From positions 310,001 through 374,000 of the forward strand of contig JAIYAE010000004.1 in NCBI GenBank assembly GCA_027489175.1: a stretch of DNA of 64,000 nt. The letters run 5' to 3'. Each line of letters begins with the position of its first letter. The stretch's first letter is position 1. Position numbers and translations under genes: made by a program. This document shows, in pieces, positions 1-64,000 of the stretch. The notes beneath the pieces were generated by a model. That model saw only the letters and a list, made by a program, of their open reading frames with translations, was not told the origin of the DNA and searched no databases. The stretch is from Rhodobacter sp. Its GTDB lineage: Bacteria; Pseudomonadota; Alphaproteobacteria; Rhodobacterales; Rhodobacteraceae.

Positions 1-898
1 TCAGGGCCGTTCGCCCCTGGTCCCAGACCTCGGGACCCGTACCGAAATGCCTAGCAAGCCAGGCAAAGGTCATGCGCCGCGTCACTTCCAGCGCATCGGG
101 AACTTCGGCCTCGGTCTCTTTTGCGTCAAGCCCGGCGATACCCCCAAGGCCATGGCCCACATTGGCAATGGTCAATAGGGCGTCCGCTCCTGGCGCGTCG
201 GTGAAGGCATCGGCGTGCCAGTCGGGGCCGCGCGGCGTGAAGTGCGGATCGTCGTCCGCCCCGCAGACCACCAGAAACGGCTTTCGCATCGTGCTGAAGT
301 CGACGTCGAAAAAGGGAAATCGCGCGGCGCTTTCGGGGGTGAGGGTGTCGCCGCCCCGACCGGGGGCAGCCAGCAGGACGCCTGCTCCGATGCGCGGATC
401 CAAGAAATCTTCCCCTTGCAACCGTGCACCAAGCAGCAGCGCCGAAGTATGTCCGCCAAACGAATGCCCGGCCACCGCGATCCGGGAACGGTCAAGGCGC
501 CCCGCCACCGCCGGCGCCTGCCGCTCTACCTCGTCAAGCTGGTCAAGGATTGCGCGCATCTCGGCCACCCTTTCCCGCCAGTAGAAGGGCGCTTCTGATC
601 GGTCCGGCCCCAATCCGCCCACGCGAGAGCTTGCGTGCGTCGGCTGGATGACCGCAAGGCCGCGCTCTGCCCAAAACTGGACAAGCGGCGCATAGCCGTC
701 CTTTGACGGAGTATACAGCGACGGCCCGTATCCATGCGAGAACAAGACGATGGGAAGGTCGCGGCCCGCAGCTGGCGCGGTCAGCCGAAGCTCCAGTTCC
801 GGACGGTCCGGCAAGGTCAGCCGGATCGGGGTATAGGCCACGGTCAGTGCGGGTTTGGGTGTCGGCAGTTGCCGGGCGATGTCGATCAGTCGGTTCAT
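1..898 (-). CDS. Alpha/beta hydrolase of the PAF-acetylhydrolase / dienelactone hydrolase type (C-terminus cut by window edge)
   Basis: I translated this frame directly from an ATG at 898; it stays open to the left edge, so the last residues are missing. The protein has an oxyanion-hole segment (IVLFSHGYG, about residues 40-48), a nucleophile elbow AGHSFGG (Ser as nucleophile, about residue 120), and a later GADDD segment that may supply the catalytic Asp. This order is typical of alpha/beta hydrolases related to bacterial platelet-activating-factor acetylhydrolases, which cleave short acyl esters. No signal peptide is visible, so it is probably cytoplasmic. It lies 71 bp downstream of the SDR gene in the same direction and may be cotranscribed. 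The substrate cannot be told from the sequence. Confidence 0.75.
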   Translation of the reverse strand, partial: MNRLIDIARQLPTPKPALTVAYTPIRLTLPDRPELELRLTAPAAGRDLPIVLFSHGYGPSLYTPSKDGYAPLVQFWAERGLAVIQPTHASSRVGGLGPDRSEAPFYWRERVAEMRAILDQLDEVERQAPAVAGRLDRSRIAVAGHSFGGHTSALLLGARLQGEDFLDPRIGAGVLLAAPGRGGDTLTPESAARFPFFDVDFSTMRKPFLVVCGADDDPHFTPRGPDWHADAFTDAPGADALLTIANVGHGLGGIAGLDAKETEAEVPDALEVTRRMTFAWLARHFGTGPEVWDQGRTAL

Positions 899-969
899 TC
901 TTCAGCTTTCCTTTGGGCGCAACGACAGCTCGCATCTGCTGCCGCTGCTGTTGGCGGGCCGTCAGTTCA

Positions 970-1728
970 TCAAGCGGCAGAGCGGCGATGTTCCTGAAAC
1001 AGAGCCTCGGCATCGGGCCCGGCGGGCAGAACGATCGGGGCGTCGACATCGGTGACGGCACGCCAGACCGCGTTCGCCACATCCTGTGCCGTCGTCTTTT
1101 CGGTCGCGTTCCGCAAAGACTGGAAACGGGCTTGCATGAAGGCGCCGTAGGCATCGGGAACATCCATCCCCATACGCGCCACGGCGTTCTTGCCGAACGC
1201 GGTCTCTGGCGCGCTCCCGGGAAGAACGAGACGGGTCCGAATGCCAAACTCAGCGGCTTCCAGGGCGAAGCTCTCTGTGAACGCGTTCACCGCAGCCTTG
1301 CTGGCCGAGTAGATCGAGAGCGCAGGCAGCGGAAGCAACGTGACGCTGGAGCTGATGTTGACGATCACGCCGCTTCGGCGCTGGCGCATCTGGGGCATCA
1401 CAGCCCGTGTCATTGCCATGGTGCCAAGCACGTTGATCTCAAAAAGCTCGCGCGCCTTGTCGATGTCAGCCCCTTCCAGCACGTTCAGCATTCCGACGCC
1501 GGCATTGTTGACCAGCGCGTCGATCGGCCCGGCTTCGGCCAGCGCAGACGTGATGCTTTGGGGCTTGGTGACGTCAAGCGGAAGGATGAGAAGGCGATCC
1601 GATAAAGGAAGTCCATCGGTTGCAGGCGTGCGCATCGTTGCAACAACCTCCCAGCCTTTGTCCAGGAAGCGACCGGCGATGGCCTGTCCGAAGCCCGAGG
1701 AACAGCCGGTGATAAGAATACGGGGCAT
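970..1728 (-). CDS. Short-chain dehydrogenase/reductase (SDR)
   Basis: A 252-residue classical SDR, an NAD(P)-dependent oxidoreductase. The N-terminus has the Rossmann glycine motif TGCSSGFG (about residues 7-14), followed by the conserved NNAG motif and the catalytic Tyr/Lys pair in YSASK. I chose the ATG at 1728 because the protein there begins directly with the first beta strand (MPRILITG) and an AGGAGA Shine-Dalgarno sequence lies just upstream; the frame is open further upstream but that extension has no family support. It is divergent from the AraC-type regulator starting at about 1825, so that regulator probably controls it. The substrate is unknown. Confidence 0.88.
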   Translation of the reverse strand: MPRILITGCSSGFGQAIAGRFLDKGWEVVATMRTPATDGLPLSDRLLILPLDVTKPQSITSALAEAGPIDALVNNAGVGMLNVLEGADIDKARELFEINVLGTMAMTRAVMPQMRQRRSGVIVNISSSVTLLPLPALSIYSASKAAVNAFTESFALEAAEFGIRTRLVLPGSAPETAFGKNAVARMGMDVPDAYGAFMQARFQSLRNATEKTTAQDVANAVWRAVTDVDAPIVLPAGPDAEALFQEHRRSAA

Positions 1729-1824
1729 TGGGTCTCTCCTTATTTGTGTGACGAGGAGATAGACGCGCTGGGGTGGACAATCTATATTCTGAAGTCCGCG
1801 ATGATTAATCAAAAGTCCGAAAAC

Positions 1825-2757
1825 ATGCCCGAACTTCCTTCAGACCCGTTGTCCAGCGTGGTGGCGCTTCTCAAACTTCGTCCGGACATCTCGAAGATGG
1901 TCGAGGCCGGGGGGCGCTGGCAGGTCGAGCGTGCCGATATGGCCAGCCCGTTCTACGCCGCCATTGTGGAGGGACGCGCGCGTTTGCTTGTGAAAGGGCA
2001 AGCGCCGGTCATGCTGCAGGCGGGAGACTTCGTGATGATCCCGGAGCCGGACAGTTTCACGATGACGAGCGAAGTCCCGCCGCCACCCGGTGCGGCGCGT
2101 ATGCCGCTTGAGACGGGACCGGGCCTATTCCGCCTTGGCCCGGCTGACAGCGCGGTCGAGATGCGGGCTTTGGTCGGGCACTGCCGGTTCGACGCGCCAG
2201 ACAAGACACTGCTGCTTTCCTTGCTTCCGCAGATGATCCATGTCTCTGGACATGACCGGCTGATGGCCCTCGTGCCTGTGATCCACGATGAGACACGTGC
2301 CGACCGGCCGGCCCGCGGTATGGTCCTTGAACGCTTGCTGGAAGTCCTGATGATTGAGGCGTTGCGGTCGTGCCCCGGTCACGCGCGCCCGCAGGGACTG
2401 TTGCGTGGATTGTCAGAGCCCGGGCTTGGTGCCGCGCTGCATCGGATACATCATGCTCCGGATGGTGCGCTGACGGTGGCAACGCTGGCCCGAGAGGCGG
2501 GCATGTCACGCTCGGCCTTCTTTGAACGGTTCAGGTCCGCGCTCGGGTGCGCACCGATGGAATATGTGCGGGCCTGGCGCATGGCCGTCGCGCGCGATCT
2601 CCTTCTGCGCGGTGACATGACCAATGCCGACGTGGCGCATCGCGTCGGATATGGTTCGGCCAGCGCATTCACCTTGGCCTTCGTGCGCCAAGAGGGGATA
2701 GCACCCGGTCTGTGGGCGCAGCGTCACGCTACGGGGCTACACGTTCACAGGGCCTGA
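1825..2757 (+). CDS. AraC-family transcriptional regulator with cupin-type N-terminal domain
   Basis: A regulator of about 310 residues. The N-terminal half (about 1-180) is a cupin-like effector domain (ARLLVKGQAPVMLQAGDFVM is the recognisable jelly-roll stretch). The C-terminal 100 residues form the double helix-turn-helix of the AraC family, with LAREAGMSRSAFFERF in the first HTH and ADVAHRVGYGSASAFTLAF in the second. The start is uncertain: ATG at 1825 gives MPELPSDPLSS, matching the N-terminus of the paralogue at 7235, while an in-frame ATG at 1801 would add eight residues. It is divergent from the SDR gene across about 96 bp, the usual layout for a regulator and its target. Confidence 0.85.
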   Translation: MPELPSDPLSSVVALLKLRPDISKMVEAGGRWQVERADMASPFYAAIVEGRARLLVKGQAPVMLQAGDFVMIPEPDSFTMTSEVPPPPGAARMPLETGPGLFRLGPADSAVEMRALVGHCRFDAPDKTLLLSLLPQMIHVSGHDRLMALVPVIHDETRADRPARGMVLERLLEVLMIEALRSCPGHARPQGLLRGLSEPGLGAALHRIHHAPDGALTVATLAREAGMSRSAFFERFRSALGCAPMEYVRAWRMAVARDLLLRGDMTNADVAHRVGYGSASAFTLAFVRQEGIAPGLWAQRHATGLHVHRA

Positions 2758-2816
2758 AGCGACGTCTTCACGCCGCATCGGCCCGTTCAGCGTTGTCCCT
2801 GTGCGCCGCAGACGCT

Positions 2817-3767
2817 CTACACGCCACGCGAAGGAGGCTGGGGGGGATGACCGCTGAAGCGTTCGGGGTAACGGCTCTCTCGGAACGCGGCATCGATCCA
2901 GTCGATGAAAGCCCGCGTCTTGGCCGGGAGAAGGCTGCGCGAAGAATAGTAGATCGAGATGCCGCCAGCGTCGGCAAACCACTCAGGCAAGAGGCGGATC
3001 AGACGACCATCCTCCAGATCCGACAGGACCTCGGCCACCGCAAGAAGGGCGACGCCCAGTCCAAGACGCGCGGCCTCGCGGATCGCGCTTGGTTCGTTCA
3101 GCACGACTGTTTCGGGCAACGCTGCCGCAATCTCGTGGCCAGCCCCGTTCCGCATGGTCCAGTGCCGGATACGCCCAGTCCGCAGCACGCGCATTGCGAT
3201 CCCGTCCAAGGCGGACAGCCCCCCCGGATCGGCAGGAGCGGTACGTCCCGCCATGTATTCTGGAGAGGCGACAGCGACAACATGTAGCGGCGCCAGCGTC
3301 CGAGCAACCGTGCCGGGAGAAAGCTCAATCGCCCCGCCAATGGCTGCGTCATACCCTTCTGCGACCAGATCGACGACGCGGTTCTCAAGGTGCCATTCCG
3401 CCCGGATCAGAGGATACCGCGCGAGGAATCCGGGCAGGAGAGGCAGCACATGCGTCATCCCGAAAGACGGAGCCATGCTGAGCTTGAGAGTGCCGGACGG
3501 TTTGGGTCCCTGTGCGGTGACCGCCGCAATCGCGCCCTGCAGCCGGTCCAGCGGGTCCCCGACCGAAGCGAGGAAACTCTCGCCCGCTTCCGTAAGCGTG
3601 AGCCCCCGGGTCGAGCGGTAAAACAGCCGAACGGCCAAATTGCGTTCCAGCATGGCGACGTTGCGGCTGACCGCTGCAGGCGTCAGCCCTAACCGGCGGG
3701 CAGCTTCTGAAAAGCTGCCGCATTCGGCGCTTTGCACAAAGGCTTCAAGGTTGGCGAGAGTCTCCAT
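2817..3767 (-). CDS. LysR-family transcriptional regulator
   Basis: A 316-residue LTTR. The winged helix-turn-helix is at residues 1-65 (FSEAARRLGLTPAAVSRNVA, then RLFYRSTRGLTLTEAG), followed by a periplasmic-binding-protein-like effector domain (TLKLSMAPSFG onward). The start at 3767 gives the canonical METLANLEAFV beginning, although the frame is open upstream. It is divergent from the Tat-exported hydrolase gene at 3974. A perfect 19-bp dyad lies nine bases upstream of its start codon (see 3776-3794) and is a likely autoregulatory site. The effector is unknown. Confidence 0.88.
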   Translation of the reverse strand: METLANLEAFVQSAECGSFSEAARRLGLTPAAVSRNVAMLERNLAVRLFYRSTRGLTLTEAGESFLASVGDPLDRLQGAIAAVTAQGPKPSGTLKLSMAPSFGMTHVLPLLPGFLARYPLIRAEWHLENRVVDLVAEGYDAAIGGAIELSPGTVARTLAPLHVVAVASPEYMAGRTAPADPGGLSALDGIAMRVLRTGRIRHWTMRNGAGHEIAAALPETVVLNEPSAIREAARLGLGVALLAVAEVLSDLEDGRLIRLLPEWFADAGGISIYYSSRSLLPAKTRAFIDWIDAAFRESRYPERFSGHPPQPPSRGV

Positions 3768-3775
3768 CGCGACAG

Positions 3776-3794
3776 CTTCAACGAATCGTTGAAG
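3776..3794. promoter_or_regulatory. Perfect 9-1-9 inverted repeat between LysR gene and hydrolase gene
   Basis: CTTCAACGA, one base, TCGTTGAAG. It sits just upstream of the LysR start codon (3767) and within the 206-bp intergenic space shared with the divergent hydrolase. Its core (TTCAAC-N5-GTTGAA) has the size of an LTTR box although it is not an exact T-N11-A. Binding by this LysR protein is inferred. Confidence 0.55.
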
Positions 3795-3973
3795 GAAAAG
3801 CAAGCAGGTCCCGACTAACGCGCCGGGCCAGCGTGACGCACATTCACGCAGACAGCAAAGCAAACTGCCGCAAAAGACCGAACCTGCCGGACGGCGTTCG
3901 GCACCGACCAACCGGGGTTTCGACTTCCCAGGTTTGGTCGCACGGCCCCTTCGATGACCAATGGAGCAGACCC

Positions 3974-4960
3974 ATGACTTCCCGCCCCGAACCGACCCTG
4001 CAGATCAGCCGTCGCGACGCACTGATCGCGGCATCGGCGTTCGCGGTGAGCGCCGGACTTCCCTTGGGCACCGCGCAAGCCGACGAACCGACACCTCTCG
4101 ACCCGCCAAAAGGAGTGCCTTCCATGGGTTACATCATCACCAATGATCACGTGCAGATCTACTACAAGGACTGGGGCCCGAAGGACGCCCAGCCCATCGT
4201 CTTCCATCACGGCTGGCCGCTCAGCTCGGACGACTGGGACGCGCAGATGCTGTTCTTCCTCGAAAAGGGGTATCGCGTCGTCGCACATGACCGGCGGGGG
4301 CATGGACGCTCCAGCCAGGTGGACGAAGGCCATGACATCGACCATTACGCCGCTGATGCCTTCGCTGTCGCAGAAGCGCTGGATCTGAGAAACGCGGTCC
4401 ATGTCGGCCATTCTACCGGTGGCGGCGAGGTGGCGCGTTACGTTGCGCGCTATGGCGAACCGGCTGGCCGTGTGGCCAAGGCGGTCCTCGTCGCCGCCAT
4501 CCCGCCCCTGATGCTTCGGACTGACACCAACCCTGAGGGCACGCCGCTGGAGGTCTTCGACGGCTTTCGCGCGGCGCTCTCTGGCAACCGCGCACAGTTC
4601 TTCCGGGACGTGCCCGCTGGTCCGTTCTACGGCTTTAACCGCGAGGGAGTGGAGGTCCACGAAGGCGTGATCCAGAACTGGTGGCGCCAGGGCATGATGG
4701 GCAGCGCAAAGGCGCATTACGACGGGATCAAGGCCTTTTCGGAGACCGATCAGACCGAGGACCTGAAGGCGATCACCGTCCCGACACTGGTGCTGCACGG
4801 CGAGGATGACCAGGTGGTCCCGATCACCGCCTCGGCCCTGAAAGCGGTCAAGCTCCTGCGCAATGGCACGCTCAAGACCTATCAGGGCTTTTCGCACGGA
4901 ATGCTGACGATGAACGCCGACGTGCTGAACGCCGATCTGCTGGCCTTCATCACCGGCTAA
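3974..4960 (+). CDS. Tat-exported alpha/beta hydrolase, non-haem chloroperoxidase/arylesterase type
   Basis: A 328-residue protein. Residues 10-40 contain a twin-arginine signal (SRRDALIAA followed by a hydrophobic stretch ending in AQA), predicting folded export to the periplasm. The mature part has the cofactor-free haloperoxidase/esterase pattern: FHHGWPLSS (oxyanion region), HDRRGHGRS, nucleophile elbow GHSTGGG, catalytic Asp in HGEDDQV, catalytic His in GFSHGM. This family hydrolyses esters and can form peracids; chlorination is a side activity. The ATG at 3974 was chosen because the Tat motif follows it directly. It is divergent from the LysR gene, its likely regulator. Confidence 0.85.
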   Translation: MTSRPEPTLQISRRDALIAASAFAVSAGLPLGTAQADEPTPLDPPKGVPSMGYIITNDHVQIYYKDWGPKDAQPIVFHHGWPLSSDDWDAQMLFFLEKGYRVVAHDRRGHGRSSQVDEGHDIDHYAADAFAVAEALDLRNAVHVGHSTGGGEVARYVARYGEPAGRVAKAVLVAAIPPLMLRTDTNPEGTPLEVFDGFRAALSGNRAQFFRDVPAGPFYGFNREGVEVHEGVIQNWWRQGMMGSAKAHYDGIKAFSETDQTEDLKAITVPTLVLHGEDDQVVPITASALKAVKLLRNGTLKTYQGFSHGMLTMNADVLNADLLAFITG

Positions 4961-5049
4961 GTCGTCCGCAAAGTGCCGCTACGTGCACCGCCGGGCATTA
5001 CACCCCCTCATTCAACAGACCCGCCTCTGGCGAACCAAGGATACGATCC

Positions 5050-5439
5050 ATGTCAAAACGAAATGCCATCTTCCCCGCCAACCGCCATGCGCTTTACGAT
5101 GCACATGGCTACTCTGCCGCAGTCCGTTCGAGCGATCTTCTTTTCGTGTCCGGTCAGGTTGGCAGCCGTGAAGACGGCTCGCCCGAACCGGACTTTGCGA
5201 AGCAGGTGGACCTTGCTTTCCGGAACCTCGAAGCTGTCCTCATGGCGGCTGGGGCGAGCTTTGACGACATCATTGACGTCACCACGTTCCACACCGACCC
5301 CGACACGCAATTTGGCACGATCATGCCGGTGAAGAACCGGTTCTTCCCGGCGGCGCCCCACCCGACATGGACGGCGGTGGGGGTGAACTGGCTTGCCGGG
5401 TTCGATTTCGAGATCAAGGTGATCGCGCGCGTGCCGTAA
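5050..5439 (+). CDS. RidA/YjgF/UK114-family protein
   Basis: A 129-residue protein with the RidA-family pattern: LFVSGQVG near residue 35, a central DIIDVTTFHTD segment, and the C-terminal HPTWTAVGVNWLAGFDFEIKVIA block. Members form trimers; RidA itself deaminates reactive enamine/imine intermediates, while other subfamilies have different or unknown roles. The strict RidA arginine signature is not obvious here, so imine deaminase activity is not assured. It is 89 bp downstream of the Tat hydrolase gene in the same direction and is followed by a strong hairpin (5487-5520). Confidence 0.82.
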   Translation: MSKRNAIFPANRHALYDAHGYSAAVRSSDLLFVSGQVGSREDGSPEPDFAKQVDLAFRNLEAVLMAAGASFDDIIDVTTFHTDPDTQFGTIMPVKNRFFPAAPHPTWTAVGVNWLAGFDFEIKVIARVP

Positions 5440-5486
5440 GCGGTTTAGCCCCGTCGCAAGATCTTGGATCCGAAAACCGAGGGAAG

Positions 5487-5520
5487 AGCGGCCGGAACAG
5501 CGCGTTGTTCCGGCCGCTTT
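5487..5520 (+). terminator. Strong hairpin, probable intrinsic terminator after RidA-family gene
   Basis: A 12-bp perfect GC-rich stem (GCGGCCGGAACA paired with TGTTCCGGCCGC) with a short loop and a short T-run. It lies 48 bp after the RidA-family stop, between two convergent transcription units, and could serve both. Confidence 0.7.
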
Positions 5521-5619
5521 GGCCTGAGCCTATCGGTGATCCCTGATCCGATGGCAAAGCCAGGAACGCGCGCTGGGTGATCTCGGCGGCAGCGTCAGGC
5601 GCCGAGATCTGCAGCGCGT

Positions 5620-6492
5620 TTACCCCGATATCAGCGGGCGCAGCTCTGTTTCGCACCATGTCCGGAAGGTGGTCGGGGTATCCTGTCGCGATGGCGGGGT
5701 GACGAGGTGATCCATCCCTTCGTTCTTGGCTGTCAGCATCTCGACATATGCCTGCGCCATGCCGTCGCTTGTGCCAAAGTCGCGCATCATCTGGCGGAAG
5801 TGCTCCATCGGCAGTTCACTAGCCACGATCTCGCGGCCCAGGACCTCGGACAGGATCGTGGCCATCTCGTTGAACGACAGATCTTCAGGCCCGAGAAGCG
5901 GAAGCGCCTCGACACCTGTCCAGCGCATGTCCATCAGCAGGCCCGCAGCGACCCGCGCCACATCGGCCTTGGCCACGTGCGGCAGCTTCAGGTCGGCGGG
6001 CGTGGGCTGGAAGAACCGGCCCAGGTCCCGGATGGGTGCCGCCTGACGGGCGATGTTGTCCATCAGCGATGCGCAGGCAAGGGCGCGGTAGTGCACGCCC
6101 GTCGCAGCGATCATGTCGTCGACGGCCAGCGTTGCAGTGATGTGCCCGGCGGGCCTGGACCAACCGCGGCCCAGGGCTGAAACGCCAACCACATGCGTGA
6201 CCTGCGACCCGCGAAGCCCATCGCAGAAGGCCTGTGAGACACCCACATAGGCCGCCTCGGCCGAGGGCAGTGTCGGGTCGCCGGGCGGCAACCAGAAGAC
6301 GCGGGTCACGCCGGGCAGCGCGCGTGCAATGGTCGCAGCGTCGGCCATCGAGCCTTCAACCACATCAATTTGCGGGTCCGGGGGCAGCTTGGACGCATCG
6401 CGGGCAATGACGCGCACGGCCCTATCGGCCGCGCGCAGATGAGAGAGGACACGGCGACCGATGTCGCCGGTGGGGGTCGTCACAAGGATCAT
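5620..6492 (-). CDS. NmrA-like NAD(P)-binding oxidoreductase
   Basis: A 290-residue atypical SDR of the NmrA/NAD(P)H-quinone-oxidoreductase-like group. The N-terminus MILVTTPTGDIGRRVL carries the Rossmann glycines, followed by VRVIARD, which sits where these proteins discriminate NADP, and VEGSMAD. There is no YxxxK catalytic motif, typical of NmrA-like proteins, which may act as redox sensors or reductases. The ATG at 6492 is used because the dinucleotide-binding strand begins there. It lies 38 bp downstream of the exported SnoaL-like gene in the same direction, and both are divergent from the AraC-type regulator at 7235. Confidence 0.83.
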   Translation of the reverse strand: MILVTTPTGDIGRRVLSHLRAADRAVRVIARDASKLPPDPQIDVVEGSMADAATIARALPGVTRVFWLPPGDPTLPSAEAAYVGVSQAFCDGLRGSQVTHVVGVSALGRGWSRPAGHITATLAVDDMIAATGVHYRALACASLMDNIARQAAPIRDLGRFFQPTPADLKLPHVAKADVARVAAGLLMDMRWTGVEALPLLGPEDLSFNEMATILSEVLGREIVASELPMEHFRQMMRDFGTSDGMAQAYVEMLTAKNEGMDHLVTPPSRQDTPTTFRTWCETELRPLISG

Positions 6493-6530
6493 GTCGGCTT
6501 CCAATTGATTTGGGGGTAAGGACAAGGCTG

Positions 6531-7133
6531 TCAGTCGCCAATCGGCCCAAGGTTGGTCAGCGCCCGACCCGTCGCGAAATCGAACGGAACCGAGACGTGG
6601 TCGTGCACCACAAGCCAGCGGTCGTTCACACGGCGCAGGAGGTTGGTTTCGCGTACCCACATGTCGATGTAGGGCCCGCCAACAATGGTGCCTTCCAGCC
6701 GGGTCAGACCGTAGACGGTCGCCAGATCGCCCTGCTGATAGACCGTCAAGTCTTCGATCGTGATCACCAGATCCTCGGCGAACATGTCAAAGAAGGTGAT
6801 CCAGTTCTGCCGCCAGCTCTGCTCGCCGTCGAAGGCCATGGCCAGACCCGCCTCGGTCGGAGCGGCCATCAGGTCGTAGGTGTAGATGTCCTCGACATAG
6901 AACGACATCATCTGGTCAAGGTCTTGCGCCGCAAAAGCCTCCAGCCAGGCGGCACGGGCGGCGGCGACCTCAAGGGCGGCGGCGCGGTCTTCGGTGGCGT
7001 CGGGGATGATCACCTCGAACGGCAGGTCAGTGGCGGCCTGTTGCGCCTGCAGCGCGGATGCGGCGAAGACGGATGCGGCAAGGACGGCCGCGCCGAACTG
7101 TGCGAGTGTGTGGCGCGTCTGGGGTCTGGTCAT
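6531..7133 (-). CDS. Exported SnoaL/NTF2-like protein
   Basis: A 200-residue protein. Residues 1-31 look like a Sec signal peptide (basic start, then AAVLAASVFAASALQAQ with an AXA-type cleavage site). The rest is an NTF2-like cone fold: AWLEAFAAQDLDQMMSFYVED, a central DMFAEDLVITIEDL stretch, and a C-terminal DRWLVVHDHVSVP. This pattern is shared by SnoaL-like polyketide cyclases and putative ketosteroid-isomerase relatives, but the activity cannot be deduced. It appears to be the first gene of a two-gene unit with the NmrA-like reductase. Confidence 0.75.
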   Translation of the reverse strand: MTRPQTRHTLAQFGAAVLAASVFAASALQAQQAATDLPFEVIIPDATEDRAAALEVAAARAAWLEAFAAQDLDQMMSFYVEDIYTYDLMAAPTEAGLAMAFDGEQSWRQNWITFFDMFAEDLVITIEDLTVYQQGDLATVYGLTRLEGTIVGGPYIDMWVRETNLLRRVNDRWLVVHDHVSVPFDFATGRALTNLGPIGD

Positions 7134-7234
7134 GATGCAACTCCTTTGGTGTGCCAAGGGACGTTACGGTCTGGCATCGGAACGATCTATGTGAGAGGGT
7201 TCGCATATCTATAGCATTCGTTCAGGACCCTCCA

Positions 7235-8227
7235 ATGTCTGACCCTGTTTCCGATCCGTTCTCTGATGTTCTGGACCTGCTTCGACCGCATGACTGCGTC
7301 GCGGCGGGCCTTGATGCCGGGGGTGACTGGGCCCTGCGCTATGCACCCCATGCTGGTCTGAAGTGCATCGGCATTCTGAAGGGCGGGTGCTGGCTGGCCG
7401 TTGAAGGCCAGCGCGACAGTATCTGGCTGGCCGAAGGTGAGTGCGCAATTCTGCCGCATGGTAAGGCGTTCGTCCTGTCGGCGCGCGGCGCGCGAATGGG
7501 CGACGCGGCCGAGACGGTGCATTCGGCCCCGGCGCATGGCGATACCGCCGTGCTTGGCAGCGGCGGCGACTTTTTCATGACGGGCGCGCGGTTCCTCTTG
7601 TCGGGCCTTGCGTCCGAGATGCTGATGGCGACCTTGCCGGATGTCATCGTGATCCGTCCTGGGGCGAACGACCGCTCTGCCAGCGGCGAGACGGTGCGGT
7701 GGGCCATCACTCGGATTGCCGCCGAGCTTCGGCTGCGTCGGCCAGGCTGCGCCAGTTCGATCGCGCATCTGTCGCATGTCCTGCTGATCGAGCTGATGCG
7801 CTGCCATCTGGAAGACGGCCATGAGGGTCAGATCGGCTGGACCGCAGCACTTTCCGATCCATTCCTTCGGCGCGCCCTCGCCGCGATGCACCGGGACCTT
7901 TCCAGCCCCTGGACTGTGGCGACCCTAGCCAAAGAAGCGGGTCTGTCACGCACCGCCTTTGCCATCCGCTTCACGCGGCGCGTCGGGCAGACTCCGATGG
8001 GCTACCTGACGATGTGGCGGATGCTTTGGGCCGCCAAGCGCCTTGATCGGGACGGAACAACGGTCGCCGAGGCGGCGGCCGAGGTCGGATACGCTTCCGA
8101 GAGTGCGTTTACGGCAGCCTTCAAGCGCACCTTGGGAACCACGCCAAGACGGTTCGTGAACGAGACTACGACCGCAACGCCGCCGCAAATCCCAGCAGCG
8201 GAGGACCGCTTGACGATGGTGGCATGA
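7235..8227 (+). CDS. AraC-family transcriptional regulator with cupin-type N-terminal domain (paralogue of the one at 1825)
   Basis: A 330-residue regulator. The N-terminus MSDPVSDPFSDVLDLLRP resembles the start of the regulator at 1825, and the cupin-like half (LAVEGQRDSIWLAEGECAIL) is followed by a C-terminal double HTH (LAKEAGLSRTAFAIRFTRRV and VAEAAAEVGYASESAFTAAF). The ATG at 7235 is preferred because its product aligns with the paralogue; the frame is open upstream without support. It is divergent from the SnoaL-like and NmrA-like genes across about 100 bp, so those genes are the likely targets. Confidence 0.86.
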   Translation: MSDPVSDPFSDVLDLLRPHDCVAAGLDAGGDWALRYAPHAGLKCIGILKGGCWLAVEGQRDSIWLAEGECAILPHGKAFVLSARGARMGDAAETVHSAPAHGDTAVLGSGGDFFMTGARFLLSGLASEMLMATLPDVIVIRPGANDRSASGETVRWAITRIAAELRLRRPGCASSIAHLSHVLLIELMRCHLEDGHEGQIGWTAALSDPFLRRALAAMHRDLSSPWTVATLAKEAGLSRTAFAIRFTRRVGQTPMGYLTMWRMLWAAKRLDRDGTTVAEAAAEVGYASESAFTAAFKRTLGTTPRRFVNETTTATPPQIPAAEDRLTMVA

Positions 8228-8429
8228 CCTGCGCCAGCCAGGCAGGACTGACGTGCGCGCGATGGTTTTCGGCAGGGGGACGACAGAGCCGGCCGCGAAG
8301 GTAAGCCCCTGAGGCGCGCACACAGGTCCAGGAACCAGTGACGCTGCTTGCAGCGTTTCCAGTCATGCCGCGCAGGCTTTTGACGCTGAGGCCACGCCGG
8401 GTTGCAGGCGGCACTCCCCCGCCTCCAAG

Positions 8430-8730
8430 GGTCTCACGGAACAAGTCAGCGCCAAGGCGTCCAGCCGGGCCAGCGCGCCCTTGGGGTCGCTCATCTACCC
8501 CGGCGGCAGGAAGAAGGTCGGCGGCCGTTCGAGCCCGTCGCAGATCACGTGCTGCTTCGCGTTCAGTTGGCTGTTGGTTCGTCCGAAGTCCTGCGGTCGA
8601 ATTCCCATCTGAAAGGCCTACCGCCGTGCGCTTGGCCGTGCGGTGCATGCTGTCGATCATGATCACCTCGCCATCCGGCCTCGCCCGCGCAGGCCGCTCC
8701 GGCTTAGACGCAGAACGACGCGCGCACCGG
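8430..8730 (-). pseudogene. Decayed IS5-type transposase fragment
   Basis: No intact gene lies between 8228 and the tRNA at 8998. On the minus strand, one frame reads EVIMIDSMHRTAKRTAVGL and the adjacent frame then continues GIRPQDFGRTNSQLNAKQHV and CDGLERPPTFFLPPG, followed by a stop and MSDPKGALARLDAL. These match the order of an IS5-type DDE transposase around its first and second catalytic aspartates, with at least one frameshift and one nonsense codon. The boundaries are approximate; terminal repeats were not found. The rest of 8228-8997 shows nothing I can identify. Confidence 0.6.
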
Positions 8731-8997
8731 CGACCGCGAAGGAACGCCACCCCGAACCTTCGTGGACCATTTGGTCTGGGCACCGACGACAGTCGCCCTG
8801 CTTCCCCGACGCAGTTGCGAAGGGGGCTTTACCGGACTCGCCTGCAGCACTGACCGACGATTTGACGCTTGGTTTCAAGCGCAGCCACGCCGTTTTCGGG
8901 CGTTCTGGCTTGTTGAACGAACAGCAGTGGAGTGAAAAACGAGCAAACCTCAGGCATTCCCGAAAACGCCGATAAATCATTCGCTTGGAAGTTTAGG

Positions 8998-9073
8998 TGG
9001 TGCCCAGAGCCGGAATCGAACCAGCGACACGCGGATTTTCAATCCGCTGCTCTACCAACTGAGCTATCTGGGC
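8998..9073 (-). tRNA. tRNA-Phe (GAA)
   Basis: A 76-nt cloverleaf on the minus strand. The acceptor stem GCCCAGA pairs with TCTGGGC, followed by A and an encoded CCA. The D-arm begins AGCTCAGTTGG, the anticodon stem GCGGA/TCCGC encloses TTGAAAA (anticodon GAA), and the T-arm holds GGTTCGATTCC. Confidence 0.97.
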
Positions 9074-9131
9074 ACGCTTTGGTGGGCGCGTGATACCCAA
9101 GGGGCGCGGAGCTGTCCAGAGGGAAAACGTC

Positions 9132-9317
9132 CTAGTGCGGTCCTGCGCCGGGTGGGGCTTCGGGGTCGTCTTCGGCGGCGTCTTCGGCCTCGTCGCCTTT
9201 CGCGGGGATCCGGTAGCTTTCGGTCAGCCAGCGGCCCAGATCCACGTCCGCGCAGCGGCGCGAGCAGAAGGGGCGGTAGTCGGCTGCCACCGGTTTGCCA
9301 CAGATCGGGCAGCTCAT
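9132..9317 (-). CDS. yacG: Zinc-binding DNA gyrase inhibitor YacG
   Basis: A 61-residue protein with the complete YacG zinc motif: CPIC near the N-terminus (Cys3, Cys6) and FCSRRC (Cys18, Cys22), then the conserved DLGRWL segment and an acidic tail. YacG of E. coli binds GyrB and inhibits gyrase. Its start overlaps the end of the RNase E/G gene by 4 bp, so it is the last gene of the infA-maf-RNase-yacG unit. Confidence 0.93.
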   Translation of the reverse strand: MSCPICGKPVAADYRPFCSRRCADVDLGRWLTESYRIPAKGDEAEDAAEDDPEAPPGAGPH

Positions 9318-10366
9318 CCCGGTATCCTGTCCAGAAGGCTGGCCAACGGCAGGCGGTCGCGTTTGCGGGTCAACTCGTAAAGGCCGAGCGTGGTCCAGCC
9401 GGCCAAGTTCGTCTCACCTTCGGCCTTGAAGGCGGCCTTCATGACTTGGTCAAGGATATGCCGGTCACGCTTGGGCATCGGGGCGAAGTCCACCACGACC
9501 TGGCCCCCCAGCCCGCGCAGCCGCAGCTGGCGCGGCAGGTCGCGGGCGGCAGCGATGTTCACCTTCAGGCTGGCGGCGGGGCTGGTGTCCGGGCCGGTGT
9601 TCACATCGACGGCCACAAGGGCGCGGGTCGGCTCCAGCATCATGTGGCCCCCGCCCTCCAGCCCGATGCGCGGGGCAAGCAGTTCCTCCACCGCCTCGAT
9701 CACGCCATGGCGCTCAAAGCTGCCCGCTTCGGTGTCGGCCTCATCCACCGCCGGGTCGAGCCAGTCGCGGAACGCCAGTTCATGCGCGCCGGCGCCGTCA
9801 ACCAGAAGCTCCGGCCCGCCGTTCAGATCAGCCAGCACCGCCTCGGCCAGACCGCGCATCGCGGCGATGTCTTCGGCAATCGCGTCCTCCTCGGCCTCGG
9901 CGCAGCCGGACCGCAGGATCAGCCCCAGTGCGGGGCTGGCCCCGGCCATGCCCGCTTCGGCCATGGCAGCCAAGCCGGACCGCAGGTCTTCATCCTTGAT
10001 CCGGCGGCTGATGTTCAGACCCGGCGCGTCCGGGGTGATGATCGCGAAGCGCGACTTGAAGAGAAGCCGGGTCGTCACCGGCAACGCCTTGCCCGCCTCG
10101 GCCGGACCCGAGACCTGCACCAAAAGCCGCTGCCCCGGAGCCACGCCCGAAATCTGGCGCAGGAAGCCCGACGCCCCCTGCGGCAGCTTCACGAATATCC
10201 CGCCCTGGCCCTTGACCGGCCGGTCGGCCACTGCGCGGTAAATGGCACCCGGAAGCGGGGTGTCATCGGCCGGATCAACCGCCAATTCCTCCAGCCGCCC
10301 ATCCACCAGAAGGGCCGCCGCCTGGCGCCCCGCGATTTCGTCCAGCACCAACACGCGGCCGATCAT
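9314..10366 (-). CDS. Ribonuclease E/G family protein
   Basis: A 350-residue endoribonuclease of the RNase E/G family, acting in RNA maturation and decay. The catalytic-domain landmarks are present: [20 protein letters not shown] with the metal-binding Asp, and VVVDFAPM in the position of the second metal-binding Asp. It is shorter than E. coli RNase G, and I see neither a clear S1 RNA-binding domain nor a C-terminal zinc-link, so it may be a compact variant. The ATG at 10366 overlaps the end of maf by 4 bp (ATGA), supporting translational coupling and this start rather than the longer open frame. Confidence 0.87.
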
Positions 10367-10938
10367 GCCTGCCTCCAGACGGGGTAGCCGATGGCGGTCA
10401 GCAAGGTTGCGGTTTCGGCGACGGGCAGCCCCATGATCCCGGTAAAACTGCCGGAAATCCAGGGGATGAACGCCCCAGCAAGACCCTGGATGCCATAGCC
10501 CCCGGCCTTTCCCTGCCATTCGCCGCTGCCAAGGTAGGCATTCAACTCACTGTCCGACAGCCGCTTCATCTTGACCACGCTTTCGCTTGTCCGGGTCAGA
10601 ACCCGCTCTCCCCGCCGCACGGCGATGGCGGTGATCACCTGATGCCGCCGCCCACCCAGCGCGGTCAGGAACGCCGCCGCTTCGCCTGCATCGGCGGGCT
10701 TGCCAAGGATGCGACGCCCCAGCGCCACCGTCGTGTCGGCGCAGATCACCACGTCACCCGGGTCACTTGGCACCGCAAGCGCCTTTTCCCGCGCCAGACG
10801 CTCGGCATAGGGGCGGGGCAATTCGCCCTTGCGGGGGTCTTCGTCAATGTCGGGCGGCAGGATCGCATCCGGCACGATCCCAAGCTGCGCCAGCAATTCC
10901 TTGCGGCGCGGGGACGCCGATCCGAGGATCAGTTTCAC
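10363..10938 (-). CDS. maf: Maf-like nucleoside triphosphate pyrophosphatase
   Basis: A 191-residue protein starting with a GTG. It has the Maf signature [12 protein letters not shown] at the N-terminus, DIDEDP and [11 protein letters not shown], the ADTTV motif with the presumed catalytic Asp, KPAD, and the C-terminal [10 protein letters not shown] and GLP segments. Maf proteins hydrolyse dTTP/UTP and modified nucleotides and have been linked to arrest of septation. It overlaps infA upstream and the RNase E/G gene downstream by 4 bp each. Confidence 0.93.
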
Positions 10939-11153
10939 TTGAAGCGATAGTTGATGCGGCCCTTCGACAGATCGTAGGGGGTCATTTCGACCTGCACCTT
11001 GTCACCTGCCAGAACCCGAATCCGGTTCTTGCGCATCTTGCCTGCCATTACTGCGATCAATTCATGGCCGTTCTCGAGTTCGACCCTGAATGTCGCATTG
11101 GGCAAGAGTTCCTTGACGACACCGGGGAATTCGAGAATGTCTTCCTTGGCCAT
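10935..11153 (-). CDS. infA: Translation initiation factor IF-1
   Basis: A 72-residue protein, the standard IF-1 length, with the single OB-fold S1-like sequence [20 protein letters not shown], then [20 protein letters not shown] and the C-terminal [10 protein letters not shown]-1 binds the A site of the 30S subunit and assists IF-2 and IF-3. It heads the overlapping infA-maf-RNase E/G-yacG group. The ATG at 11153 is fixed by the invariant N-terminus. Confidence 0.98.
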
Positions 11154-11271
11154 GGTCTCTCCATTGCGGGCGGGCCCGCGGATGGTCCGCAGGCTTCCGC
11201 ACGGGCGTATGCCCCCGAAAGGCCCGGGTTTCAAGCGGATTCTGGTGCGAGGCCCGGGGCAGGGGGCCCAG

Positions 11272-11868
11272 TTAAAGGGCGCGCATCCAGAACTGCAGCG
11301 GTTTCAGGGTTTCAGCGCTGTCGCCAAGGTCCTTCCAGCTGAACTGGGCGACGACGCCCGGCAGGGGTTCATAGCCACGCCCGCGCCAGAAGGCATCGTT
11401 CCCGCGGTATGCCGCTGGCCTTGCCGGGTGGTCCTCGGGGCGGACGACCGAGCAAAAGGCGACATGGCTTCGGCCAAGGCGGCGGGCATGATCCTCGCGC
11501 AGGTCGATGAAGCGGTGGCCAAGGCCGATGCCGCGGTAGGGGCGCAGAAGGACGGACTCGGCGCCGTACAGGATCTTCTCCAGCGGGATGCCAAGGGCCT
11601 GGAACGGGGCGGCGAATTCGGGGGCGTGATCCTCCATGGGGGTGGAGGTCGAGGCGCCGACCAGTGTGCCGTCGTGGAACGCCCCCACCAACAGCGCGCC
11701 AGGATTGTCGCGGTAGGTGGCGAGGTACTGGCGTTCATAGTCCAGCGTGCCGTCATAAAGATACGGCCAGTCGCGGAAGACCGTGATCCGCAGCTGCGCG
11801 ACCTGGTCCAGCGCCGCCTCAAGATCGGGGCCCCGCAGGGCGCGGACGGTGATGTCGTCGATGTTCAC
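11272..11868 (-). CDS. GNAT-family N-acetyltransferase
   Basis: A 198-residue protein starting with GTG, overlapping the preceding gene by 4 bp. The acetyl-CoA-binding region is recognisable as [20 protein letters not shown] (Q/RxxGxG/A type P-loop, here RGIGLG) at about residues 102-121, followed by [17 protein letters not shown], a typical GNAT C-terminus. The substrate is unknown. It forms a two-gene unit with the SnoaL-like gene upstream. Confidence 0.82.
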
Positions 11869-12275
11869 CGGCTCACCTGGGCGATCCAGTCGTTGAGGTT
11901 GTAGAACGTGGTGATCCGGGAAATGCGGCCGTCCCGCACCTGAAAGAACCCCCCGGCGGGAAGGATGTAGGTCTGGCCTTTCGCTTCGGGCAGGCCGGGG
12001 TCGGTCTGCAGGTACTGCCCGTGGACCACGAACTCCGCCGCCGCGCGGGTGCCGTCGTCGGTGGCGAAGATCACCATGTCTCGCAGCTCTTCACGGTAGC
12101 TGACGCCCATGTGACTGCAGAACTCGGCGAACTTTGCGCGGCCGATCCGGGGGGTGCCTTCATTGACCCGGTGTTCGATATCGTCGGTCAGGCAGGCGAG
12201 CATGCCCTCGGGGTTGCCGGCGTTGAAGGCGGCATAGTAGCGGGCGATGAGGGCAAGGGTGTCGCTGCGGGGCAT
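11865..12275 (-). CDS. SnoaL/ketosteroid-isomerase-like NTF2-fold protein
   Basis: A 136-residue protein with the typical NTF2-like opening (LIARYYAAFNAGNPEGMLAC, then DDIEHRVNEGT) and ending FQVRDGRISRITTFYNLNDW, as in ketosteroid-isomerase-related proteins. No export signal is seen. The ATG at 12275 has an AGGAGAGACC ribosome-binding site. It is coupled by a 4-bp overlap to the GNAT gene; the pair may modify one metabolite, which is inference. The 282 bp between 12276 and 12557 holds no gene that I can support. Confidence 0.78.
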   Translation of the reverse strand: MPRSDTLALIARYYAAFNAGNPEGMLACLTDDIEHRVNEGTPRIGRAKFAEFCSHMGVSYREELRDMVIFATDDGTRAAAEFVVHGQYLQTDPGLPEAKGQTYILPAGGFFQVRDGRISRITTFYNLNDWIAQVSR

Positions 12276-12557
12276 CGGTCTCTCCTGGTTTCAAGAGAGA
12301 GTAGCGGGGAGGGGTGGGGTTTCCAAGCGGCGGAACGAATGGTCCACCCAAATGGGGTGTCCCGGGCAGGGACAGGGGTGCGTTACTTATGATTTCAAAG
12401 GGTTGGAAGCGCAATTGAGACATTGTTAGGGTTTTGTCTAACCGTTTTTCGCCACCAAACCACGCCTTTGGTGACTGCCAGAAGGCAAGGCTATCTGCCC
12501 GCGCCCCCTGCTGAAGCGGTGCAAGGGGCGCGGTGGTTCTTGAGTTTCGCTCGTGGC

Positions 12558-13388
12558 TTAAAGGGCTGCGGCAATGGTTTCGGCGATGGGTGTCGTCGGG
12601 CCGCCGATCAGGCGGCTGAGGGTGTGGCTGGTGTCGTTCAGCGCCCCTTCGCCCGCGCGGGCATCGCTGTCGGCGAGGATCTGGGCAAAGCCTTCGGGCA
12701 GGCCAAAGCCGACCAGGGCCGCCGCATAGTCCGCCTGCGGCATGCTGACGTAAGCGACCGGCTTGCCCGCCGCCTTGGCCACGGCGGCGGCAAAGTCGGC
12801 ACCGGTATGGGCGGTGTCGCCCGCAAGCTCATAGGTTTTCCCAGCGTGGGAGGCATCGAGGGCGGTCACTGCAATCGCCTCGGCAAAATCCTTGCGGGCG
12901 GCAGAGGCGACCTGCCCCTCACCCGCCGCCCCGATCATGGCGCCGTGGGCGAGGGCGGCACCAAGGGCACCGGTGTAGTTCTCGGTATACCAGCCGTTGC
13001 GCAGGATGGTGGCGGGGATGCCCGCCTCACGCAGGGCAGCCTCGGTCGCGATGTGGTCTTGCGCCAGGATCAAGGGCGAGGCGTCGCCCTTCAGGATCGA
13101 GGTATACAGGATGCGGCTGACCCCGGCTTCTTTTGCGGCCTGGATGGCGCGGCGGTGCTGGCCCGCGCGGTCGTTGAAATCGTTCGAGGAGATGAGGACA
13201 AGGGTCGTCACCCCCTGCAGCGCCGCTGGATCAGCGATGGTGTAGTCGAAGGCGCGGGTTTCCACGCCCAGATCGGCGGCCTTTTCCGGGCTGCGGGCCA
13301 GGGCGATGGGGCTGGCCCCGCGCGCCTTCAGGGCGGCGATGGCAAGGCGGCCAAGCTGGCCGGTGGCTGCGGTGACGGCGATGGTCAT
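12558..13388 (-). CDS. NAD(P)H:quinone oxidoreductase, NmrA/QOR2 type
   Basis: A 276-residue NmrA-type protein like E. coli QOR2 (YtfG). It starts MTIAVTAATGQLGRLAI with the Rossmann glycines and has ALARSPEKAADLG, VLISSNDFNDRAGQHRRAI and LRNGWYTENYTG, stretches conserved in this group. The enzymes reduce quinones with NADPH. The ATG at 13388 is used because a ribosome-binding site (AGGAGAGACC) precedes it; the open frame continues far upstream as a shadow of the regulator. It is divergent from an HxlR-type regulator, the same pairing as ytfG/ytfH. Confidence 0.86.
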   Translation of the reverse strand: MTIAVTAATGQLGRLAIAALKARGASPIALARSPEKAADLGVETRAFDYTIADPAALQGVTTLVLISSNDFNDRAGQHRRAIQAAKEAGVSRILYTSILKGDASPLILAQDHIATEAALREAGIPATILRNGWYTENYTGALGAALAHGAMIGAAGEGQVASAARKDFAEAIAVTALDASHAGKTYELAGDTAHTGADFAAAVAKAAGKPVAYVSMPQADYAAALVGFGLPEGFAQILADSDARAGEGALNDTSHTLSRLIGGPTTPIAETIAAAL

Positions 13389-13428
13389 GGGTCTCTCCTG
13401 TTGGTTGACAAGAAGAGAGATACGGGAA

Positions 13429-13447
13429 TACTTACGAAACGGAAGTA
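13429..13447. promoter_or_regulatory. Dyad in the quinone reductase / HxlR intergenic region
   Basis: TACTT-N9-AAGTA, with CG pairs inside, centred at 13438. A TTGACA (13405-13410) lies 18-19 bp to the left, so the dyad overlaps the expected -10 of the rightward promoter. Spacing and symmetry fit an HxlR-family operator; this is inferred from position. Confidence 0.4.
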
Positions 13448-13484
13448 CGCACAAATTTGTTAGTATGTAGGAAAGGCGCACAGG

Positions 13485-13877
13485 ATGACCGGTGAAACTG
13501 CACAACGCCTGCTGGAGGGCTGGCAACTGGGCAATGTGCTGGCGGCAGACTGCCCGTCGCGCGCGATACTGAACCACCTGACCAACCGCTGGGGCACTCT
13601 GGTGATGGTGGCCTTGGCCACCGGCCCGCACCGCTTTGCCGAGCTGCGCCGCAAGGTCGGAGGCGTCAGCGAGCGGATGCTTTCCCAAACCCTGAAGGAC
13701 CTGGAGGCGGACGGGTTCGTCTTGCGCACCGCGCACCCGGTGGTGCCGCCGCATGTGGACTATGAGCTGACGGGGTTGGGCCGCGAGGCCGCGGCCTATG
13801 TGGTGGCGCTGGTGGGCTGGATCGAAGGGGCGCTGCCGGAGATCATGGCGGGGAAGATGCGGGTGGCGGCGGAGTGA
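13485..13877 (+). CDS. HxlR-family transcriptional regulator, probable redox sensor
   Basis: A 130-residue winged-helix HxlR protein: ADCPSRAILNHLTNRWGTLV, then HRFAELRRKVGGVSERMLSQ (recognition region) and LEADGFVLRTAHPVVPPHVDYELTG (wing). The N-terminal Cys at about residue 23 lies where quinone- and electrophile-sensing members of the family keep their redox cysteine. It is divergent from the quinone reductase gene, suggesting it represses that gene until quinones or oxidants modify the Cys. The regulatory role is inferred from context. Confidence 0.88.
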   Translation: MTGETAQRLLEGWQLGNVLAADCPSRAILNHLTNRWGTLVMVALATGPHRFAELRRKVGGVSERMLSQTLKDLEADGFVLRTAHPVVPPHVDYELTGLGREAAAYVVALVGWIEGALPEIMAGKMRVAAE

Positions 13878-14010
13878 GGGCGGTGGGTTGGCACCCACCC
13901 TACGCTGGCCGCAATGTGGACCAAGCCGCCGTTCCTAGTGCTCTCGCCAACGTCCGCTGTGGTTGAACAATAACTACTTGGATTGAATGATCCGTTCGTT
14001 CCATTCTATG

Positions 14011-14385
14011 TTACACGTGTACTTCCCGGACGACATAGTCATGATTTGCCCCTGCAATCATTAGCGCCTTTCCAAGTGGGATCTGAGCGGCCCTTGCACG
14101 GTTATAGACCCCTATCGGATCCTTGGTTTCATGGTCAGCATTCAACGCATCGCGCGCTTGGTCACGACGATACTCTTCCCGCATATCGAGTACCTGAAAA
14201 GGGTCATAAAAGCGGCTTGCATTTGATCGAAGGCATGAGCTGATCACTGCGTCATCATCTAGGTCTTGGCAAACAAGCCTCTCCAGCAGAAGTCGCAGGT
14301 TTATACTTTTCGGAACGCGCAGTTGCTTGATAATGCGGCCGTCTCGCGCGTACTTAACAACCAGATACTCGGTCCTGCTAATCAT
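14011..14385 (-). CDS. Hypothetical protein, 124 aa
   Basis: I do not recognise this protein. The start at 14385 is well supported by a GGAGG ribosome-binding site five bases upstream. It begins MISRTEYLVVKYARDGRIIK, has a charged middle (DMREEYRRDQARDALNADHE), and no membrane segment or signal. Base composition is visibly poorer in GC than in its neighbours, suggesting recent arrival or relaxed selection. It lies on the same strand as the phosphatase/UPF0262/hisD genes but downstream of them, separated by about 110 bp. Confidence 0.6.
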   Translation of the reverse strand: MISRTEYLVVKYARDGRIIKQLRVPKSINLRLLLERLVCQDLDDDAVISSCLRSNASRFYDPFQVLDMREEYRRDQARDALNADHETKDPIGVYNRARAAQIPLGKALMIAGANHDYVVREVHV

Positions 14386-14499
14386 CAAATCCTCCGGAGC
14401 GTTAGACCGACCGATGTTGCAGATGCCGACTTAGCCGAAATTCTTGCTATGGGTAGAAGCGGTCACATTGTGCTCCATAACGCCTTTGGCAGCATCACC

Positions 14500-14955
14500 T
14501 CACCCCTCCGTCGGCGGACCGAACCGTTCCAGCATCCGCGTCCTGATCTGGTCGCGGGCTTGGCGGTAGGCGGAGAGTTTCGCCTCGCGCGTCTCACCCA
14601 GGCCGGTCGGATCAAGGATCGGCCAGTATTCGATATCCAGATGGTGATAGCGCGTCAGTTCCAGTGCCATGCGCTGGCTGGCGGGGGAGAGGGCGATGAT
14701 CAGGTCGAACTGCGACAGGTCATCGCCCCATTCCTGCATCTCTTCAAAGCTGCGGGAGCGGTGGCGGGAAAGTTCGATCCCCAGCTCTTGGCAGACGGCG
14801 ACGGAAAAGCCGTCCACCTCCATGTCGTTCTTCACGCCGGCGGATTGGACATAGGCGCGCTGGCCGTACATCCGCTTCATCAGCGCCTCGGCCATGGGGG
14901 AGCGGACGGCGTTATGGTCGCAGCAGAAGAGGACCGACTGGGGAAAATCGCCCAA
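14500..14955 (-). CDS. Low-molecular-weight protein-tyrosine-phosphatase-like protein
   Basis: A 151-residue LMW-PTP/arsenate-reductase-fold protein. The phosphate-binding loop C-X5-R-S is at residues 12-19 (CDHNAVRS), followed by MAEALMKRMYG, SAGV, and a late DPTGLGE segment with the usual general-acid Asp. It appears to start with TTG at 14955, two bases after the stop of the UPF0262 gene, so translation is probably coupled. Whether it dephosphorylates proteins or acts otherwise cannot be decided here. Confidence 0.84.
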   Translation of the reverse strand: MGDFPQSVLFCCDHNAVRSPMAEALMKRMYGQRAYVQSAGVKNDMEVDGFSVAVCQELGIELSRHRSRSFEEMQEWGDDLSQFDLIIALSPASQRMALELTRYHHLDIEYWPILDPTGLGETREAKLSAYRQARDQIRTRMLERFGPPTEG

Positions 14956-14957
14956 AT

Positions 14958-15434
14958 TCAGCCCCAGTGCAGGACGCAGATCAGGGTGAAAAGGCGGCGC
15001 GCGGTGTCGGTGTCGACGTCGGCTTTCCCCGTCAGCCGTTCGCGCAGGATGGAGGCGCCTTCGTTGTGGATGCCGCGGCGGGCCATATCGATCGCCTCGA
15101 TCTGGGAGGGCGGCAGGCGTTTCACGGCGTCGAAGTAGTTTTCGCAGATCTGAAAATAATCCTTCACGACCTGCCGGAACGGGCCAAGGGAGAGGTGGAA
15201 TTCGGCGGCTTTTTCGCCGTCTTCGGTCGCGATGTCGAAGACCAGACGGCCCTCGCGGATGGCGAGTTTGACGCGGTAGGGGCCGGGGGGCATTTCACGG
15301 TCCGGTTTTTTCGGCAGGGTGAAAAGGTTTTCTTCCAGAAGGTCATAGATCGCCACGCGGCGTTCCTGCTCGATCTCCGGCGTGGGCCGGGCGAGGCCTT
15401 TTTCGTCGATCTCGATGTGGCAGATGCGGTTCAT
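14958..15434 (-). CDS. UPF0262 family protein
   Basis: A 158-residue protein of the alphaproteobacterial UPF0262 family, of unknown function. Recognisable parts are MNRICHIEIDEKGLARPTPE, VAIYDLLEENLFTL, GPFRQVVKDYFQICENYFDA and MARRGIHNEGASILRERL. No membrane segments or catalytic motif are evident. It lies between hisD and the phosphatase gene on the same strand, an arrangement I associate with Rhodobacteraceae, and is 60 bp from hisD. Confidence 0.88.
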   Translation of the reverse strand: MNRICHIEIDEKGLARPTPEIEQERRVAIYDLLEENLFTLPKKPDREMPPGPYRVKLAIREGRLVFDIATEDGEKAAEFHLSLGPFRQVVKDYFQICENYFDAVKRLPPSQIEAIDMARRGIHNEGASILRERLTGKADVDTDTARRLFTLICVLHWG

Positions 15435-15494
15435 GGGCAGACCTTCAGCGCGAACCCCGGTTTGATGCCTGACCGGGGGGCGCTGTGCAAGCGG

Positions 15495-16796
15495 TCAGTC
15501 GTTCAGGCGGTCAAGGCGGGCGCGGACGGAAAGGCCGTGGGCTTGCAGGCTTTCGCTGATGGCGAGGCGTTCGGCGGCAGGGCCGATGGCCTTGAGCGCG
15601 GCGGGCGTCATCTTGGCCAGGGTCGTGCGCTTCATGAAATCAAGGACGGAAAGGCCGGAGGAGAAGCGGGCGGACCGCGCAGTGGGCAGCACGTGGTTCG
15701 GGCCGCCGACATAGTCGCCAATCGCCTCGGGCGTGTAGGCGCCAAGGAAGATCGCGCCGGCGTGGGTGATTTTCTGGCTCAGGCCTTCCGGGTCGGCGGT
15801 GCAAAGCTCCAGATGTTCGGGGGCGATGCGGTTGGAGAGGGTGGCGGCCTCATCCAGACTGCGGACGGTGATGATGGCGCCGTTGTCGCGCCAGGAGGCC
15901 CCGGCGATGGCGCGGCGGTCGAGGGATTCGAGGCGCTTCGTCACAGCAGCGGCGACAGCCTGGCCGAACGCGGCGTCGGTGGTGATAAGGATCGACTGGG
16001 CCGAAGCGTCGTGTTCGGCTTGGGAAAGAAGGTCAAGCGCGATCCAGTCGGGGTCGTTGTCGGCGTCGGCGATCACCAGGATTTCAGACGGTCCGGCGAT
16101 CATGTCGATGCCGACGCGGCCGAAGACCCGGCGTTTGGCGGCGGCCACATAGGCGTTGCCGGGGCCGGTGATCTTGTCCACGGGCTGAATCGTTTCGGTG
16201 CCGTAGGCAAGGGCCGCCACCGCCTGCGCGCCGCCGATGCGGTAGATCACGTCCACCCCGGCGATCTGGGCGGCCAGAAGGACCAAGGGGTTGACCACAC
16301 CGCCGGGCGTGGGGCAGGCGATGACAAGCCGTTCGACCCCCGCCACTTTGGCCGGGATGGCGTTCATCAGGACGGAAGACGGGTAGGACGCCGTGCCCCC
16401 CGGCACATAAAGCCCCGCCGCTGACACCGGCGTCCAGCGCCAGCCAAGGGTGGCACCGCTGGCATCGGTCCAGCTTTCGTCCTGCGGTTTCTGGCGGGCG
16501 TGGTAGGCGCGGATGCGGTCAGCAGCCAGTTCAAGCGCTGCGCGGTCTTCGGGGCCGACTTTGGCGACCTCTGACGCGATCTCTTCGGCAGAGAAGGCGA
16601 GGGTTTCGGGGGTCAGCGCCAGCTTGTCGAAGCGGGCGGTCAGGTCGATCACCTCGGCGTCGCCGCGGGCGCGGACATCGGCGATGATCTGGGCGACGGC
16701 GGTATCCACATCCTCGGCCTCTTCGCGCTTTTGGCCCAGAAGGGCGGCGAAGGCGGCGTCAAAGCCCGGGTCGGCGGAGTTCAGGAAGGCGGGCAT
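15495..16796 (-). CDS. hisD: Histidinol dehydrogenase
   Basis: A 433-residue enzyme catalysing the last two steps of histidine synthesis, oxidising L-histidinol through the aldehyde to histidine with NAD and zinc. Family landmarks are present: GWRWTPVSAAGLYVPGGTAS, NAIPAKVAGV, QAVAALAYGTETIQPVDKIT, IAGPSEILVIAD, LLSQAEHD, and AIGDYVGGPNHVLPT. The length is typical. The ATG at 16796 has no strong competitor. The zinc ligands and catalytic pair lie in conserved blocks, so I see no sign of inactivation. Confidence 0.97.
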   Translation of the reverse strand: MPAFLNSADPGFDAAFAALLGQKREEAEDVDTAVAQIIADVRARGDAEVIDLTARFDKLALTPETLAFSAEEIASEVAKVGPEDRAALELAADRIRAYHARQKPQDESWTDASGATLGWRWTPVSAAGLYVPGGTASYPSSVLMNAIPAKVAGVERLVIACPTPGGVVNPLVLLAAQIAGVDVIYRIGGAQAVAALAYGTETIQPVDKITGPGNAYVAAAKRRVFGRVGIDMIAGPSEILVIADADNDPDWIALDLLSQAEHDASAQSILITTDAAFGQAVAAAVTKRLESLDRRAIAGASWRDNGAIITVRSLDEAATLSNRIAPEHLELCTADPEGLSQKITHAGAIFLGAYTPEAIGDYVGGPNHVLPTARSARFSSGLSVLDFMKRTTLAKMTPAALKAIGPAAERLAISESLQAHGLSVRARLDRLND

Positions 16797-16868
16797 CGGC
16801 GGGACCTTTCGACGGATTGGCCCCAGATAGCGCGGGGGACGGGGGTCCTCAAGCCGGATGCGGGTGCG

Positions 16869-16892
16869 GCAAAAGTTTTCGAAAACTTTTGC
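16869..16892. repeat. Perfect 24-bp palindrome upstream of hisD
   Basis: Each half reads GCAAAAGTTTTC and its exact complement. A second small palindrome (CCTTCGAAGG) follows at 16898-16907. The pair lies in the 126 bp between the DUF2948 gene and hisD, where it could end the murA-DUF2948 transcript or serve as a protein-binding site. Confidence 0.6.
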
Positions 16893-16922
16893 AAATTCCT
16901 TCGAAGGATTTTGGTCCTGCCA

Positions 16923-17396
16923 TTAGCCGTGGGTCGGAACCTTGCCCGAGGGCGCGCGGTAGGGGCGGGTGACATCGTCCAGCCGGACCTCGACCGCCTC
17001 AACCTCCAGCGCGATGGCACCGTCACCTGCCAGCGTCAGGGTCAGCCGACCTGATCCTTCGGGGCCGGGCGCAAAGTCCAGCGCAAGAAGGGACAGGACA
17101 AGGTCCTTGTCCGTCCGGTCAAAGCCGTAGCTTTTCACTGACAGCACATCTTCGACCACCAGCACCGAGCGGACGCGTTCGTAAGGCCGCCCGACAGCTT
17201 CGGCCTGGGTGCGGTCTTCCCAGCGGAAGCGGTTCAGCATCAGGGCAAAGCGGCGGCGCTTGGGGTCGTGGCTGATCTCGGTCACCGGCAGGACGGCGTC
17301 CTGCACGAGGGTTGAGATCACCTGCAGATCGTCTGCATCCTGCGCGACCAGGCGCAAGGGCGCCTCGCCCCCGTCCTGAAACCGGGCATCGGTCAT
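16923..17396 (-). CDS. DUF2948 family protein
   Basis: A 156-residue protein of the alphaproteobacterial DUF2948 family, function unknown. Typical stretches are [20 protein letters not shown], the [12 protein letters not shown] segment, and [20 protein letters not shown] near the end. The ATG at 17396 overlaps the end of murA by 4 bp, which fixes the start and suggests translational coupling to cell-wall synthesis. No signal or membrane segment is seen. Confidence 0.87.
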
Positions 17397-18661
17397 GCGC
17401 GGATCCGCTCGATATGCGCGCCGCAAGCGCGGAGCTTTTCTTCCACCCGCTCATAGCCGCGATCAAGGTGGTAGACGCGGGACACGACGGTTTCGCCCTC
17501 GGCCGCAAGGCCCGCAAGGATCAGGCTGACCGATGCCCGCAGGTCGGTGGCCATCACGGGCGCACCTTTCAGCTTTTCAACGCCGGTCACGGTGGCGGTG
17601 CCGCCATGCACGTCGATCTTCGCCCCCATCCGCATCAGTTCCGGGGCATGCATGAAGCGGTTCTCAAAGATCTTTTCTTCCAGAACGCTGGTGCCTTCCG
17701 CCGTGCAGAGAAGCGCCATCATTTGCGCCTGCAGGTCGGTCGGGAAGCCGGGGAAGGGTTCGGTCGTCACGTCCACCGCGCGGACGCGGCCATTCTTGCG
17801 CGACACTTTCAGGCCGCGGTTGGTTTGCGTGACGGACACGCCCGCAGCCTCCAGCCGTTCGGCGAAGGCGCCCACAAGTTCCAGCGTGCCGCCCAGGCAT
17901 TCCACCTCACCGCCGCAGATCGCGGGGACAAGCATATAGGTCCCAAGCTCAATCCGGTCCGTGACCACGGGGTGGGTTGCCCCGCCCAGCCGGTCAACCC
18001 CTTCGATGGTCAGGGTGCTGGTGCCTTCACCGTCGATCTGAGCGCCCATGCGGCGCAGGCAGCGGGCAAGGTCGACAATCTCAGGCTCACGCGCGGCGTT
18101 CTTCAGGATGGTGGTGCCCTTGGCCAGGGTGGCCGCCATCAGCGCGTTCTCGGTCGCCCCGACCGAGACGAACGGGAATTCGAACACAGCGCCTTTCAGG
18201 CGGCCCCCGGCGGCCTTGGCGTGGACATAGCCGTCGCGCAAGTCAAGCGTCGCGCCCATCGCCTCAAGCGCCCTCAGGTGCAGGTCAACCGGCCGCGCGC
18301 CAATGGCGCAGCCGCCCGGCAAGGAGACAACCGCATGACCATAACGCGCCAGCATTGGGCCAAGCACCAGGATCGAGGCGCGCATCTTGCGGACGATGTC
18401 ATAGTCGGCCTTGAAGTTGCTGATCGAATGGCTGGACATCGCCAGCACCAGACCATCCTGCAGGCTGGCAACCTCGGCCCCCAGGGACTGCAGCAGTTGC
18501 GTCATCGTCGCGATGTCGGACAGGCGCGGCGCGTTGGTCAGGGTCAGCGGCTCATCGCTGAGCAGGGTTGCCGGCATCAGTGTCAGGCAGGCGTTCTTGG
18601 CCCCCGCAATCGGGATCACCCCCGACAAAGCCCCGTTGCCGCGCACCAGAATGGAATCCAT
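17393..18661 (-). CDS. murA: UDP-N-acetylglucosamine 1-carboxyvinyltransferase
   Basis: A 422-residue MurA, transferring enolpyruvate from PEP to UDP-GlcNAc as the first committed step of peptidoglycan synthesis in the cytoplasm. It begins [20 protein letters not shown] and contains the active-site loop [15 protein letters not shown], whose Cys (about residue 116) matches the fosfomycin target of E. coli. Length and motif order are standard. Its start codon overlaps the stop of a small upstream gene (TGATG), and its end overlaps DUF2948. Confidence 0.97.
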
Positions 18662-18906
18662 CAGCCCTGTCCGTCCTTATCGGTTTCCCCGGGCCTCTGG
18701 TCCCCGGCTGCGGTTTTCCCCGCGCCCCGAGCCGCTGCCTGAGCCTTCCTGCGCGCCATATTTGCCTTCAGCGCCATCTTCAACCGGTCCTCTCGCAGAT
18801 CAGCCGGTTTGCGGGCTGGCTTGAGGTCCGACGTGGCCCTGCGCCCGGGGTTTCCCGGCCGGTCACGCTGCGACGGATCAGTGGGACTGCGCATGCGCGT
18901 ATCCAT
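18661..18906 (-). CDS. Small basic hypothetical protein upstream of murA
   Basis: An 81-residue, strongly basic and hydrophilic protein ([20 protein letters not shown] at the start, then [20 protein letters not shown]), without recognisable domain. Its stop codon shares a base with the murA start (TGATG), the main support for it being a real translated gene. The ATG at 18906 is the most likely start; the frame runs further up toward the tRNA. Small lysine/arginine-rich proteins at this position before murA seem usual in related bacteria. Confidence 0.65.
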
Positions 18907-18995
18907 AGCGCAGCCTTTCCGGGGGGTCCAGAGAGCTGGCGCCAAGACCGGTGCGGGAAGCGGCAAAACCCTCTTGCGCCCTCCGGCGATTGCGT

Positions 18996-20636
<1,641 letters not shown>

Positions 20637-20654
20637 TGTGTCTCCAGTCCGCAA

Positions 20655-20984
20655 TTACGGGCGCGGCTCCTGATCTCTTTCATCTTTATTGGCTTCCGTG
20701 AAGCTTACTTTACCAAGCTCTCTGGTGGAAGACTCATTGCCGGTCGAAGAGTCTTTTCCACAGACCTGTTGGACTGGGTGAACTTCGAAACCCAGTTCAA
20801 CGAAGCTGACCATAACCAACCACATCGATTGAAGGAAATCTCTTTTCTGCTGATCAGTCATGCTCGTGTCGTCGAGGTAAGACTGATACCGCTCCACATC
20901 CACCTTGATTATACGTCTGGCAGCTGCTTCGAACGTCACTCGCAGGTCCTCTTGACCTGCCGAAATCTTTAACCCGTCATCCAT
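20655..20984 (-). CDS. Small hypothetical protein preceding the recombinase
   Basis: A 109-residue, mainly acidic protein of unknown function (MDDGLKISAGQEDLRVTFEA at the start). It has a predicted helical first half, a short hydrophobic MWLVMVSFVELGFEV stretch in the middle, and a hydrophilic tail. Its stop is 18 bp before the recombinase start on the same strand, so the two are probably cotranscribed. A directionality-factor role is possible from position but has no sequence support. Confidence 0.6.
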   Translation of the reverse strand: MDDGLKISAGQEDLRVTFEAAARRIIKVDVERYQSYLDDTSMTDQQKRDFLQSMWLVMVSFVELGFEVHPVQQVCGKDSSTGNESSTRELGKVSFTEANKDERDQEPRP

Positions 20985-21109
20985 GCGCTCCTCCTTTCGG
21001 AGCGAGGTGTTTCCACCTCCTTAAATTGTACTACAGATTGCCAAAAACTCCAAGCTTTCTGCGGGTTTCAGCGCGGCAGGCAGCGCACCAACGCCCTACT
21101 GGTGGCGCA

Positions 21110-21718
21110 TCAATCTGTCTGAACCATGCTCTGAGAGCGTGTGTTCTTCCGCTCGGTCCGTGCTTCATCCACCTTCGGTTTGTGGTGTAGCTCTTCGAGC
21201 TCCTTGCCGCTCTCATACAGCTCGCGCCCTTCGATCGCTCGGTAGCTTTCAACCATGATTTTCTTGGCACCGCTTTCGGTGATATTCAGCGCTAGGGCGA
21301 GCTTTTTGCTCTCACGGTCGTAAGTCTTGAAGAACGGTTCTGTTTCGCCTTGTGCAATCGAGTCCAAAGCTTGCCGCGCCGACTGTATTCCTTGCTCACG
21401 TGCATTTTCGGGAAGGTTCTTTTCATTGCCCAAAAGGGTTTCTCGCAAAGCATTCATTGTTTGACCGTACTGTGCGGCAAAAACATCCCGAATGATGATT
21501 TCACCCTTTGCCGCATCGAACTTCTCAGAGCGGGAAAATGCATGAGCATAATCAGTCAAAGCTTCGCGGAACGAGCCAGTCTTTTGGATTTGACGATTGA
21601 TGATACTCGCGACATCTACGGCCATGTCCCATTGGGCCTCAGTAAGTGTTTTTGCGATGTAGCTGTTGCGCGCGTTCGCGAGAGGCTTCTGCGCCGCTTT
21701 GTCCTCTGGGTTAGTCAT
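21110..21718 (-). CDS. Hypothetical protein of element A, 202 aa
   Basis: Unrecognised. The start at 21718 is chosen for its strong GGAGGA ribosome-binding site; two in-frame ATG codons further up lack one. The protein is hydrophilic and largely helical (LTEAQWDMAVDVASIINRQI, SARQALDSIAQGETEPFFKT, ITESGAKKIMVESYRAIEGR), ending in a charged tail. No signal or transmembrane segment. It is part of the leftward gene block between the coupling protein and the recombinase, so a role in mobilization or element maintenance is plausible but unproven. Confidence 0.65.
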   Translation of the reverse strand: MTNPEDKAAQKPLANARNSYIAKTLTEAQWDMAVDVASIINRQIQKTGSFREALTDYAHAFSRSEKFDAAKGEIIIRDVFAAQYGQTMNALRETLLGNEKNLPENAREQGIQSARQALDSIAQGETEPFFKTYDRESKKLALALNITESGAKKIMVESYRAIEGRELYESGKELEELHHKPKVDEARTERKNTRSQSMVQTD

Positions 21719-21770
21719 TTTTTCCTCCAACAGGGTGTTAGTCATCAACTGAGAGATCGACCTCTATCGT

Positions 21771-22241
21771 TCAGAGGGATTGAGAGGGTTGCTGCGCCTT
21801 CTCTGCGGTGCGTCTAAAGACGTCTCGAAGGAGGCCTAGCTGTTGGCTGCGATTTAGGGCCTTTTCTAGGAGGCCTTTCATCTCTTGCCGTGCGTTGGCT
21901 CGTACCGAGGCAAGATCGGCTTCATGTGAGCGCTGAACGATGTACCTCGCGTCGGCTATCGTCTGCGCGGGTGGCTTTGCGGCAAACCCTCTTGGCGCAG
22001 GATGTTCGAGCTGCTGCCGAGCAGCCTTATTTGCGAGCTCTTGCATCACCCTTGCCAGCCGCTCTGAGTGATCGCGTTCATAAGCGTCCTGGAGGGCCTG
22101 AATTTCTTCGGTTGAGCGCAGCTCGATCTTTCTCGCTGCAGCCCAGTCGTCTGGGTTTGCTCCAGCGCGAGAAAGATATTGCATCGTGGCTGCCTCGAAG
22201 GTCCGGCTGAGCTCGCTTCCGATGCCTTCGCTATCGGTCAT
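21771..22241 (-). CDS. Hypothetical helical protein of element A, 156 aa
   Basis: Unrecognised. The start at 22241 has an AAAGGA ribosome-binding site and gives MTDSEGIGSELSRTFEAATM. The rest is strongly helical and charged (DAYERDHSERLARVMQELAN, ARQEMKGLLEKALNRSQQLG), compatible with a coiled coil. Its 3' end is 53 bp from the next leftward gene. It resembles that neighbour in composition, and both may be accessory mobilization proteins; that is inference from position. Confidence 0.62.
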   Translation of the reverse strand: MTDSEGIGSELSRTFEAATMQYLSRAGANPDDWAAARKIELRSTEEIQALQDAYERDHSERLARVMQELANKAARQQLEHPAPRGFAAKPPAQTIADARYIVQRSHEADLASVRANARQEMKGLLEKALNRSQQLGLLRDVFRRTAEKAQQPSQSL

Positions 22242-22299
22242 CGTGTTGTCCTTTCGCGCAGATTTGCTTTCAGAGACCCCGATCTGGCATGATCGGAAC

Positions 22300-22566
22300 A
22301 TGATGATTTTTCAGGACATTCAGGACCTAGAAGACTGGTTACGGCCGTTGGATTATGTGCAGTTCTGGGATGCTGTTGAGCCCTACGGCTTCAGCATGCA
22401 GGAACGTGACCATTGCGATGGGCTTATTGCGGGCGGAGAAGTTGATGCCGCACTGATCCTTAGTGGCCTGAAGTTCATGGCTGTCATGGAGTTGAGCGCG
22501 TCCCTTAATCTGAAGGACCGGATACGCGAACCTGTCTCGGCGCAGTACCTGACAAGCATTCACTGA
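22300..22566 (+). CDS. Small hypothetical protein on the opposite strand
   Basis: An 88-residue frame beginning MMIFQDIQDLEDWLRPLDYV, with QFWDAVEPYGFSMQERDHCD and a leucine-rich end. Composition looks like a real small acidic protein, and it fills the space between two leftward genes, its last 7 bp overlapping the end of the 22560-22808 gene. No good ribosome-binding site is seen and no family recognised. Confidence 0.45.
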   Translation: MMIFQDIQDLEDWLRPLDYVQFWDAVEPYGFSMQERDHCDGLIAGGEVDAALILSGLKFMAVMELSASLNLKDRIREPVSAQYLTSIH

Positions 22567-22808
22567 TTGGCGGTCATCTTGAAGAATCGGACCCAAGGAC
22601 ATTTTCCCGCCACAGCAGGTACCCGGACCACTCCCGTCCATCCGACGAAAGTGCAGGAGATGTACCAACGGGGCGCAACGGGATTGTAGGGATCACCGTT
22701 GTCTTGAAACTCGTATTCCCAGATCGCATGCGGCGTGCCCCACGCTCCACAGGCGAACCAAACACCCACTGGCACGGCAAGCCAAAGGAAGAGGGCTGCG
22801 TACCTCAT
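22560..22808 (-). CDS. Small exported or membrane-anchored hypothetical protein
   Basis: An 82-residue protein with an N-terminal hydrophobic segment (ALFLWLAVPVGVWFACGAWG), either a signal peptide or a single membrane anchor, then an aromatic-rich domain with several Trp and Cys residues. Its start overlaps the end of the coupling-protein gene by 4 bp, so it is translated from the same transcript. A supporting role at the membrane beside the coupling protein is inferred from that coupling only. Confidence 0.65.
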   Translation of the reverse strand: MRYAALFLWLAVPVGVWFACGAWGTPHAIWEYEFQDNGDPYNPVAPRWYISCTFVGWTGVVRVPAVAGKCPWVRFFKMTANQ

Positions 22809-24244
22809 GCCGTCCTCCCTTTAGGAGTGGTCAGTGTGAGAATGGGATCAGGCGTTAGTCGCCCGCCCTCGATTGGATTTTCAGCGAGGAGGTGACAGTA
22901 GGGCGCAACCTCCTGCTGACCGATCTTGCGCGCGACGATGAAGCCCAGGCCCTTGACGTGTATCAGCTGTTGATCCGCTGGCATCGCCATCAGTTCGGCG
23001 GGCGACATCCAGCGCTGGCGAACCAGATTCATGTTTGTGCTCAGGCGAAGGCTTTCGCTGTCCGCACCAAGCGACGAGCCAACGGCAAGTTCCTCGCCCA
23101 TTGCACGGCTCGTCTTTTCAGCCTCATCGAAGCTAGAGAAGCCAAACCATTGCTTCACAATACTATTCTCTTCGATCGTTTGGGTCCCGAGACGTCCAAA
23201 TCTTCTTTCGATCTCTGATCGGCTCTGAGCCACCATGTGCACTTCCGCTCCAAACCCTCGAAGCGTGGTCAAGGATTCAGTGAGCGTCTTGAGGGGAGCA
23301 TTGGTGAATTCCTCAGCAATGACCCGGAGCTTTCCGGCACCACCGTAGATCGCTTGCAGAAAGCCCATGAGGTGAAGGGCGTAGTACGGGCCGAGTTCTT
23401 GGATGTAGGCCTGCGGCCCCACTAGGAAGATGAAGTATCCCTGACGGATCAGGTCGGCATGGCCGAGTGTCGCGCCGCGTCCGGCGTTGTGAAGCGCTGT
23501 ACCAGGGCGAAACTGGCGCAAGGCACTCTGCGCTGCCTCTAGGTGTTGGAACCAGTGTTCATGCTCAGCCATTCCCAACAAGGCTTGAGCCAGCGCCTTC
23601 ATAGAGGCATCGCCTTCATCAGCCTGTATCGCTGCAAACTTCAGCAGCATGTCCGGGTCTCCGAGGAGGGATGATACGCCACCGGGCGTGACGAGGCGTG
23701 GGTTGCACGACAGTAGGACCGAGATGGCGAACTCGGTCATTAGTCGCGGCCAGGCCCTGAAATATCGGTTGCGGGCATCCCCATCTGCGGGTTCTTCGAT
23801 CAGTGCATGGGTGATCTTGTCGAGCGCATAAATGAGCTCTTCTGGCGCGCGCGAGTGCACCGAAGTTGCGGCGTCAAACGGATTGAGGTTGATGCGGTGG
23901 CGGCACTCTGGCCAGGTATTGAGATCGTCCAGGACCCCCACAGGAAAACCAAGGTCCGCGAGCATGTCCGCAGTCTGTCGCGCCACCTCCCCGTTCTTGG
24001 AGTCGAGGATAAGAACAGACGTTCCAACTTCGCTGGCGGCATAGGAATAGAGCCACGGCATCAGACCGCAGGTCGTCTTGTTCGATCCGGCGGCCCCCAA
24101 GAGCAAACTGCTTCCCTTCGGTGCCCAGATCGGCTGACCACTCTCTAACGTCAGTCCAAGTAGACGTTGGCCCAAGGGGTCAAGTGGCGCGCCGGTCTCC
24201 CGGCGCGCTCTTGAGAAAGGGTTCTTGCGAAATGGCCAGCTCAT
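22805..24244 (-). CDS. VirD4/TraG-like type IV coupling protein ATPase
   Basis: A 479-residue conjugative coupling protein, which would bring relaxase-bound DNA to a type IV secretion channel. The Walker A motif GAAGSNKTT is at residues 50-58, LILDSKNGEVA follows, and LRVIAEEFTNAP near residue 305 fits Walker B. FGAEVHMVAQSRSEIERRFG and NSIVKQWFGFSS are typical of the TraG/VirD4 C-terminal half. It lacks the usual N-terminal transmembrane pair; the small membrane proteins of the overlapping genes on both sides (22560 and 24241) may supply the anchor. The 4-bp overlaps on both sides support one operon. Confidence 0.88.
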   Translation of the reverse strand: MSWPFRKNPFSRARRETGAPLDPLGQRLLGLTLESGQPIWAPKGSSLLLGAAGSNKTTCGLMPWLYSYAASEVGTSVLILDSKNGEVARQTADMLADLGFPVGVLDDLNTWPECRHRINLNPFDAATSVHSRAPEELIYALDKITHALIEEPADGDARNRYFRAWPRLMTEFAISVLLSCNPRLVTPGGVSSLLGDPDMLLKFAAIQADEGDASMKALAQALLGMAEHEHWFQHLEAAQSALRQFRPGTALHNAGRGATLGHADLIRQGYFIFLVGPQAYIQELGPYYALHLMGFLQAIYGGAGKLRVIAEEFTNAPLKTLTESLTTLRGFGAEVHMVAQSRSEIERRFGRLGTQTIEENSIVKQWFGFSSFDEAEKTSRAMGEELAVGSSLGADSESLRLSTNMNLVRQRWMSPAELMAMPADQQLIHVKGLGFIVARKIGQQEVAPYCHLLAENPIEGGRLTPDPILTLTTPKGRTA

Positions 24245-24549
24245 CGGATCATACCCCGATTCTTCAGGTCGGGTTCGTTTGCCATCGGATCGCTCCGCGT
24301 CTTGCGGCCTTGTGCCTGATAACGCCGAACCTTTCGGCCATGCAGGACAAGGCCAATGACTTCACCGATTGCCCGGATCAGTGTGGTGAAGCTCGCCAAG
24401 CCGCTGATGATCGCAATCATCCCAGCCCCCCAGTTGATGGGAGAGGCCCACTGCCAGAACACCCAGCCATATCCAAACGTGAAACATGACAGGATAAAGA
24501 GCATGTTGATCCGCAGGATCGCGCGTAGCCCAGGTTTTCCGTCGATCAT
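24241..24549 (-). CDS. Two-helix membrane protein coupled to the VirD4-like gene
   Basis: A 102-residue protein with two hydrophobic helices (MLFILSCFTFGYGWVFWQWA and MIAIISGLASFTTLIRAIGE) followed by a basic cytoplasmic tail. Its stop overlaps the coupling-protein start (ATGA). Because that ATPase has no transmembrane segments of its own, this protein is a good candidate for its detached membrane domain; this is inference. The start at 24549 has a GAGG site. Confidence 0.7.
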   Translation of the reverse strand: MIDGKPGLRAILRINMLFILSCFTFGYGWVFWQWASPINWGAGMIAIISGLASFTTLIRAIGEVIGLVLHGRKVRRYQAQGRKTRSDPMANEPDLKNRGMIR

Positions 24550-24560
24550 TCTTGCCTCCT

Positions 24561-25244
24561 CTAGAAAGCAAATCCCGAACCGGTAACCGTCACGGAGGTG
24601 GCGCCCGCAGCTTCCAAAAAGGTCCGCCATTCCGGCACCAGCCGTTCTTCAAGCCCATCTGAGCTGAAGGACGCCTTCAGCTGCCCGACGCCGTTCATGA
24701 TGACCGAGCAACCTGTCAGAAACGGTCGATCAGGCGTGGGCAGGCCGACCGAACCCTCGAAGAAAGCCTTGCCATCGACCGTCGAGCTCCACTCCAAGCC
24801 GTCGGTGAAAAGGACGACGGTTACATTGCCCTGCTGGCAGACCGGCTCAACGGAATGAAGAAACGCCAGGATAGAACTAGTTCCTTGAACATCGATCTTT
24901 CCATCGGCAGTCAGCTGGGGGAGGGAACGGAAGTATCCGCCGAACTCCGGAGCCAAGCGGGCGGCACTAGTCGCCCGCAGTTCAGTCACCGTAGCAGCGA
25001 CATCGATCTGCCGATGGGCGAGCCCGGCGTCGCCGAGCGACAGCATGCGGAGATCATGAGGCGCTTCCAGCCCAGCGATGTAACGCTCGATCCAGGCCCC
25101 GGCAGCTTCGGCAGATCGAGGATCGTGCAAGAACGTCGAGGTGCCGGAGATGTCCACTGCGAGAACGCTAAGTGGTGGGGTTTCTGCAGCGGCGACTTCA
25201 GCGACGGAAAGGACGGCGGTCACAAAGGTCGTGGCAAGTTTCAT
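24561..25244 (-). CDS. Exported von Willebrand A-like protein
   Basis: A 227-residue protein with a signal peptide (MKLATTFVTAVLSVAEVAAA, cleavage near AAAET). The mature domain starts LSVLAVDISGTS, in which D-x-S-x-T resembles a MIDAS metal site, and later has VTVVLFTDGLEWSS, matching the second conserved strand of vWA domains. The role is unknown; exported vWA proteins usually mediate metal-dependent protein contacts. It lies between the two membrane-protein genes of this block with gaps of 4 and 11 bp. Confidence 0.72.
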   Translation of the reverse strand: MKLATTFVTAVLSVAEVAAAETPPLSVLAVDISGTSTFLHDPRSAEAAGAWIERYIAGLEAPHDLRMLSLGDAGLAHRQIDVAATVTELRATSAARLAPEFGGYFRSLPQLTADGKIDVQGTSSILAFLHSVEPVCQQGNVTVVLFTDGLEWSSTVDGKAFFEGSVGLPTPDRPFLTGCSVIMNGVGQLKASFSSDGLEERLVPEWRTFLEAAGATSVTVTGSGFAF

Positions 25245-25248
25245 GGGA

Positions 25249-26238
25249 TCAGTCCTCCTGACTAAAGCCGCCGATTTGGGCGAGCAGATTGTGAACACGG
25301 GTTGCGTCCAGAACTTCGGTCATGTGCCGCTTGAAGGTGGCTTCCGTGCTGAAACGGGTTGGGATCGTCTCGGCATCGGAGTCTGGGAAGACCGTGGCCA
25401 TCGCATCTGGAGTTCGGCCAACCGCAAACACTCGACGCGCAGCGCTGAGCTTGCGGAGGCTAACTGCCCGGCAGGCATGAGACGCTTCTCGGGCGAACTT
25501 CAGCTTCGGATCAATAGGCTGCGCCAGTCGTGCAGCTTTGTCCTCGTCTGCGTCCACTTGCTGCTCTGCAATCAAGGTTTGCAGCTCGGCAACGGTCTCG
25601 CGCGCCCAGGGGCCAATCCTTGGCATCTGGGTCCGGACGTTGAACGCGACTAGCGCTCTACCAAGACAGTGAGATGCCAGTGCCACGGAGATGATCATTC
25701 CAAACGACAAGCCAAGGAAGAGCAAAGCGTTGGGAATGAAGGACAACCAAACAGCGATGCCTAAACCGGATGACGGCTCTGACGTAACCACCTGGTCACC
25801 CAAAGCGCCGCTAGGACCGGATGAAAGTACTCCGACCACATCCTCGGCGGCCTGCCACGCGGCAAAGCCGAGAGACAAGGAGATACCCAGGCAAAACAGG
25901 GGTATACCGATCGTCGACAGCCTAGATAGCCACCATCGCGTGAAGTGATCCCCTTCGGAATGCAGCTTCACATGCACCATTCCGATGACCGCCGGGACCA
26001 TCAGCGCGAAAGCTGCGCCCGATATGTTCGTGCCGAGCACCTGGACCGACAGCATCGAGAACAGCAAGGTAGCGAACAACGTTTCCGCAGTGACGATGCC
26101 AAGGAACAGTGTGCCATAGAACACAATCTGAACAGCCATGTAGTGGCGGCGGTTCTCCTCTACGCCGACAACACGAAGGATTGCCGAAGCGAGGAGCAGT
26201 ACCCGACCAAGCCCTTCCGGGTCATCTTTGAGGATCAT
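25249..26238 (-). CDS. Multi-pass membrane protein of element A
   Basis: A 329-residue protein. Hydrophobic segments lie in residues 35-95 (IVFYGTLFLGIVTAETLFAT and FALMVPAVIGMVHV), about 110-130 (GIPLFCLGISLSLGFAAWQA) and 160-195 (LGIAVWLSFIPNALLFLGLS), followed by a soluble C-terminal domain of about 130 residues rich in charged helices. I do not recognise the family. Its short gaps and overlaps with the neighbours (4 bp to the vWA gene, 4-bp overlap with the upstream gene) place it in the same operon as the coupling protein. Confidence 0.72.
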   Translation of the reverse strand: MILKDDPEGLGRVLLLASAILRVVGVEENRRHYMAVQIVFYGTLFLGIVTAETLFATLLFSMLSVQVLGTNISGAAFALMVPAVIGMVHVKLHSEGDHFTRWWLSRLSTIGIPLFCLGISLSLGFAAWQAAEDVVGVLSSGPSGALGDQVVTSEPSSGLGIAVWLSFIPNALLFLGLSFGMIISVALASHCLGRALVAFNVRTQMPRIGPWARETVAELQTLIAEQQVDADEDKAARLAQPIDPKLKFAREASHACRAVSLRKLSAARRVFAVGRTPDAMATVFPDSDAETIPTRFSTEATFKRHMTEVLDATRVHNLLAQIGGFSQED

Positions 26239-26627
26239 GGCCGCCCCCGCTTCTGTAGGCGGGCTATGTCCGCGAACACTTGCGGGTGCTCAGCTAGCGC
26301 CGCTTCGACCAACTCTGGCGCTCGCGCCACCAGCGTAGCAAAGCAAGCCCGGATATCGGAAAGGCGCGATGCCATCCGTGCCTCGCGTGCGGCGAAAGGC
26401 GCATAGACCTCCTGGGCATACAGGTCATAAGCGTAGCGCACTGTATCGGCAGAAGGGGCCTCACACAGCCTTTCAATCGGCGCTGTGAGAATGGCCTGCC
26501 AGTTTGTGCTGGCCTGCGCTGCAGTCTCACGCTTCACCAGAGCTGCCTGCTCGCCGTGATCCTTCGGACTTTCCGCCCTTTGCGGCTTCCTTTTTTGAGG
26601 AAGCCATCGGACAATTCTCGAAAACAT
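26235..26627 (-). CDS. Hypothetical protein at the head of the coupling-protein operon
   Basis: A 130-residue hydrophilic protein, unrecognised, starting MFSRIVRWLPQKRKPQRAES and ending in helical segments (SRLSDIRACFATLVARAPEL). It overlaps the membrane-protein gene by 4 bp and appears to be the first gene of the leftward block, with 207 bp of non-coding DNA upstream up to the next gene end. An ATG 15 bp further up is an alternative start. Confidence 0.62.
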   Translation of the reverse strand: MFSRIVRWLPQKRKPQRAESPKDHGEQAALVKRETAAQASTNWQAILTAPIERLCEAPSADTVRYAYDLYAQEVYAPFAAREARMASRLSDIRACFATLVARAPELVEAALAEHPQVFADIARLQKRGRP

Positions 26628-26834
26628 CGTCGTTCTCCTCACTTTGATTTACCAAGTGTCGGAAAACTGCCTGATCGAGCTGGCTAGATCGGGCGGACCA
26701 TGGGCGCTTTTCGGGCGCCAAAATGAACGCACAATCATCAAAAGTTTACGCCCACCTCCATGGGGAGGCGGGCGGATATCGCATAAAAGCCGCTAGCGAT
26801 TACGGTCCCATCAGTTCCATGATCCGTGTTCTGT

Positions 26835-27269
26835 TTATCGAAGATCGTTTGAAGTTCTGATCTTCTGAGCGACGTCCATCCACAACATAAGCGGCATTAG
26901 CCGTCGATCGACCCGGCGTTTGGACGGTTGGTTGATCTTCTCGAAAACTCTGTTGAGGGTCCGTCTCGTGTTCTGTCCAAACGCGTCGTCCAACCGCACC
27001 AGCGGGACACCTTCCTCAATCAGTATCATCTTTCCACTTGTCGAGTAGACCGGAGTTTCGCCCACCCGTTCCATGCGCTCGATGTCGAGCTGGTCGCCAG
27101 TTGGAAGTAGCACCCGATTGCCTTCCACGTGCCACTCCCACACGGTCAGGAAGATGGCATCTCTCACCAAATTGGCCGTTGGAGCCTGTCCCTTGAAGTA
27201 GACAGCCAACGCTGACATCTTTTCTGGGCTACTCAACTGCCATGCTGCTGCAGCTACGACTTCTCCCAT
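26835..27269 (-). CDS. Hypothetical protein, 144 aa
   Basis: Unrecognised. The start is uncertain: ATG at 27269 has a GGGAGG site about ten bases upstream, while an open frame reaches 27359. The protein contains DAIFLTVWEWHVEGNRVLLP and GEGETP-like polar loops (RVGETPVYSTSGKMILIEEG), and a basic C-terminus (LNRVFEKINQPSKRRVDRRL). It is soluble by composition. It faces away from the 27460 gene, so the pair may share a divergent control region. Confidence 0.55.
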   Translation of the reverse strand: MGEVVAAAAWQLSSPEKMSALAVYFKGQAPTANLVRDAIFLTVWEWHVEGNRVLLPTGDQLDIERMERVGETPVYSTSGKMILIEEGVPLVRLDDAFGQNTRRTLNRVFEKINQPSKRRVDRRLMPLMLWMDVAQKIRTSNDLR

Positions 27270-27459
27270 TGCTGCCAAGCCTCCCTCTTGCCATTGACGA
27301 CGCTGCGGGCTCCCGGCAACCTCTGTTGACGCCGCCGCTAACGGCGCTGGGTGGGTCAAAGGAAAATCAAGGAACGCGCTTGCAGCACGGCATAAGGGAT
27401 CAAGGCTCTACAGCTTGCCCGACGGCTGCCAGAAAGCTTCTGGCAACGAGCTCCACAGC

Positions 27460-28257
27460 ATGACGGGGATTGCCATTCCAGGCCTTGGCGAGAAGCTGAG
27501 GCTTCTCGCGCAACTCGCCGATATCGGCGGCTGGAAGGGTCTGACAGAGCGCTTTAATAGATCCGAGAAGACAATGCGCTATTGGGGTACTGGCAACGAC
27601 GCCAGGCCGCCGAACCTGCTACCCTCAGAACACTTGCCCATGCTTCGCAAGGTCATCGCGGATGCAATAAGGGCTGACCTCGCATCGCCGCAAATTGACG
27701 ATCTGATCATCAACCCGCCTTCCGAGCTGCGCCAAGTCTTGCTTGGGCGAAGCGGTGTTGCACTCATGGAGGTCATTGATCTTCTTGGAAAGCCTGTAGA
27801 CGCTGAACTTTTCGCTGATCGTTCGTCCAATGTCGGCCTTGTTCGTGTGGCGCAAAAACCAGTAAAGGACGTCAAGCTGAGGATTGGGTTAGATGTACCG
27901 TTCAGGCTTGTCTTTTCACAGCTCCAAAGGAAAACTGTTACTATTGTTCTACAGAAGAGCCCTTCCGCATGGGGTTATGTTGGAACAGGCCATCGCGATG
28001 CGAAGGGTGATCTCCATATCCCCGGCCAGATCGGCGGGAACCTCTTGACCATGGTTGAATCTGCCGAAACGGGTATCCATCGGTTTGTTGCGATTGGACT
28101 ACCAACCCCGCCCTCCGTAAACCTGTATAGATATGCTAGAGATGAGATTGCACTTGATATTGCAGCTGTTTCGGCGATTGCAAATCAGCTTAGAGACATT
28201 GGCAAGGAGAAGTGCTACGTCGCTTTTTGCGATGTTCTGGTTGAACGAGCACCTTGA
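27460..28257 (+). CDS. Hypothetical protein, 265 aa
   Basis: Unrecognised. It begins MTGIAIPGLGEKLRLLAQLA, and residues 22-40 (KGLTERFNRSEKTMRYWGTG) could be a helix-turn-helix with its recognition helix, so DNA binding is possible. The C-terminal half is strand-rich (VKLRIGLDVPFRLVFSQLQR, HRFVAIGLPTPPSVNLYRYA). Lower GC than the flanks. It converges with the metallopeptidase gene 54 bp away; a regulator/peptidase pair is conceivable from layout but not shown. Confidence 0.6.
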   Translation: MTGIAIPGLGEKLRLLAQLADIGGWKGLTERFNRSEKTMRYWGTGNDARPPNLLPSEHLPMLRKVIADAIRADLASPQIDDLIINPPSELRQVLLGRSGVALMEVIDLLGKPVDAELFADRSSNVGLVRVAQKPVKDVKLRIGLDVPFRLVFSQLQRKTVTIVLQKSPSAWGYVGTGHRDAKGDLHIPGQIGGNLLTMVESAETGIHRFVAIGLPTPPSVNLYRYARDEIALDIAAVSAIANQLRDIGKEKCYVAFCDVLVERAP

Positions 28258-28311
28258 GCGAGAAGCTTATCCCGCCAGTTTCTTTGCCAAAACGGCGGAT
28301 ACCCAGGGGTA

Positions 28312-29436
28312 TTAATTTCTACTCCATCCAATCCAGGCCCATCGAGCGCATTCAGCGCGATGCCGATCCTGCAATAACTTCAACTTAGAAAACTGGCGGT
28401 CTACGCTCCTACTAAACCCTGAAGTATACTCTTTCGGGTCGAAGACCCCGAGGCTTTCCAGCGCTGTCATCGCGCTGTCCAAATGCTCGTCGAGATGTCG
28501 GTGGAAGGCATCCGCATCAAACTCCCCACGACGTTCAAGTTCGAGCTGTAGGACATTCTTGATCAGAAGTGCCCGAACTTGAGGATGGGGATGCGTGCTG
28601 GACTTTTCGAACCTATGGCGTGTTCCCTCAATGTAGCAGAACAGGACAAAGAGCGAAGCGATTACGATCGCCGTTGTGTGCTCTAGGTCATAACCGTCAG
28701 GGTCCGAGAACACATCGGCTGTTCGCCCATTCGGTTTGATGTCGGCGACCAGCCCCTCGACGAACTGTGCTAGGAGGCCGCCACCAATCATGTCGGCGTC
28801 TGCCTCCCAAGCCAATCGCCGGTCGATATCAGCGACCGAAGACCTTCTGATTGCGACGAGTTCTGCGATCGCGTCTCCACCACCGAAGTGCTTAATGCCT
28901 TCGCAGTGCCCACAGAGCACGTGGCCTAACTCATGCAGTACAACAAAGGTACTGCAGATATCGGCCAACGTTCCGGCCGCAAAAGCGCGGATGGGGCTGC
29001 AGCTCACTTTCCATTCCGCCGTTCGCTCAAAATCGGATGGATCAATTGCGAAGGGGACAGTGAAGTGCGACGCGGCCATGCCCGCGCTGTCGAGACGGGG
29101 TAGGAACCTCTTATCGCTCAACAGACCGTAGAAGAGCGCCAGGTTGAACAGTGGTACGGCTGCGTTCAGCTCGACCTGGTACCGGCCTGAAACGAGCCCC
29201 GCGTAGGCATTGTACTCCCTGTCATCGATGTATCGGAACGAAACGGCATCGATCGGTTTGCCGAATGCATCCTGCAGAGACTGGCAAGCAGATCGAGCGC
29301 GTCGTTCAAGGAACTCGAACTCGCGGCGTATGCCTTCGTCTCCCAGGGTAGCGGGATCGAAAGTTGGCAAACTCGTCTCTCCCTGCCAGCGAGCATCCGA
29401 GGTGACTTGCACATCTGTCTTGGCAATGTGCGCCAC
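28312..29436 (-). CDS. HExxH zinc metallopeptidase-like protein
   Basis: A soluble protein of about 374 residues with a gluzincin-like site: FVVLHELGHVLCGH (HExxH) and, about 45 residues on, AWEADADMIGG, whose Glu would be the third zinc ligand. The arrangement recalls M48-like peptidases and Lit-type phage-exclusion proteases, but I cannot assign it. The start is unclear: the frame is open to 29649, but that extension looks non-coding, and a long inverted repeat at 29489-29520 suggests the promoter is there. GTG at 29436 is my choice, with weak ribosome-binding support. Position among defence genes suggests a role in immunity or element control. Confidence 0.6.
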   Translation of the reverse strand: MAHIAKTDVQVTSDARWQGETSLPTFDPATLGDEGIRREFEFLERRARSACQSLQDAFGKPIDAVSFRYIDDREYNAYAGLVSGRYQVELNAAVPLFNLALFYGLLSDKRFLPRLDSAGMAASHFTVPFAIDPSDFERTAEWKVSCSPIRAFAAGTLADICSTFVVLHELGHVLCGHCEGIKHFGGGDAIAELVAIRRSSVADIDRRLAWEADADMIGGGLLAQFVEGLVADIKPNGRTADVFSDPDGYDLEHTTAIVIASLFVLFCYIEGTRHRFEKSSTHPHPQVRALLIKNVLQLELERRGEFDADAFHRHLDEHLDSAMTALESLGVFDPKEYTSGFSRSVDRQFSKLKLLQDRHRAECARWAWIGWSRN

Positions 29437-29488
29437 ACCGCGACTTTGTCCCAGGACCGCAGTTGCGGGCAACGGACGCAGGACGCGC

Positions 29489-29520
29489 AAGATGTGTTTT
29501 GTAGTACAAAACCATCTTGG
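29489..29520. promoter_or_regulatory. 32-bp inverted repeat upstream of the metallopeptidase gene
   Basis: The outer arms CAAGATG/CATCTTG and inner arms GTTTTGTA/TACAAAAC surround one central base, with a single unpaired T. The whole is almost perfectly symmetric. It lies about 55 bp upstream of the GTG I propose for the peptidase, a likely position for an operator or promoter hairpin. Confidence 0.6.
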
Positions 29521-29950
29521 CAAGGGGACCGCTGCGCGCCCCCGTTGCATCCCCCAGGCCGTGGCTCCGTCAGGGCATTGAACCCACGCCGGAGCCAGCA
29601 GACCGTATCGCCGGTCAACCACTCGCGGGAGACTTCGCTCTCCCTGCACCCATCGATCCCTTCGGGAAGATCAGGGGCTATCGCGACCCCTGAACCCACT
29701 CGCACCGTCTGGCCGATGCATCACCAATCGGAGGAGCGTTCCTGCTACCCCCGATGCCCCCATGACCACTTCATGGAGACGATTTCATCGAGACCAAGGA
29801 GGGGAGCCTTCGCGCTACCCTTCCTTGGAACCATCCCATCGACCACGGGGAGCTTCACACCCCTTGGAACCCCGACCAACCTTTCGCAGGTTGGATGCGC
29901 GCCCACTTGAACAGGTGCCGGTCACCTCACTTTTCCGAAGGAAGTCAGCC
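29521..29950. other. Non-coding, pyrimidine-rich stretch before the defence operon
   Basis: About 430 bp with no gene that I can support on either strand; the open frames here have atypical composition and no ribosome-binding sites. It is rich in CCC/CCTT runs and has a short inverted repeat (CAGGGGCTATCGCGACCCCTG) near 29672-29692. Confidence 0.5.
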
Positions 29951-29978
29951 TTCAACATTCCGCCTCGATGTGGATAAT
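29951..29978 (+). promoter_or_regulatory. Candidate sigma-70-type promoter of the defence operon
   Basis: TTCAAC (29951-29956), 16 bp, GATAAT (29973-29978). A transcript starting near 29985 would leave a leader of about 20 nt before the ATG at 30005, favouring that start over the TTG at 29987. Confidence 0.45.
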
Positions 29979-30004
29979 TCCATATCTTGTGCATCTTCGG
30001 GTGC

Positions 30005-32803
30005 ATGCCACTAGCCAACTTGCTAGTGTGGCTGGAAAAGTTGGGAGCTCTGCAGTTGAACGCCGTCGAGATCGAAGAAGCCATATCTACACTGGCGGAA
30101 CAGCCGTTCCAGCCCGATGCGTTCACCTATGACTTCCTCGAAGCGTTCGGTCGCAAAGCTACCGAGATCAAGCGCCTTCAGTCTTCGGCCTCGAACAAGT
30201 CTGACCTGGGTGGCGTGCTTCAGCGGAACCACATCCACATCAAGGTCTGCAGTGAAGGCGAAGTGTCGACCACGTTCGACGCGTTGAAAGTCAGTCCCGC
30301 GACGACGAAGAGCAAAGCACGTTTCGTCCTCGCGACTGACGGCAATGACTTCCAAGCTGAGGACCTGATCACTGGCGAGACGATCGCTTGCCGGTACAGC
30401 GAGTTCCCGGACCATTTTGGCTTCTTTCTCCCGTTAGCTGGTATCAGTACCGTCAAGCAAATCCGGGAAAGCGCCTTCGACATCAAGGCCACCGGACGCT
30501 TGAACCGTCTCTACGTCGAACTGCTGAAGGACAACCCAGAATGGGGCACAGAAGCACGTCGCCACGACATGAACCACTTCATGGCGCGGCTGATCTTCTG
30601 CTTCTTCGCAGAAGACACCGGTATCTTTAGTGGGGGTACGCTGTTTACCACGACCATCGCCCAGTTCAGCGACAAGGATAGTGGTAACACCCATTGGGTG
30701 ATTAGCGAGGTCTTCCGCGCGATGAATACCAAGGTTGCTGACAGGGCAACCTCTGGTCTGCGCAACTGGGCCAACGCGTTTCCATACGTCAACGGCGGCC
30801 TGTTCTCGGGTGATACTGATGTGCCTCGCTTCTCCAAGATTGCGCGAAGCTACCTTCTGCACATTGGCGGCCTCGACTGGACCAAAATCAATCCCGACAT
30901 CTTCGGCTCAATGATCCAGGCCGTCGCGGATGAGGGCGAGCGGTCCGCGCTAGGCATGCACTACACCTCGGTGCCGAACATCCTGAAGGTGCTGAACCCA
31001 CTGTTCCTCGACGACCTGCGCGCGCAATTGGAGGAGGCGGGCGACAACCCGCGCAAACTGCTGAACCTGCGTAACCGCATGGCTAAAATTAGGGTATTTG
31101 ACCCTGCTTGCGGATCGGGCAACTTCCTTGTCATCGCATACAAGGAAATGCGTGCGATTGAGGCCGTGATCAACCAGCGCCGGGGCGAGCCTGATCGCAA
31201 AACCGATATCCCGAAAACCAACTTCCGAGGGATAGAGCTGCGCGACTTTGCTGCTGAAATCGCCCGTCTGGCGCTGATCATCGCGGAGTTCCAGTGCGAC
31301 GTGACCTATCGCGGCGAGGTGCAGGCGCGGGCCGAGTTCCTACCGCTGGACCGCCAAAACTGGATCACCCAAGGCAACGCCCTTCGACTGGACTGGCTGT
31401 CAATCTGCCCGCCCACGGGCACGGGCGTGAGGTTTCAGGCGGAGGACCTGTTCCACACGCCACTGGATCAGGCGCAGATCGACTTCGAAAACGAGGGCGG
31501 AGAGACCTATATCTGCGGGAACCCGCCTTATAAGGGGAGCAAGTGGCAAACCCCCGAACAAAAGGAGGACTTGGCAAGGGCATGGGTAAGGTTCCCAAAG
31601 CTTGCAAAGACAACCGATTTTGTTGCCGGCTGGATAGCGAAGTTTCTTGAGTACGTACAAGCTGTGCCGAATGCGGTAGGCGCTTTCGTGACCACTAACA
31701 GTATCTGCCAGGGTCAACAGGCATCAGACATCTGGCCGGTCGCCTTCAAATGTGATGTTGAGATTACCTTCGCACACTTAGCGTTCAAATGGAGCAACCT
31801 CGCCAGTCAGAATGCTGGCGTCACGGTGATAATTGTGGGCTTGAGTCGAAAATCGCAAATGGTAAAAAGGCTGTTCAGTGACGGCTTGGTTCGGGAGTGT
31901 TCTGCCATCGGGCCATATCTTGTCCCAGACCGACTTGATGTCGTCGCGAAGGCTGACGCGCCGATTGGCGAACAGGGGAAAATGCTATTCGGAAACATGC
32001 CAAGAGACGGAGGACATCTATTTCTGAGCTCCGATGAAGCAGAGATGTTGCGGCAAGATTCTGAAGTTGGACACGTCGTCCGCCGCTTCGTTGGATCGGA
32101 GGAACTGATCCACGGAAAGCAACGTTATTGCATATGGGTTTCTGATGATGACTTTGAAAGCGCCAAGGCGAACGAGTTTCTTGCTCAGCGCTTCAAGCTG
32201 GTAGCAGCAAATCGTTTAGAATCTCCTGCTCAATCAACAAGGGACTTTGCAGCGAAACCTCATCGATTTGTCCAGATCGGTGGAGTGGCGAAAAGCACTC
32301 AGATACTGGTTCCTGGAGTAAGTTCCGAGAACCGCGACTACTTGCCTTGTGACTACCAAGACGAGCGTGCGATTGCTTCAAATAAACTGTTTGCACTCTA
32401 TGATGCTCCGCTTTGGAACATGGCGCTTATAGCCTCACGCCTGCACTGGGTCTGGATTGGCACGGTCTGCGTGCGGATGAGGACAGATTTCAGCTATTCC
32501 AACACTCTCGGCTGGAACACCTTCCCTGTTCCTACCTTGACCGAAAAGAACAAGGCGGACCTGACCGCCTGCGCAGAGGACATCCTTCTCGCCCGCGAGG
32601 CGCATTTCCCCGCCACGATCGCCGACCTCTACGACCCAGAGAGTATGCCTGAGAACCTGCGGGCTGCCCACGACCACAACGACGAAACCCTTGAACGCAT
32701 CTACATCGGTCGCCGATTCAAGAACGATACCGAACGTCTAGAAAAGCTGTTCGAGATGTACACCAAGATGACGGGCAAGAGCGAGGTACGCGCCCGTGTT
32801 TAA
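30005..32803 (+). CDS. MmeI-like N6-adenine DNA methyltransferase
   Basis: A 932-residue gamma-type adenine methylase. The SAM-binding motif I reads VFDPACGSGNFL (about residue 365) and the catalytic motif IV ICGNPPYKG (about residue 505). The order of a helical domain (LIFCFFAEDTGIF), the GMHYTSVPNILKVLNPLFLD linker, the methylase core, a target-recognition part and a C-terminal helical part is that of MmeI-type proteins. MmeI carries a nuclease in its first 150 residues; here I see no D-ExK pair, so it probably only methylates. It is the first gene of a five-gene overlapping operon and would mark self DNA. The next gene overlaps it by 8 bp. Confidence 0.87.
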   Translation: MPLANLLVWLEKLGALQLNAVEIEEAISTLAEQPFQPDAFTYDFLEAFGRKATEIKRLQSSASNKSDLGGVLQRNHIHIKVCSEGEVSTTFDALKVSPATTKSKARFVLATDGNDFQAEDLITGETIACRYSEFPDHFGFFLPLAGISTVKQIRESAFDIKATGRLNRLYVELLKDNPEWGTEARRHDMNHFMARLIFCFFAEDTGIFSGGTLFTTTIAQFSDKDSGNTHWVISEVFRAMNTKVADRATSGLRNWANAFPYVNGGLFSGDTDVPRFSKIARSYLLHIGGLDWTKINPDIFGSMIQAVADEGERSALGMHYTSVPNILKVLNPLFLDDLRAQLEEAGDNPRKLLNLRNRMAKIRVFDPACGSGNFLVIAYKEMRAIEAVINQRRGEPDRKTDIPKTNFRGIELRDFAAEIARLALIIAEFQCDVTYRGEVQARAEFLPLDRQNWITQGNALRLDWLSICPPTGTGVRFQAEDLFHTPLDQAQIDFENEGGETYICGNPPYKGSKWQTPEQKEDLARAWVRFPKLAKTTDFVAGWIAKFLEYVQAVPNAVGAFVTTNSICQGQQASDIWPVAFKCDVEITFAHLAFKWSNLASQNAGVTVIIVGLSRKSQMVKRLFSDGLVRECSAIGPYLVPDRLDVVAKADAPIGEQGKMLFGNMPRDGGHLFLSSDEAEMLRQDSEVGHVVRRFVGSEELIHGKQRYCIWVSDDDFESAKANEFLAQRFKLVAANRLESPAQSTRDFAAKPHRFVQIGGVAKSTQILVPGVSSENRDYLPCDYQDERAIASNKLFALYDAPLWNMALIASRLHWVWIGTVCVRMRTDFSYSNTLGWNTFPVPTLTEKNKADLTACAEDILLAREAHFPATIADLYDPESMPENLRAAHDHNDETLERIYIGRRFKNDTERLEKLFEMYTKMTGKSEVRARV

Positions 32804-33203
32804 GCCCGTCAACTATCAGGCCCTGAACTCACGCCAAAAGGAAAATTACAACTTCCAGAAGGTCGCAGCACGACTCGCCGACTACGGTTACAACTGCTTG
32901 CGTTTGACCGATGACTGGCAGGGAGCAGACTTCATCGCCTGCCACATCGATGGTGAAACCATCCTGAAGGTACAACTGAAGGGGCGGCTAACCATCGACA
33001 AGAAGTATCTTGAGAAGTCCATCCAGATCGCCTTCTTCCACGGCCAGGATTGCTACATCTACGATCACGATGCTTTCGTTCTGCACCTTGAGCAAAATGG
33101 GTTGATCGGGGCCGAGAGTGTCACGTGGCACCAGGCGGGAGGCCGTAGCTGGCCATTTCCACCCAGTTGGGCCCTAAAATTTCTTTCAGAGTATAGGATT
33201 TGA
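32796..33203 (+). CDS. Putative small PD-(D/E)xK-type nuclease (Q-x-K variant)
   Basis: A 135-residue protein starting with GTG inside the methylase end. Residues 35-65 read LTDDWQGADFIACHIDGETI and then LKVQLKGRLTID: an acidic residue in GADF followed after about 15 residues by Q-x-K, the spacing and strand pattern of PD-(D/E)xK nucleases with the Q-x-K variant known from Mrr-like enzymes. The C-terminal part ends in WPFPPSWALKFLSEYRI. It is small for a stand-alone restriction enzyme, so it may act with the helicase of the next gene. The family call is by eye. Confidence 0.6.
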   Translation: MFKPVNYQALNSRQKENYNFQKVAARLADYGYNCLRLTDDWQGADFIACHIDGETILKVQLKGRLTIDKKYLEKSIQIAFFHGQDCYIYDHDAFVLHLEQNGLIGAESVTWHQAGGRSWPFPPSWALKFLSEYRI

Positions 33204-33205
33204 AC

Positions 33206-35251
33206 ATGGTACAGACCGTCCCCACCGTTTCCGTCACATATGCCCGCAACGGCAACAGTACCAAGCCGAACGAACTTGGCATGCGCGCCATGCAAGAACG
33301 CGCCTACGAAAAGCGAGGAGAGCAGTATCTGCTGATCAAGTCCCCTCCTGCATCAGGCAAGAGCCGGGCGTTGATGTTCATCGCCCTCGACAAGCTGCAC
33401 AATCAGGGACTTCGCAAAGCGATCATTACGGTACCAGAAAAGTCTATCGGCTCCAGCTTCGCCGATGAGCCACTTTCGAAGTTTGGCTTCTGGGCCGACT
33501 GGAGGGTTGAACCGAAGTGGAACCTTTGCAACGCACCGGGCGCAGATGGAAGCAAGGCGGACTCTGTCGGCACATTCCTGAAGAGCGAGGATCGCGTACT
33601 GGTATGCCCCCACGCGACCTTCCGTAACGCCATCGAGAAGTTCGGCGTGGAGGCTTTCGACGAGTGTTTGATCGCCGTCGACGAGTTCCACCACGTCTCG
33701 GCCAACCCAGAAAACAAGCTAGGTGCACAGCTCGCAGAGTTGATCGCGCGGGACAAGGTGCACGTTGTCGCTATGACGGGATCGTACTTTCGTGGCGACG
33801 CCGAGCCAGTCTTGATGCCGCATGACGAAGCAAAATTCGATAGTGTAACCTACACCTACTACGAGCAACTGAACGGCTACAAACATCTCAAGCAGCTGGA
33901 CATCGGTTACTTTTTCTACTCGGGCGCTTACGTCGATGACATCCTGAATGTCCTCAATCCAGGTGAGAAGACAATCATCCATATTCCTAGCGTGAACTCC
34001 CGCGAGAGTACCAAAGACAAACATCGCGAGGTCGATCACATCCTAGACGAACTTGGGGAGTGGCAAGGTACAGACGAGGCGACCGGCTTCCAGCTTGTGA
34101 AGACTTCAGATGGTCGACTACTTCGCATCGCTGACTTGGTCGATGATGAACCGGCGAAGCGGGAGAAGGTTTCTGCAGCACTCAAGGACCCGTCGCAGAA
34201 GAACAACCGCGATCATGTCGACATCATCATTGCTCTTGGGATGGCAAAGGAGGGCTTTGACTGGATTTGGTGTGAACATGCTCTTACCGTCGGTTATCGC
34301 GCAAGCTTGACTGAGATCGTTCAGATCATCGGGCGCGCTACGCGGGATGCTGAGGGCAAGACACGTGCACGTTTTACCAACTTGATCGCGGAGCCGGATG
34401 CCTCTGAAGCAGCGGTTACCGAAGCTGTGAACGACACGCTTAAGGCTATTGCCGCAAGCCTCCTGATGGAGCAGGTACTCGCTCCACGCTTTAACTTCAC
34501 CCCTAAGAGACCTGATAGCGGCCCAGTTGAAGGGTTCAACTACGGGGACGGTGGATACAAGTCTGACCAATGCAACATTGGCTTCAACGAAGACAGCGGC
34601 CAGTTTCAGATTGAGATCAAGGGTTTGGTCGAGCCCAAGAGCAAGGAGGCGGAGCGTATCTGCCAAGAAGACCTCAACGAGGTCATTGCCGCCTTTGTCC
34701 AGGACAAGCAGACTGTCGCACGAGGTATGTTTGACGATGAACTTGTTCCAGAAGAGTTGACCCAGGTGCGCATGGGAAAAATCATTAAGGAAAAGTACCC
34801 TGAGTTGGATGACGAAGACCAGGAAGCTGTTCGCCAGCACGCTATCGCTGCGCTCAACCTCACCCAGAAGGCTAAGGAGGCGGCCCTCGCGATCGGCGAA
34901 GAAGACAGAGGCAGTAACACTGCACTCATTGATGGTGTTCGCAAGTTCGCGATGGACGTTCGGGATTTGGATATCGATCTGATTGACAGGATAAATCCAT
35001 TTAGTGAGGCCTACGCGATACTTGCCAAGACAATGAGTGAAGAGAGCTTGAAGCAAGTTGCAGCAATCATTTCAGCTAGAAAGGTCCAGCTAAGCCCCGA
35101 GGAAGCTCGCGACCTCGCCAAACGCGCCCTTAAGTTCAAGCAAGAGCGCGGACGACTGCCATCGATCACCTCCACAGACGCTTGGGAAAAGCGCATGGCT
35201 GAAGGGATCGCATATCTTGCCCGTATGAAGGCAGAGGCGACCAATGGCTAA
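33206..35251 (+). CDS. SF2 DEAD/DEAH-type helicase of the defence operon
   Basis: A 681-residue superfamily 2 helicase-like ATPase. Motif I is SPPASGKSR (about residue 47), motif II is VDEFHH (about 158, DEFH), motif III is AMTGS, and motif VI is QIIGRATRDAEG (about 373). This is the architecture of restriction-type translocases (as in type I and III systems) rather than replicative helicases. The C-terminal 300 residues are acidic and helical with no recognised domain. ATG at 33206 has an AGGA site; a TTG at 33200 would overlap the previous gene. It overlaps the following GIY-YIG gene by 8 bp. Confidence 0.87.
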   Translation: MVQTVPTVSVTYARNGNSTKPNELGMRAMQERAYEKRGEQYLLIKSPPASGKSRALMFIALDKLHNQGLRKAIITVPEKSIGSSFADEPLSKFGFWADWRVEPKWNLCNAPGADGSKADSVGTFLKSEDRVLVCPHATFRNAIEKFGVEAFDECLIAVDEFHHVSANPENKLGAQLAELIARDKVHVVAMTGSYFRGDAEPVLMPHDEAKFDSVTYTYYEQLNGYKHLKQLDIGYFFYSGAYVDDILNVLNPGEKTIIHIPSVNSRESTKDKHREVDHILDELGEWQGTDEATGFQLVKTSDGRLLRIADLVDDEPAKREKVSAALKDPSQKNNRDHVDIIIALGMAKEGFDWIWCEHALTVGYRASLTEIVQIIGRATRDAEGKTRARFTNLIAEPDASEAAVTEAVNDTLKAIAASLLMEQVLAPRFNFTPKRPDSGPVEGFNYGDGGYKSDQCNIGFNEDSGQFQIEIKGLVEPKSKEAERICQEDLNEVIAAFVQDKQTVARGMFDDELVPEELTQVRMGKIIKEKYPELDDEDQEAVRQHAIAALNLTQKAKEAALAIGEEDRGSNTALIDGVRKFAMDVRDLDIDLIDRINPFSEAYAILAKTMSEESLKQVAAIISARKVQLSPEEARDLAKRALKFKQERGRLPSITSTDAWEKRMAEGIAYLARMKAEATNG

Positions 35252-36431
35252 GTCGTTTACTGATGAAGATGACGCACTTCTAGCCGAGCTCGGGATCGAG
35301 GTTGAAAACTCAGTCGCACCCTCTCGGTCTGCAACCGAAGAACGCGTAATCGCTGGGTTCGAAGAAGTGCAGCGCTTCGTAGCCGACCATGGTCGTGCAC
35401 CACAACACGGTGAAGGTAAGGATATCTTCGAACGCTTATACGCAGTTCGACTTGATCGCTTGCGAGAGTCTTCAGAGTTTCGCTCGCTCCTTGAGCCTCT
35501 AGATCATCAAGGCATTCTTGTATCTTCTAACGTCGCCGCAGTTCCAAACGTCGAGGAGCTCGATGACGATGAGCTTCTTGCTGCGCTAGGTGTCGAAGCA
35601 GAGACTTCAGACATCACGGAGCTTCGGCACGTCCGACCAAGTGCAGAGAAGCGAGCAGCTGAAGAAATTGCAAACCGCGAGAGATGCAGGGATTTTGAGC
35701 GCTTTAAGCCACTCTTCGAACAAGTCCAGGATGAACTGGACTCAGGCCTTCGGAGTACACGCCCCTTCGAAAAGAAAGCGGAAATAGCACCAGGCCGATT
35801 CTTCATAGTAGGGGGACAAAAGGCCTATGTCGCTGAGATGGACGAAGAGTTTCTAACGGCGCAAGGCATGACAGATGCGCGCCTGCGCGTAATCTTTGAC
35901 AACGGGACCGAGAGCAACATGCTCATGCGATCCCTGCAGCGCGCCCTACACAAGGACGATGCCGGACGCAGGATCACAGACCCTGTTGCCGGTCCCCTGT
36001 TCGCCGACCAAACAGCGGATGGCGATGAGGCAAGCGGAACAATATACGTGCTTAGAAGCAAGTCAGACCTACCGATCGTTTCCGCCAACCGCAAAGTCTT
36101 GCACAAAATCGGAGTAACGAGTGGCAAAGTTGAGCGCAGAATAGCAAACGCGAAGCTCGATGCTACTTTCCTTCTCGCCGAAGTTGAAATCGTTGCAACA
36201 TACGAACTCTTCAACATTAATCGGGCGAAATTGGAGAATCTAATCCATCGCATCTTTGACTCAGCTCGCCTTGATATCGAGATCAAGGATCGGTTCGGAA
36301 ATCCTGTGGTTCCGCGAGAATGGTTTCTCGTGCCACTCTTTGCAATCGACGAAGCGGTAGATAGGATAAAAGACGGAAGCATAAGGTACTATAGGTATGA
36401 TGCCGAAGCAGCTAGTTTGGTAAAAATCTGA
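35244..36431 (+). CDS. T5orf172-type GIY-YIG nuclease-domain protein
   Basis: A 395-residue protein. The C-terminal 140 residues hold a GIY-YIG-like fold of the T5orf172 kind: GTIYVLRSK (about residue 265), HKIGVTSGKVERRIANAK with the conserved Arg, and KLENLIHRIF with the catalytic Glu (about 330), ending FGNPVVPREWFLV. The N-terminal 250 residues are acidic and partly repeated (DEDDALLAELGIEVENS, then DDDELLAALGVEAETS), perhaps a docking region. It shares its last base with the start of the next gene (TGATG). It would supply a second cleavage activity to the operon. Confidence 0.82.
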   Translation: MAKSFTDEDDALLAELGIEVENSVAPSRSATEERVIAGFEEVQRFVADHGRAPQHGEGKDIFERLYAVRLDRLRESSEFRSLLEPLDHQGILVSSNVAAVPNVEELDDDELLAALGVEAETSDITELRHVRPSAEKRAAEEIANRERCRDFERFKPLFEQVQDELDSGLRSTRPFEKKAEIAPGRFFIVGGQKAYVAEMDEEFLTAQGMTDARLRVIFDNGTESNMLMRSLQRALHKDDAGRRITDPVAGPLFADQTADGDEASGTIYVLRSKSDLPIVSANRKVLHKIGVTSGKVERRIANAKLDATFLLAEVEIVATYELFNINRAKLENLIHRIFDSARLDIEIKDRFGNPVVPREWFLVPLFAIDEAVDRIKDGSIRYYRYDAEAASLVKI

Positions 36432-38698
36432 TGTCGGCGCTCTCCAATCTCTCTGACATAGATTTTGAGGAACTTTGCAGAGACATCGCTCTTAAAGAAA
36501 CTGGAATGCGTTTCTCTGGCTTCGGACCTGGCCCAGACGGCGGAATAGATGGCCGCCACGCCAAAGATGGAAATGGAACAGTCCTGCAATGCAAGCACTA
36601 CATTAACTCCTCCTTCTCTAACCTGAGGCGCGCGGTAGCCAAAGAAGTCCCAAAAATCGATCGGCTGTCGCCTGACCGCTACATCTTCTTCACGTCCCAG
36701 TCGCTAACCCCTAAGCGCAGTGACACCCTGGCCGGTTTGCTCGGTGCTCATCTTATTGAACCTGGAGATATCTGGTCTCAACAAGATATCGAAGATGCGC
36801 TACGGCGAAATCCGGATATTGAAAAGGCTCACCTTAAACTTTGGCTATCCTCCACAGCTGTTCTTGAACGGCTCCTGAAATCCGGACTGGAAGCCTATAC
36901 TCAAACCACAAAGCGCGAAATTCTTGACGATCTTCGAGTGTATGTCCGCAACAACAGTTTCGATGAAGCAGCTTCCAAACTCGAAACGGAAAAGGTCCTC
37001 GTCATATCTGGGCCACCAGGTGTTGGAAAGACGACCTTGGCGAAAATGCTCTCTTACTACTATCTCAACGAGGGTTGGCGATTTGTTGCAATCCGGAAGC
37101 TAGATGAGGGGTTCGAAATCATCGACGACGAAACCCCAACAATTTTCTTCTTTGATGATTTTCTTGGTCGAATTGAGCTCGATAGGCAATCTCTTCTCCA
37201 GCGTGAATCTGCGCTAGCGACCTTCGTCCGGCGCGTCCAGAAATCCAAGAATGCAAGATTTGTTCTAACCACACGTGCACACATATTTGAAGAGGCCAGA
37301 AGATTATCTGACTATGTCGACGATAAGCGCTTTCAGCTCGCAAAGTATCTCCTCGATGTCGGTTCCTACACAAGAAGAATAAAGGCATACATACTTTTCA
37401 ATCACCTGGCTGCCTCGAATCTATCCAGCGACCATTGCTTCGCCTTACTCCAAGGTGACTGGCTTAAGAAGATTATTGACCACAAAAACTACAACCCGCG
37501 TGTAATTTCCTCGGTTTCTAGCGATGCACTGGAAGCCGTTGAAGCAAAGGACTATCCGCGACACGTCTTCGATGCCCTAGAAGATCCCGACCTCATTTGG
37601 AGCAAGCCATTCCGCGGGCTAGAAATGAAGGCGCAGAACCTTCTCATTACTCTCTTCTTTTGCGGTCAGTTTGGGACCACCATACAAAACTTACAGTCTC
37701 AATTCTCGGAGCTACACCGACATGTGTCTGCCCACTACGGGCAACCGGCATCCCCATCTGACTTTGAAGACACATTGAGATCGTTGGAGACTGGCTTTCT
37801 TTCAATAGCGGGGCAAACAGTCTCGTTTGTAAATCCATCAGTGCGCGACTTCTTGAAATCATATCTTGTAGATCAAGCGTTCCTTGCACTTCTGCCTGTA
37901 AGCATCCAGCGTGCCGACACTGCCGCTGCGCTCTGGTCGCACATGAGGGAAGTCTTCAAACAGCATCCTGAAACGTTGAGGGGTTTTGTTGATGCATTTT
38001 TGACCCTCGCTCTGCGCATCGATGTGACCCCATCAATGAAGAGGGTGAAGACGCAGACCTACTGGTCCCATGTGCACGATGACAGTTCTCTATCGGACCG
38101 CGTTGATCTCTTATTTCAGTGGTGGGAGGCCTCCGGCAACGATGCGTTTTTGGAAAAGGCGCATGCAATGCTGGTTGAGAACAAATTAGCCTTGATCGCA
38201 TGGCGCGATGGGCGCTCATTACCAAACTTACACTGGTTTGTTCGCAACTATATTGACAATGAACACCCACTTAAGGACGGACTGCTTAGCTCACTCTCAG
38301 ATCGCCTAATCGAAGTTATTGAAAGCGGCGCACCGGTTGATGAGCTCATAACTATTGTCGAAAGCGTCCAAGAGCATATGGGCGATGAAGTTCCCGAAGC
38401 AGTTGAAGAGGCCTTGAACCATGTTGTGGGCTATGAGTTCAATAACACATCCCAGGCGATAAGTCATTTGGACTCGAAGCAGTATCTATCGGAGCACATT
38501 GAACAACTCGAAGCACTTTCTCGATTGACTGGATACGACGCTGAGCCAGCAAAGCAGATTGTAAACGAACGCCTCGCAGAGTTCGAAGTGCTTGATTATG
38601 ACGAATACCGTCCGAGTGTATCTCGCCCCAGTACTCGTGTCGACGATCGCTTTGATGACGATGCAATCAAGAGCTTGTTTTCGAACCTCGTGCGGTAA
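36431..38698 (+). CDS. Mrr-like nuclease fused to a STAND (nSTAND3-type) NTPase
   Basis: A 755-residue protein. Residues 1-130 are a restriction-endonuclease-type domain: DFEELCRDIALKETG, PDGGIDG (catalytic Asp), VLQCKHY (Q-x-K). Residues 160-420 are a P-loop NTPase with Walker A GPPGVGKTT (about 194), IFFFDDF as Walker B (about 239) and a sensor strand FVLTTRAHIF. The last 300 residues are helical, as in STAND sensor domains. Such nuclease-STAND fusions are known antiphage sensors of the Avs-like kind, in which NTP-dependent assembly activates the nuclease. Cotranscription with a methylase operon (one-base overlap) is unusual and suggests it monitors the same DNA or a back-up trigger. Confidence 0.82.
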   Translation: MSALSNLSDIDFEELCRDIALKETGMRFSGFGPGPDGGIDGRHAKDGNGTVLQCKHYINSSFSNLRRAVAKEVPKIDRLSPDRYIFFTSQSLTPKRSDTLAGLLGAHLIEPGDIWSQQDIEDALRRNPDIEKAHLKLWLSSTAVLERLLKSGLEAYTQTTKREILDDLRVYVRNNSFDEAASKLETEKVLVISGPPGVGKTTLAKMLSYYYLNEGWRFVAIRKLDEGFEIIDDETPTIFFFDDFLGRIELDRQSLLQRESALATFVRRVQKSKNARFVLTTRAHIFEEARRLSDYVDDKRFQLAKYLLDVGSYTRRIKAYILFNHLAASNLSSDHCFALLQGDWLKKIIDHKNYNPRVISSVSSDALEAVEAKDYPRHVFDALEDPDLIWSKPFRGLEMKAQNLLITLFFCGQFGTTIQNLQSQFSELHRHVSAHYGQPASPSDFEDTLRSLETGFLSIAGQTVSFVNPSVRDFLKSYLVDQAFLALLPVSIQRADTAAALWSHMREVFKQHPETLRGFVDAFLTLALRIDVTPSMKRVKTQTYWSHVHDDSSLSDRVDLLFQWWEASGNDAFLEKAHAMLVENKLALIAWRDGRSLPNLHWFVRNYIDNEHPLKDGLLSSLSDRLIEVIESGAPVDELITIVESVQEHMGDEVPEAVEEALNHVVGYEFNNTSQAISHLDSKQYLSEHIEQLEALSRLTGYDAEPAKQIVNERLAEFEVLDYDEYRPSVSRPSTRVDDRFDDDAIKSLFSNLVR

Positions 38699-38717
38699 GA
38701 TTGGATTTCGTATTCAG

Positions 38718-40985
38718 CTATGTTGCCCCTGCCTGAGGGAAGGCAACGACGTTCTCTTGGTCGTCATTTGCGGCAATCGGCAGTTCCTGATAGTCATCGC
38801 CCATCATCATCTTGAAGTGCGCGCCGTGATCCGACACTTCGAAAATTCTCTGGAACACAATGAGATAGCGATCAATGAGGCCTGGATCACAGGCCATGTA
38901 GAGGTCATCCACTGCGAAATGCGACCCATCATTGACCCATGAGAGCAGGGTGTTGCATATCGTCTTATCTTTACCGTCGAACTTTTCGATGATGTCTTCA
39001 GGTGTAATGCCGCCGTAGAATTTGAAGTAATGCTCCAAAATTCGACGCATGACATTCTGAATCGCTGTATCCGAGGGAGGCTTCTGTCTAATTTCACGCC
39101 AAAGCAGTTCATAGCTGGACTTGATCGGGTTCTCGTCGTGTGAAACAAGCACTGATCGTGCCGATGACTTACGCACGACCCAAAACGTCTCGTCGGCCTT
39201 TGCCTTTCCAGCGCTGCGCTTTTTGTCGAACGTGACTTCCTTGTGGAAGTAGACATTATGGGTGAGAACAAACACCTGCTTGATCGGGCTTGTGCCTGTG
39301 CGCATCTCAGCGACGACCTTCTTAATCAGATTGCAGACGATAAAGAGAATGTCAGCATCCAGACTCGAAACGGGGTCATCGAATACAACAACCCTGTCGT
39401 TAGTGCCGCCGCTAGAGCTAAATGATCCTTCCACCAGATAGTAGAAGTAGAGGAACGTAATAAAGGATTTCTCACCTTCGCTTAAGGTCTTCTTGGCGTC
39501 AGAACCGTCTGGGCGCTTGACCTCGTAGAAGCCGCTTTCGGCGCTTTCTACCAGATGGAAGTTTGTGAAGCCAAAGGACTTGAGCAGTTTGTTGATTGCA
39601 TCAATCGTCGGTTTGATGCTCGTTATCTTCTTCTCGTTCTCTTCGATCTCTGACTGCTTGGCCTCAAGCTCGGTCGATGACTTCCCGATCTTTGTTTCAA
39701 GGGCATTAATAGCGGAGTCGAGGGCGCCGCTGTCTGTTTTGAATTTTGTGAATATCCCTTTCGTGTCTTCGAGCAGCCGCTTCCAAATCTGCGAAATGAG
39801 TTCCTTTTTTCGTGCGGCGAGGTTGTCAATGATATCGTTATTCGCTGTCACCTTGGTGTTTGCAGCACCAATATGCGCAGCGACGGCAGCGAACATCGGA
39901 GCCGTGTCGATGAGCGTGACGGGCGTGCTCGGCTCTTTTTTCTTCGCCTGGATATGCTCGACGTTGGTTTCCAGCGCGAGCCGAAGTGCGGTAAGGTCTT
40001 TCTCGTAAGCGTCGCGTTCAAGGTATGGTGAGTCAATGATGTCAGTGCCGCCAAGTACGTTCAGAATTTCCTTCACCGCCTCCGCGTAGTCTTTAAGGAG
40101 CTTTTCGACTGTCGCAAGGTCGTCGATATAGCTCTGGTCGAAGTAATCTTCGAGACTCTTTCTGAAGGCCGCATCTGTCTTTTGCTGGCAGAAAGGGCAC
40201 TGGTCGTCCAGTTGATCGAAATACTGCCGCCCCTGTTGAACCCAGTCACTGTTGCCGAGCTTCACAATGAGCGCTGCGATATCCACGTCTGTTTTGCCGA
40301 TGATCTTCTTTTTCAGGATCGGCGCGCTCTCCAGCGTCAGCATTTCCGAGCTGTCTTGTGACGGCAGCACCGCTGCTTTTGAAAGCGAGCCAGAGAACAC
40401 TGTCATCGCATCTTCGCGGAGATCGGCAATGTCCCTGACAATCGCGGTATTGGTTGCCGCCTCGGTCAGATACCGCTCGCAAAAGTTCTTCTTGTTGTTG
40501 TTCAGGCCTGTGAACGCAGCGTCGAGGTCATCGAACTTCTTCTTCGCGCTCCAGACATCTTCGACAAGCTGCGCGCCAAGTGCATCACGGTCTTTCTTCT
40601 TCCCGCCTTTACCATCGTCGCCGAGGAGGGTTCTGCGAAGGCCGAGAAGCGTTTTGTTGATCTCATCCGCTTCACCCTTGAGCGTCTTGATCTTCTCGGC
40701 GACTTCGACGTTCTCGCCAAAAGTGTAGATGCCCTTGATACTGCTTTCAGCATCGAAGTGCCGTTCCACAAAATCCTTGTTGTAGACGCGTGTTTCGAGC
40801 TTTGCTCCTCCTGCCCAGGTGATTATGCACGCATTGAAGGTTCCTGATCCTTCGATTACGCGTGAGATTGTCGTTTTGCCTGATCCGTTTGAACCGAAGA
40901 TAAAATTGAGTTTTCTCAGCCCATGAAGTTGGGTCCCTGTGGTATCGTAAGCGCCTTCGTTTGCCAGATGGATTGTTTCAATCAT
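38718..40985 (-). CDS. RloC/PrrC-like AAA ATPase, putative anticodon nuclease with zinc-hook motif
   Basis: A 755-residue AAA_13-type ATPase: Walker A GSNGSGKT (31-38), a coiled coil interrupted by CPFC (about 263), ABC-type signature LSEGEK (about 502) and Walker B VVVFDDPVSSLD (about 532). The CxxC within a coiled coil resembles the Rad50 zinc hook, which is a mark of RloC. Near the C-terminus MRRILEHYF (R-x3-E) is followed after 38 residues by a His in NDGSH, matching the R-E-H order of PrrC/RloC anticodon nucleases. RloC cuts tRNA wobble sites upon DNA insult or inactivated restriction. It is convergent with the STAND gene, 19 bp apart. Confidence 0.75.
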   Translation of the reverse strand: MIETIHLANEGAYDTTGTQLHGLRKLNFIFGSNGSGKTTISRVIEGSGTFNACIITWAGGAKLETRVYNKDFVERHFDAESSIKGIYTFGENVEVAEKIKTLKGEADEINKTLLGLRRTLLGDDGKGGKKKDRDALGAQLVEDVWSAKKKFDDLDAAFTGLNNNKKNFCERYLTEAATNTAIVRDIADLREDAMTVFSGSLSKAAVLPSQDSSEMLTLESAPILKKKIIGKTDVDIAALIVKLGNSDWVQQGRQYFDQLDDQCPFCQQKTDAAFRKSLEDYFDQSYIDDLATVEKLLKDYAEAVKEILNVLGGTDIIDSPYLERDAYEKDLTALRLALETNVEHIQAKKKEPSTPVTLIDTAPMFAAVAAHIGAANTKVTANNDIIDNLAARKKELISQIWKRLLEDTKGIFTKFKTDSGALDSAINALETKIGKSSTELEAKQSEIEENEKKITSIKPTIDAINKLLKSFGFTNFHLVESAESGFYEVKRPDGSDAKKTLSEGEKSFITFLYFYYLVEGSFSSSGGTNDRVVVFDDPVSSLDADILFIVCNLIKKVVAEMRTGTSPIKQVFVLTHNVYFHKEVTFDKKRSAGKAKADETFWVVRKSSARSVLVSHDENPIKSSYELLWREIRQKPPSDTAIQNVMRRILEHYFKFYGGITPEDIIEKFDGKDKTICNTLLSWVNDGSHFAVDDLYMACDPGLIDRYLIVFQRIFEVSDHGAHFKMMMGDDYQELPIAANDDQENVVAFPQAGAT

Positions 40986-41227
40986 TCGCCACTCATCTCA
41001 CTATAGCTCTCAGTTGTGGGTTCAGGCTGCCATTCAACCTTGTGTCCTGGCAAGTGTTTTGCCGAAGCTCTTGCACGTTGCTGTGGATGAAGAGAGTAGC
41101 GAACGACGGCTTGCACGCCTCTCTTGTTGGAAGTTGGGCGCGTCCGCAGGTGCGAACCGGGCTGTCGTGAACCGAGCCTAGGGTCTCGGCCATTCGGCTT
41201 CCATCCCTTGCGCACTAGGTAAGTGGA

Positions 41228-41412
41228 AGGCCCTTTAGGGCCTGCTTGCTTTTCTTCGTTTAAGTGGGGGTCAGCTGACCCCGCCCGCTGTCAAGACCAA
41301 GCCCTTCGTATGCTTCGGGCGAAGACGGCGGCATCCCCAACCTTCCTCTCTTCGTTGCTCTCCGCTCGTGCAGGCCGGGTGATACCCCACCGCCGCCTTC
41401 GGTCTTGACAGC
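41228..41412. promoter_or_regulatory. Palindrome cluster between the RloC-like gene and ardC (candidate oriT, origin or control region)
   Basis: Between 40986 and 41485 there is no supportable gene. The stretch contains AGGCCC-TTTA-GGGCCT (41228-41243), a perfect 16-bp palindrome GGGGTCAGCTGACCCC (41267-41282), and a perfect 12-bp inverted repeat GCTGTCAAGACC / GGTCTTGACAGC (41287-41298 and 41401-41412). Such density suggests protein binding or strand extrusion; the function is inferred. Confidence 0.5.
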
Positions 41413-41485
41413 CTCCCCCCGCTCATTGGCGCGGGCCTAGTTCGGTTGCATGCGCAACCTACTAACCCAAAAGGAGAAAAGACCA

Positions 41486-42385
41486 ATGAAACAAGACGTT
41501 TATCAGAAAGTGACTGACAAGATTATCGCCGACCTTGAGAAGGGCGAGCTCACTTGGCTGAAACCGTGGAACTCAGCAAACACCGATGGCCGGATCATCC
41601 GCCCCTTGCGTCACAACGGCATGGGATACAATGGCATCAACATTCTGATGCTCTGGAGTTCAGCCCTTGAGCATGGGTTTCAGTCCCCGTTCTGGATGAC
41701 CTTCAACCAAGCCAAAGAGTTTGGCGCGCATGTGCGCAAAGGGGAGGCCGGATCACTGGTCGTCTATGCCAACACCATCACCAAGTCAGAAGAGCAGGAG
41801 GACGGCACCGAGGAGGAGCGGAAAATCCCGTTCATGAAAGGCTACACGGTCTTCAACGTCGAGCAGATCGAGGGATTACCCGAGCGCTTCTATACCAAGC
41901 CCGAACCGATGGCAGGGATGCCGGAGCGGATCGGACACGCCGATGCATTCTTTGGGGCAACTGGCGCAGTCGTTCGCCATGGCGGGAACTCTGCCCACTA
42001 CAGCGGAGGGACGGACCACGTGCAGATGCCACCTTTCGAAAGCTTTGTTAGCCGTGAAGCCTACTATGCAACACTCGCCCATGAACTCACCCACTGGACC
42101 AAACATAAGAGCCGCCTCGATCGCGACTTTGGCCGCAAGACATGGGGCGATGAAGGGTATGCCAAAGAAGAACTAGTTGCAGAGCTTGGGGCAGCATTTC
42201 TTTGTGCTGATCTTGGCCTCACCCCCGAACCTGGCACCGACCATGCCGCCTACATTCAAAGTTGGCTGAAGGTGCTGAAGGACGACAAGCGCGCAATCTT
42301 CTCCGCAGCCGCTCACGCACAAAGGGCAGCTGACTATCTGCACGGGCTCCAGCAAACCCAGGCCGATGAAGGAGTCGCCGCGTAA
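41486..42385 (+). CDS. ardC: ArdC-like antirestriction protein / zincin
   Basis: A 299-residue protein. The N-terminal domain (VYQKVTDKIIADLEKGELTW, KPWNSANTDGRIIRPLRHNG, YNGINILML) is the ssDNA-binding ArdC N-domain; the C-terminal part has a zincin site, TLAHELTHWTKH (HExxH), followed by YAKEELVAELGAAFLC with the third ligand Glu. ArdC proteins of conjugative elements protect incoming single-stranded DNA from restriction. The ATG at 41486 has an AAGGAG site; the upstream extension is unsupported. It lies on an element that itself encodes restriction genes, so it would counter foreign host systems during entry. Confidence 0.9.
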   Translation: MKQDVYQKVTDKIIADLEKGELTWLKPWNSANTDGRIIRPLRHNGMGYNGINILMLWSSALEHGFQSPFWMTFNQAKEFGAHVRKGEAGSLVVYANTITKSEEQEDGTEEERKIPFMKGYTVFNVEQIEGLPERFYTKPEPMAGMPERIGHADAFFGATGAVVRHGGNSAHYSGGTDHVQMPPFESFVSREAYYATLAHELTHWTKHKSRLDRDFGRKTWGDEGYAKEELVAELGAAFLCADLGLTPEPGTDHAAYIQSWLKVLKDDKRAIFSAAAHAQRAADYLHGLQQTQADEGVAA

Positions 42386-42500
42386 GCGGCGGCTCCCCAT
42401 CGCTGCGGTCGTTTGTCCTATGTGACGGCCCACATTCTGACAAATGCTGATCTGCACCAAACTTGTTGAATGCGGTCTGTCAGTTGTATATGTTCCCTAT

Positions 42501-42809
42501 ATGTTCTCATTCTTTCAAAGTAGGGTTTCGGCACTTCCCTTTCGTACTGATCGGGATGATTTTGCGCGACGGGCAGTTTTCGAGTATGCCGAAACCACGC
42601 TGAATGCGTTTCTCGATGGCCGCGAAAAGGCTTGGGCTGTCCGCGACGTGATGCGAGAAGTGCAGGCCGTTTTCGGCGGAGGAGCCACACTGCCCCTTGC
42701 GTTGATGGAAGAGGCGCTCGCGGCAGCCGAAGAACGCCGCGAATCCCTTGTGACCAAGGCCATCGACCTTCTGTCAAAGCAATTGCGCGAAAGCAAAAGT
42801 GACCCTTAG
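42501..42809 (+). CDS. Hypothetical protein downstream of ardC
   Basis: A 102-residue protein, unrecognised, starting MFSFFQSRVSALPFRTDRDD. It is helical and charged, with AVFEYAETTLNAFLDGREKA, AVRDVMREVQAVFGGG and a C-terminal LVTKAIDLLSKQLRES. No membrane segment. The frame extends up to 42444, but the ATG at 42501 gives the first plausible residue pattern. It follows ardC by 115 bp on the same strand. Confidence 0.5.
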   Translation: MFSFFQSRVSALPFRTDRDDFARRAVFEYAETTLNAFLDGREKAWAVRDVMREVQAVFGGGATLPLALMEEALAAAEERRESLVTKAIDLLSKQLRESKSDP

Positions 42810-42909
42810 GGCCGAGCGTGGTGTATGGGGCAAGGGACAATCCAGATTGTTGGACAGTCAGAAAAATTTGCGCCCGCTGGGCAGCGGGCGCGAAGACCAG
42901 AGGCCCCGT

Positions 42910-43122
42910 CTAGAGTGATGGGACAGGACCTCGTGGCGAAGGTGGCACACAACAGCGTGTGCGAAGCACGGCTTCGATACTGTCGAGCGACATCTTTAGA
43001 TTGATGCGATCTTGCTCGCTGAGGTCGTCGATGCATAGGCGTTGACGGATCACGCTGCGAAGCTTTTCGAGGTCTGATGTGCTGAGTCCGTCCAGCGCAT
43101 GACGATTGAAGATTGGGAACAT
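42910..43122 (-). CDS. Small hypothetical protein, 70 aa
   Basis: Unrecognised small protein, MFPIFNRHALDGLSTSDLEK at its start, then DLSEQDRINLKMSLDSIEAV, mostly helical. The best evidence for expression is an excellent AAAGGAGG ribosome-binding site at the right distance from the ATG at 43122. It stands alone on the minus strand between two plus-strand genes of the mobilization region. Confidence 0.6.
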   Translation of the reverse strand: MFPIFNRHALDGLSTSDLEKLRSVIRQRLCIDDLSEQDRINLKMSLDSIEAVLRTRCCVPPSPRGPVPSL

Positions 43123-43575
43123 GATGGCCTCCTTTTCCGATTGAGACCCGGATCATCCAGGTCTTTCCGGGCTCGGAAGCAGGCGCAGTCCATGGGGATC
43201 GAAACACCTAAAGGGCGCAACGGACGTGTAGCAGGGCATGACATCGCATGCCCTTGTTTCGGCACGATCACCTGACTGTGCCAGTTGCAGATTTGCCCCC
43301 CCCAAAGACCTGAGAGCCGCGCGCGAATGAAAAAGGGAGGTCAGAGTGGGTCCTAGCTTTGATCGTCTTGCCTTACGGAATGGCCATTAGATCACCTTTG
43401 ATCGAGCTCAGTGCGTTCGAAAATGCCGATAACCTGACCGGTTGCGGCCCCGCATCAATATCCTGCCCGCGCCAGTTCGCGCCGCTCACCCGTGTTGGAC
43501 ATGACACCGTACCTCGTGCCCCCGGTCTTTTGGTTCGGCGTAACGCACCAACCCCAACCAAAGGAGATCAAGAAC
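43123..43575. other. Non-coding interval in element A
   Basis: About 450 bp between two small divergently oriented genes with no supportable coding frame. It carries a C7 run near 43299 and ends with an AAGGAGAT ribosome-binding site serving the gene at 43576. No tandem repeat or strong palindrome was found by eye. Confidence 0.4.
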
Positions 43576-43815
43576 ATGGCACGTAAGAACGACGCTCAAA
43601 CCTCTAACCACCTGACCACCGCCCCCGACTTTGTGGCGTGGCACGTCACGAACCGGGGGGTGAAATCCTTCTGGAACAAAGTCGGTGCCGCCTGGAAACA
43701 CAAGGACGGCCACGGCTACACGATCCAGATTGAAGTAGTTCCGATCAATGGACGCATCGTACTCCGCACACCGCTGCATGACGCGTCACAATCGGTAAGT
43801 GAGGGGCGCTCATGA
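43576..43815 (+). CDS. Small hypothetical protein of the mobilization region, 79 aa
   Basis: A small soluble protein starting MARKNDAQTSNHLTTAPDFV, with AWHVTNRGVKSFWNKVGAAW and HGYTIQIEVVPINGRIVLRT, a strand-rich pattern. Similar short proteins occur beside relaxase genes on alphaproteobacterial plasmids, but the function is unknown. AAGGAGAT lies at a good distance upstream. It converges with the relaxase gene (9 bp apart). Confidence 0.62.
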   Translation: MARKNDAQTSNHLTTAPDFVAWHVTNRGVKSFWNKVGAAWKHKDGHGYTIQIEVVPINGRIVLRTPLHDASQSVSEGRS

Positions 43816-43824
43816 GCGCCCCTT

Positions 43825-45117
43825 CTAAACAATGTCAAGGCGACGGCCTGGGCGTGGACGCCTACGCTCTCGCTCCTTGACAGTCTGGCTGCGCTCGCGG
43901 GCAGGGCCTTCTGGCCCCGTAGGACTTGCGATGTCCTCTCGCAGCAGCATCAGCTCTCGATGCACGATAGCGCGCTGCATCTTGATCTCAGCTTGAAGAG
44001 CCTGGCGTTCCTTTAGCTGTTCGAAGATCAGGCTGTCTTTCTCAGCTCGATCTCTTTGCCAGGCCAAGACGGTTTCCATCTCATTCTGAGCTTTGATCTT
44101 CGCGTACTGGCCGGTCAGACGATGCCATATCCCAGATAGCCCTTTCGGGAGCTGTTGTGCCCGTGACTTGCTTTCTGCCAGCCAGCGCGCCTCATGGGCT
44201 TTCGCGAGCTTCGCTCGTTCGCCCTCATGACGTGAAATCAATGCAACCCGCCGCTGCTCGACTGCATCCAGGCGCTGCTTGGCGCGCCGCTCAGTGTCTT
44301 CGATGAACACAGCGACCTTGTGTGAAATCGCTTTCGCGATGTCTGCCTTGGCCACATCAAGAGAGGGGATTTGTTCTCGGTCCCCCAGCCGTCGCTCCAG
44401 GTATTTGGTTGCGACATCCGCATAACGTGACAGCGAATAGACCTCCCCAAGATAGTCGACGGCGACGTAGCCGCGTCGGTCACCCCTCGCTAGCCAAAAG
44501 CCCCGTTCTTTGAGCGCTTGCTCAAACGAGGCCCGACTGTCCGACGCCTGCCAACACTGCTGCAGAGCAGCTTTAATCTCTCGGGGATCAAGTGACGCGC
44601 GCTTGGCCTGCTGCCATTCTTCACGTGTGAAGTTCAGCGGATCACGCAGACGATGGTGCATGAGGCCGCGCGGCATGTCCCACCCATGGTCCAGGAACAA
44701 CTCCCTTGAGATGTCGCGCAGTTTCGACTTGTAGTGTGAGAGATTGATGGACCGCATTTGCTCAGTATCGATCCGGGACCAGACCACATGGGCGTGCCGC
44801 CTACCGTCCTTCTCGTGGAAAACGATGGCGCGGGGTTGATTACTAAGCCCGAGCTTTTGCGCGATCTGATCCGCTGCTCTCTCGAACACTTCCGCTTGGA
44901 CATACGCCCCTCCGGGCGGGTTCAAGCTCATCGAGAAGAGGTAGTTTTTGCAACGGGTCCCTCTCGCGATGGCATCCGCCTCGCGGAAAGCCTCTATGAG
45001 ATCGTCGCTGGCAAAGCCCGATATCTCGTGAAGTTCGACGTGGTCATTCTCTCGTGTGGCCAGAAGATATCGCGCCAGCTGTGCCGCATCCCCGCGTTCC
45101 TTGGCCTTGAGGATCAT
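43825..45117 (-). CDS. Relaxase / mobilization nuclease
   Basis: A 430-residue relaxase with the MobA/VirD2-type domain at its N-terminus: MILKAKERGDAAQLARYLLA, an acidic middle, YLFSMSLNPPG, and the metal-binding histidine motif FHEKDGRRHAHVVWSRID (HxxxxxxHxH type) at about residue 105-122. It would nick oriT and pilot the strand. The C-terminal 200 residues form a charged coiled coil (KLAKAHEARWLAESKSRAQQ and following). Its start overlaps the mobC end by 4 bp. The catalytic Tyr was not assigned. Confidence 0.88.
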   Translation of the reverse strand: MILKAKERGDAAQLARYLLATRENDHVELHEISGFASDDLIEAFREADAIARGTRCKNYLFSMSLNPPGGAYVQAEVFERAADQIAQKLGLSNQPRAIVFHEKDGRRHAHVVWSRIDTEQMRSINLSHYKSKLRDISRELFLDHGWDMPRGLMHHRLRDPLNFTREEWQQAKRASLDPREIKAALQQCWQASDSRASFEQALKERGFWLARGDRRGYVAVDYLGEVYSLSRYADVATKYLERRLGDREQIPSLDVAKADIAKAISHKVAVFIEDTERRAKQRLDAVEQRRVALISRHEGERAKLAKAHEARWLAESKSRAQQLPKGLSGIWHRLTGQYAKIKAQNEMETVLAWQRDRAEKDSLIFEQLKERQALQAEIKMQRAIVHRELMLLREDIASPTGPEGPARERSQTVKERERRRPRPGRRLDIV

Positions 45118-45548
45118 CCGGATGGCCCCCCAAGTTTGCCAAGGGCGCGCAGCAGATCGAGTCGAATTTCCTGGATTTCACGGCAAGCCTCGATCAGGTC
45201 GGCTTCGGTTTCCGGTGTTACCGGCAGAGTTCCCATGTGCACTGCCTTCGCAAGCTGGTTCAAGTTTGACGATAGGCGGGACGCTCCCAAAGCCCCAAGA
45301 ACGCGGCCAAGTGCAGCCGCGTCCTTGATTTGGCTATTGCCCGGTTTTCTACGGAACCCGGCATCCTTGCCAAAGAGTCGCTCGCGGATATGGGCGGCGA
45401 GGGTTCTGCGCCCGCGCTCGTCATCAAGCCTTGCGCGCTCTTCAAAAGTGAAACGGATAGAGAACGGCGGAGGGCCTTCTGCATCCTCGCCGTTCCGAGA
45501 GGCCGGTCGATTTGCAAACTTATTGAAATTATGGGATAAGTTTGACAT
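45114..45548 (-). CDS. mobC: MobC-like relaxosome accessory protein
   Basis: A 144-residue MobC-like protein: FSIRFTFEERARLDDERGRR and AAHIRERLFG (ribbon-helix-helix-like part), then ALGRVLGALGASRLSSNLNQ with the conserved SNLNQLAKAVHMG motif of plasmid MobC proteins, which assist relaxase nicking by opening oriT. It is coupled to the relaxase gene. In the integrated state little room is left for a promoter, since only about 100 bp separate its start from the element boundary. Confidence 0.85.
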   Translation of the reverse strand: MSNLSHNFNKFANRPASRNGEDAEGPPPFSIRFTFEERARLDDERGRRTLAAHIRERLFGKDAGFRRKPGNSQIKDAAALGRVLGALGASRLSSNLNQLAKAVHMGTLPVTPETEADLIEACREIQEIRLDLLRALGKLGGPSG

Positions 45549-45651
45549 CGGCGCACCTCAGACTCTTCGAGTCCAGCTGTGCGAGATGGCGCTCCCACTC
45601 CTCAAGGGCGTGGATGAGGGAGTTCAATTGCTCTCCCTCCAGCTGCACCAT
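45529..45651 (-). other. Open 40-codon stretch at the right end of element A: probable native C-terminus of the serine recombinase in the circular form
   Basis: Read from the shared ATGGTGC heptamer (complement of 45645-45651), the minus strand gives MVQLEGEQLNSLIHALEEWE followed by RHLAQLDSKSLRCADVKLIP and TAA at 45529, just inside mobC. The frame relative to the heptamer is the same as in the recombinase gene at 19094. Joining the ends would yield a recombinase of about 554 residues with a helical charged tail, in place of the tRNA-antisense tail. Confidence 0.65.
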
Positions 45652-45669
45652 CTATCCCCTTGATTTTGC
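45645..45669 (+). repeat. Inner attachment sequence between elements A and B
   Basis: A 25-bp sequence (GCACCATCTATCC followed by CCTTGATTTTGC) that matches 51595-51619 with one mismatch. Its left 7 bp also match 19088-19094. To its left, AGTTCAATTG... only distantly resembles the tRNA 3' end. Confidence 0.82.
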
Positions 45670-45706
45670 CTAAGCATCTGATCCATTTTGGATTTGTGCC
45701 GCCCAC

Positions 45707-45716
45707 TAGTGCAGAT
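45707..45716 (+). promoter_or_regulatory. Candidate integrase arm-binding site, left end of element B
   Basis: TAGTGCAGAT, repeated exactly at 51507-51516 in the right end. GTGCAGAT occurs again at 45722-45729, overlapping the integrase start region. Paired short direct repeats inside both ends of an element are typical for tyrosine integrase arm sites. Confidence 0.5.
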
Positions 45717-45727
45717 GGGTCGTGCAG

Positions 45728-47389
45728 ATGCGTTATGCCATGCCAAATCCAGAACTGATCAACGGGAACTACTATCTCCGCCTTCATGTCCCGAAGGACG
45801 TTGCCGAGAAAGCCAGAGGAACCACTGTCGCAATCCCCGTGGGGGACGCGATCAAGTATCAGAAGGTCGGCTCGGTGGTTAAAGTCTCGCTGCTGACGAA
45901 GGTCGCAGCAGAGGCGAAGCAGCGCTTCACCAAAGCTCTAGCGGCAGTCGAAGCCCACTGGGACAGCCTCAGGCGTGGGCCAGTCAAGCTAACGCATAAG
46001 CAGTGCGTAGGGCTTGCAGGGGAGTTGTATTCAGACTTCATCAGGGTGACTGACGAGAACCCCGGCCCTCCCGATCTTTGGCAGCAGATCAGGAAGTGGG
46101 ACGAAGAAGCGAAAACCCCGAGGCTTCGTCCCATCGAAACGCTGATGGTTCCCATTCCAAAACCAAAAGCAGATTGGTCCATCGAAGAGCGTTTTGGAGG
46201 TTTCGCCGACGTCATGCTGCAAAGGCACAAACTGCAGGTGGATGCCGCCTCTCGCTGGCAGCTTGTGCTTCAGATTGCGAAGGCGTTGGACAAGGCTTCT
46301 GCCGTCATCCTGCGAAAAGCAGAAGGCGACTACAGCGACAGCGGCGAGACAAATGCCTTTCCGCAGTTCGTTCAGCCCAGCCCCGCCCCAGAACCAACAT
46401 GGAAGACGGAGCAGACAGGTGGTCGGGTTTCCATAACGCAGCTCTTCGAGTTCTGGGAGCGCGATCATCTAGCGTCGGGCAAGTCACCCCGCACCGTGAA
46501 GGACTTCCGGCACAAGGTAGCGTCACTCATCCGCTTCCTTGGACACGAGGACGCGGAACGGGTCACGCCGGAAAACATCTCGGACTGGTGCGATGCCCTC
46601 ACGGGCAACCAAGGCATAAACGCAAGGACCGTCAGTAAAAAGTATCTGGCCGTGGTGAAGCTGATCTACGCAATCGGCGTGGAGAAAAGGAAGATCAAGG
46701 ACAACCCGGCGAAGGATCGCAAGGTGCGCTACTCCAAGCCACGGAGAACGCGCCCGCGCGGGTTCACCAACGCAGAAGCTCTGGCGATCTTGAAGGCAAC
46801 CCTTGCGGACGATGACACGCACGGTCGCAGGACTGAAGAGAACCGGCGGGCTATCCGCTGGCTTCCTTGGATTTGCGCCTTTACGGGGGCCAGGATTACC
46901 GAAGCGGCACAGCTCCGCACCATCGACCTGATCGAAGAGGGCGGCATCCTCTGCCTTCGCATCACCCCAGAAGCAGGGTCGGTCAAGACGGGGAACTACA
47001 GGATCGTGCCGCTCCATCCTCAGCTCTTGGACATGGGCTTGCCTGCAATGATCCGCAGTCTGCCACCGGGGCCGATCTTCTACCACCTTAAGCCCTTCCG
47101 TGGCGTTGCGGCCGACCCGGTAGAACGCGCACAGAACGCTGGTGCAAAGGTCGGGGAGTGGGTGCGGAAGGTCGTCAAAATCACCGACCCTGTGCTGCAG
47201 CCGAACCACGCTTGGCGGCATCGCTTTAAGACGGTGGCGCGAGAAGTCGGGATGGACGTGGAAATCCGCGATGCCATCCAAGGGCATGAGGACGGCAAAG
47301 CTGCCAGCGACTACGGCGAAGTGACCATCAAGGCGATGTGGAACGCGCTGCAAGCCTTCCCGCGATACGACGTCACCGCAAAGCCTTGA
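45728..47389 (+). CDS. Tyrosine recombinase, integrase of element B
   Basis: A 553-residue phage-type integrase. The N-terminal part (NYYLRLHVPKDVAEKARGTT) is the DUF6538-like start common in alphaproteobacterial integrases; a SAM-like core-binding domain follows (FWERDHLASGKSPRTVKDFR). The catalytic domain shows FTGARITEAAQLR (Arg I), NHAWRHRFKTVA (His-x-x-Arg II), GHEDGKAASDYG (His III and nucleophilic Tyr). ATG at 45728 is preferred; GTG at 45722 and ATG at 45740 are alternatives. It lies next to the inner attachment sequence and reads into the element. Confidence 0.92.
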   Translation: MRYAMPNPELINGNYYLRLHVPKDVAEKARGTTVAIPVGDAIKYQKVGSVVKVSLLTKVAAEAKQRFTKALAAVEAHWDSLRRGPVKLTHKQCVGLAGELYSDFIRVTDENPGPPDLWQQIRKWDEEAKTPRLRPIETLMVPIPKPKADWSIEERFGGFADVMLQRHKLQVDAASRWQLVLQIAKALDKASAVILRKAEGDYSDSGETNAFPQFVQPSPAPEPTWKTEQTGGRVSITQLFEFWERDHLASGKSPRTVKDFRHKVASLIRFLGHEDAERVTPENISDWCDALTGNQGINARTVSKKYLAVVKLIYAIGVEKRKIKDNPAKDRKVRYSKPRRTRPRGFTNAEALAILKATLADDDTHGRRTEENRRAIRWLPWICAFTGARITEAAQLRTIDLIEEGGILCLRITPEAGSVKTGNYRIVPLHPQLLDMGLPAMIRSLPPGPIFYHLKPFRGVAADPVERAQNAGAKVGEWVRKVVKITDPVLQPNHAWRHRFKTVAREVGMDVEIRDAIQGHEDGKAASDYGEVTIKAMWNALQAFPRYDVTAKP

Positions 47390-48045
47390 AGACGCCTGCA
47401 GCGGCCCGCAGAGAGGCACTGGAGCCTGCCCCGACCTCGAGACGTAAGCTACGCCCAGCGCCCCTCTAGGGGCCTCCCAGCGCGTCCAGATGGGTTTGTC
47501 GCGGTCAGCTTGGTGACCATGCAGGGAGACGATCAAGTTGGGTGCCACCATTACAGAGACAAGCTCTCTGTGGGGGCCTCTCTAGCGGCAGCTGCAAGAC
47601 CAAGACTTGGGATGCATAGCCGGTGCCACCCTTGCCTGACCCATGAGCTGTGGGGGGTAAGGGGGGCATCTGCGGATGCAGACCAAGATAGGGTATCAGG
47701 GTCGTAGCCTAAGCTACCAGTTCAACGCTACCGGGTGAGGGAGCGGAGGGTGCCGGGGATAGCTTATGCTTGAGGCGTGGTGACAATCCCATCTACCCAG
47801 CCCCTTCAACATCGTCCATCAAGGTGCAGTAGCTCAAGCTACCTGCTCAGGGCCAAAGGGTCAGGAGAGGTGGGTGCTGGGATAGCTTTTGCTTGAAGCG
47901 TGGTGACCGTCCCATCCACCCAGCCCCTTCAACATCTTCCCTCAAGCGGGCGAGACTAAAGCGACCTTCCGTCTGCCATCATACCCAAACTGAACGAGGC
48001 AAGTTCTTGGCCCCATCGGTCTAGTGTGCAGTGAGTTCACAGGGT
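47390..48045. other. Non-coding interval with duplicated unit
   Basis: About 650 bp between the integrase and methylase genes with no supportable open frame. Its right half is occupied by the two repeat units described at 47704-47946. Confidence 0.6.
47704..47946. repeat. Two tandem units of about 123 bp, each with a small palindrome and a conserved 68-bp block
   Basis: Unit 1 begins with the hairpin GTAGC-CTAA-GCTAC (47704-47717) and ends in a 68-bp block (47756-47823); unit 2 begins with GTAGCT-CA-AGCTAC (47829-47842) and ends in a copy of the block (47879-47946), with seven mismatches out of 68. The middle segments of the units are not conserved. This arrangement could encode paired small RNAs or be a binding site. 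Confidence 0.75.
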
Positions 48046-49028
48046 CTACTCTGCAGCAACACTAGTCCGCATAAGGTCCAGGTCTTGAACTCGCATGACG
48101 TCCATCAACCTACGGCCCACCCATTCGGCGACGGGCGGCGTAACTGAGTTTCCGACCGCGTGGTAGCGGAGACTATCAATCCGGTCTGACTGCTTTTCGT
48201 CGAAATCGTGCGGGCGGGTCCAATCCAGTGGAAAGCCTTGCGCCAACTCAGTTTCGTTTGGTGTAAAGCGGCGGACCCTGCCTTCAGGATACCAAACATA
48301 GTTCCGAGACCAATCGGTTCCCGTGTGTCTCGCAGACTCAGCATAGATGCAGTGTGCGATTGATTTTACGAGCGGTCCCCGCTCAGGATCTCCAACGATT
48401 GTCTGAAAGAGGGAGGGAGATTTCTTCCCATCCGATCTACGCGCCGAAGAATCCCCACTGCCGCATTTTGGCTCAAAAAGTATTTCTCCGAGACCGGCCC
48501 TGTCTCGATGCATGGCAACAATGTAGACACGACGGCGTTGTTGGGGGACTCCGAAGTGCTTACTGTCAAGCACACGCCACGCGACGTCATACCCGCATTG
48601 GTCCAACGCTTTGAGAACGACGGCGAAGTCACGTCCGCCGTGGCTAGAGAGAAGCCCGTGGACGTTTTCAAGGATAATGGCTCTCGGGTTGCGTCCTCGA
48701 ACAAGCCGCATAAAGTCGTGAAAGAGTCCAGACTGGCTTCCGCCAAGCCCTGATCGCGGCCCCATTCGTGCCAAGCTGAGGTCTTGGCAGGGGAAGCCTG
48801 CGGCCCAAACGTCAGAGGTAGGGATTCTTGAGTCATCGAGTTTCCTGATGTCATCGTCAATGGGCAGGTTTGGCCAGTGCTGTCTGAGGATGTCGCGGCA
48901 AAACGGTTTCACTTCGCACTGGAACACCACGCGAAAGCCCGCCCGCTCAAGCCCAAGGTCAAGGCCCCCGATGCCTGAGAAGAATGATGCGACGGTATAC
49001 AGCTTAGCGCCCCCCCGGTGCGGAACAT
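48046..49028 (-). CDS. C5-cytosine DNA methyltransferase, start interrupted by a G7 tract (frameshifted or phase-off)
   Basis: From the conserved motif I (SFFSGIGGLDLGLERAGFR) to the C-terminus the frame is intact: catalytic loop GFPCQDLS (motif IV), ILENVHGL (VI), VPQQRRRVYIVA (VIII), VGNSVTPPVAEW (X). No ATG, GTG or TTG precedes motif I in this frame; only GTG downstream (48930) or a CTG (49002). An ATG at 49028 reaches it only if the C7 tract at 49010-49016 (G7 in the gene) had eight residues; it would then read MFRTGGGAKLYTVASFFSG. So the gene seems off through a one-base slip, or the sequence has an error. Partner of the divergent HNH gene. Confidence 0.78.
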
Positions 49029-49146
49029 TGTGAGAACTTTTCAGTGACCTTACCTGACTTACCGCGAATCCGTCAACAGATGGTTTACCTGAGGAAGTCC
49101 TGCGATGCTACTATCAGTGGTAGAATCAGTGTCAGGATAGCCCACA

Positions 49147-50136
49147 ATGGCCACATGCTCAGTAAGGTGGCGGTCCTCTGGCGGGCGGGGCGAGTTTGAG
49201 TTCGTTCCTGCTGACAGCCTAGAAGACCGTGAGGTCCAGATCTTTCTGGAAGACCTTAACCTGACCATCCCAGCCGAGGTCAGGGGTGAGCGGAAACAGG
49301 GAAAGCCTCGGCTGCGAAAGCACGAGGGGAACAACAGGAAGAAACTGCATCTACCTGACCTTGTCATGGCCATAGCACGACTCCCAGCTCCTGCCCGTGA
49401 GGATGTCCTGCACTCAGTCACTTTCCCGCTCCAGTCCAAGTCATTCGTGATGGACGCGATGGACTTCGACATCATCGTCGATGACGGGTTGACCGTTACA
49501 CTTGCCCCGCTTCGCGTGTCGATCCGTAACGCAAAGTTCCAAGTTGATCTGCAAGACCGCATCAAGGCGATAGCAGACGATCTTCTGAACCTGCCCATGA
49601 TTGCCTCTAAGCACCCGGCGCTTGCAGCCGCGATAGAAGCGCATGGCGCAGAACTGATGAAGGCCGTAAACTCATCCGAACTTCGGCTGGCAGCAGACGC
49701 TGTCAACGACCTGCAAGCACAGGTCTTTGGCCTGACGAACGCGGGTTCTGCAACGAAGTTGGAGGAAGCTGCCGCGAAACCACCAGTCGAACTTGAGGAA
49801 GAGATAGTTGGCGTTGAAGGCAAGCTCCTAACTCGGATTCATGTTTACAAGGAGCGCGACAAGGTATTCGCGGCCCGGGCAAAGAAACACTACAAGGACA
49901 AATGGGGCGGCAAGCTGCTCTGCGAAGCCTGTGGAATGGACCCTGTGGAAAAATACGGGGCTGACGGTGAGCGGTGCCTTGAGGCGCATCATCGAGTTCC
50001 GATAGAGGAACTTCAACCTGACAGCATCACTCGGCTCGATGAAATGGCTATAGTTTGCGCCAGTTGTCACCGGATCGTCCACTCACGCAAGCCGTGTCTT
50101 ACGATAGAAGACCTAGCGAAAATCCTGGGCCGGTAG
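49147..50136 (+). CDS. HNH endonuclease, probable restriction partner of the methylase
   Basis: A 329-residue protein with a C-terminal HNH nuclease domain: CEACGMDPV, LEAHHRVPI with the HH of the catalytic site, and VCASCHRIVH, the two CxxC pairs binding zinc. The N-terminal 230 residues (IFLEDLNLTIPAEVRGERKQ) have no recognised domain and may read the target. It is divergent from the C5-methylase gene, a common layout of type II restriction-modification. If the methylase is truly off, host survival would require the nuclease to be inactive, non-toxic or dependent on modified DNA. Confidence 0.82.
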   Translation: MATCSVRWRSSGGRGEFEFVPADSLEDREVQIFLEDLNLTIPAEVRGERKQGKPRLRKHEGNNRKKLHLPDLVMAIARLPAPAREDVLHSVTFPLQSKSFVMDAMDFDIIVDDGLTVTLAPLRVSIRNAKFQVDLQDRIKAIADDLLNLPMIASKHPALAAAIEAHGAELMKAVNSSELRLAADAVNDLQAQVFGLTNAGSATKLEEAAAKPPVELEEEIVGVEGKLLTRIHVYKERDKVFAARAKKHYKDKWGGKLLCEACGMDPVEKYGADGERCLEAHHRVPIEELQPDSITRLDEMAIVCASCHRIVHSRKPCLTIEDLAKILGR

Positions 50137-50477
50137 CTCATCGGGAGTATTAAACACCGGCTAGTCAGGGAAAGACCTGAAGCGACCCCGGCATGTTTTC
50201 ATGGTGCATTTCTGAGCGGCCCACCGATACTCCATCGCACCGCGTTTTCCCCCATGCCCGGGGTCTACCCGTGGTGGGGGGGTCTCAGCTTTTCCCAGCA
50301 ACCATCCTTGTAGCCCAGCGCCACCCGACCAGCGCCCCTTCTCACCCTACCGGCTGCACCCGTCCCTCCCCCCTTCCATCCCCGCCACAAGCACCTTTCG
50401 TATCAAGCACAACGATCATTGACGATTGATACGGGCTTGCTTACCTTCCTTTCCAGACGAAGGGAGGAGGAAGCCTC
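50137..50477. other. Intergenic interval before the small recombinase
   Basis: About 340 bp without a supportable gene; the right half is a strongly pyrimidine-biased run (50325-50400). GGGAGGAGGAA just before 50478 is the ribosome-binding site of the recombinase. Confidence 0.5.
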
Positions 50478-51134
50478 ATGAAGCAATACGTCACCTACAA
50501 GCGCGTCAGCACGGCAGAGCAGGGCCGCAGCGGCCTTGGGCTTGAAGCTCAGGACCGTGACATGCAGCTCTACCTTGAGACCTTCTCCGAAGTTCCCTTC
50601 GAGGTCGTAGCCGAGTTCTTGGACGTGCAGAACGGCGGGAACGATGATCGCCCGGAGTTGGCCAAGGCCATCGCACTGGCCAAGCGCACGGGGGCGGAAC
50701 TGCTGGTCGCCAAGCTGGACCGCCTCAGCCGTGATGTGGCCTTCATCGCCACCCTGCTGAAGGACAAACGTCTGAGCTTCCGCGTGGCATCCATGCCCCA
50801 TGCCGACAAGTTCCAGCTCCACATCTACGCCGCGCTGGCAGAGCAGGAACGTGACTTCATTTCCCGCCGCACCAAGGCCGCACTGGCCGCTGCGAAGGCC
50901 AAGGGGAAGGTCTTGGGCGGGCTGCGGGACACCACAATGAAGCGAAACGAAGTGGTCAAGCGGGACGCCCAGCGCCGCGCTACTGACCTGCAGGGGGTGC
51001 TGCTGCCCATGCGGCAGGCAGGGAAGTCGCTACGCGAGATCGCAACCGAGCTGTCCCGACTTGGCGTCAAGACGGCGCGGGGAGGAGAGTGGACCGCAGC
51101 ACAGGTATCGCGGCATCTGTCACGTTTGTCTTGA
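50478..51134 (+). CDS. Small serine recombinase (resolvase/invertase family)
   Basis: A 218-residue recombinase: VTYKRVSTAEQGRSGLGLEA with the catalytic Ser at about residue 11, AKLDRLSRD, AALAEQERDFISRRTKAALA (helix E), and a C-terminal HTH (SLREIATELSRLGVKTARGG). The length suits a resolvase or invertase. It would resolve or invert DNA at a res/inversion site that I did not find. It has no link to the tRNA attachment, which the tyrosine integrase at 45728 covers. The start has a strong site. Confidence 0.88.
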   Translation: MKQYVTYKRVSTAEQGRSGLGLEAQDRDMQLYLETFSEVPFEVVAEFLDVQNGGNDDRPELAKAIALAKRTGAELLVAKLDRLSRDVAFIATLLKDKRLSFRVASMPHADKFQLHIYAALAEQERDFISRRTKAALAAAKAKGKVLGGLRDTTMKRNEVVKRDAQRRATDLQGVLLPMRQAGKSLREIATELSRLGVKTARGGEWTAAQVSRHLSRLS

Positions 51135-51151
51135 GAAGGAGAAGACGAAGA

Positions 51152-51466
51152 ATGAAGCTGATCCCAGTCATCATCATTGCATCACTTGCTGGCGCTGGTG
51201 GCTATGTCTCCGGCCAGCAGAGCATCAAGGCCAAGAGCTTCGATGAGTTCACGCCACGCTTCGCGGATGAGACCTTCACCGACCACAAGTGCGTCGTGCT
51301 GGTCGAACGAGACGATAGCAGGCTTATCTACCGGGGCTGCTGGGCGTCCCACATCGTGGAAGCATCCCGCGCAACTTGGAAGGCCACAGGGCAACAGTTC
51401 CCCTACTGGCCCATCGCCGAGTTCAACAGGGAGACTGACCCTCTGGACCTCAACCCACGCTACTGA
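51152..51466 (+). CDS. Small exported or anchored hypothetical protein, 104 aa
   Basis: The N-terminus MKLIPVIIIASLAGAGGYVS is a signal peptide or single anchor. The rest contains two Cys (DHKCVVLVERDD and YRGCWASHIVE) that could form a disulphide outside the cytoplasm. Family unknown. An AAGGAGAAG site lies upstream and the gene begins 17 bp after the recombinase, so they are likely cotranscribed. Confidence 0.62.
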   Translation: MKLIPVIIIASLAGAGGYVSGQQSIKAKSFDEFTPRFADETFTDHKCVVLVERDDSRLIYRGCWASHIVEASRATWKATGQQFPYWPIAEFNRETDPLDLNPRY

Positions 51467-51506
51467 TGCCTGCCCTTGAAGGGGCGGCACGACTGGTGCA
51501 TACAGT

Positions 51507-51516
51507 TAGTGCAGAT
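51507..51516 (+). promoter_or_regulatory. Candidate integrase arm-binding site, right end of element B
   Basis: TAGTGCAGAT, identical to 45707-45716, 62 bp before the tRNA-like repeat. It lies in the non-coding 51467-51577 interval with other GTGCA/TGCAC repeats. Confidence 0.45.
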
Positions 51517-51577
51517 CAACAGCGGCACAACTGCACGGTGCAAGCAAAATCAATGGCTTAGGCGGCAAGGGTTAGAC

Positions 51578-51601
51578 TTCAATCCTCTCTTGCAGCACCA
51601 T
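51578..51601 (+). repeat. Right attachment repeat (copy of tRNA-Thr 3' end)
   Basis: 24 bp identical to 19071-19094. No tRNA 5' part is present, so it is not a second gene. The one-mismatch match to 45645-45669 extends from 51595 to 51619, so the full attachment core of element B is about 42 bp. Confidence 0.92.
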
Positions 51602-52123
51602 CCATCCCCTTGATTTTGCGGAAATGCCTGATCGCTTCAGGTCTAGGTCGCGCGGTGCCGCAGGGTTTGGCCCAAGGCGCTGGGGACGGTGGGTCGGGCG
51701 GTTCTGCACCGCCACGCTGGGTCACCAGCCTACCGGCAGCCGGGAAACGGGCGGGCCGCTGCCCGGGAGCCGTGATCCAGGCCTTTGGAACGGGTCTTCC
51801 CCTGTCGCCTTGGCCTCCCGCGGCTGGAACGGGCAATCCCTTTCGCAAGGCGGTGCATATGGGGCCGCTCGCCCAGGTCATCCCCACGCGCCAGGGACTG
51901 ACACGCCATCGTTGACGGTCTGTCCGATTCGAATGACACTGCCCTCGTGCAAGGGGGGAGTGAGCCGGTGATGACAGGGCCATCCGATTTGGTCGTGCGG
52001 GCTGCGTTCGGCCAAGGGGGAGCTGCGGTCCGGTTCCATCGCCCGGGTTGCGCCTGCCTTTACCGCCACGGATACTTGACCATGGGCCAGCGATAATCGC
52101 CCGGATCATACGGGGAAGCCTTG
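51602..52123. other. Intergenic chromosomal flank
   Basis: About 520 bp between the island and the response-regulator gene. Open frames on either strand have no ribosome-binding site or recognisable protein. High GC, as in the chromosome. No promoter could be assigned with confidence. Confidence 0.5.
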
Positions 52124-53524
52124 ATGCCGCTTGCTCCCAGTAGTCTTTCGCCCCGTGACAAAAGGCCGGCCGCGCCGCGCGAGCAGCGGAGCTTTGGGGA
52201 AGAACTGGCCCATGCGGCGGTGCTTGTCATCGACGACGAGCCGGGGATGCGCAACTTCCTGTCCAAGGTGCTGATCGAACATTGCGCCCGGGTGGATGTG
52301 ACCGCGCATACCCGTGACGCCGCCCGCCTGCTGGATGACAATTCCTATGACGTGATCGTTCTGGACAACCTCATGCCCGACAAGACCGGCCTAGAATGGC
52401 TGGCCGAACAGGGCCGGATCGGCCTTTACAGCGATGTCGTCCTGATCACCGCGCATGCCGATCTTGACACGGCGATCCAGGCGATCCGCGCCGGGGCGGG
52501 TGACCTGTTGCTGAAACCGTTCCGGTCCAACCAGGTGCTGAACGCGGTGGCGCGCAGTCTGGAGCGGGCGCGCCTCAGGCGGCAGAATTCGGTCCTGCGG
52601 CACGAGCTTGAGGTCGGGCGCGACATCCTGAAACACCGCGATGCCCTCCTTGGCACTTCGGCCGAGATTCAGGCCGCGCGCCAGACGATCCGGCAGGCCG
52701 CCGTGTCGCATGCCAATGTCGTCTTTCGCGGTGAGGTGGGGTCGGGCAAGCAGGTTGCGGCGCGGATGCTGCATGCCGCATCCCCCCGCGCGGCCAGTCC
52801 CTTCGTGTGCCTGCAATGCTATGGCATGACCGAGCAGGCCCTACAGGACCGGCTTTTCGGCCATCTGGACCCGCAGTCCGACCGATCGGTTGCCGGTCAG
52901 GAGGGCATACTGCTGAGTGCGGCTGGCGGCACGCTTTATCTTGAGGACGTGGACATGCTGTCCGCCGGTTGCCAGAACATCCTTGCGGAACTGGTGTCCA
53001 CGGGCCGCTACAGCCCCGTTGGTGCGCGCCGCAGCCTGGGGTTCGACATGCGGATCATCTGCTCGACCACCCGGCCGCTGGGCGAAGTGGCGGCCTCGCG
53101 CATGTTCCGCGCCGATCTGTTCTATCTTCTGGCGGTGGTCGAGATTGCCCTGCCGCCCTTGCGCCGACGCACCGCCGACATCATCGAGCTGACGGTCTAT
53201 TTCTCGGAAATGCTGTCGCAGCGGATCGGCACGTCGATCCCGGTCTTCTCGCCGATGGCGCGGCGGCGGTTCCTGTCCTACGACTGGCCGGGCAATGTGA
53301 TGGAACTGCGAAATACCGTCGAACGGGCCTTGATCCACGGCGACTTTGAGGCCGCCCTTGGCACCGGAGCCCCCACGCCGGAGCTTGAGGATCTCGCCTC
53401 GGTCGAGAGGCGGCATATCCTGGCGATGCTGGATGCCTGCGACGGCAACCGGGCCGAGGCGGCCCGAAGGCTGGGCGTCGCGCGCAAGACCATCGACCGG
53501 AAATGCCAGTCCTGGGGGCTTTAG
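52124..53524 (+). CDS. NtrC-type response regulator lacking the GAFTGA loop
   Basis: A 466-residue regulator. The receiver (about 30-150) has the acidic pair VIDDEPG, phospho-acceptor Asp81 (VLDNLMPD) and LLKPF with the conserved Lys. The AAA+ domain has an altered Walker A GEVGSGKQ and Walker B GGTLYLEDVD; the stretch normally holding GAFTGA reads LFGHLDPQSDRSVAG, so the sigma-54 contact is missing. The C-terminus is a Fis-type HTH (GNRAEAARRLGVARKTIDRK). It thus probably acts with sigma-70-type polymerase, as described for Rhodobacter capsulatus NtrC. ATG at 52124; the histidine kinase gene begins 4 bp after its stop. Confidence 0.88.
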   Translation: MPLAPSSLSPRDKRPAAPREQRSFGEELAHAAVLVIDDEPGMRNFLSKVLIEHCARVDVTAHTRDAARLLDDNSYDVIVLDNLMPDKTGLEWLAEQGRIGLYSDVVLITAHADLDTAIQAIRAGAGDLLLKPFRSNQVLNAVARSLERARLRRQNSVLRHELEVGRDILKHRDALLGTSAEIQAARQTIRQAAVSHANVVFRGEVGSGKQVAARMLHAASPRAASPFVCLQCYGMTEQALQDRLFGHLDPQSDRSVAGQEGILLSAAGGTLYLEDVDMLSAGCQNILAELVSTGRYSPVGARRSLGFDMRIICSTTRPLGEVAASRMFRADLFYLLAVVEIALPPLRRRTADIIELTVYFSEMLSQRIGTSIPVFSPMARRRFLSYDWPGNVMELRNTVERALIHGDFEAALGTGAPTPELEDLASVERRHILAMLDACDGNRAEAARRLGVARKTIDRKCQSWGL

Positions 53525-53528
53525 GGTG

Positions 53529-55493
53529 ATGCGCTCGGTGCGCCTGCGGCTTCTGGCCATGGCGCTTTTGCCGCTGGTGGCCCTTTTGCCGCTGCTTCTG
53601 GGCCTGACGATGCAGCGCTGGATTGCCAAATTCGACGACCTTCTGATTGCCAAGGTCGGCAGTGACCTGCGGGTGGCGGAACAATATTTCAACCAGATCA
53701 AGGCGGCGCAGGGGGATGCGATCGCGGCGATGGCGCAGTCAGCGGCCTTTGCCGCCAAGTTGGGGCAGGGCGGGCCCGGGCTGGCGGCCTTTGTCGACAG
53801 CAAGCGCGACGCGCTGGATCTTGACTTCATCCTTTGGGCAGATGGGGCCGACTCGGGCCTGCCGCAGCCGGTTCGCGATCTGGCACGCTCGGTGCTGCCG
53901 GGCGCGGCCGGGGTGGGGGTGATGCTGCTTGATGCGCGGGAAATGGCGGCAATCTCTCCCGCACTGGCCGGCCGCGCCGCGATGCCGCTGGTCCCGACCG
54001 AGGCGGCGCGGACCATCGCGCGGGACGTGGAAGCCCGGGGCATGTTCATGCTGGCGGTCCATCGCGCGGCGGGCGGCGACAAGGTCCTGATCGGGGGGCG
54101 GCTCCTCAATCGCAATCTTGACGTGATCGACAGGATGAACGCGCTGGTCTACCGCGATGAGGATGGCGAGGTGTCGCGCACCGGGACCACGACCCTGTTC
54201 CTTGAGGATGTGCGCATTTCCACCAATGTGCGGCTGTTTCAGGGCGAACGCGCGCTGGGCACGCGGGTCTCTGACGCGGTCTGGCAGCGGGTGATGGTCG
54301 AAGGCCAGACCTGGCTGGACCGTGCCTTTGTGGTCAATGACTGGTACGTGTCGGGCTATGTGCCCTTGACCGACATGTCGGGTGCGCGGGTCGGCATGCT
54401 GTACACCGGGTTTCTTGAGGCGCCTTTCGTCTCTGAACGCAATACGATGGTGGTGGCGCTGATCGCGGCCGTCGTGGGGGTGATCGCCGTGTCGGTGCCG
54501 CTCTTCTTGTGGCTGGCGCGCGGGATTTTTGCCCCGCTGGAGGCGATGACCGCCACCATGGCCCGCGCCGAAGCCGGCGCGCTTGAGGCCCGCATTGGCC
54601 CCGTGTCGCGCAACGACGAGATCGGCACCGTGGCCCGACATCTGGACCGGCTTCTCGACCAGGTGCAGGAGCGCGATGCCGCCCTGCGCGATTATGCCGG
54701 CAACCTGAATGACCTTGTCGCCCAGCGCACCGCCGAGCTGCAGGAGGCCAATCACAAGCTGGAAGCCACCTTTGCCAAGCTGGTGATGTCGGAAAAGCTG
54801 GCCTCGGTCGGCGAAATCACCGCCGGGGTCGCGCATGAGATCAACAATCCCTTGGCGATCATCCAGGGCAATCTGGAGGTGATCCGGATGCGCCTTTCGC
54901 CCGATCAGCGCGCCGGGCTGAAAAGCGAGCTTGATTTCATCGACGCCCAGACCCACCGCATCGCGGTTCTGGTCAGCAAGCTTTTGAACTTCACCCGACC
55001 GGGCGAGATTTCGGACATGACCAGCCGCATCGATGCGGCCAAGGCGGTGGAGGATGCGCTGATCCTTGTGGCGCCGGACCTGCGAAAGAACGCCATCGAG
55101 ACGCGGGTAGAACATGATCCCGCCCCGGCCTTCAACGTGGTCGAGACCGAGTTTCAGCAGGTCATCGTCAATCTGGTGATCAATGCGATCCAGGCCATGG
55201 GCCAGGGCGGGTCGCTGACGATCCGCACCGGACCCGCGACGCGGGAGGGGGTGGCGGGCACCAGGATCGTGGTCACCGACAGCGGCCCGGGCATCCCGCC
55301 CGACAAGATCGACAGCGTGTTTGACCCGTTCATGACGACCAAGCTTGGCACCGGATCAGGCTTGGGCCTGTCGATCAGCCAAAGTCTGGTGACCCGCGTC
55401 GGCGGCTTGATCACCGCCGAAAGCCCCCAAGGCGAAGGCGCCACCTTCACCGTGTGGTTTCCTGCGGCGGACATTTCGTCCAACGACCGTTAA
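53529..55493 (+). CDS. Membrane sensor histidine kinase
   Basis: A 654-residue kinase. TM1 (LLAMALLPLVALLPLLLGLT), a long periplasmic sensor domain of about 290 residues, TM2 (LIAAVVGVIAVSVPLFLWLA), HAMP, a coiled coil (RDAALRDYAGNLNDLVAQRT), the phosphoacceptor box AGVAHEINNPLA (His near 435), N box LVINAIQAMG, and ATP-lid boxes DSGPGIPP and GTGSGLGLSIS. This is the DctB/NtrB-like class that pairs with NtrC-type regulators; its partner is the preceding gene. The ligand is probably related to the substrate of the ABC importer downstream (55904 onward). Confidence 0.9.
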   Translation: MRSVRLRLLAMALLPLVALLPLLLGLTMQRWIAKFDDLLIAKVGSDLRVAEQYFNQIKAAQGDAIAAMAQSAAFAAKLGQGGPGLAAFVDSKRDALDLDFILWADGADSGLPQPVRDLARSVLPGAAGVGVMLLDAREMAAISPALAGRAAMPLVPTEAARTIARDVEARGMFMLAVHRAAGGDKVLIGGRLLNRNLDVIDRMNALVYRDEDGEVSRTGTTTLFLEDVRISTNVRLFQGERALGTRVSDAVWQRVMVEGQTWLDRAFVVNDWYVSGYVPLTDMSGARVGMLYTGFLEAPFVSERNTMVVALIAAVVGVIAVSVPLFLWLARGIFAPLEAMTATMARAEAGALEARIGPVSRNDEIGTVARHLDRLLDQVQERDAALRDYAGNLNDLVAQRTAELQEANHKLEATFAKLVMSEKLASVGEITAGVAHEINNPLAIIQGNLEVIRMRLSPDQRAGLKSELDFIDAQTHRIAVLVSKLLNFTRPGEISDMTSRIDAAKAVEDALILVAPDLRKNAIETRVEHDPAPAFNVVETEFQQVIVNLVINAIQAMGQGGSLTIRTGPATREGVAGTRIVVTDSGPGIPPDKIDSVFDPFMTTKLGTGSGLGLSISQSLVTRVGGLITAESPQGEGATFTVWFPAADISSNDR

Positions 55494-55528
55494 GTTTCGG
55501 GACGAAAACTGGACATTTTGTCCAGTTT
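55469..55528. promoter_or_regulatory. Two copies of a GGACATTTnGTCC operator-like dyad, 42 bp apart
   Basis: GGACATTTCGTCC at 55469-55481 (at the end of the kinase gene) and GGACATTTTGTCC at 55511-55523, the second extended to a perfect 10-3-10 repeat at 55506-55528. Centre-to-centre spacing is 42 bp, four helical turns. They lie upstream of the importer genes and next to the NtrC-type regulator, its likely ligand. Confidence 0.6.
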
Positions 55529-55903
55529 GCCTTTCCTGCACTTTGCACAGCAGTGACTTTCTGACCTTTCTGCGCTGCGGCAGATAGCCTGTAAGCTACT
55601 GTATAAAAACAATTTTATTGTTGACAGCTTGCACCGTGCATGTGTCTTTTCAGGGGCAGATCAAAAGGGCCGCGGCAGGGCAGAGGGCGGTCTTTCTGAC
55701 AGAGGGGGGAGAAGGGTCCAGTAACCCGGGCCGGCATGAACTGCCGTCCGGAAAGCAGGCCAAGCACGTCAGCAATGCCACGCACATCTGCGGCACGACC
55801 GGGACAGGGACGAAGGGCCTCGCATCACGCGGGCCTGCCGACGATGCCTCGGCCCGGCCGGCCAGATTGGGCTGTCAAGCAAACCAACGGGAGGAGACGG
55901 AAG
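55529..55903. other. Promoter region and leader of the HAAT-type importer
   Basis: About 375 bp without a gene. A low-GC patch with TATAAA (55601-55606) and TTGACA (55621-55626) suggests a sigma-70-type promoter, but no convincing pair of -35/-10 boxes or sigma-54 box (GG-N10-GC in context) was found. GGGAGGAGA precedes the start at 55904. Confidence 0.4.
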
Positions 55904-57241
55904 ATGGTTCATCCACGCATACGTATGATGATTGCCGGTGCCGCGATTGCCGCGACATCGCTTCTGGCGCTGCCGGACGGTGCCGCAGCCCAGGAAACCC
56001 AGTATTTCCCGGTGCCCAGCAGCCGGGTCGGCCCCTATTCCGCGATGGGCACCGGCTATTACGGCGCCCAGATCGACTATATGAACTACATCAACATGAA
56101 CGGCGGCGTGAACGGCGTCATGCTGACCTGGCAGGAATGCGAGACCGAATACAACGCCGCCAAGACCGTCGAATGCTACCAGCGCCTGTTGGAAAAGGAC
56201 GGCCAGAAGATGGTGGTCTTCGACACGCTGGGCACGCCCGGGGCCTATGCCGTCATCAACCGGATGGCCGAGGATGAGGTGGTCTTGGCGCAATACGGCT
56301 ATGGCCGGACCGATGCGGCCGATGGCACCGTCTGGCCCTGGGTCTTCAACGCCGCCAGCCACTACTGGGACCAGATCGCCGTAAAGCTGCGCTTCATGGC
56401 CGAGCAGGAAGGCGGCATCGAGAACATGCGCGGCAAGAAGATCGTGCACATGCACATCGACAGCGCCTTTGGCCGCGAACCGCTGCCTGCCATGCGCGCC
56501 ATCGCCGAGGAATGGGGGTTCGAGCTGATCGAGATCGCCATCGTCCCCCCGGGGCTGGAACAGCAATCGCAATGGCTGCAGGTCCGCCGCGAACAGCCCG
56601 ACTGGGTGACGTTCTGGGGCGCAGGTTCGGGCATGAACTCAACCGGCATGACCAACGCCGCCCGGGTCGGCTTTCCGCGCGAACGGCTGATCTACGTGAC
56701 CTTCGGCGCGGCTGAAGAGGACATGGGGCCCGCGGGCGACAGTGCCACCGGTACCTATGCCATGGCCAACGCCCTGCCCGGCAAGGATTACCCGCTGGTC
56801 AAGGCGATTGAGGAACAGGTTTATGGCGCGGGCAAAGGGAACCTTGCCGATCCAAACCGTATCGGGTCCGTCTACTGGAACCGGGGCCTTGGGGCCGCCG
56901 TGATGTGGGTCGAGGCGCTGCGGAATGCGCAACAGATCCACAACAAGATCGGCCAGCCGGTCACGGGGGCCGAATTCCGTGACGGCTATGAGGCGATCAA
57001 GATGACGCCTGAGCGTCTGGAAGAGCTTGGCATTGCCGGCATGATCGCGCCGTTCGAGCTGTCTTGCGAAAAGCATGACGGGGCCGGCAAGTTCGCGATG
57101 ATGCAGTGGGACGGGACCAAGTTCGTGCAGGTCACCGATTGGCAGGAACCCCTTGACCCGCCCTTCATCCGCGCCCTGATCAAGGACTCGGCAGCCAAAT
57201 TCGCGGCCGAAAACAACATCACGCCGCGCACTTGCCCCTGA
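55904..57241 (+). CDS. Periplasmic substrate-binding protein of a branched-chain/amide-type ABC importer
   Basis: A 445-residue protein. The signal peptide IAGAAIAATSLLALPDGAAA ends near residue 29. The mature part is a type 1 periplasmic binding protein (YNAAKTVECYQRLLEKDGQK, GKKIVHMHIDSAFGREPLPA, PDWVTFWGAGSGMNSTGMTN), matching the LivJ/amide-binding fold. The ligand is not clear: aromatic, amide or amino-acid compounds are all taken up by this class. It leads the cluster of two ATPases and two permeases and probably responds to the upstream two-component system. Confidence 0.88.
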   Translation: MVHPRIRMMIAGAAIAATSLLALPDGAAAQETQYFPVPSSRVGPYSAMGTGYYGAQIDYMNYINMNGGVNGVMLTWQECETEYNAAKTVECYQRLLEKDGQKMVVFDTLGTPGAYAVINRMAEDEVVLAQYGYGRTDAADGTVWPWVFNAASHYWDQIAVKLRFMAEQEGGIENMRGKKIVHMHIDSAFGREPLPAMRAIAEEWGFELIEIAIVPPGLEQQSQWLQVRREQPDWVTFWGAGSGMNSTGMTNAARVGFPRERLIYVTFGAAEEDMGPAGDSATGTYAMANALPGKDYPLVKAIEEQVYGAGKGNLADPNRIGSVYWNRGLGAAVMWVEALRNAQQIHNKIGQPVTGAEFRDGYEAIKMTPERLEELGIAGMIAPFELSCEKHDGAGKFAMMQWDGTKFVQVTDWQEPLDPPFIRALIKDSAAKFAAENNITPRTCP

Positions 57242-57373
57242 TCTGCAGGCGGCCTTGCCGCCGATGACACAGCCTGCCGGGATCGGTGCCAGATCGGGCG
57301 CCGGTCCCGGACAGCCCCCCTTCCTTCAGGCACAGCCCGTCGATGCAGAGGATCTTGATATGGGAAGCGCACC

Positions 57374-58198
57374 ATGACCGCACCAACGGACGACATCCTG
57401 AAACTTGACCAGGTCGCGGTCGTCTACAACAACGTCATCTCGGCCCTGCACGACATTTCGCTGACCGTGCCGCGCGGCAAGATCGTCGCCCTTCTGGGCG
57501 GCAATGGCGCGGGGAAAAGCACCACGCTCAAGTCGATCTCGACCATGCTTGCAGGCGAGCGCGGCCGCGTCACGCGCGGCACGATCACCTATGACGGGAC
57601 GGCAGTGAAGGACCAGCAACCGTCCGACATGGTGGGCCTTGGCATGGTGCATGTGCTGGAGGGGCGGCGCTGCTTTGGCCACCTGACGGTGGAGGAAAAC
57701 ATCATCGCCGGGGCCTATTCGCGCAAGCTGTCCAAGGGCGAGATGCAGGCCGAGCTTGACCGCATCTACACCTATTTCAAGCGCCTGCGCGAACGCCGCA
57801 AAAGCCAGGCCGGCTATACCTCGGGCGGGGAACAGCAGATGACGGCCGTGGCCCGCGCGATGATGACGAAGCCGAAGATGCTGCTTCTGGACGAACCCTC
57901 GATGGGCCTTGCCCCGCAGCTGGTGGCCGAGATCTTCAACATCGCGCAAGAGCTGAACAAGAAGGAAGGCGTCAGCATCCTTCTGGCCGAACAGAACACC
58001 AACATCGCGCTGCGCAATGCCGACTATGGCTACATCATCGAGACGGGCCGCGTGATGCTGCACGGGCCAGCGCGCGACCTGCTGAACGACGACAAGATCA
58101 AGGAATTCTACCTCGGCATCTCCAAGGAGGGCCGCAAGAATTTCCGCGACGTGCTCCGCAAGGAGGCCGAAAGCCACAGCGAGCTTTACCATGGCTAA
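57374..58198 (+). CDS. ABC transporter ATP-binding protein, LivF-like
   Basis: A 274-residue ATPase with Walker A GGNGAGKST, Q-loop region, signature TSGGEQQM (variant of LSGGQ), Walker B MLLLDEPSMGL and the switch His region. VVYNNVISALHDISLTV at the start and the long C-terminus are typical of LivF-like members of the HAAT importers. It energises uptake together with the LivG-like partner encoded next; 132 bp separate it from the binding-protein gene. Confidence 0.92.
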   Translation: MTAPTDDILKLDQVAVVYNNVISALHDISLTVPRGKIVALLGGNGAGKSTTLKSISTMLAGERGRVTRGTITYDGTAVKDQQPSDMVGLGMVHVLEGRRCFGHLTVEENIIAGAYSRKLSKGEMQAELDRIYTYFKRLRERRKSQAGYTSGGEQQMTAVARAMMTKPKMLLLDEPSMGLAPQLVAEIFNIAQELNKKEGVSILLAEQNTNIALRNADYGYIIETGRVMLHGPARDLLNDDKIKEFYLGISKEGRKNFRDVLRKEAESHSELYHG

Positions 58199-58219
58199 GG
58201 CGGGCAGGGGATAGGGATC

Positions 58220-59017
58220 ATGATGCAAGCCAGAAACTTTCCGATCGGCGCACCGGTCTTGGAGGTCAAGAACATCTCGCTGCGGTTCGGCGGGGTGAAG
58301 GCGATCACCGACACCTCCTTCACCGTCTACAAGCACGAGATCCGCGCGATCATCGGGCCGAACGGGGCGGGCAAAAGCTCGCTTCTGAACTGCATCAACG
58401 GGATCTACAAACCGCAGGAAGGCAAGATCGCCTTCAAGGGCCGCGTGCTGGACCAGATCAGCCCGAACATCGTGGCCCGGCAAGGCATCTCGCGCACTTT
58501 CCAGAACCTCGCCTTGTTCAAGCGGATGTCGGTGATCGACAACATCCTTGTGGGCCGCAAGCTGCACATGTCGGCCAACTTCATGGAAGTGGCCTTCCAG
58601 CTGCCGAAAGCGCGGGCCGAGGAAAAGGCCAACCGCGCGCGCTGCGAGGAAATCGTGGAGTTTCTGGAAATCACCGACATCCGCGACACGCCCGTGGGCA
58701 AGCTGCCTTACGGCCTGCAAAAGAAGGTTGAACTGGGCCGCGCCTTGGCGACCGAGGCCGATGTGCTGCTGCTGGACGAGCCGATGGCCGGCATGAACGT
58801 CGAGGAAAAGCGCGAGATGTGCCGGTTCATCCTGAAGGTCAATGATGAGCTGGGCACCACCGTGGTCCTGATCGAACATGACATGGGCGTGGTGATGGAC
58901 ATTTCCGACGCCGTCGTCGTGCTGGATTACGGCAAGGTCATCGCCGATGGCCCGCCTGACACGGTCCGGTCCAATCAGGACGTCATCGACGCCTATCTGG
59001 GGGTTGCGCATGATTGA
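58220..59017 (+). CDS. ABC transporter ATP-binding protein, LivG-like
   Basis: A 265-residue ATPase: LEVKNISLRFGGVKAITDTS, Walker A GPNGAGKSS, ISRTFQNLALF (Q-loop), a LPYGLQKKVELGR segment in place of LSGGQ, Walker B VLLLDEPMAGM, and VVLIEHDMGVV with the switch His. The sequence order is that of LivG-type ATPases, including the VARQGISRTFQN motif. Its 3' end overlaps the LivH-like gene by 8 bp. Confidence 0.92.
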   Translation: MMQARNFPIGAPVLEVKNISLRFGGVKAITDTSFTVYKHEIRAIIGPNGAGKSSLLNCINGIYKPQEGKIAFKGRVLDQISPNIVARQGISRTFQNLALFKRMSVIDNILVGRKLHMSANFMEVAFQLPKARAEEKANRARCEEIVEFLEITDIRDTPVGKLPYGLQKKVELGRALATEADVLLLDEPMAGMNVEEKREMCRFILKVNDELGTTVVLIEHDMGVVMDISDAVVVLDYGKVIADGPPDTVRSNQDVIDAYLGVAHD

Positions 59018-59912
59018 GGTTCTCTTCTTCTTCGAAGTCGTGCTGGCTGGCCTTCTGGCCGGCACGATGTATTCGCTGGTCGCCCTTGGTTTCGTGCTGA
59101 TCTACAAGGCCTCCTCGACCTTCAACTTCGCGCAAGGGGCGATGGTGTTCTTCGCCGTGCTTTCCTTTGTGGGCTTCATGGAGCAGGGCATTCCCTTCGC
59201 TGCGGCCTTCGTGCTGACCGTGCTTTTGATGATCGCCGTTGGCTTCGCCACCGAACGGCTGGTGCTGAAGCCCCTGGTCAACCAAAGCGAAGACACCCTT
59301 CTGATGGCGACCATCGGGCTGGCCTTCGTGCTGCAAGGCCTTGCACAGGCGGTCTGGGGGGTTGAGGTGCGGCGGCTTGACCTGGGCGTGGGCGATTTCC
59401 CGATCCCGTGGATCGCCGACAACCTGGGCCTTTTCGTCAGCGCGCTGGACGTGATGGCGGGCGTGGTGGCGGCGACTCTGATCGTGATCCTGGCGCTGAT
59501 GTTCAAATATACCAAGATGGGCCTTGGCCTCCGCGCTGTGGCGGATGATCCGGGGGCGGCGGCCTCGATCGGGATACCGCTGAAGAACATCATGCTGCTG
59601 GTGTGGTCGGCCGCAGGCTTCGTGGCGCTGGTCGCGGGCATGATGTGGGGGGCGCGGGCCGGGGTGCAGTTCGCGCTGGTCGATCTTGCGCTGAAGGCAC
59701 TGCCGGTCCTCATCATCGGCGGGTTCTCGTCCATCCCCGGGGCCATCGTCGGCGGCCTGATCATCGGCGTCGTCGAAAAGGTGCTGGAGGTCTATGTCGG
59801 CCCGTCCTTTGGCGGCGGCATCGAAGGCTGGGCCCCCTTCGTTCTTGCCATCTTCTTCCTGCTCTGGCGGCCCGAAGGGCTGTTCGGCGAGAAGATCATC
59901 CGACGCGTCTAA
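59010..59912 (+). CDS. ABC transporter permease, LivH-like
   Basis: A 300-residue inner-membrane protein of about eight helices, starting MIEVLFFFEVVLAGLLAGTM with the LivH-type GTMYSLVALGFVLIYKASST segment. LGLRAVADDPGAAASIGIPL is the cytoplasmic EAA-like loop contacting the ATPase. The ATG at 59010 lies inside the LivG-like gene end, supporting translational coupling; the reading frame is open further up without support. Confidence 0.9.
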   Translation: MIEVLFFFEVVLAGLLAGTMYSLVALGFVLIYKASSTFNFAQGAMVFFAVLSFVGFMEQGIPFAAAFVLTVLLMIAVGFATERLVLKPLVNQSEDTLLMATIGLAFVLQGLAQAVWGVEVRRLDLGVGDFPIPWIADNLGLFVSALDVMAGVVAATLIVILALMFKYTKMGLGLRAVADDPGAAASIGIPLKNIMLLVWSAAGFVALVAGMMWGARAGVQFALVDLALKALPVLIIGGFSSIPGAIVGGLIIGVVEKVLEVYVGPSFGGGIEGWAPFVLAIFFLLWRPEGLFGEKIIRRV

Positions 59913-59931
59913 GGGCAGGAGACCCAAGAAG

Positions 59932-60996
59932 ATGACAAGCAAACCTGCCACGTCCCCCTTTGCCCGCGGCGACATCACCAATTTCGCCGTGCTGATGACC
60001 CTGGCTTTCCTGGTCATTCCGCTGACGATCCCGAACGGCTACTGGTATTCGTCGATCCTGATCCCCTGGCTATGCCTGGCACTTGCCGCCATCGGCCAGC
60101 AGATCGTGATGGGCTATGCCGGCCAGTTGGCGCTGGGGGCCGCAGGCTTCATGGCCGCCGGGGCCTTCGCTTGTTTCAACATCGAGCTGCGGATCCCCTG
60201 GATGCCCTTTGGCGGGTCGCTGATCCTGTCGGGGCTGATTGCGGCGGCCTTCGGGGTGCTGTTCGGGCTGCCCAGCCTGCGGGTGCGCGGCATCTACCTG
60301 ATGGTGGCCACCCTTGCCTCGCAGTTCTTCATCATCTGGATGATCGACAAGTTCGGCTGGTTCAAGAACTACGACACCTCGGGCATCATCACCGCGCAGG
60401 ACATCGTGATTTTCGGCTATGCCTTCACCGCGCCCTTGCAGATGTATCTGGTGGTGCTTGTCGTCGTCACCCTTCTGACGATCCTGGCCATCAACATGAC
60501 GCGCGGGTCGGTGGGCCGCAACTGGATGGCGGTGCGCGACATGGACATCGCCGCCGAAAGCATGGGCATCTCGCTTTTGCGCACCAAGCTGCAGGCCTTC
60601 GCGATCAGCGCCTTCTACTGCGGCGTCGCCGGGGCGCTTTTCGCCTTCACCTACCTCAAATCGCTTGAGCCGGTGGCCTTCGACATCAAACTGTCGTTCC
60701 AGATCCTCTTCATGGTGATCCTGGGCGGGCTTGGCACGATCAGCGGCGCCTTCATCGGGGCGGCGTTCATCCTGTTGTTCCCGGTCGTGCTGAATACCGT
60801 GGGCAACGTCTGGTTCCACGGCATGGTCGACGCGACCGTGATCTCTGCGGTGGAACAGGTGGTGTTCGGCGCGCTGATCATCCTTTTCCTGATCTACGAA
60901 CCGCTTGGCATGGCTAAACTGTGGGAGAATATCCGGGCGCGGATGCGGTCCAGATCGGTTCCCAAGGCAGAGGTGCCACGTCAGCAGGCAAGCTGA
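59932..60996 (+). CDS. ABC transporter permease, LivM-like
   Basis: A 354-residue membrane protein with about nine helices. It has the LivM signature YAGQLALGAAGFMAAGAFAC and GLPSLRVRGIYLMVATLASQ, the loop RNWMAVRDMDIAAESMGISL, and FMVILGGLGTISGAFIGAAF near the end. It starts 19 bp after the LivH-like gene with a GGCAGGAGA site. Together with the four upstream genes it completes the importer; no dedicated catabolic gene lies beside it in the window. Confidence 0.9.
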   Translation: MTSKPATSPFARGDITNFAVLMTLAFLVIPLTIPNGYWYSSILIPWLCLALAAIGQQIVMGYAGQLALGAAGFMAAGAFACFNIELRIPWMPFGGSLILSGLIAAAFGVLFGLPSLRVRGIYLMVATLASQFFIIWMIDKFGWFKNYDTSGIITAQDIVIFGYAFTAPLQMYLVVLVVVTLLTILAINMTRGSVGRNWMAVRDMDIAAESMGISLLRTKLQAFAISAFYCGVAGALFAFTYLKSLEPVAFDIKLSFQILFMVILGGLGTISGAFIGAAFILLFPVVLNTVGNVWFHGMVDATVISAVEQVVFGALIILFLIYEPLGMAKLWENIRARMRSRSVPKAEVPRQQAS

Positions 60997-61182
60997 CCCC
61001 GCCAACCTGACCGCCCGCTACCCGTTTCAGCGGGCCACGGGGCGCCGGGGCGGGCTTTCGCGACCCGAAGGCCCCCGGGGCAGGTTAGCCATTGACTCCA
61101 GCGACCCGGCTTCCTCCAATCAGGGCAGGACGTGACCCTCTGACGGTCAGCGCCTCAATGAATATGGACAGGGAGATGGACA

Positions 61183-62781
61183 ATGCTTCTGAAGCATGGA
61201 TTTGGCCGTGCGGCGGTCTTTGCCGCTTTGATGGCCGGCACTGCACCGATGGCGCTGATGGCCGAGACGCCAGCGGATACGCTGGTTGTCGCCGATGCGA
61301 TCGACGACATCGTCTCGATCGACCCGCATGAGGCCTTTGAATTTTCGGGCACCGACCTGAACAACAACACCTACGACTCGCTGATCGAGCTTGATCCGAC
61401 CAAGCCGGGCGAGCTTGTGCCGGGCCTGGCCGAAAGCTGGGCCGTGGCCGAAGACGGAATGACCTACACCTTCAAGGTCAAATCCGGCATCACCTTTTCC
61501 AGCGGCAACCCGCTGACCGCCGAAGATGCCGCCGGGTCGCTGCGCCGGGTGGTCAAGCTGAACAAGACCCCGGCCTTCATCCTGACCCAGTTCGGCCTGA
61601 CGCCGGAAAACGTGGATCAGATGATCACCTTTGATGGGGATACCGTCACCATCAAGACCGACAAGGAATATGCGCCGTCCTTCGTCTACAACTGCCTGAC
61701 GGCGGGTGTGGCCAGCATCGTCGACATGAAGACCGTCATGGCGAACGAAGTTGACGGCGACATGGGCAACGCCTGGCTGAAGGCCAACAGCGCCGGAACC
61801 GGGGCCTATGTGCTGCGGTCGTTCAAGCCGAACGAAGGCTATGTGCTTGAGGCCCGCGCGGGCCATTGGCGTGGCGATGCGAAGATCAAGAACGTCTTCA
61901 TGCAGCACGTGCCGGAAGGTGCCACCCAGCGCCTGCTTTTGGAAAAGGGTGACATCGACGTCGCCCGCGAAATGACCCCGACCGACATCGCGGGCGTAAC
62001 TGGCAACCCGGACATCAAGGTGCAGAACGATGTCGGCGGCCAGGTCTATTACCTCGCGCTGAACCAGAAGAAGGCCGAGCTTGCGAACCCCAAGGTGCAG
62101 GAAGCCATGCGCTGGGCGGTCGATTACGCCGGCATGACCGACAGCATCCTGAAGGGGCAGTGGGTCGTCCACCAGTCCTTCCTGCCGCAGGGGTTCCTGG
62201 GCGCGCTGACCGAAACGCCCTACAGCCTCGACCTTGAGAAGGCCAAGGCGCTGATGGCGGAATCCGGGGTGACCCTGCCCTTGGAGGTGAAGTTCACCGT
62301 CCGCAACAACCAGGAACGGCTGGATATCGCCACCTCGCTGCAGAACACCTTCGCGCAGGTCGGCATCAATCTGGTGCTGGACGTGGGCGACGGCGCGCAA
62401 GGGCTGGAGGTCTACCGTGGCCGCCTGCATGAGATGACGCTGCAGACCTGGGGGCCGGACTATCCCGACCCGCATACCAACGCCTCGACCTTCGCGATGA
62501 ACCCCGACAACAGCGATGAGGCCGGGAATACCGGTTACCTCGCCTGGCGCACGGCGTGGGAGCCGGGCGAATTGCACGCGCTGACCGAAGCTGCGGTGGT
62601 CGAGAAGGACACCGAAAAGCGCAAGGCGATGTATGAAGAGATCCAGCGCAAGCACCGCGATGGGTCGGCCTTCGTGATGATGTTCCAGCAGGCGCGGCAA
62701 GAGGCGATGCGCGCCAATGTGATGGGCTTCTATGCCGGTGGGGCGACCGACTCGGCGTCCTACTGGACCGTCACCAAGTAA
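61183..62781 (+). CDS. Dipeptide-type ABC transporter substrate-binding protein (family 5)
   Basis: A 532-residue extracytoplasmic solute-binding protein of family 5. A signal peptide (AAVFAALMAGTAPMALMAET) precedes LVVADAIDDIVSIDPHEAFE. Later blocks such as AESWAVAEDGMTYTFKVKSG and TLQTWGPDYPDPHTNASTFA are characteristic of DppA/OppA-like proteins. Probable ligands are peptides or other small molecules bound by this family, not determinable here. It is followed by a hairpin (62788-62822) before the permease genes. Confidence 0.9.
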   Translation: MLLKHGFGRAAVFAALMAGTAPMALMAETPADTLVVADAIDDIVSIDPHEAFEFSGTDLNNNTYDSLIELDPTKPGELVPGLAESWAVAEDGMTYTFKVKSGITFSSGNPLTAEDAAGSLRRVVKLNKTPAFILTQFGLTPENVDQMITFDGDTVTIKTDKEYAPSFVYNCLTAGVASIVDMKTVMANEVDGDMGNAWLKANSAGTGAYVLRSFKPNEGYVLEARAGHWRGDAKIKNVFMQHVPEGATQRLLLEKGDIDVAREMTPTDIAGVTGNPDIKVQNDVGGQVYYLALNQKKAELANPKVQEAMRWAVDYAGMTDSILKGQWVVHQSFLPQGFLGALTETPYSLDLEKAKALMAESGVTLPLEVKFTVRNNQERLDIATSLQNTFAQVGINLVLDVGDGAQGLEVYRGRLHEMTLQTWGPDYPDPHTNASTFAMNPDNSDEAGNTGYLAWRTAWEPGELHALTEAAVVEKDTEKRKAMYEEIQRKHRDGSAFVMMFQQARQEAMRANVMGFYAGGATDSASYWTVTK

Positions 62782-62787
62782 GCGACC

Positions 62788-62822
62788 GGGCCGCCGCCTT
62801 TTGGGGTGGCGGCCCCGTTTTT
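62788..62822 (+). terminator. Hairpin with T-run between binding-protein and permease genes
   Basis: A GGGCCGCC(G)CC / GG(T)GGCGGCCC stem followed by GTTTTT, ending just before the ATG of the permease at 62824. It looks like an intrinsic terminator that leaks into the permease genes, keeping the binding protein at higher level. Confidence 0.65.
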
Positions 62823-62823
62823 C

Positions 62824-63888
62824 ATGACAGCCCTTCCCGCACCGCCGCCGCGTAGCCGTCTGCTTCCCTTTCTGGGGCAGATCGCGCTTGGGATCGGCAC
62901 CCTGGCCATCACGCTTCTGGGGCTGCTTCTCATCACCTTCATCATTGCCCGCGTCGTCCCGACCGACCCGGTCCTGTCGATCGTCGGCGAACGCGCGACC
63001 GAGGCGCAGATGGAGGCCATCCGCGTCAAACTGGGGCTGGACCTGCCGCTGTGGCAGCAGTTCTTCATCTACGTCCGCGATGCGCTGCAGGGGGACCTTG
63101 GCACCTCGATCCGCACGGGGCAAAGCGTCACCGCCGAAATCGCGCGCTACTTCCCGGCAACGCTGGAGCTTGCCACTTTGGGCACGATCTTCGGCACGCT
63201 GGTCGGCGTACCCGCGGGCGTTTTGGCCGCCACGCGCCCCGGCAGCATTGCCGACCAGATTGTCCGGGTGGTGGGCTTGATGGGCTATTCGATGCCGGTG
63301 TTCTGGCTGGGTCTGATCGGCCTTCTGGTCTTTTACGGCAAGCTGGACTGGGTGTCCGGGCCGGGCCGCCTGGACCCGACCTATGACATGATGATGCAAT
63401 TCACCCTGACCAGCTACACCGGCATGATCCTGATCGACGCGGCGCTGAATGGCGCCTGGGACGTTTTCGCCAATGCCATCAGCCACATCATCCTGCCTGC
63501 GGGCCTTCTGGGCTATGTCTCGATGGCCTATATCAGCCGCATGACCCGCAGCTTCATGATGAACGAGCTGGGCCAGGAATACATCACCACCGCCCGGGTC
63601 AAGGGCATGCCGGAATGGCGGGTGATCTGGGTGCATGCGATGAAGAACGTCCTCGTGCCGCTGATCACGGTGATCGCGCTGTCTTACGCCTACCTCCTGG
63701 AGGGGTCGGTCCTGACCGAGACGATCTTTGCCTGGCCGGGGCTTGGCAGCTATATAACCGACGCCCTGTTTGCCGCCGATATGCCCGCAGTGCTGGGGGG
63801 CACGGTTGTGGTGGGGGTGGTGTTCGTGACGCTGAACATGGCGTCCGATATCCTCTACCGTCTGGTTGATCCAAGGGCGCGGGCATGA
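62824..63888 (+). CDS. Dipeptide-type ABC transporter permease, DppB-like
   Basis: A 354-residue inner-membrane permease. An N-terminal helix (LGIGTLAITLLGLLLITFII) is followed by RVVPTDPVLSIVGERATEAQ, the DppB-type periplasmic loop, then six-helix core with GLMGYSMPVFWLGLIGLLVF, and the EAA loop QEYITTARVKGMPEWRVIWV facing the ATPases. The ATG at 62824 is preferred to 62806, because the latter is in the terminator hairpin. It overlaps the next permease gene (ATGA). Confidence 0.9.
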   Translation: MTALPAPPPRSRLLPFLGQIALGIGTLAITLLGLLLITFIIARVVPTDPVLSIVGERATEAQMEAIRVKLGLDLPLWQQFFIYVRDALQGDLGTSIRTGQSVTAEIARYFPATLELATLGTIFGTLVGVPAGVLAATRPGSIADQIVRVVGLMGYSMPVFWLGLIGLLVFYGKLDWVSGPGRLDPTYDMMMQFTLTSYTGMILIDAALNGAWDVFANAISHIILPAGLLGYVSMAYISRMTRSFMMNELGQEYITTARVKGMPEWRVIWVHAMKNVLVPLITVIALSYAYLLEGSVLTETIFAWPGLGSYITDALFAADMPAVLGGTVVVGVVFVTLNMASDILYRLVDPRARA

Positions 63889-64000
63889 CGGCGCTGCGCA
63901 GCTGGCTTAGTGACCCGAACCCCGCCTCACGCCGGCAGGCACGATTGGGGCAGGCCTGGCTCGCCTGGCAGCGCATACGGCGCAACCGGCTGGCGATGGC
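63885..64000 (+). CDS. Dipeptide-type ABC transporter permease, DppC-like (cut by window edge)
   Basis: The first 38 codons only: MTALRSWLSDPNPASRRQAR followed by a region leading into the first helix (RRNRLAM). This N-terminus before a RRNRLA motif is usual for DppC-like permeases. Its ATG overlaps the DppB-like stop by 4 bp, as in most dpp operons. Confidence 0.8.
   Translation, partial: MTALRSWLSDPNPASRRQARLGQAWLAWQRIRRNRLAM

Follow-up and report, generated by a model that had tools for sequence, protein, structure and literature searches.

The window, a 64,000-nt stretch from Rhodobacter sp., carries five consecutive genes (1–5, also A–E). Genes 1, 3 and 4 correspond to DnmA-YeeB-YeeC, a cluster already described; the junction between methylase (A) and helicase (C) is a slot for apparently exchangeable genes, occupied here by gene 2, and gene 5 sits in a looser downstream cargo site as a separate defence candidate. 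The locus, initially annotated as a five-gene defence operon 'without a known system name', can thereby be assigned to a known core with a slot specific to one junction; about one in two of the loci sampled has this slot filled. The missing name was supplied by the accessible parts of PMC7261158 and PMC9973331, in which methylase, helicase and T5orf172 genes form the DnmA-YeeB-YeeC cluster and are already proposed to be a Type I-like restriction-modification (RM) system. The slot was not described in the literature found, most subscription papers lying outside the reach of the search, and in the accessible text of PMC9973331 an 'uncharacterized' family near dnmA is noted that might be a further member. 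Taken as a whole, and with the accessory role understood loosely, a Type I-like DnmA-YeeB-YeeC core with exchangeable back-up cargo is the reading we regard as rather probable.

All five open reading frames were found on the plus strand by ORF calling in the window, as the initial annotation had stated. Gene 1 (30056–32803) overlaps gene 2 (32796–33203) by 8 nt, gene 3 (33200–35251, read from TTG) overlaps gene 2 by 4 nt, gene 4 (35244–36431) overlaps gene 3 by 8 nt and gene 5 (36431–38698) overlaps gene 4 by 1 nt. The 8-, 8- and 1-bp overlaps given in the initial annotation were thus recovered, and its 2-bp gap after gene 2 is obtained only if gene 3 starts at the alternative ATG 33206. The open frame of gene 1 also permits starts at ATG 30005 and TTG 29987; TTG 30056 is the likely start rather than ATG 30005, with GGGAG a short way upstream and with the match of four of five plasmid relatives beginning at residue 17 of the longer frame. 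A promoter and terminator scan of the operon returned fewer sites than in shuffled sequence and was uninformative. All five genes lie on a 32.5-kb tRNA-Thr mobile element bounded by a 24-nt perfect direct repeat, the left copy of which (19071–19094, plus strand) is the 3' end of the tRNA-Thr and the right copy of which is at 51578–51601 (plus strand).

Gene 1, a DnmA/YeeA-type MmeI-like adenine methylase with a target recognition domain (TRD), has the Pfam domains MmeI_N, hel, Mtase (E 2.8e-106), TRD and C and matches the PADLOC profile REase_MTase_IIG with 907 bits. The equivalents of MmeI D70, E80 and K82 are not conserved in the alignment of gene 1 with MmeI, and the N-terminal nuclease site is kept in 0/109 aligned methylases (window included, all with the N-terminus covered), which bears out the absence of a visible nuclease motif reported initially. 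In 13/109 methylases a loose D-x(8-20)-[EDQ]xK pattern can be matched within the N-terminal 130 aa, and this was counted against the favoured explanation. Gene 3, a YeeB-type SF2 helicase/translocase, has DEAD/ResIII domains (Pfam), is invariant at G53-K54-S55, D161-E162-F163-H164, G378-R379 and R382 among 13 aligned sequences and has a plasmid relative annotated YeeB; a sequence search of the helicase profile against the PDB gave no match. Gene 4, a YeeC-type nuclease, has T5orf172/MUG113 domains (Pfam; T5orf172 E 3e-12), and its GIY-YIG residues Y268, K288, G290, R299 and E331 are invariant in 130/130 aligned sequences. Profile searches of each protein therefore agreed with the first identification of an MmeI-like methylase, an SF2 helicase, a T5orf172/GIY-YIG protein and an Mrr-STAND protein. 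A methylase stands upstream of the helicase in 126 loci, 121 of which also have the GIY-YIG gene downstream, and methylase, helicase and GIY-YIG gene were found together in 20/20 hold-out loci (three of 23 genomes omitted: the window's own, G086 as part of the first set, and G643 as a fragment at a contig end).

The 126 loci were drawn from the best 80 of at least 558 confirmed stretches, are biased toward relatives of the window, and include the window and the near-copies L123/L124, L135/L136/L148, L079/L103 and L014/L069; L070 and L140 were removed as duplicates of L028 and L139. With gaps estimated from alignments, the A-C gap measured at least 150 nt in 66/126 loci and less than 100 nt in 60/126, and the C-D gap was at least 150 nt in 0/133 loci (the negative value of the incomplete L153 being meaningless), so that the helicase-nuclease junction was never interrupted. 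Slot counts omit twelve loci with a helicase and no methylase in the available DNA, which in each starts about 1.1 kb or less upstream of the helicase. In the hold-out set the methylase-helicase junction was occupied in 9/20 loci, seven of the nine by a family of the first set. A co-oriented ORF starts between −25 and +30 nt from the methylase stop in 56/66 slots, and 40 of these 56 ORFs overlap the stop by 4 nt (ATGA or GTGA where inspected). Of 75,683 slot bases, 65,409 fall in co-oriented ORFs and 5,789 in antisense ORFs; five slots (L027, L085, L088, L089, L134) have no co-oriented ORF of at least 60 aa. The slot as filled in the window comprises 396 nt on the plus strand from the methylase stop to the helicase start (32804–33199). 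Because about half of the cores carry none, the cargo is dispensable.

Twelve families were seen repeatedly in the slot, in most cases read in the direction of the core genes and overlapping the stop codon of the methylase (phmmer linkage at 1e-4; c6, of 62 aa, and c13, antisense, excluded); they include PLD (SauUSI-like), YhcG, GmrSD and PDDEXK_4 nucleases, RhuM and Schlafen AlbA. One CoiA-like nuclease and a zeta-like kinase were also among the slot contents. RhuM, YhcG and PDDEXK_4 match PADLOC PDC-S05, PDC-S02 and PDC-S26, respectively, the S of which we take to stand for single-gene. Outside the twelve families, single toxin-antitoxin pairs occupy the slots of L017 (annotated) and L094 (AbiEii by Pfam), and pairs were recognized by eye in those of L217, L218 and L222 (hold-out). 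NCBIfam gave no match for ten slot proteins. Families c5 and c7 presumably carry putative HEPN-like motifs; assignment of c8 to HEPN was dropped, its AlphaFold model being poor (pLDDT 68.7) and HEPN proteins such as HepT standing among top Foldseek rows that all had E >1, which is suggestive only.

Mapped on the helicase tree (FastTree only, unclustered contents pooled as 'other'), the cargo required 59 changes for 22 labels. This is close to the shuffled mean of 64.2, so the cargo follows the helicase tree little, and is lower than all 200 shuffles, so the labels are not randomly scattered. Rows with the gene 2 family alone gave 8 changes for 9 rows (shuffled 8.8), the shuffle test being powerless for labels of five rows or fewer. 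Empty and occupied slots are clearly clustered on the tree (27 changes, shuffled mean 42.1, 0/500 as low), which, like the non-random labels, speaks against the favoured reading. L095 was set to c0 on a tblastn match, a longer antisense ORF having masked the gene. Where helicases were at least 95% identical and at least one slot was occupied, the content was the same in 2/20 pairs and a family was shared in four more, each unclustered content having its own label and so never being scored identical. Among 15 close pairs, most were more alike in the final 150 nt of the methylase than in its TRD region, and the helicase start was 66–100% identical (gapped alignments without gap columns, in which values in the sixties are close to unlike sequence). 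Fragments of the helicase 5' or methylase 3' arm lie between two cargoes in 5/66 slots. The window itself is a mosaic: of six relatives compared, L121 is nearest for gene 2 and the methylase end, and L041 is nearer for the helicase.

Gene 2 is a predicted 135-aa PD-QxK nuclease by its conserved residues and modelled fold, in agreement with the separate small nuclease of the initial annotation. No significant Pfam match was obtained (best row E 0.078), and its profile had no match in a sequence search of the PDB. G43, D45, F46, L61, K62, R64, H91 and W111 are invariant among 22 aligned sequences, Q60 nearly so, and in the AlphaFold2 model (pLDDT 85.9, pTM 0.78) the nearest solved folds by Foldseek were I-Ssp6803I (E 1.3e-4) and an Hjc-type resolvase (E 5.7e-4). 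The family fills the slot in 11/126 loci (window included), and other genes stand in its place in 55/66 occupied slots; relatives are also found in the same slot on two Paracoccus plasmids. Elsewhere relatives lie behind gyrA, near a thyX-like gene, beside tyrosine recombinases and behind a type ISP enzyme, with no common partner among the neighbours inspected; these relatives occur without the core, and gene 2 may therefore not depend on it.

Gene 5 has Mrr_cat and nSTAND3 domains (Pfam) and matches PADLOC PDC-S73 with 440 bits over residues 5–697, a candidate family for which we know of no tested function. At 125 other loci, some of which end early downstream, no full homologue was found beside the core, the only match being to the P-loop (L107), and for none of six inspected plasmid homologues did the annotation show a core less than 6 kb away. 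In one of 20 hold-out loci (L212) the core is followed by a STAND protein of weak similarity, and G086 has a 31%-identical relative on the strand of the core, about 18.5 kb further downstream. Recurrence of the five-gene order, on which the initial proposal of a new system had been made to depend, was therefore seen in part: genes 1, 3 and 4 form a recurrent set, gene 2 alternates with many other genes, and the STAND gene does not co-occur.

In the favoured reading, the methylase would mark host sites, as suggested by DnmA, and the ATP-driven helicase and the GIY-YIG nuclease would attack unmarked DNA; these two were never found separated. Unrelated nuclease and toxin genes would be exchanged at the A-C slot through recombination in the methylase 3' end and the helicase 5' end; in the window the slot would carry the PD-QxK nuclease and the downstream site the Mrr-STAND gene. 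This agrees with the layered arrangement envisaged initially. The weakest step is the role of the cargo; by analogy with PrrC in EcoprrI, it would most likely be a back-up or abortive effector that adds a second layer and is co-expressed with the core. Counted against the favoured reading is that, in the accessible text of PMC9973331 and PMC7261158, single deletions in B. subtilis left sensitivity to three phages unchanged and DNA uptake was unaffected by dnmA loss. A strict PrrC-like role, taken alone, is held only tentatively, and about as likely is that the junction is a general plug-in port, at which any of a dozen unrelated nucleases or toxins, brought in by recombination between conserved arms, would be produced together with the restriction complex, restrained by it and released once the complex is engaged or inhibited.

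The likelihoods given to the other explanations concern single steps and overlap. The slot genes may be independent defence or addiction genes that borrow transcription and translation of the operon and do not act with the core, as the PDC-S matches of RhuM, YhcG and PDDEXK_4, the gene 2 relatives without a core and the toxin-antitoxin pairs of five slots (L017, L094, L217, L218, L222) would allow; however, insertion at A-C and not C-D, tight coupling and single toxins without antitoxin point to some constraint, and we find this somewhat doubtful. An exchangeable nuclease subunit of the helicase complex, replacing the nuclease lost from the methylase in 109/109, would fit the nuclease domains of several slot families (PD-QxK, PLD, YhcG, GmrSD, PDDEXK_4 and one CoiA-like), but in 60/126 cores the slot is empty, the GIY-YIG residues do not vary across the 130 aligned sequences and other slots hold RhuM, a zeta-like kinase or toxin-antitoxins, which makes it unlikely. 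A relic core, retained only for gene regulation by its methylase, is proposed for B. subtilis in the accessible text of PMC9973331 and PMC7261158. For the present core this appears improbable: the motifs of the helicase and the GIY-YIG residues show no variation among aligned relatives, and deletions in V. crassostreae increased the sensitivity to certain phages (second-hand in the accessible part of PMC9973331). The initial idea of one coherent new system of five genes was rejected as highly improbable; the tight overlaps run along all five genes and the STAND relatives of L212 and G086 are distant hints, but gene 5 is unlinked from the core elsewhere (125 loci, six plasmid homologues) and gene 2 is replaced in most occupied slots.

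With the favoured reading, the slot provides a collection of effectors that nature has combined with a single restriction core, and the carriage of exchangeable back-up weapons by restriction systems becomes directly testable. Slot content may also bear on why the core looks inert in B. subtilis and affects phage sensitivity in V. crassostreae. If the plug-in port were true, TRD specificity and effector would be separate modules of a single immune machine, each exchangeable without the other.

Among known systems, DISARM and BREX were rejected. Neither DrmA, DrmB and DrmC of DISARM nor PglZ and BrxC of BREX were among the PADLOC matches listed for eight genes (the first 25 matches for two of the proteins), as the initial annotation had noted; gene 1 matches the DrmMI methylase profile with 84 bits (IIG: 907), and for BREX only PglX methylase matches were obtained (28 bits, NCBIfam cut-off 500). 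A Type I RM system (HsdM/HsdS/HsdR) was rejected, with no HsdS family in the five genes, weak N6_Mtase and Type I methylase matches of gene 1 beside its MmeI match, and only generic ResIII/DEAD domains in gene 3. The PD-(D/E/Q)xK fold of gene 2 resembles that of I-Ssp6803I and Hjc, with Foldseek E values between 1e-4 and 1e-2; identity is 11–18% and TM about 0.41–0.56, and no intron or resolvase context was seen here. Gene 1 shares with MmeI (Type IIG/IIL) the order of N-terminal domain, spacer, methylase and TRD, whereas its catalytic D-ExK is lost and helicase and GIY-YIG are separate genes; it is not a Type IIG/IIL enzyme, the N-terminal PD-ExK nuclease lacking despite the REase_MTase_IIG match. 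As in the accessible descriptions of EcoprrI, a Type IC RM system with the embedded anticodon nuclease PrrC (PMC3710099, PMC3874165, PMC12707154), an effector lies inside an RM operon, here gene 2 in the slot; in contrast to EcoprrI, the RM type is another, at least 12 families alternate as the embedded gene and that of the window is DNA-nuclease-like. Closest is DnmA-YeeB-YeeC of B. subtilis and V. crassostreae, which in the available parts of PMC7261158 and PMC9973331 has these three genes in identical order, with a methylase of MmeI type devoid of a nuclease motif followed by an SF2 helicase and a T5orf172 protein; the window has this nuclease-less methylase, then one intervening slot gene, the helicase and the T5orf172/GIY-YIG gene, and differs by the extra nuclease gene at the methylase-helicase junction and the Mrr-STAND gene behind.

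The five co-directional open reading frames of the initial annotation, on the + strand at about 30005–38698 with overlaps of 8, 8 and 1 bp and one gap of 2 bp, were verified in the window; TTG 30056 is the probable start codon of gene 1. Their proposed identities (MmeI-like methylase, helicase, T5orf172, Mrr-STAND) were backed by Pfam, with a complete MmeI architecture in gene 1, DEAD/ResIII in gene 3, T5orf172 in gene 4 and Mrr_cat with nSTAND3 in gene 5; gene 2 has no significant Pfam domain. Using PADLOC, gene 1 was matched to REase_MTase_IIG (907 bits) and gene 5 to PDC-S73 (440 bits), and DrmA/B/C, PglZ and BrxC, which had been reported as missing, were absent among the matches listed for the eight genes scanned. 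The helicase was searched by tblastn against 72,556 plasmid records, of which 264 matched and 154 reached at least 80% coverage. In all five plasmid relatives inspected, the helicase is preceded by a methylase (tblastn) and followed by a gene annotated as GIY-YIG; one of the five helicases is annotated as YeeB, which led to DnmA (YeeA)-YeeB-YeeC of B. subtilis. Published reports describe DnmA as an MmeI homologue without nuclease motif, m6A at GACGAG as its product and dnmA, yeeB and yeeC as a conserved three-gene cluster with a proposed Type I-like restriction–modification role; sensitivity to three phages was unaltered in B. subtilis single deletions, and V. crassostreae without dnmA or yeeB was more sensitive to some phages (PMC7261158, PMC9973331). 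Window genes 1, 3 and 4 (MmeI-like methylase, helicase and T5orf172) correspond to this cluster and thus already have a name, contrary to the earlier statement that the operon had none.

The nuclease residues of the methylase are lost: D, E and K are found at the positions of MmeI D70, E80 and K82, respectively, in 0 of 109 methylases, window included, which bears out the earlier remark that no nuclease motif is visible. Position 80 is Q in one of them, and 13 contain a loose D-x(8-20)-[EDQ]xK pattern at some point in their first 130 residues. Helicase residues G53-K54-S55, D161-E162-F163-H164 and G378-R379..R382 are invariant across 13 aligned sequences, and GIY-YIG residues Y268, K288, G290, R299 and E331 across 130 of 130. 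Because the methylase has lost its nuclease residues and those of the GIY-YIG protein are invariant, gene 4 is, judged from these alignments, the likely cutter of the core.

Helicase-alignment scans yielded 80 loci from GTDB species genomes (the best 80 of at least 558) and 43 from IMG/VR; with earlier loci added and two duplicates dropped, 126 loci with a methylase upstream of the helicase were compared, the slot counts omitting 12 helicase loci whose available upstream DNA is too short. Methylase stop and helicase start lie <100 nt apart in 60 of the 126 and 150 nt or more apart in 66, without intermediate values, and an insertion of at least 150 nt at the helicase-to-GIY-YIG junction was found in 0 of 133 loci. 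The slot, filled by gene 2 in the window, is specific to the methylase–helicase junction; the core of genes 1, 3 and 4 is already known, and no published description of the slot was found in the literature searched. By scripted ORF choice, 60 of 66 slots contain an ORF of 60 aa or more in the orientation of the operon (L095 was scored as having none, yet gene 2 is present there). The slot ORF starts within −25 to +30 nt of the methylase stop in 56 slots, with a 4-nt overlap in 40; of the 75,683 slot bases, 65,409 lie in co-oriented ORFs.

Twelve families recur in the slot, including Schlafen AlbA_2 with GHKL-like ATPase (c1), a PLD nuclease matching SauUSI (7clg, E 1.1e-9; c2), RhuM (c3), a GIY-YIG-like family judged by eye (c4), YhcG PDDEXK (c9), PDC-S67 (c10), GmrSD (c11), PDDEXK_4 (c12) and the further families c5, c7 and c8. 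RhuM near restriction–modification genes is also reported in a published account (PMC3710099). One-off contents include RelE/ParE, AbiE, zeta-like, CoiA-like, FRG, DUF3800 and pentapeptide proteins. One slot of 7.1 kb (L218) holds a c8 gene, toxin-antitoxin-like genes and, by eye, a reverse-transcriptase-like protein. As a hold-out, 398 genomes were sampled evenly across the phylum; the helicase was found in 23 and 20 loci were analysed, all 20 with a methylase upstream and a GIY-YIG gene downstream. The slot was filled in nine of these 20, in seven by a known family (c3, c4, c8, c9, c10 and c12 twice) and in the other two by an 83-aa repeat-rich ORF and a 205-aa ORF.

The gene-2 family occupies 11 of 126 slots, window included, and the slots of two additional Paracoccus plasmids. 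Across 22 aligned sequences, with identities as low as 30%, D45, K62 and R64 of gene 2 never vary and Q60 hardly does; the AlphaFold2 model of gene 2 (pLDDT 85.9) is structurally similar to I-Ssp6803I (E 1.3e-4) and to Hjc-type resolvases. The gene is rare, with hits in 5 of 385 genomes from the class (that of the window among them) and in 8 plasmid records. Since its relatives elsewhere follow a type ISP enzyme, adjoin tyrosine recombinases or follow gyrA, gene 2 is a recruited gene. At L038 (9421–9912), in a genome of the same class, a relative lies immediately 3' of a gyrA-like gene; the L032 slot carries at least two tandem gene-2-family copies behind a pentapeptide-repeat gene, one of which matches several gene-2 pieces.

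The 22 slot labels require 59 changes on the helicase FastTree; the minimum is 21, and shuffled labels averaged 64.2, with none of 200 shuffles reaching 59 or fewer. Rows with the gene-2 family alone require 8 changes for 9 rows (8.8 when shuffled). Empty and occupied slots form clusters on the tree, with 27 changes against a mean of 42.1 after shuffling; none of 500 shuffles gave so few. Cargo identity therefore turns over fast, and slot presence follows lineage to some degree. Among 20 non-independent helicase pairs at least 95% identical with at least one occupied slot, content was the same in two and a family was shared in four more. In 15 close pairs the final 150 nt of the methylase were 54–98% identical, the helicase start 66–100% and the TRD region (−900 to −300 nt) 63–80%; these values indicate that conserved arms flank the slot in most of these pairs, the methylase-arm exceptions being L050/L052 and L056/L061. 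An arm fragment lies between two cargoes in 5 of 66 slots, from the helicase 5' end in L014, L060 and L069 (close relatives) and from the methylase 3' end in L032 and L154, as expected if cargoes are stacked via recombination in the arms. Among six relatives compared, L121 is the closest to the window in gene 2 and at the methylase end (81.7% and 85.8% nt), but in the helicase L041 (78.2%) is closer than L121 (73.9%). Recombination within the arms would account for cargo exchange.

A single five-gene system was rejected, as gene 5 is unlinked to the core in the 125 other loci compared and gene 2 is one of many occupants; in the co-occurrence survey suggested for the five genes, genes 1, 3 and 4 recurred together and the STAND gene did not recur with them. 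In the available flanking DNA of 125 other loci, nothing beside the core matched gene 5 beyond a P-loop (52 aa, L107). A weakly similar STAND protein lies 3' of the core in one hold-out locus (L212; phmmer 6.4e-8), and in genome G086 a 31%-identical relative (residues 4–485) is on the strand of the core, ~18.5 kb farther downstream. Gene 5 matched 50 plasmid records, five with at least 80% coverage, and an annotated core was found within 6 kb in 0 of six plasmid homologues. In three of the six inspected plasmids (L183, L185, L188) an AAA-type ATPase gene, one of TrlF family, follows the gene-5 relative; the pair is perhaps a two-gene unit. In 54 of 133 loci the GIY-YIG gene is closely followed, in the same orientation, by an ORF of 80 aa or more, the shorter of these ORFs being doubtful (absent in 72; DNA too short in 7); ten longer ones include reverse transcriptase, SIR2, GHKL, OLD, AAA_13, GmrSD-AlbA and PRTase-CE. 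Given these varied ORFs and the missing linkage elsewhere, gene 5 is the window's occupant of a second, looser cargo site.

The operon lies on a 32.5-kb integrative mobile element (19071–51601) in tRNA-Thr, in a host genome of 3.77 Mb in 39 contigs. Both ends of the element carry a perfect 24-nt repeat derived from the 3' end of tRNA-Thr, and its G+C is lower (0.49–0.61 versus 0.61–0.66). A large serine recombinase (18999–20654) spans the left repeat, and a TraG-like protein, a relaxase, a weak MobC match, an integrase-like gene and a resolvase are also present, together with a C-5 cytosine methylase gene (48046–48930, − strand). The element that carries the restriction locus also encodes an ArdC-like anti-restriction protein (41450–42385). 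Convergent with gene 5 is an AAA_13 protein (38718–40985, − strand; PADLOC PDC-S06, 898 bits), a defence candidate with distant likeness to LmuB and PrrC profiles. Just 5' of the operon on the opposite strand, a protein without significant Pfam match (28312–29649, − strand) carries HELGH, which we take to be a zinc-protease-like motif.

Restriction would be carried out by the helicase and the GIY-YIG nuclease of the core, and the cargo may serve in a back-up role. The likeness proposed for this role is to PrrC within EcoprrI, an analogy drawn from published accounts (PMC3710099, PMC3874165, PMC12707154).
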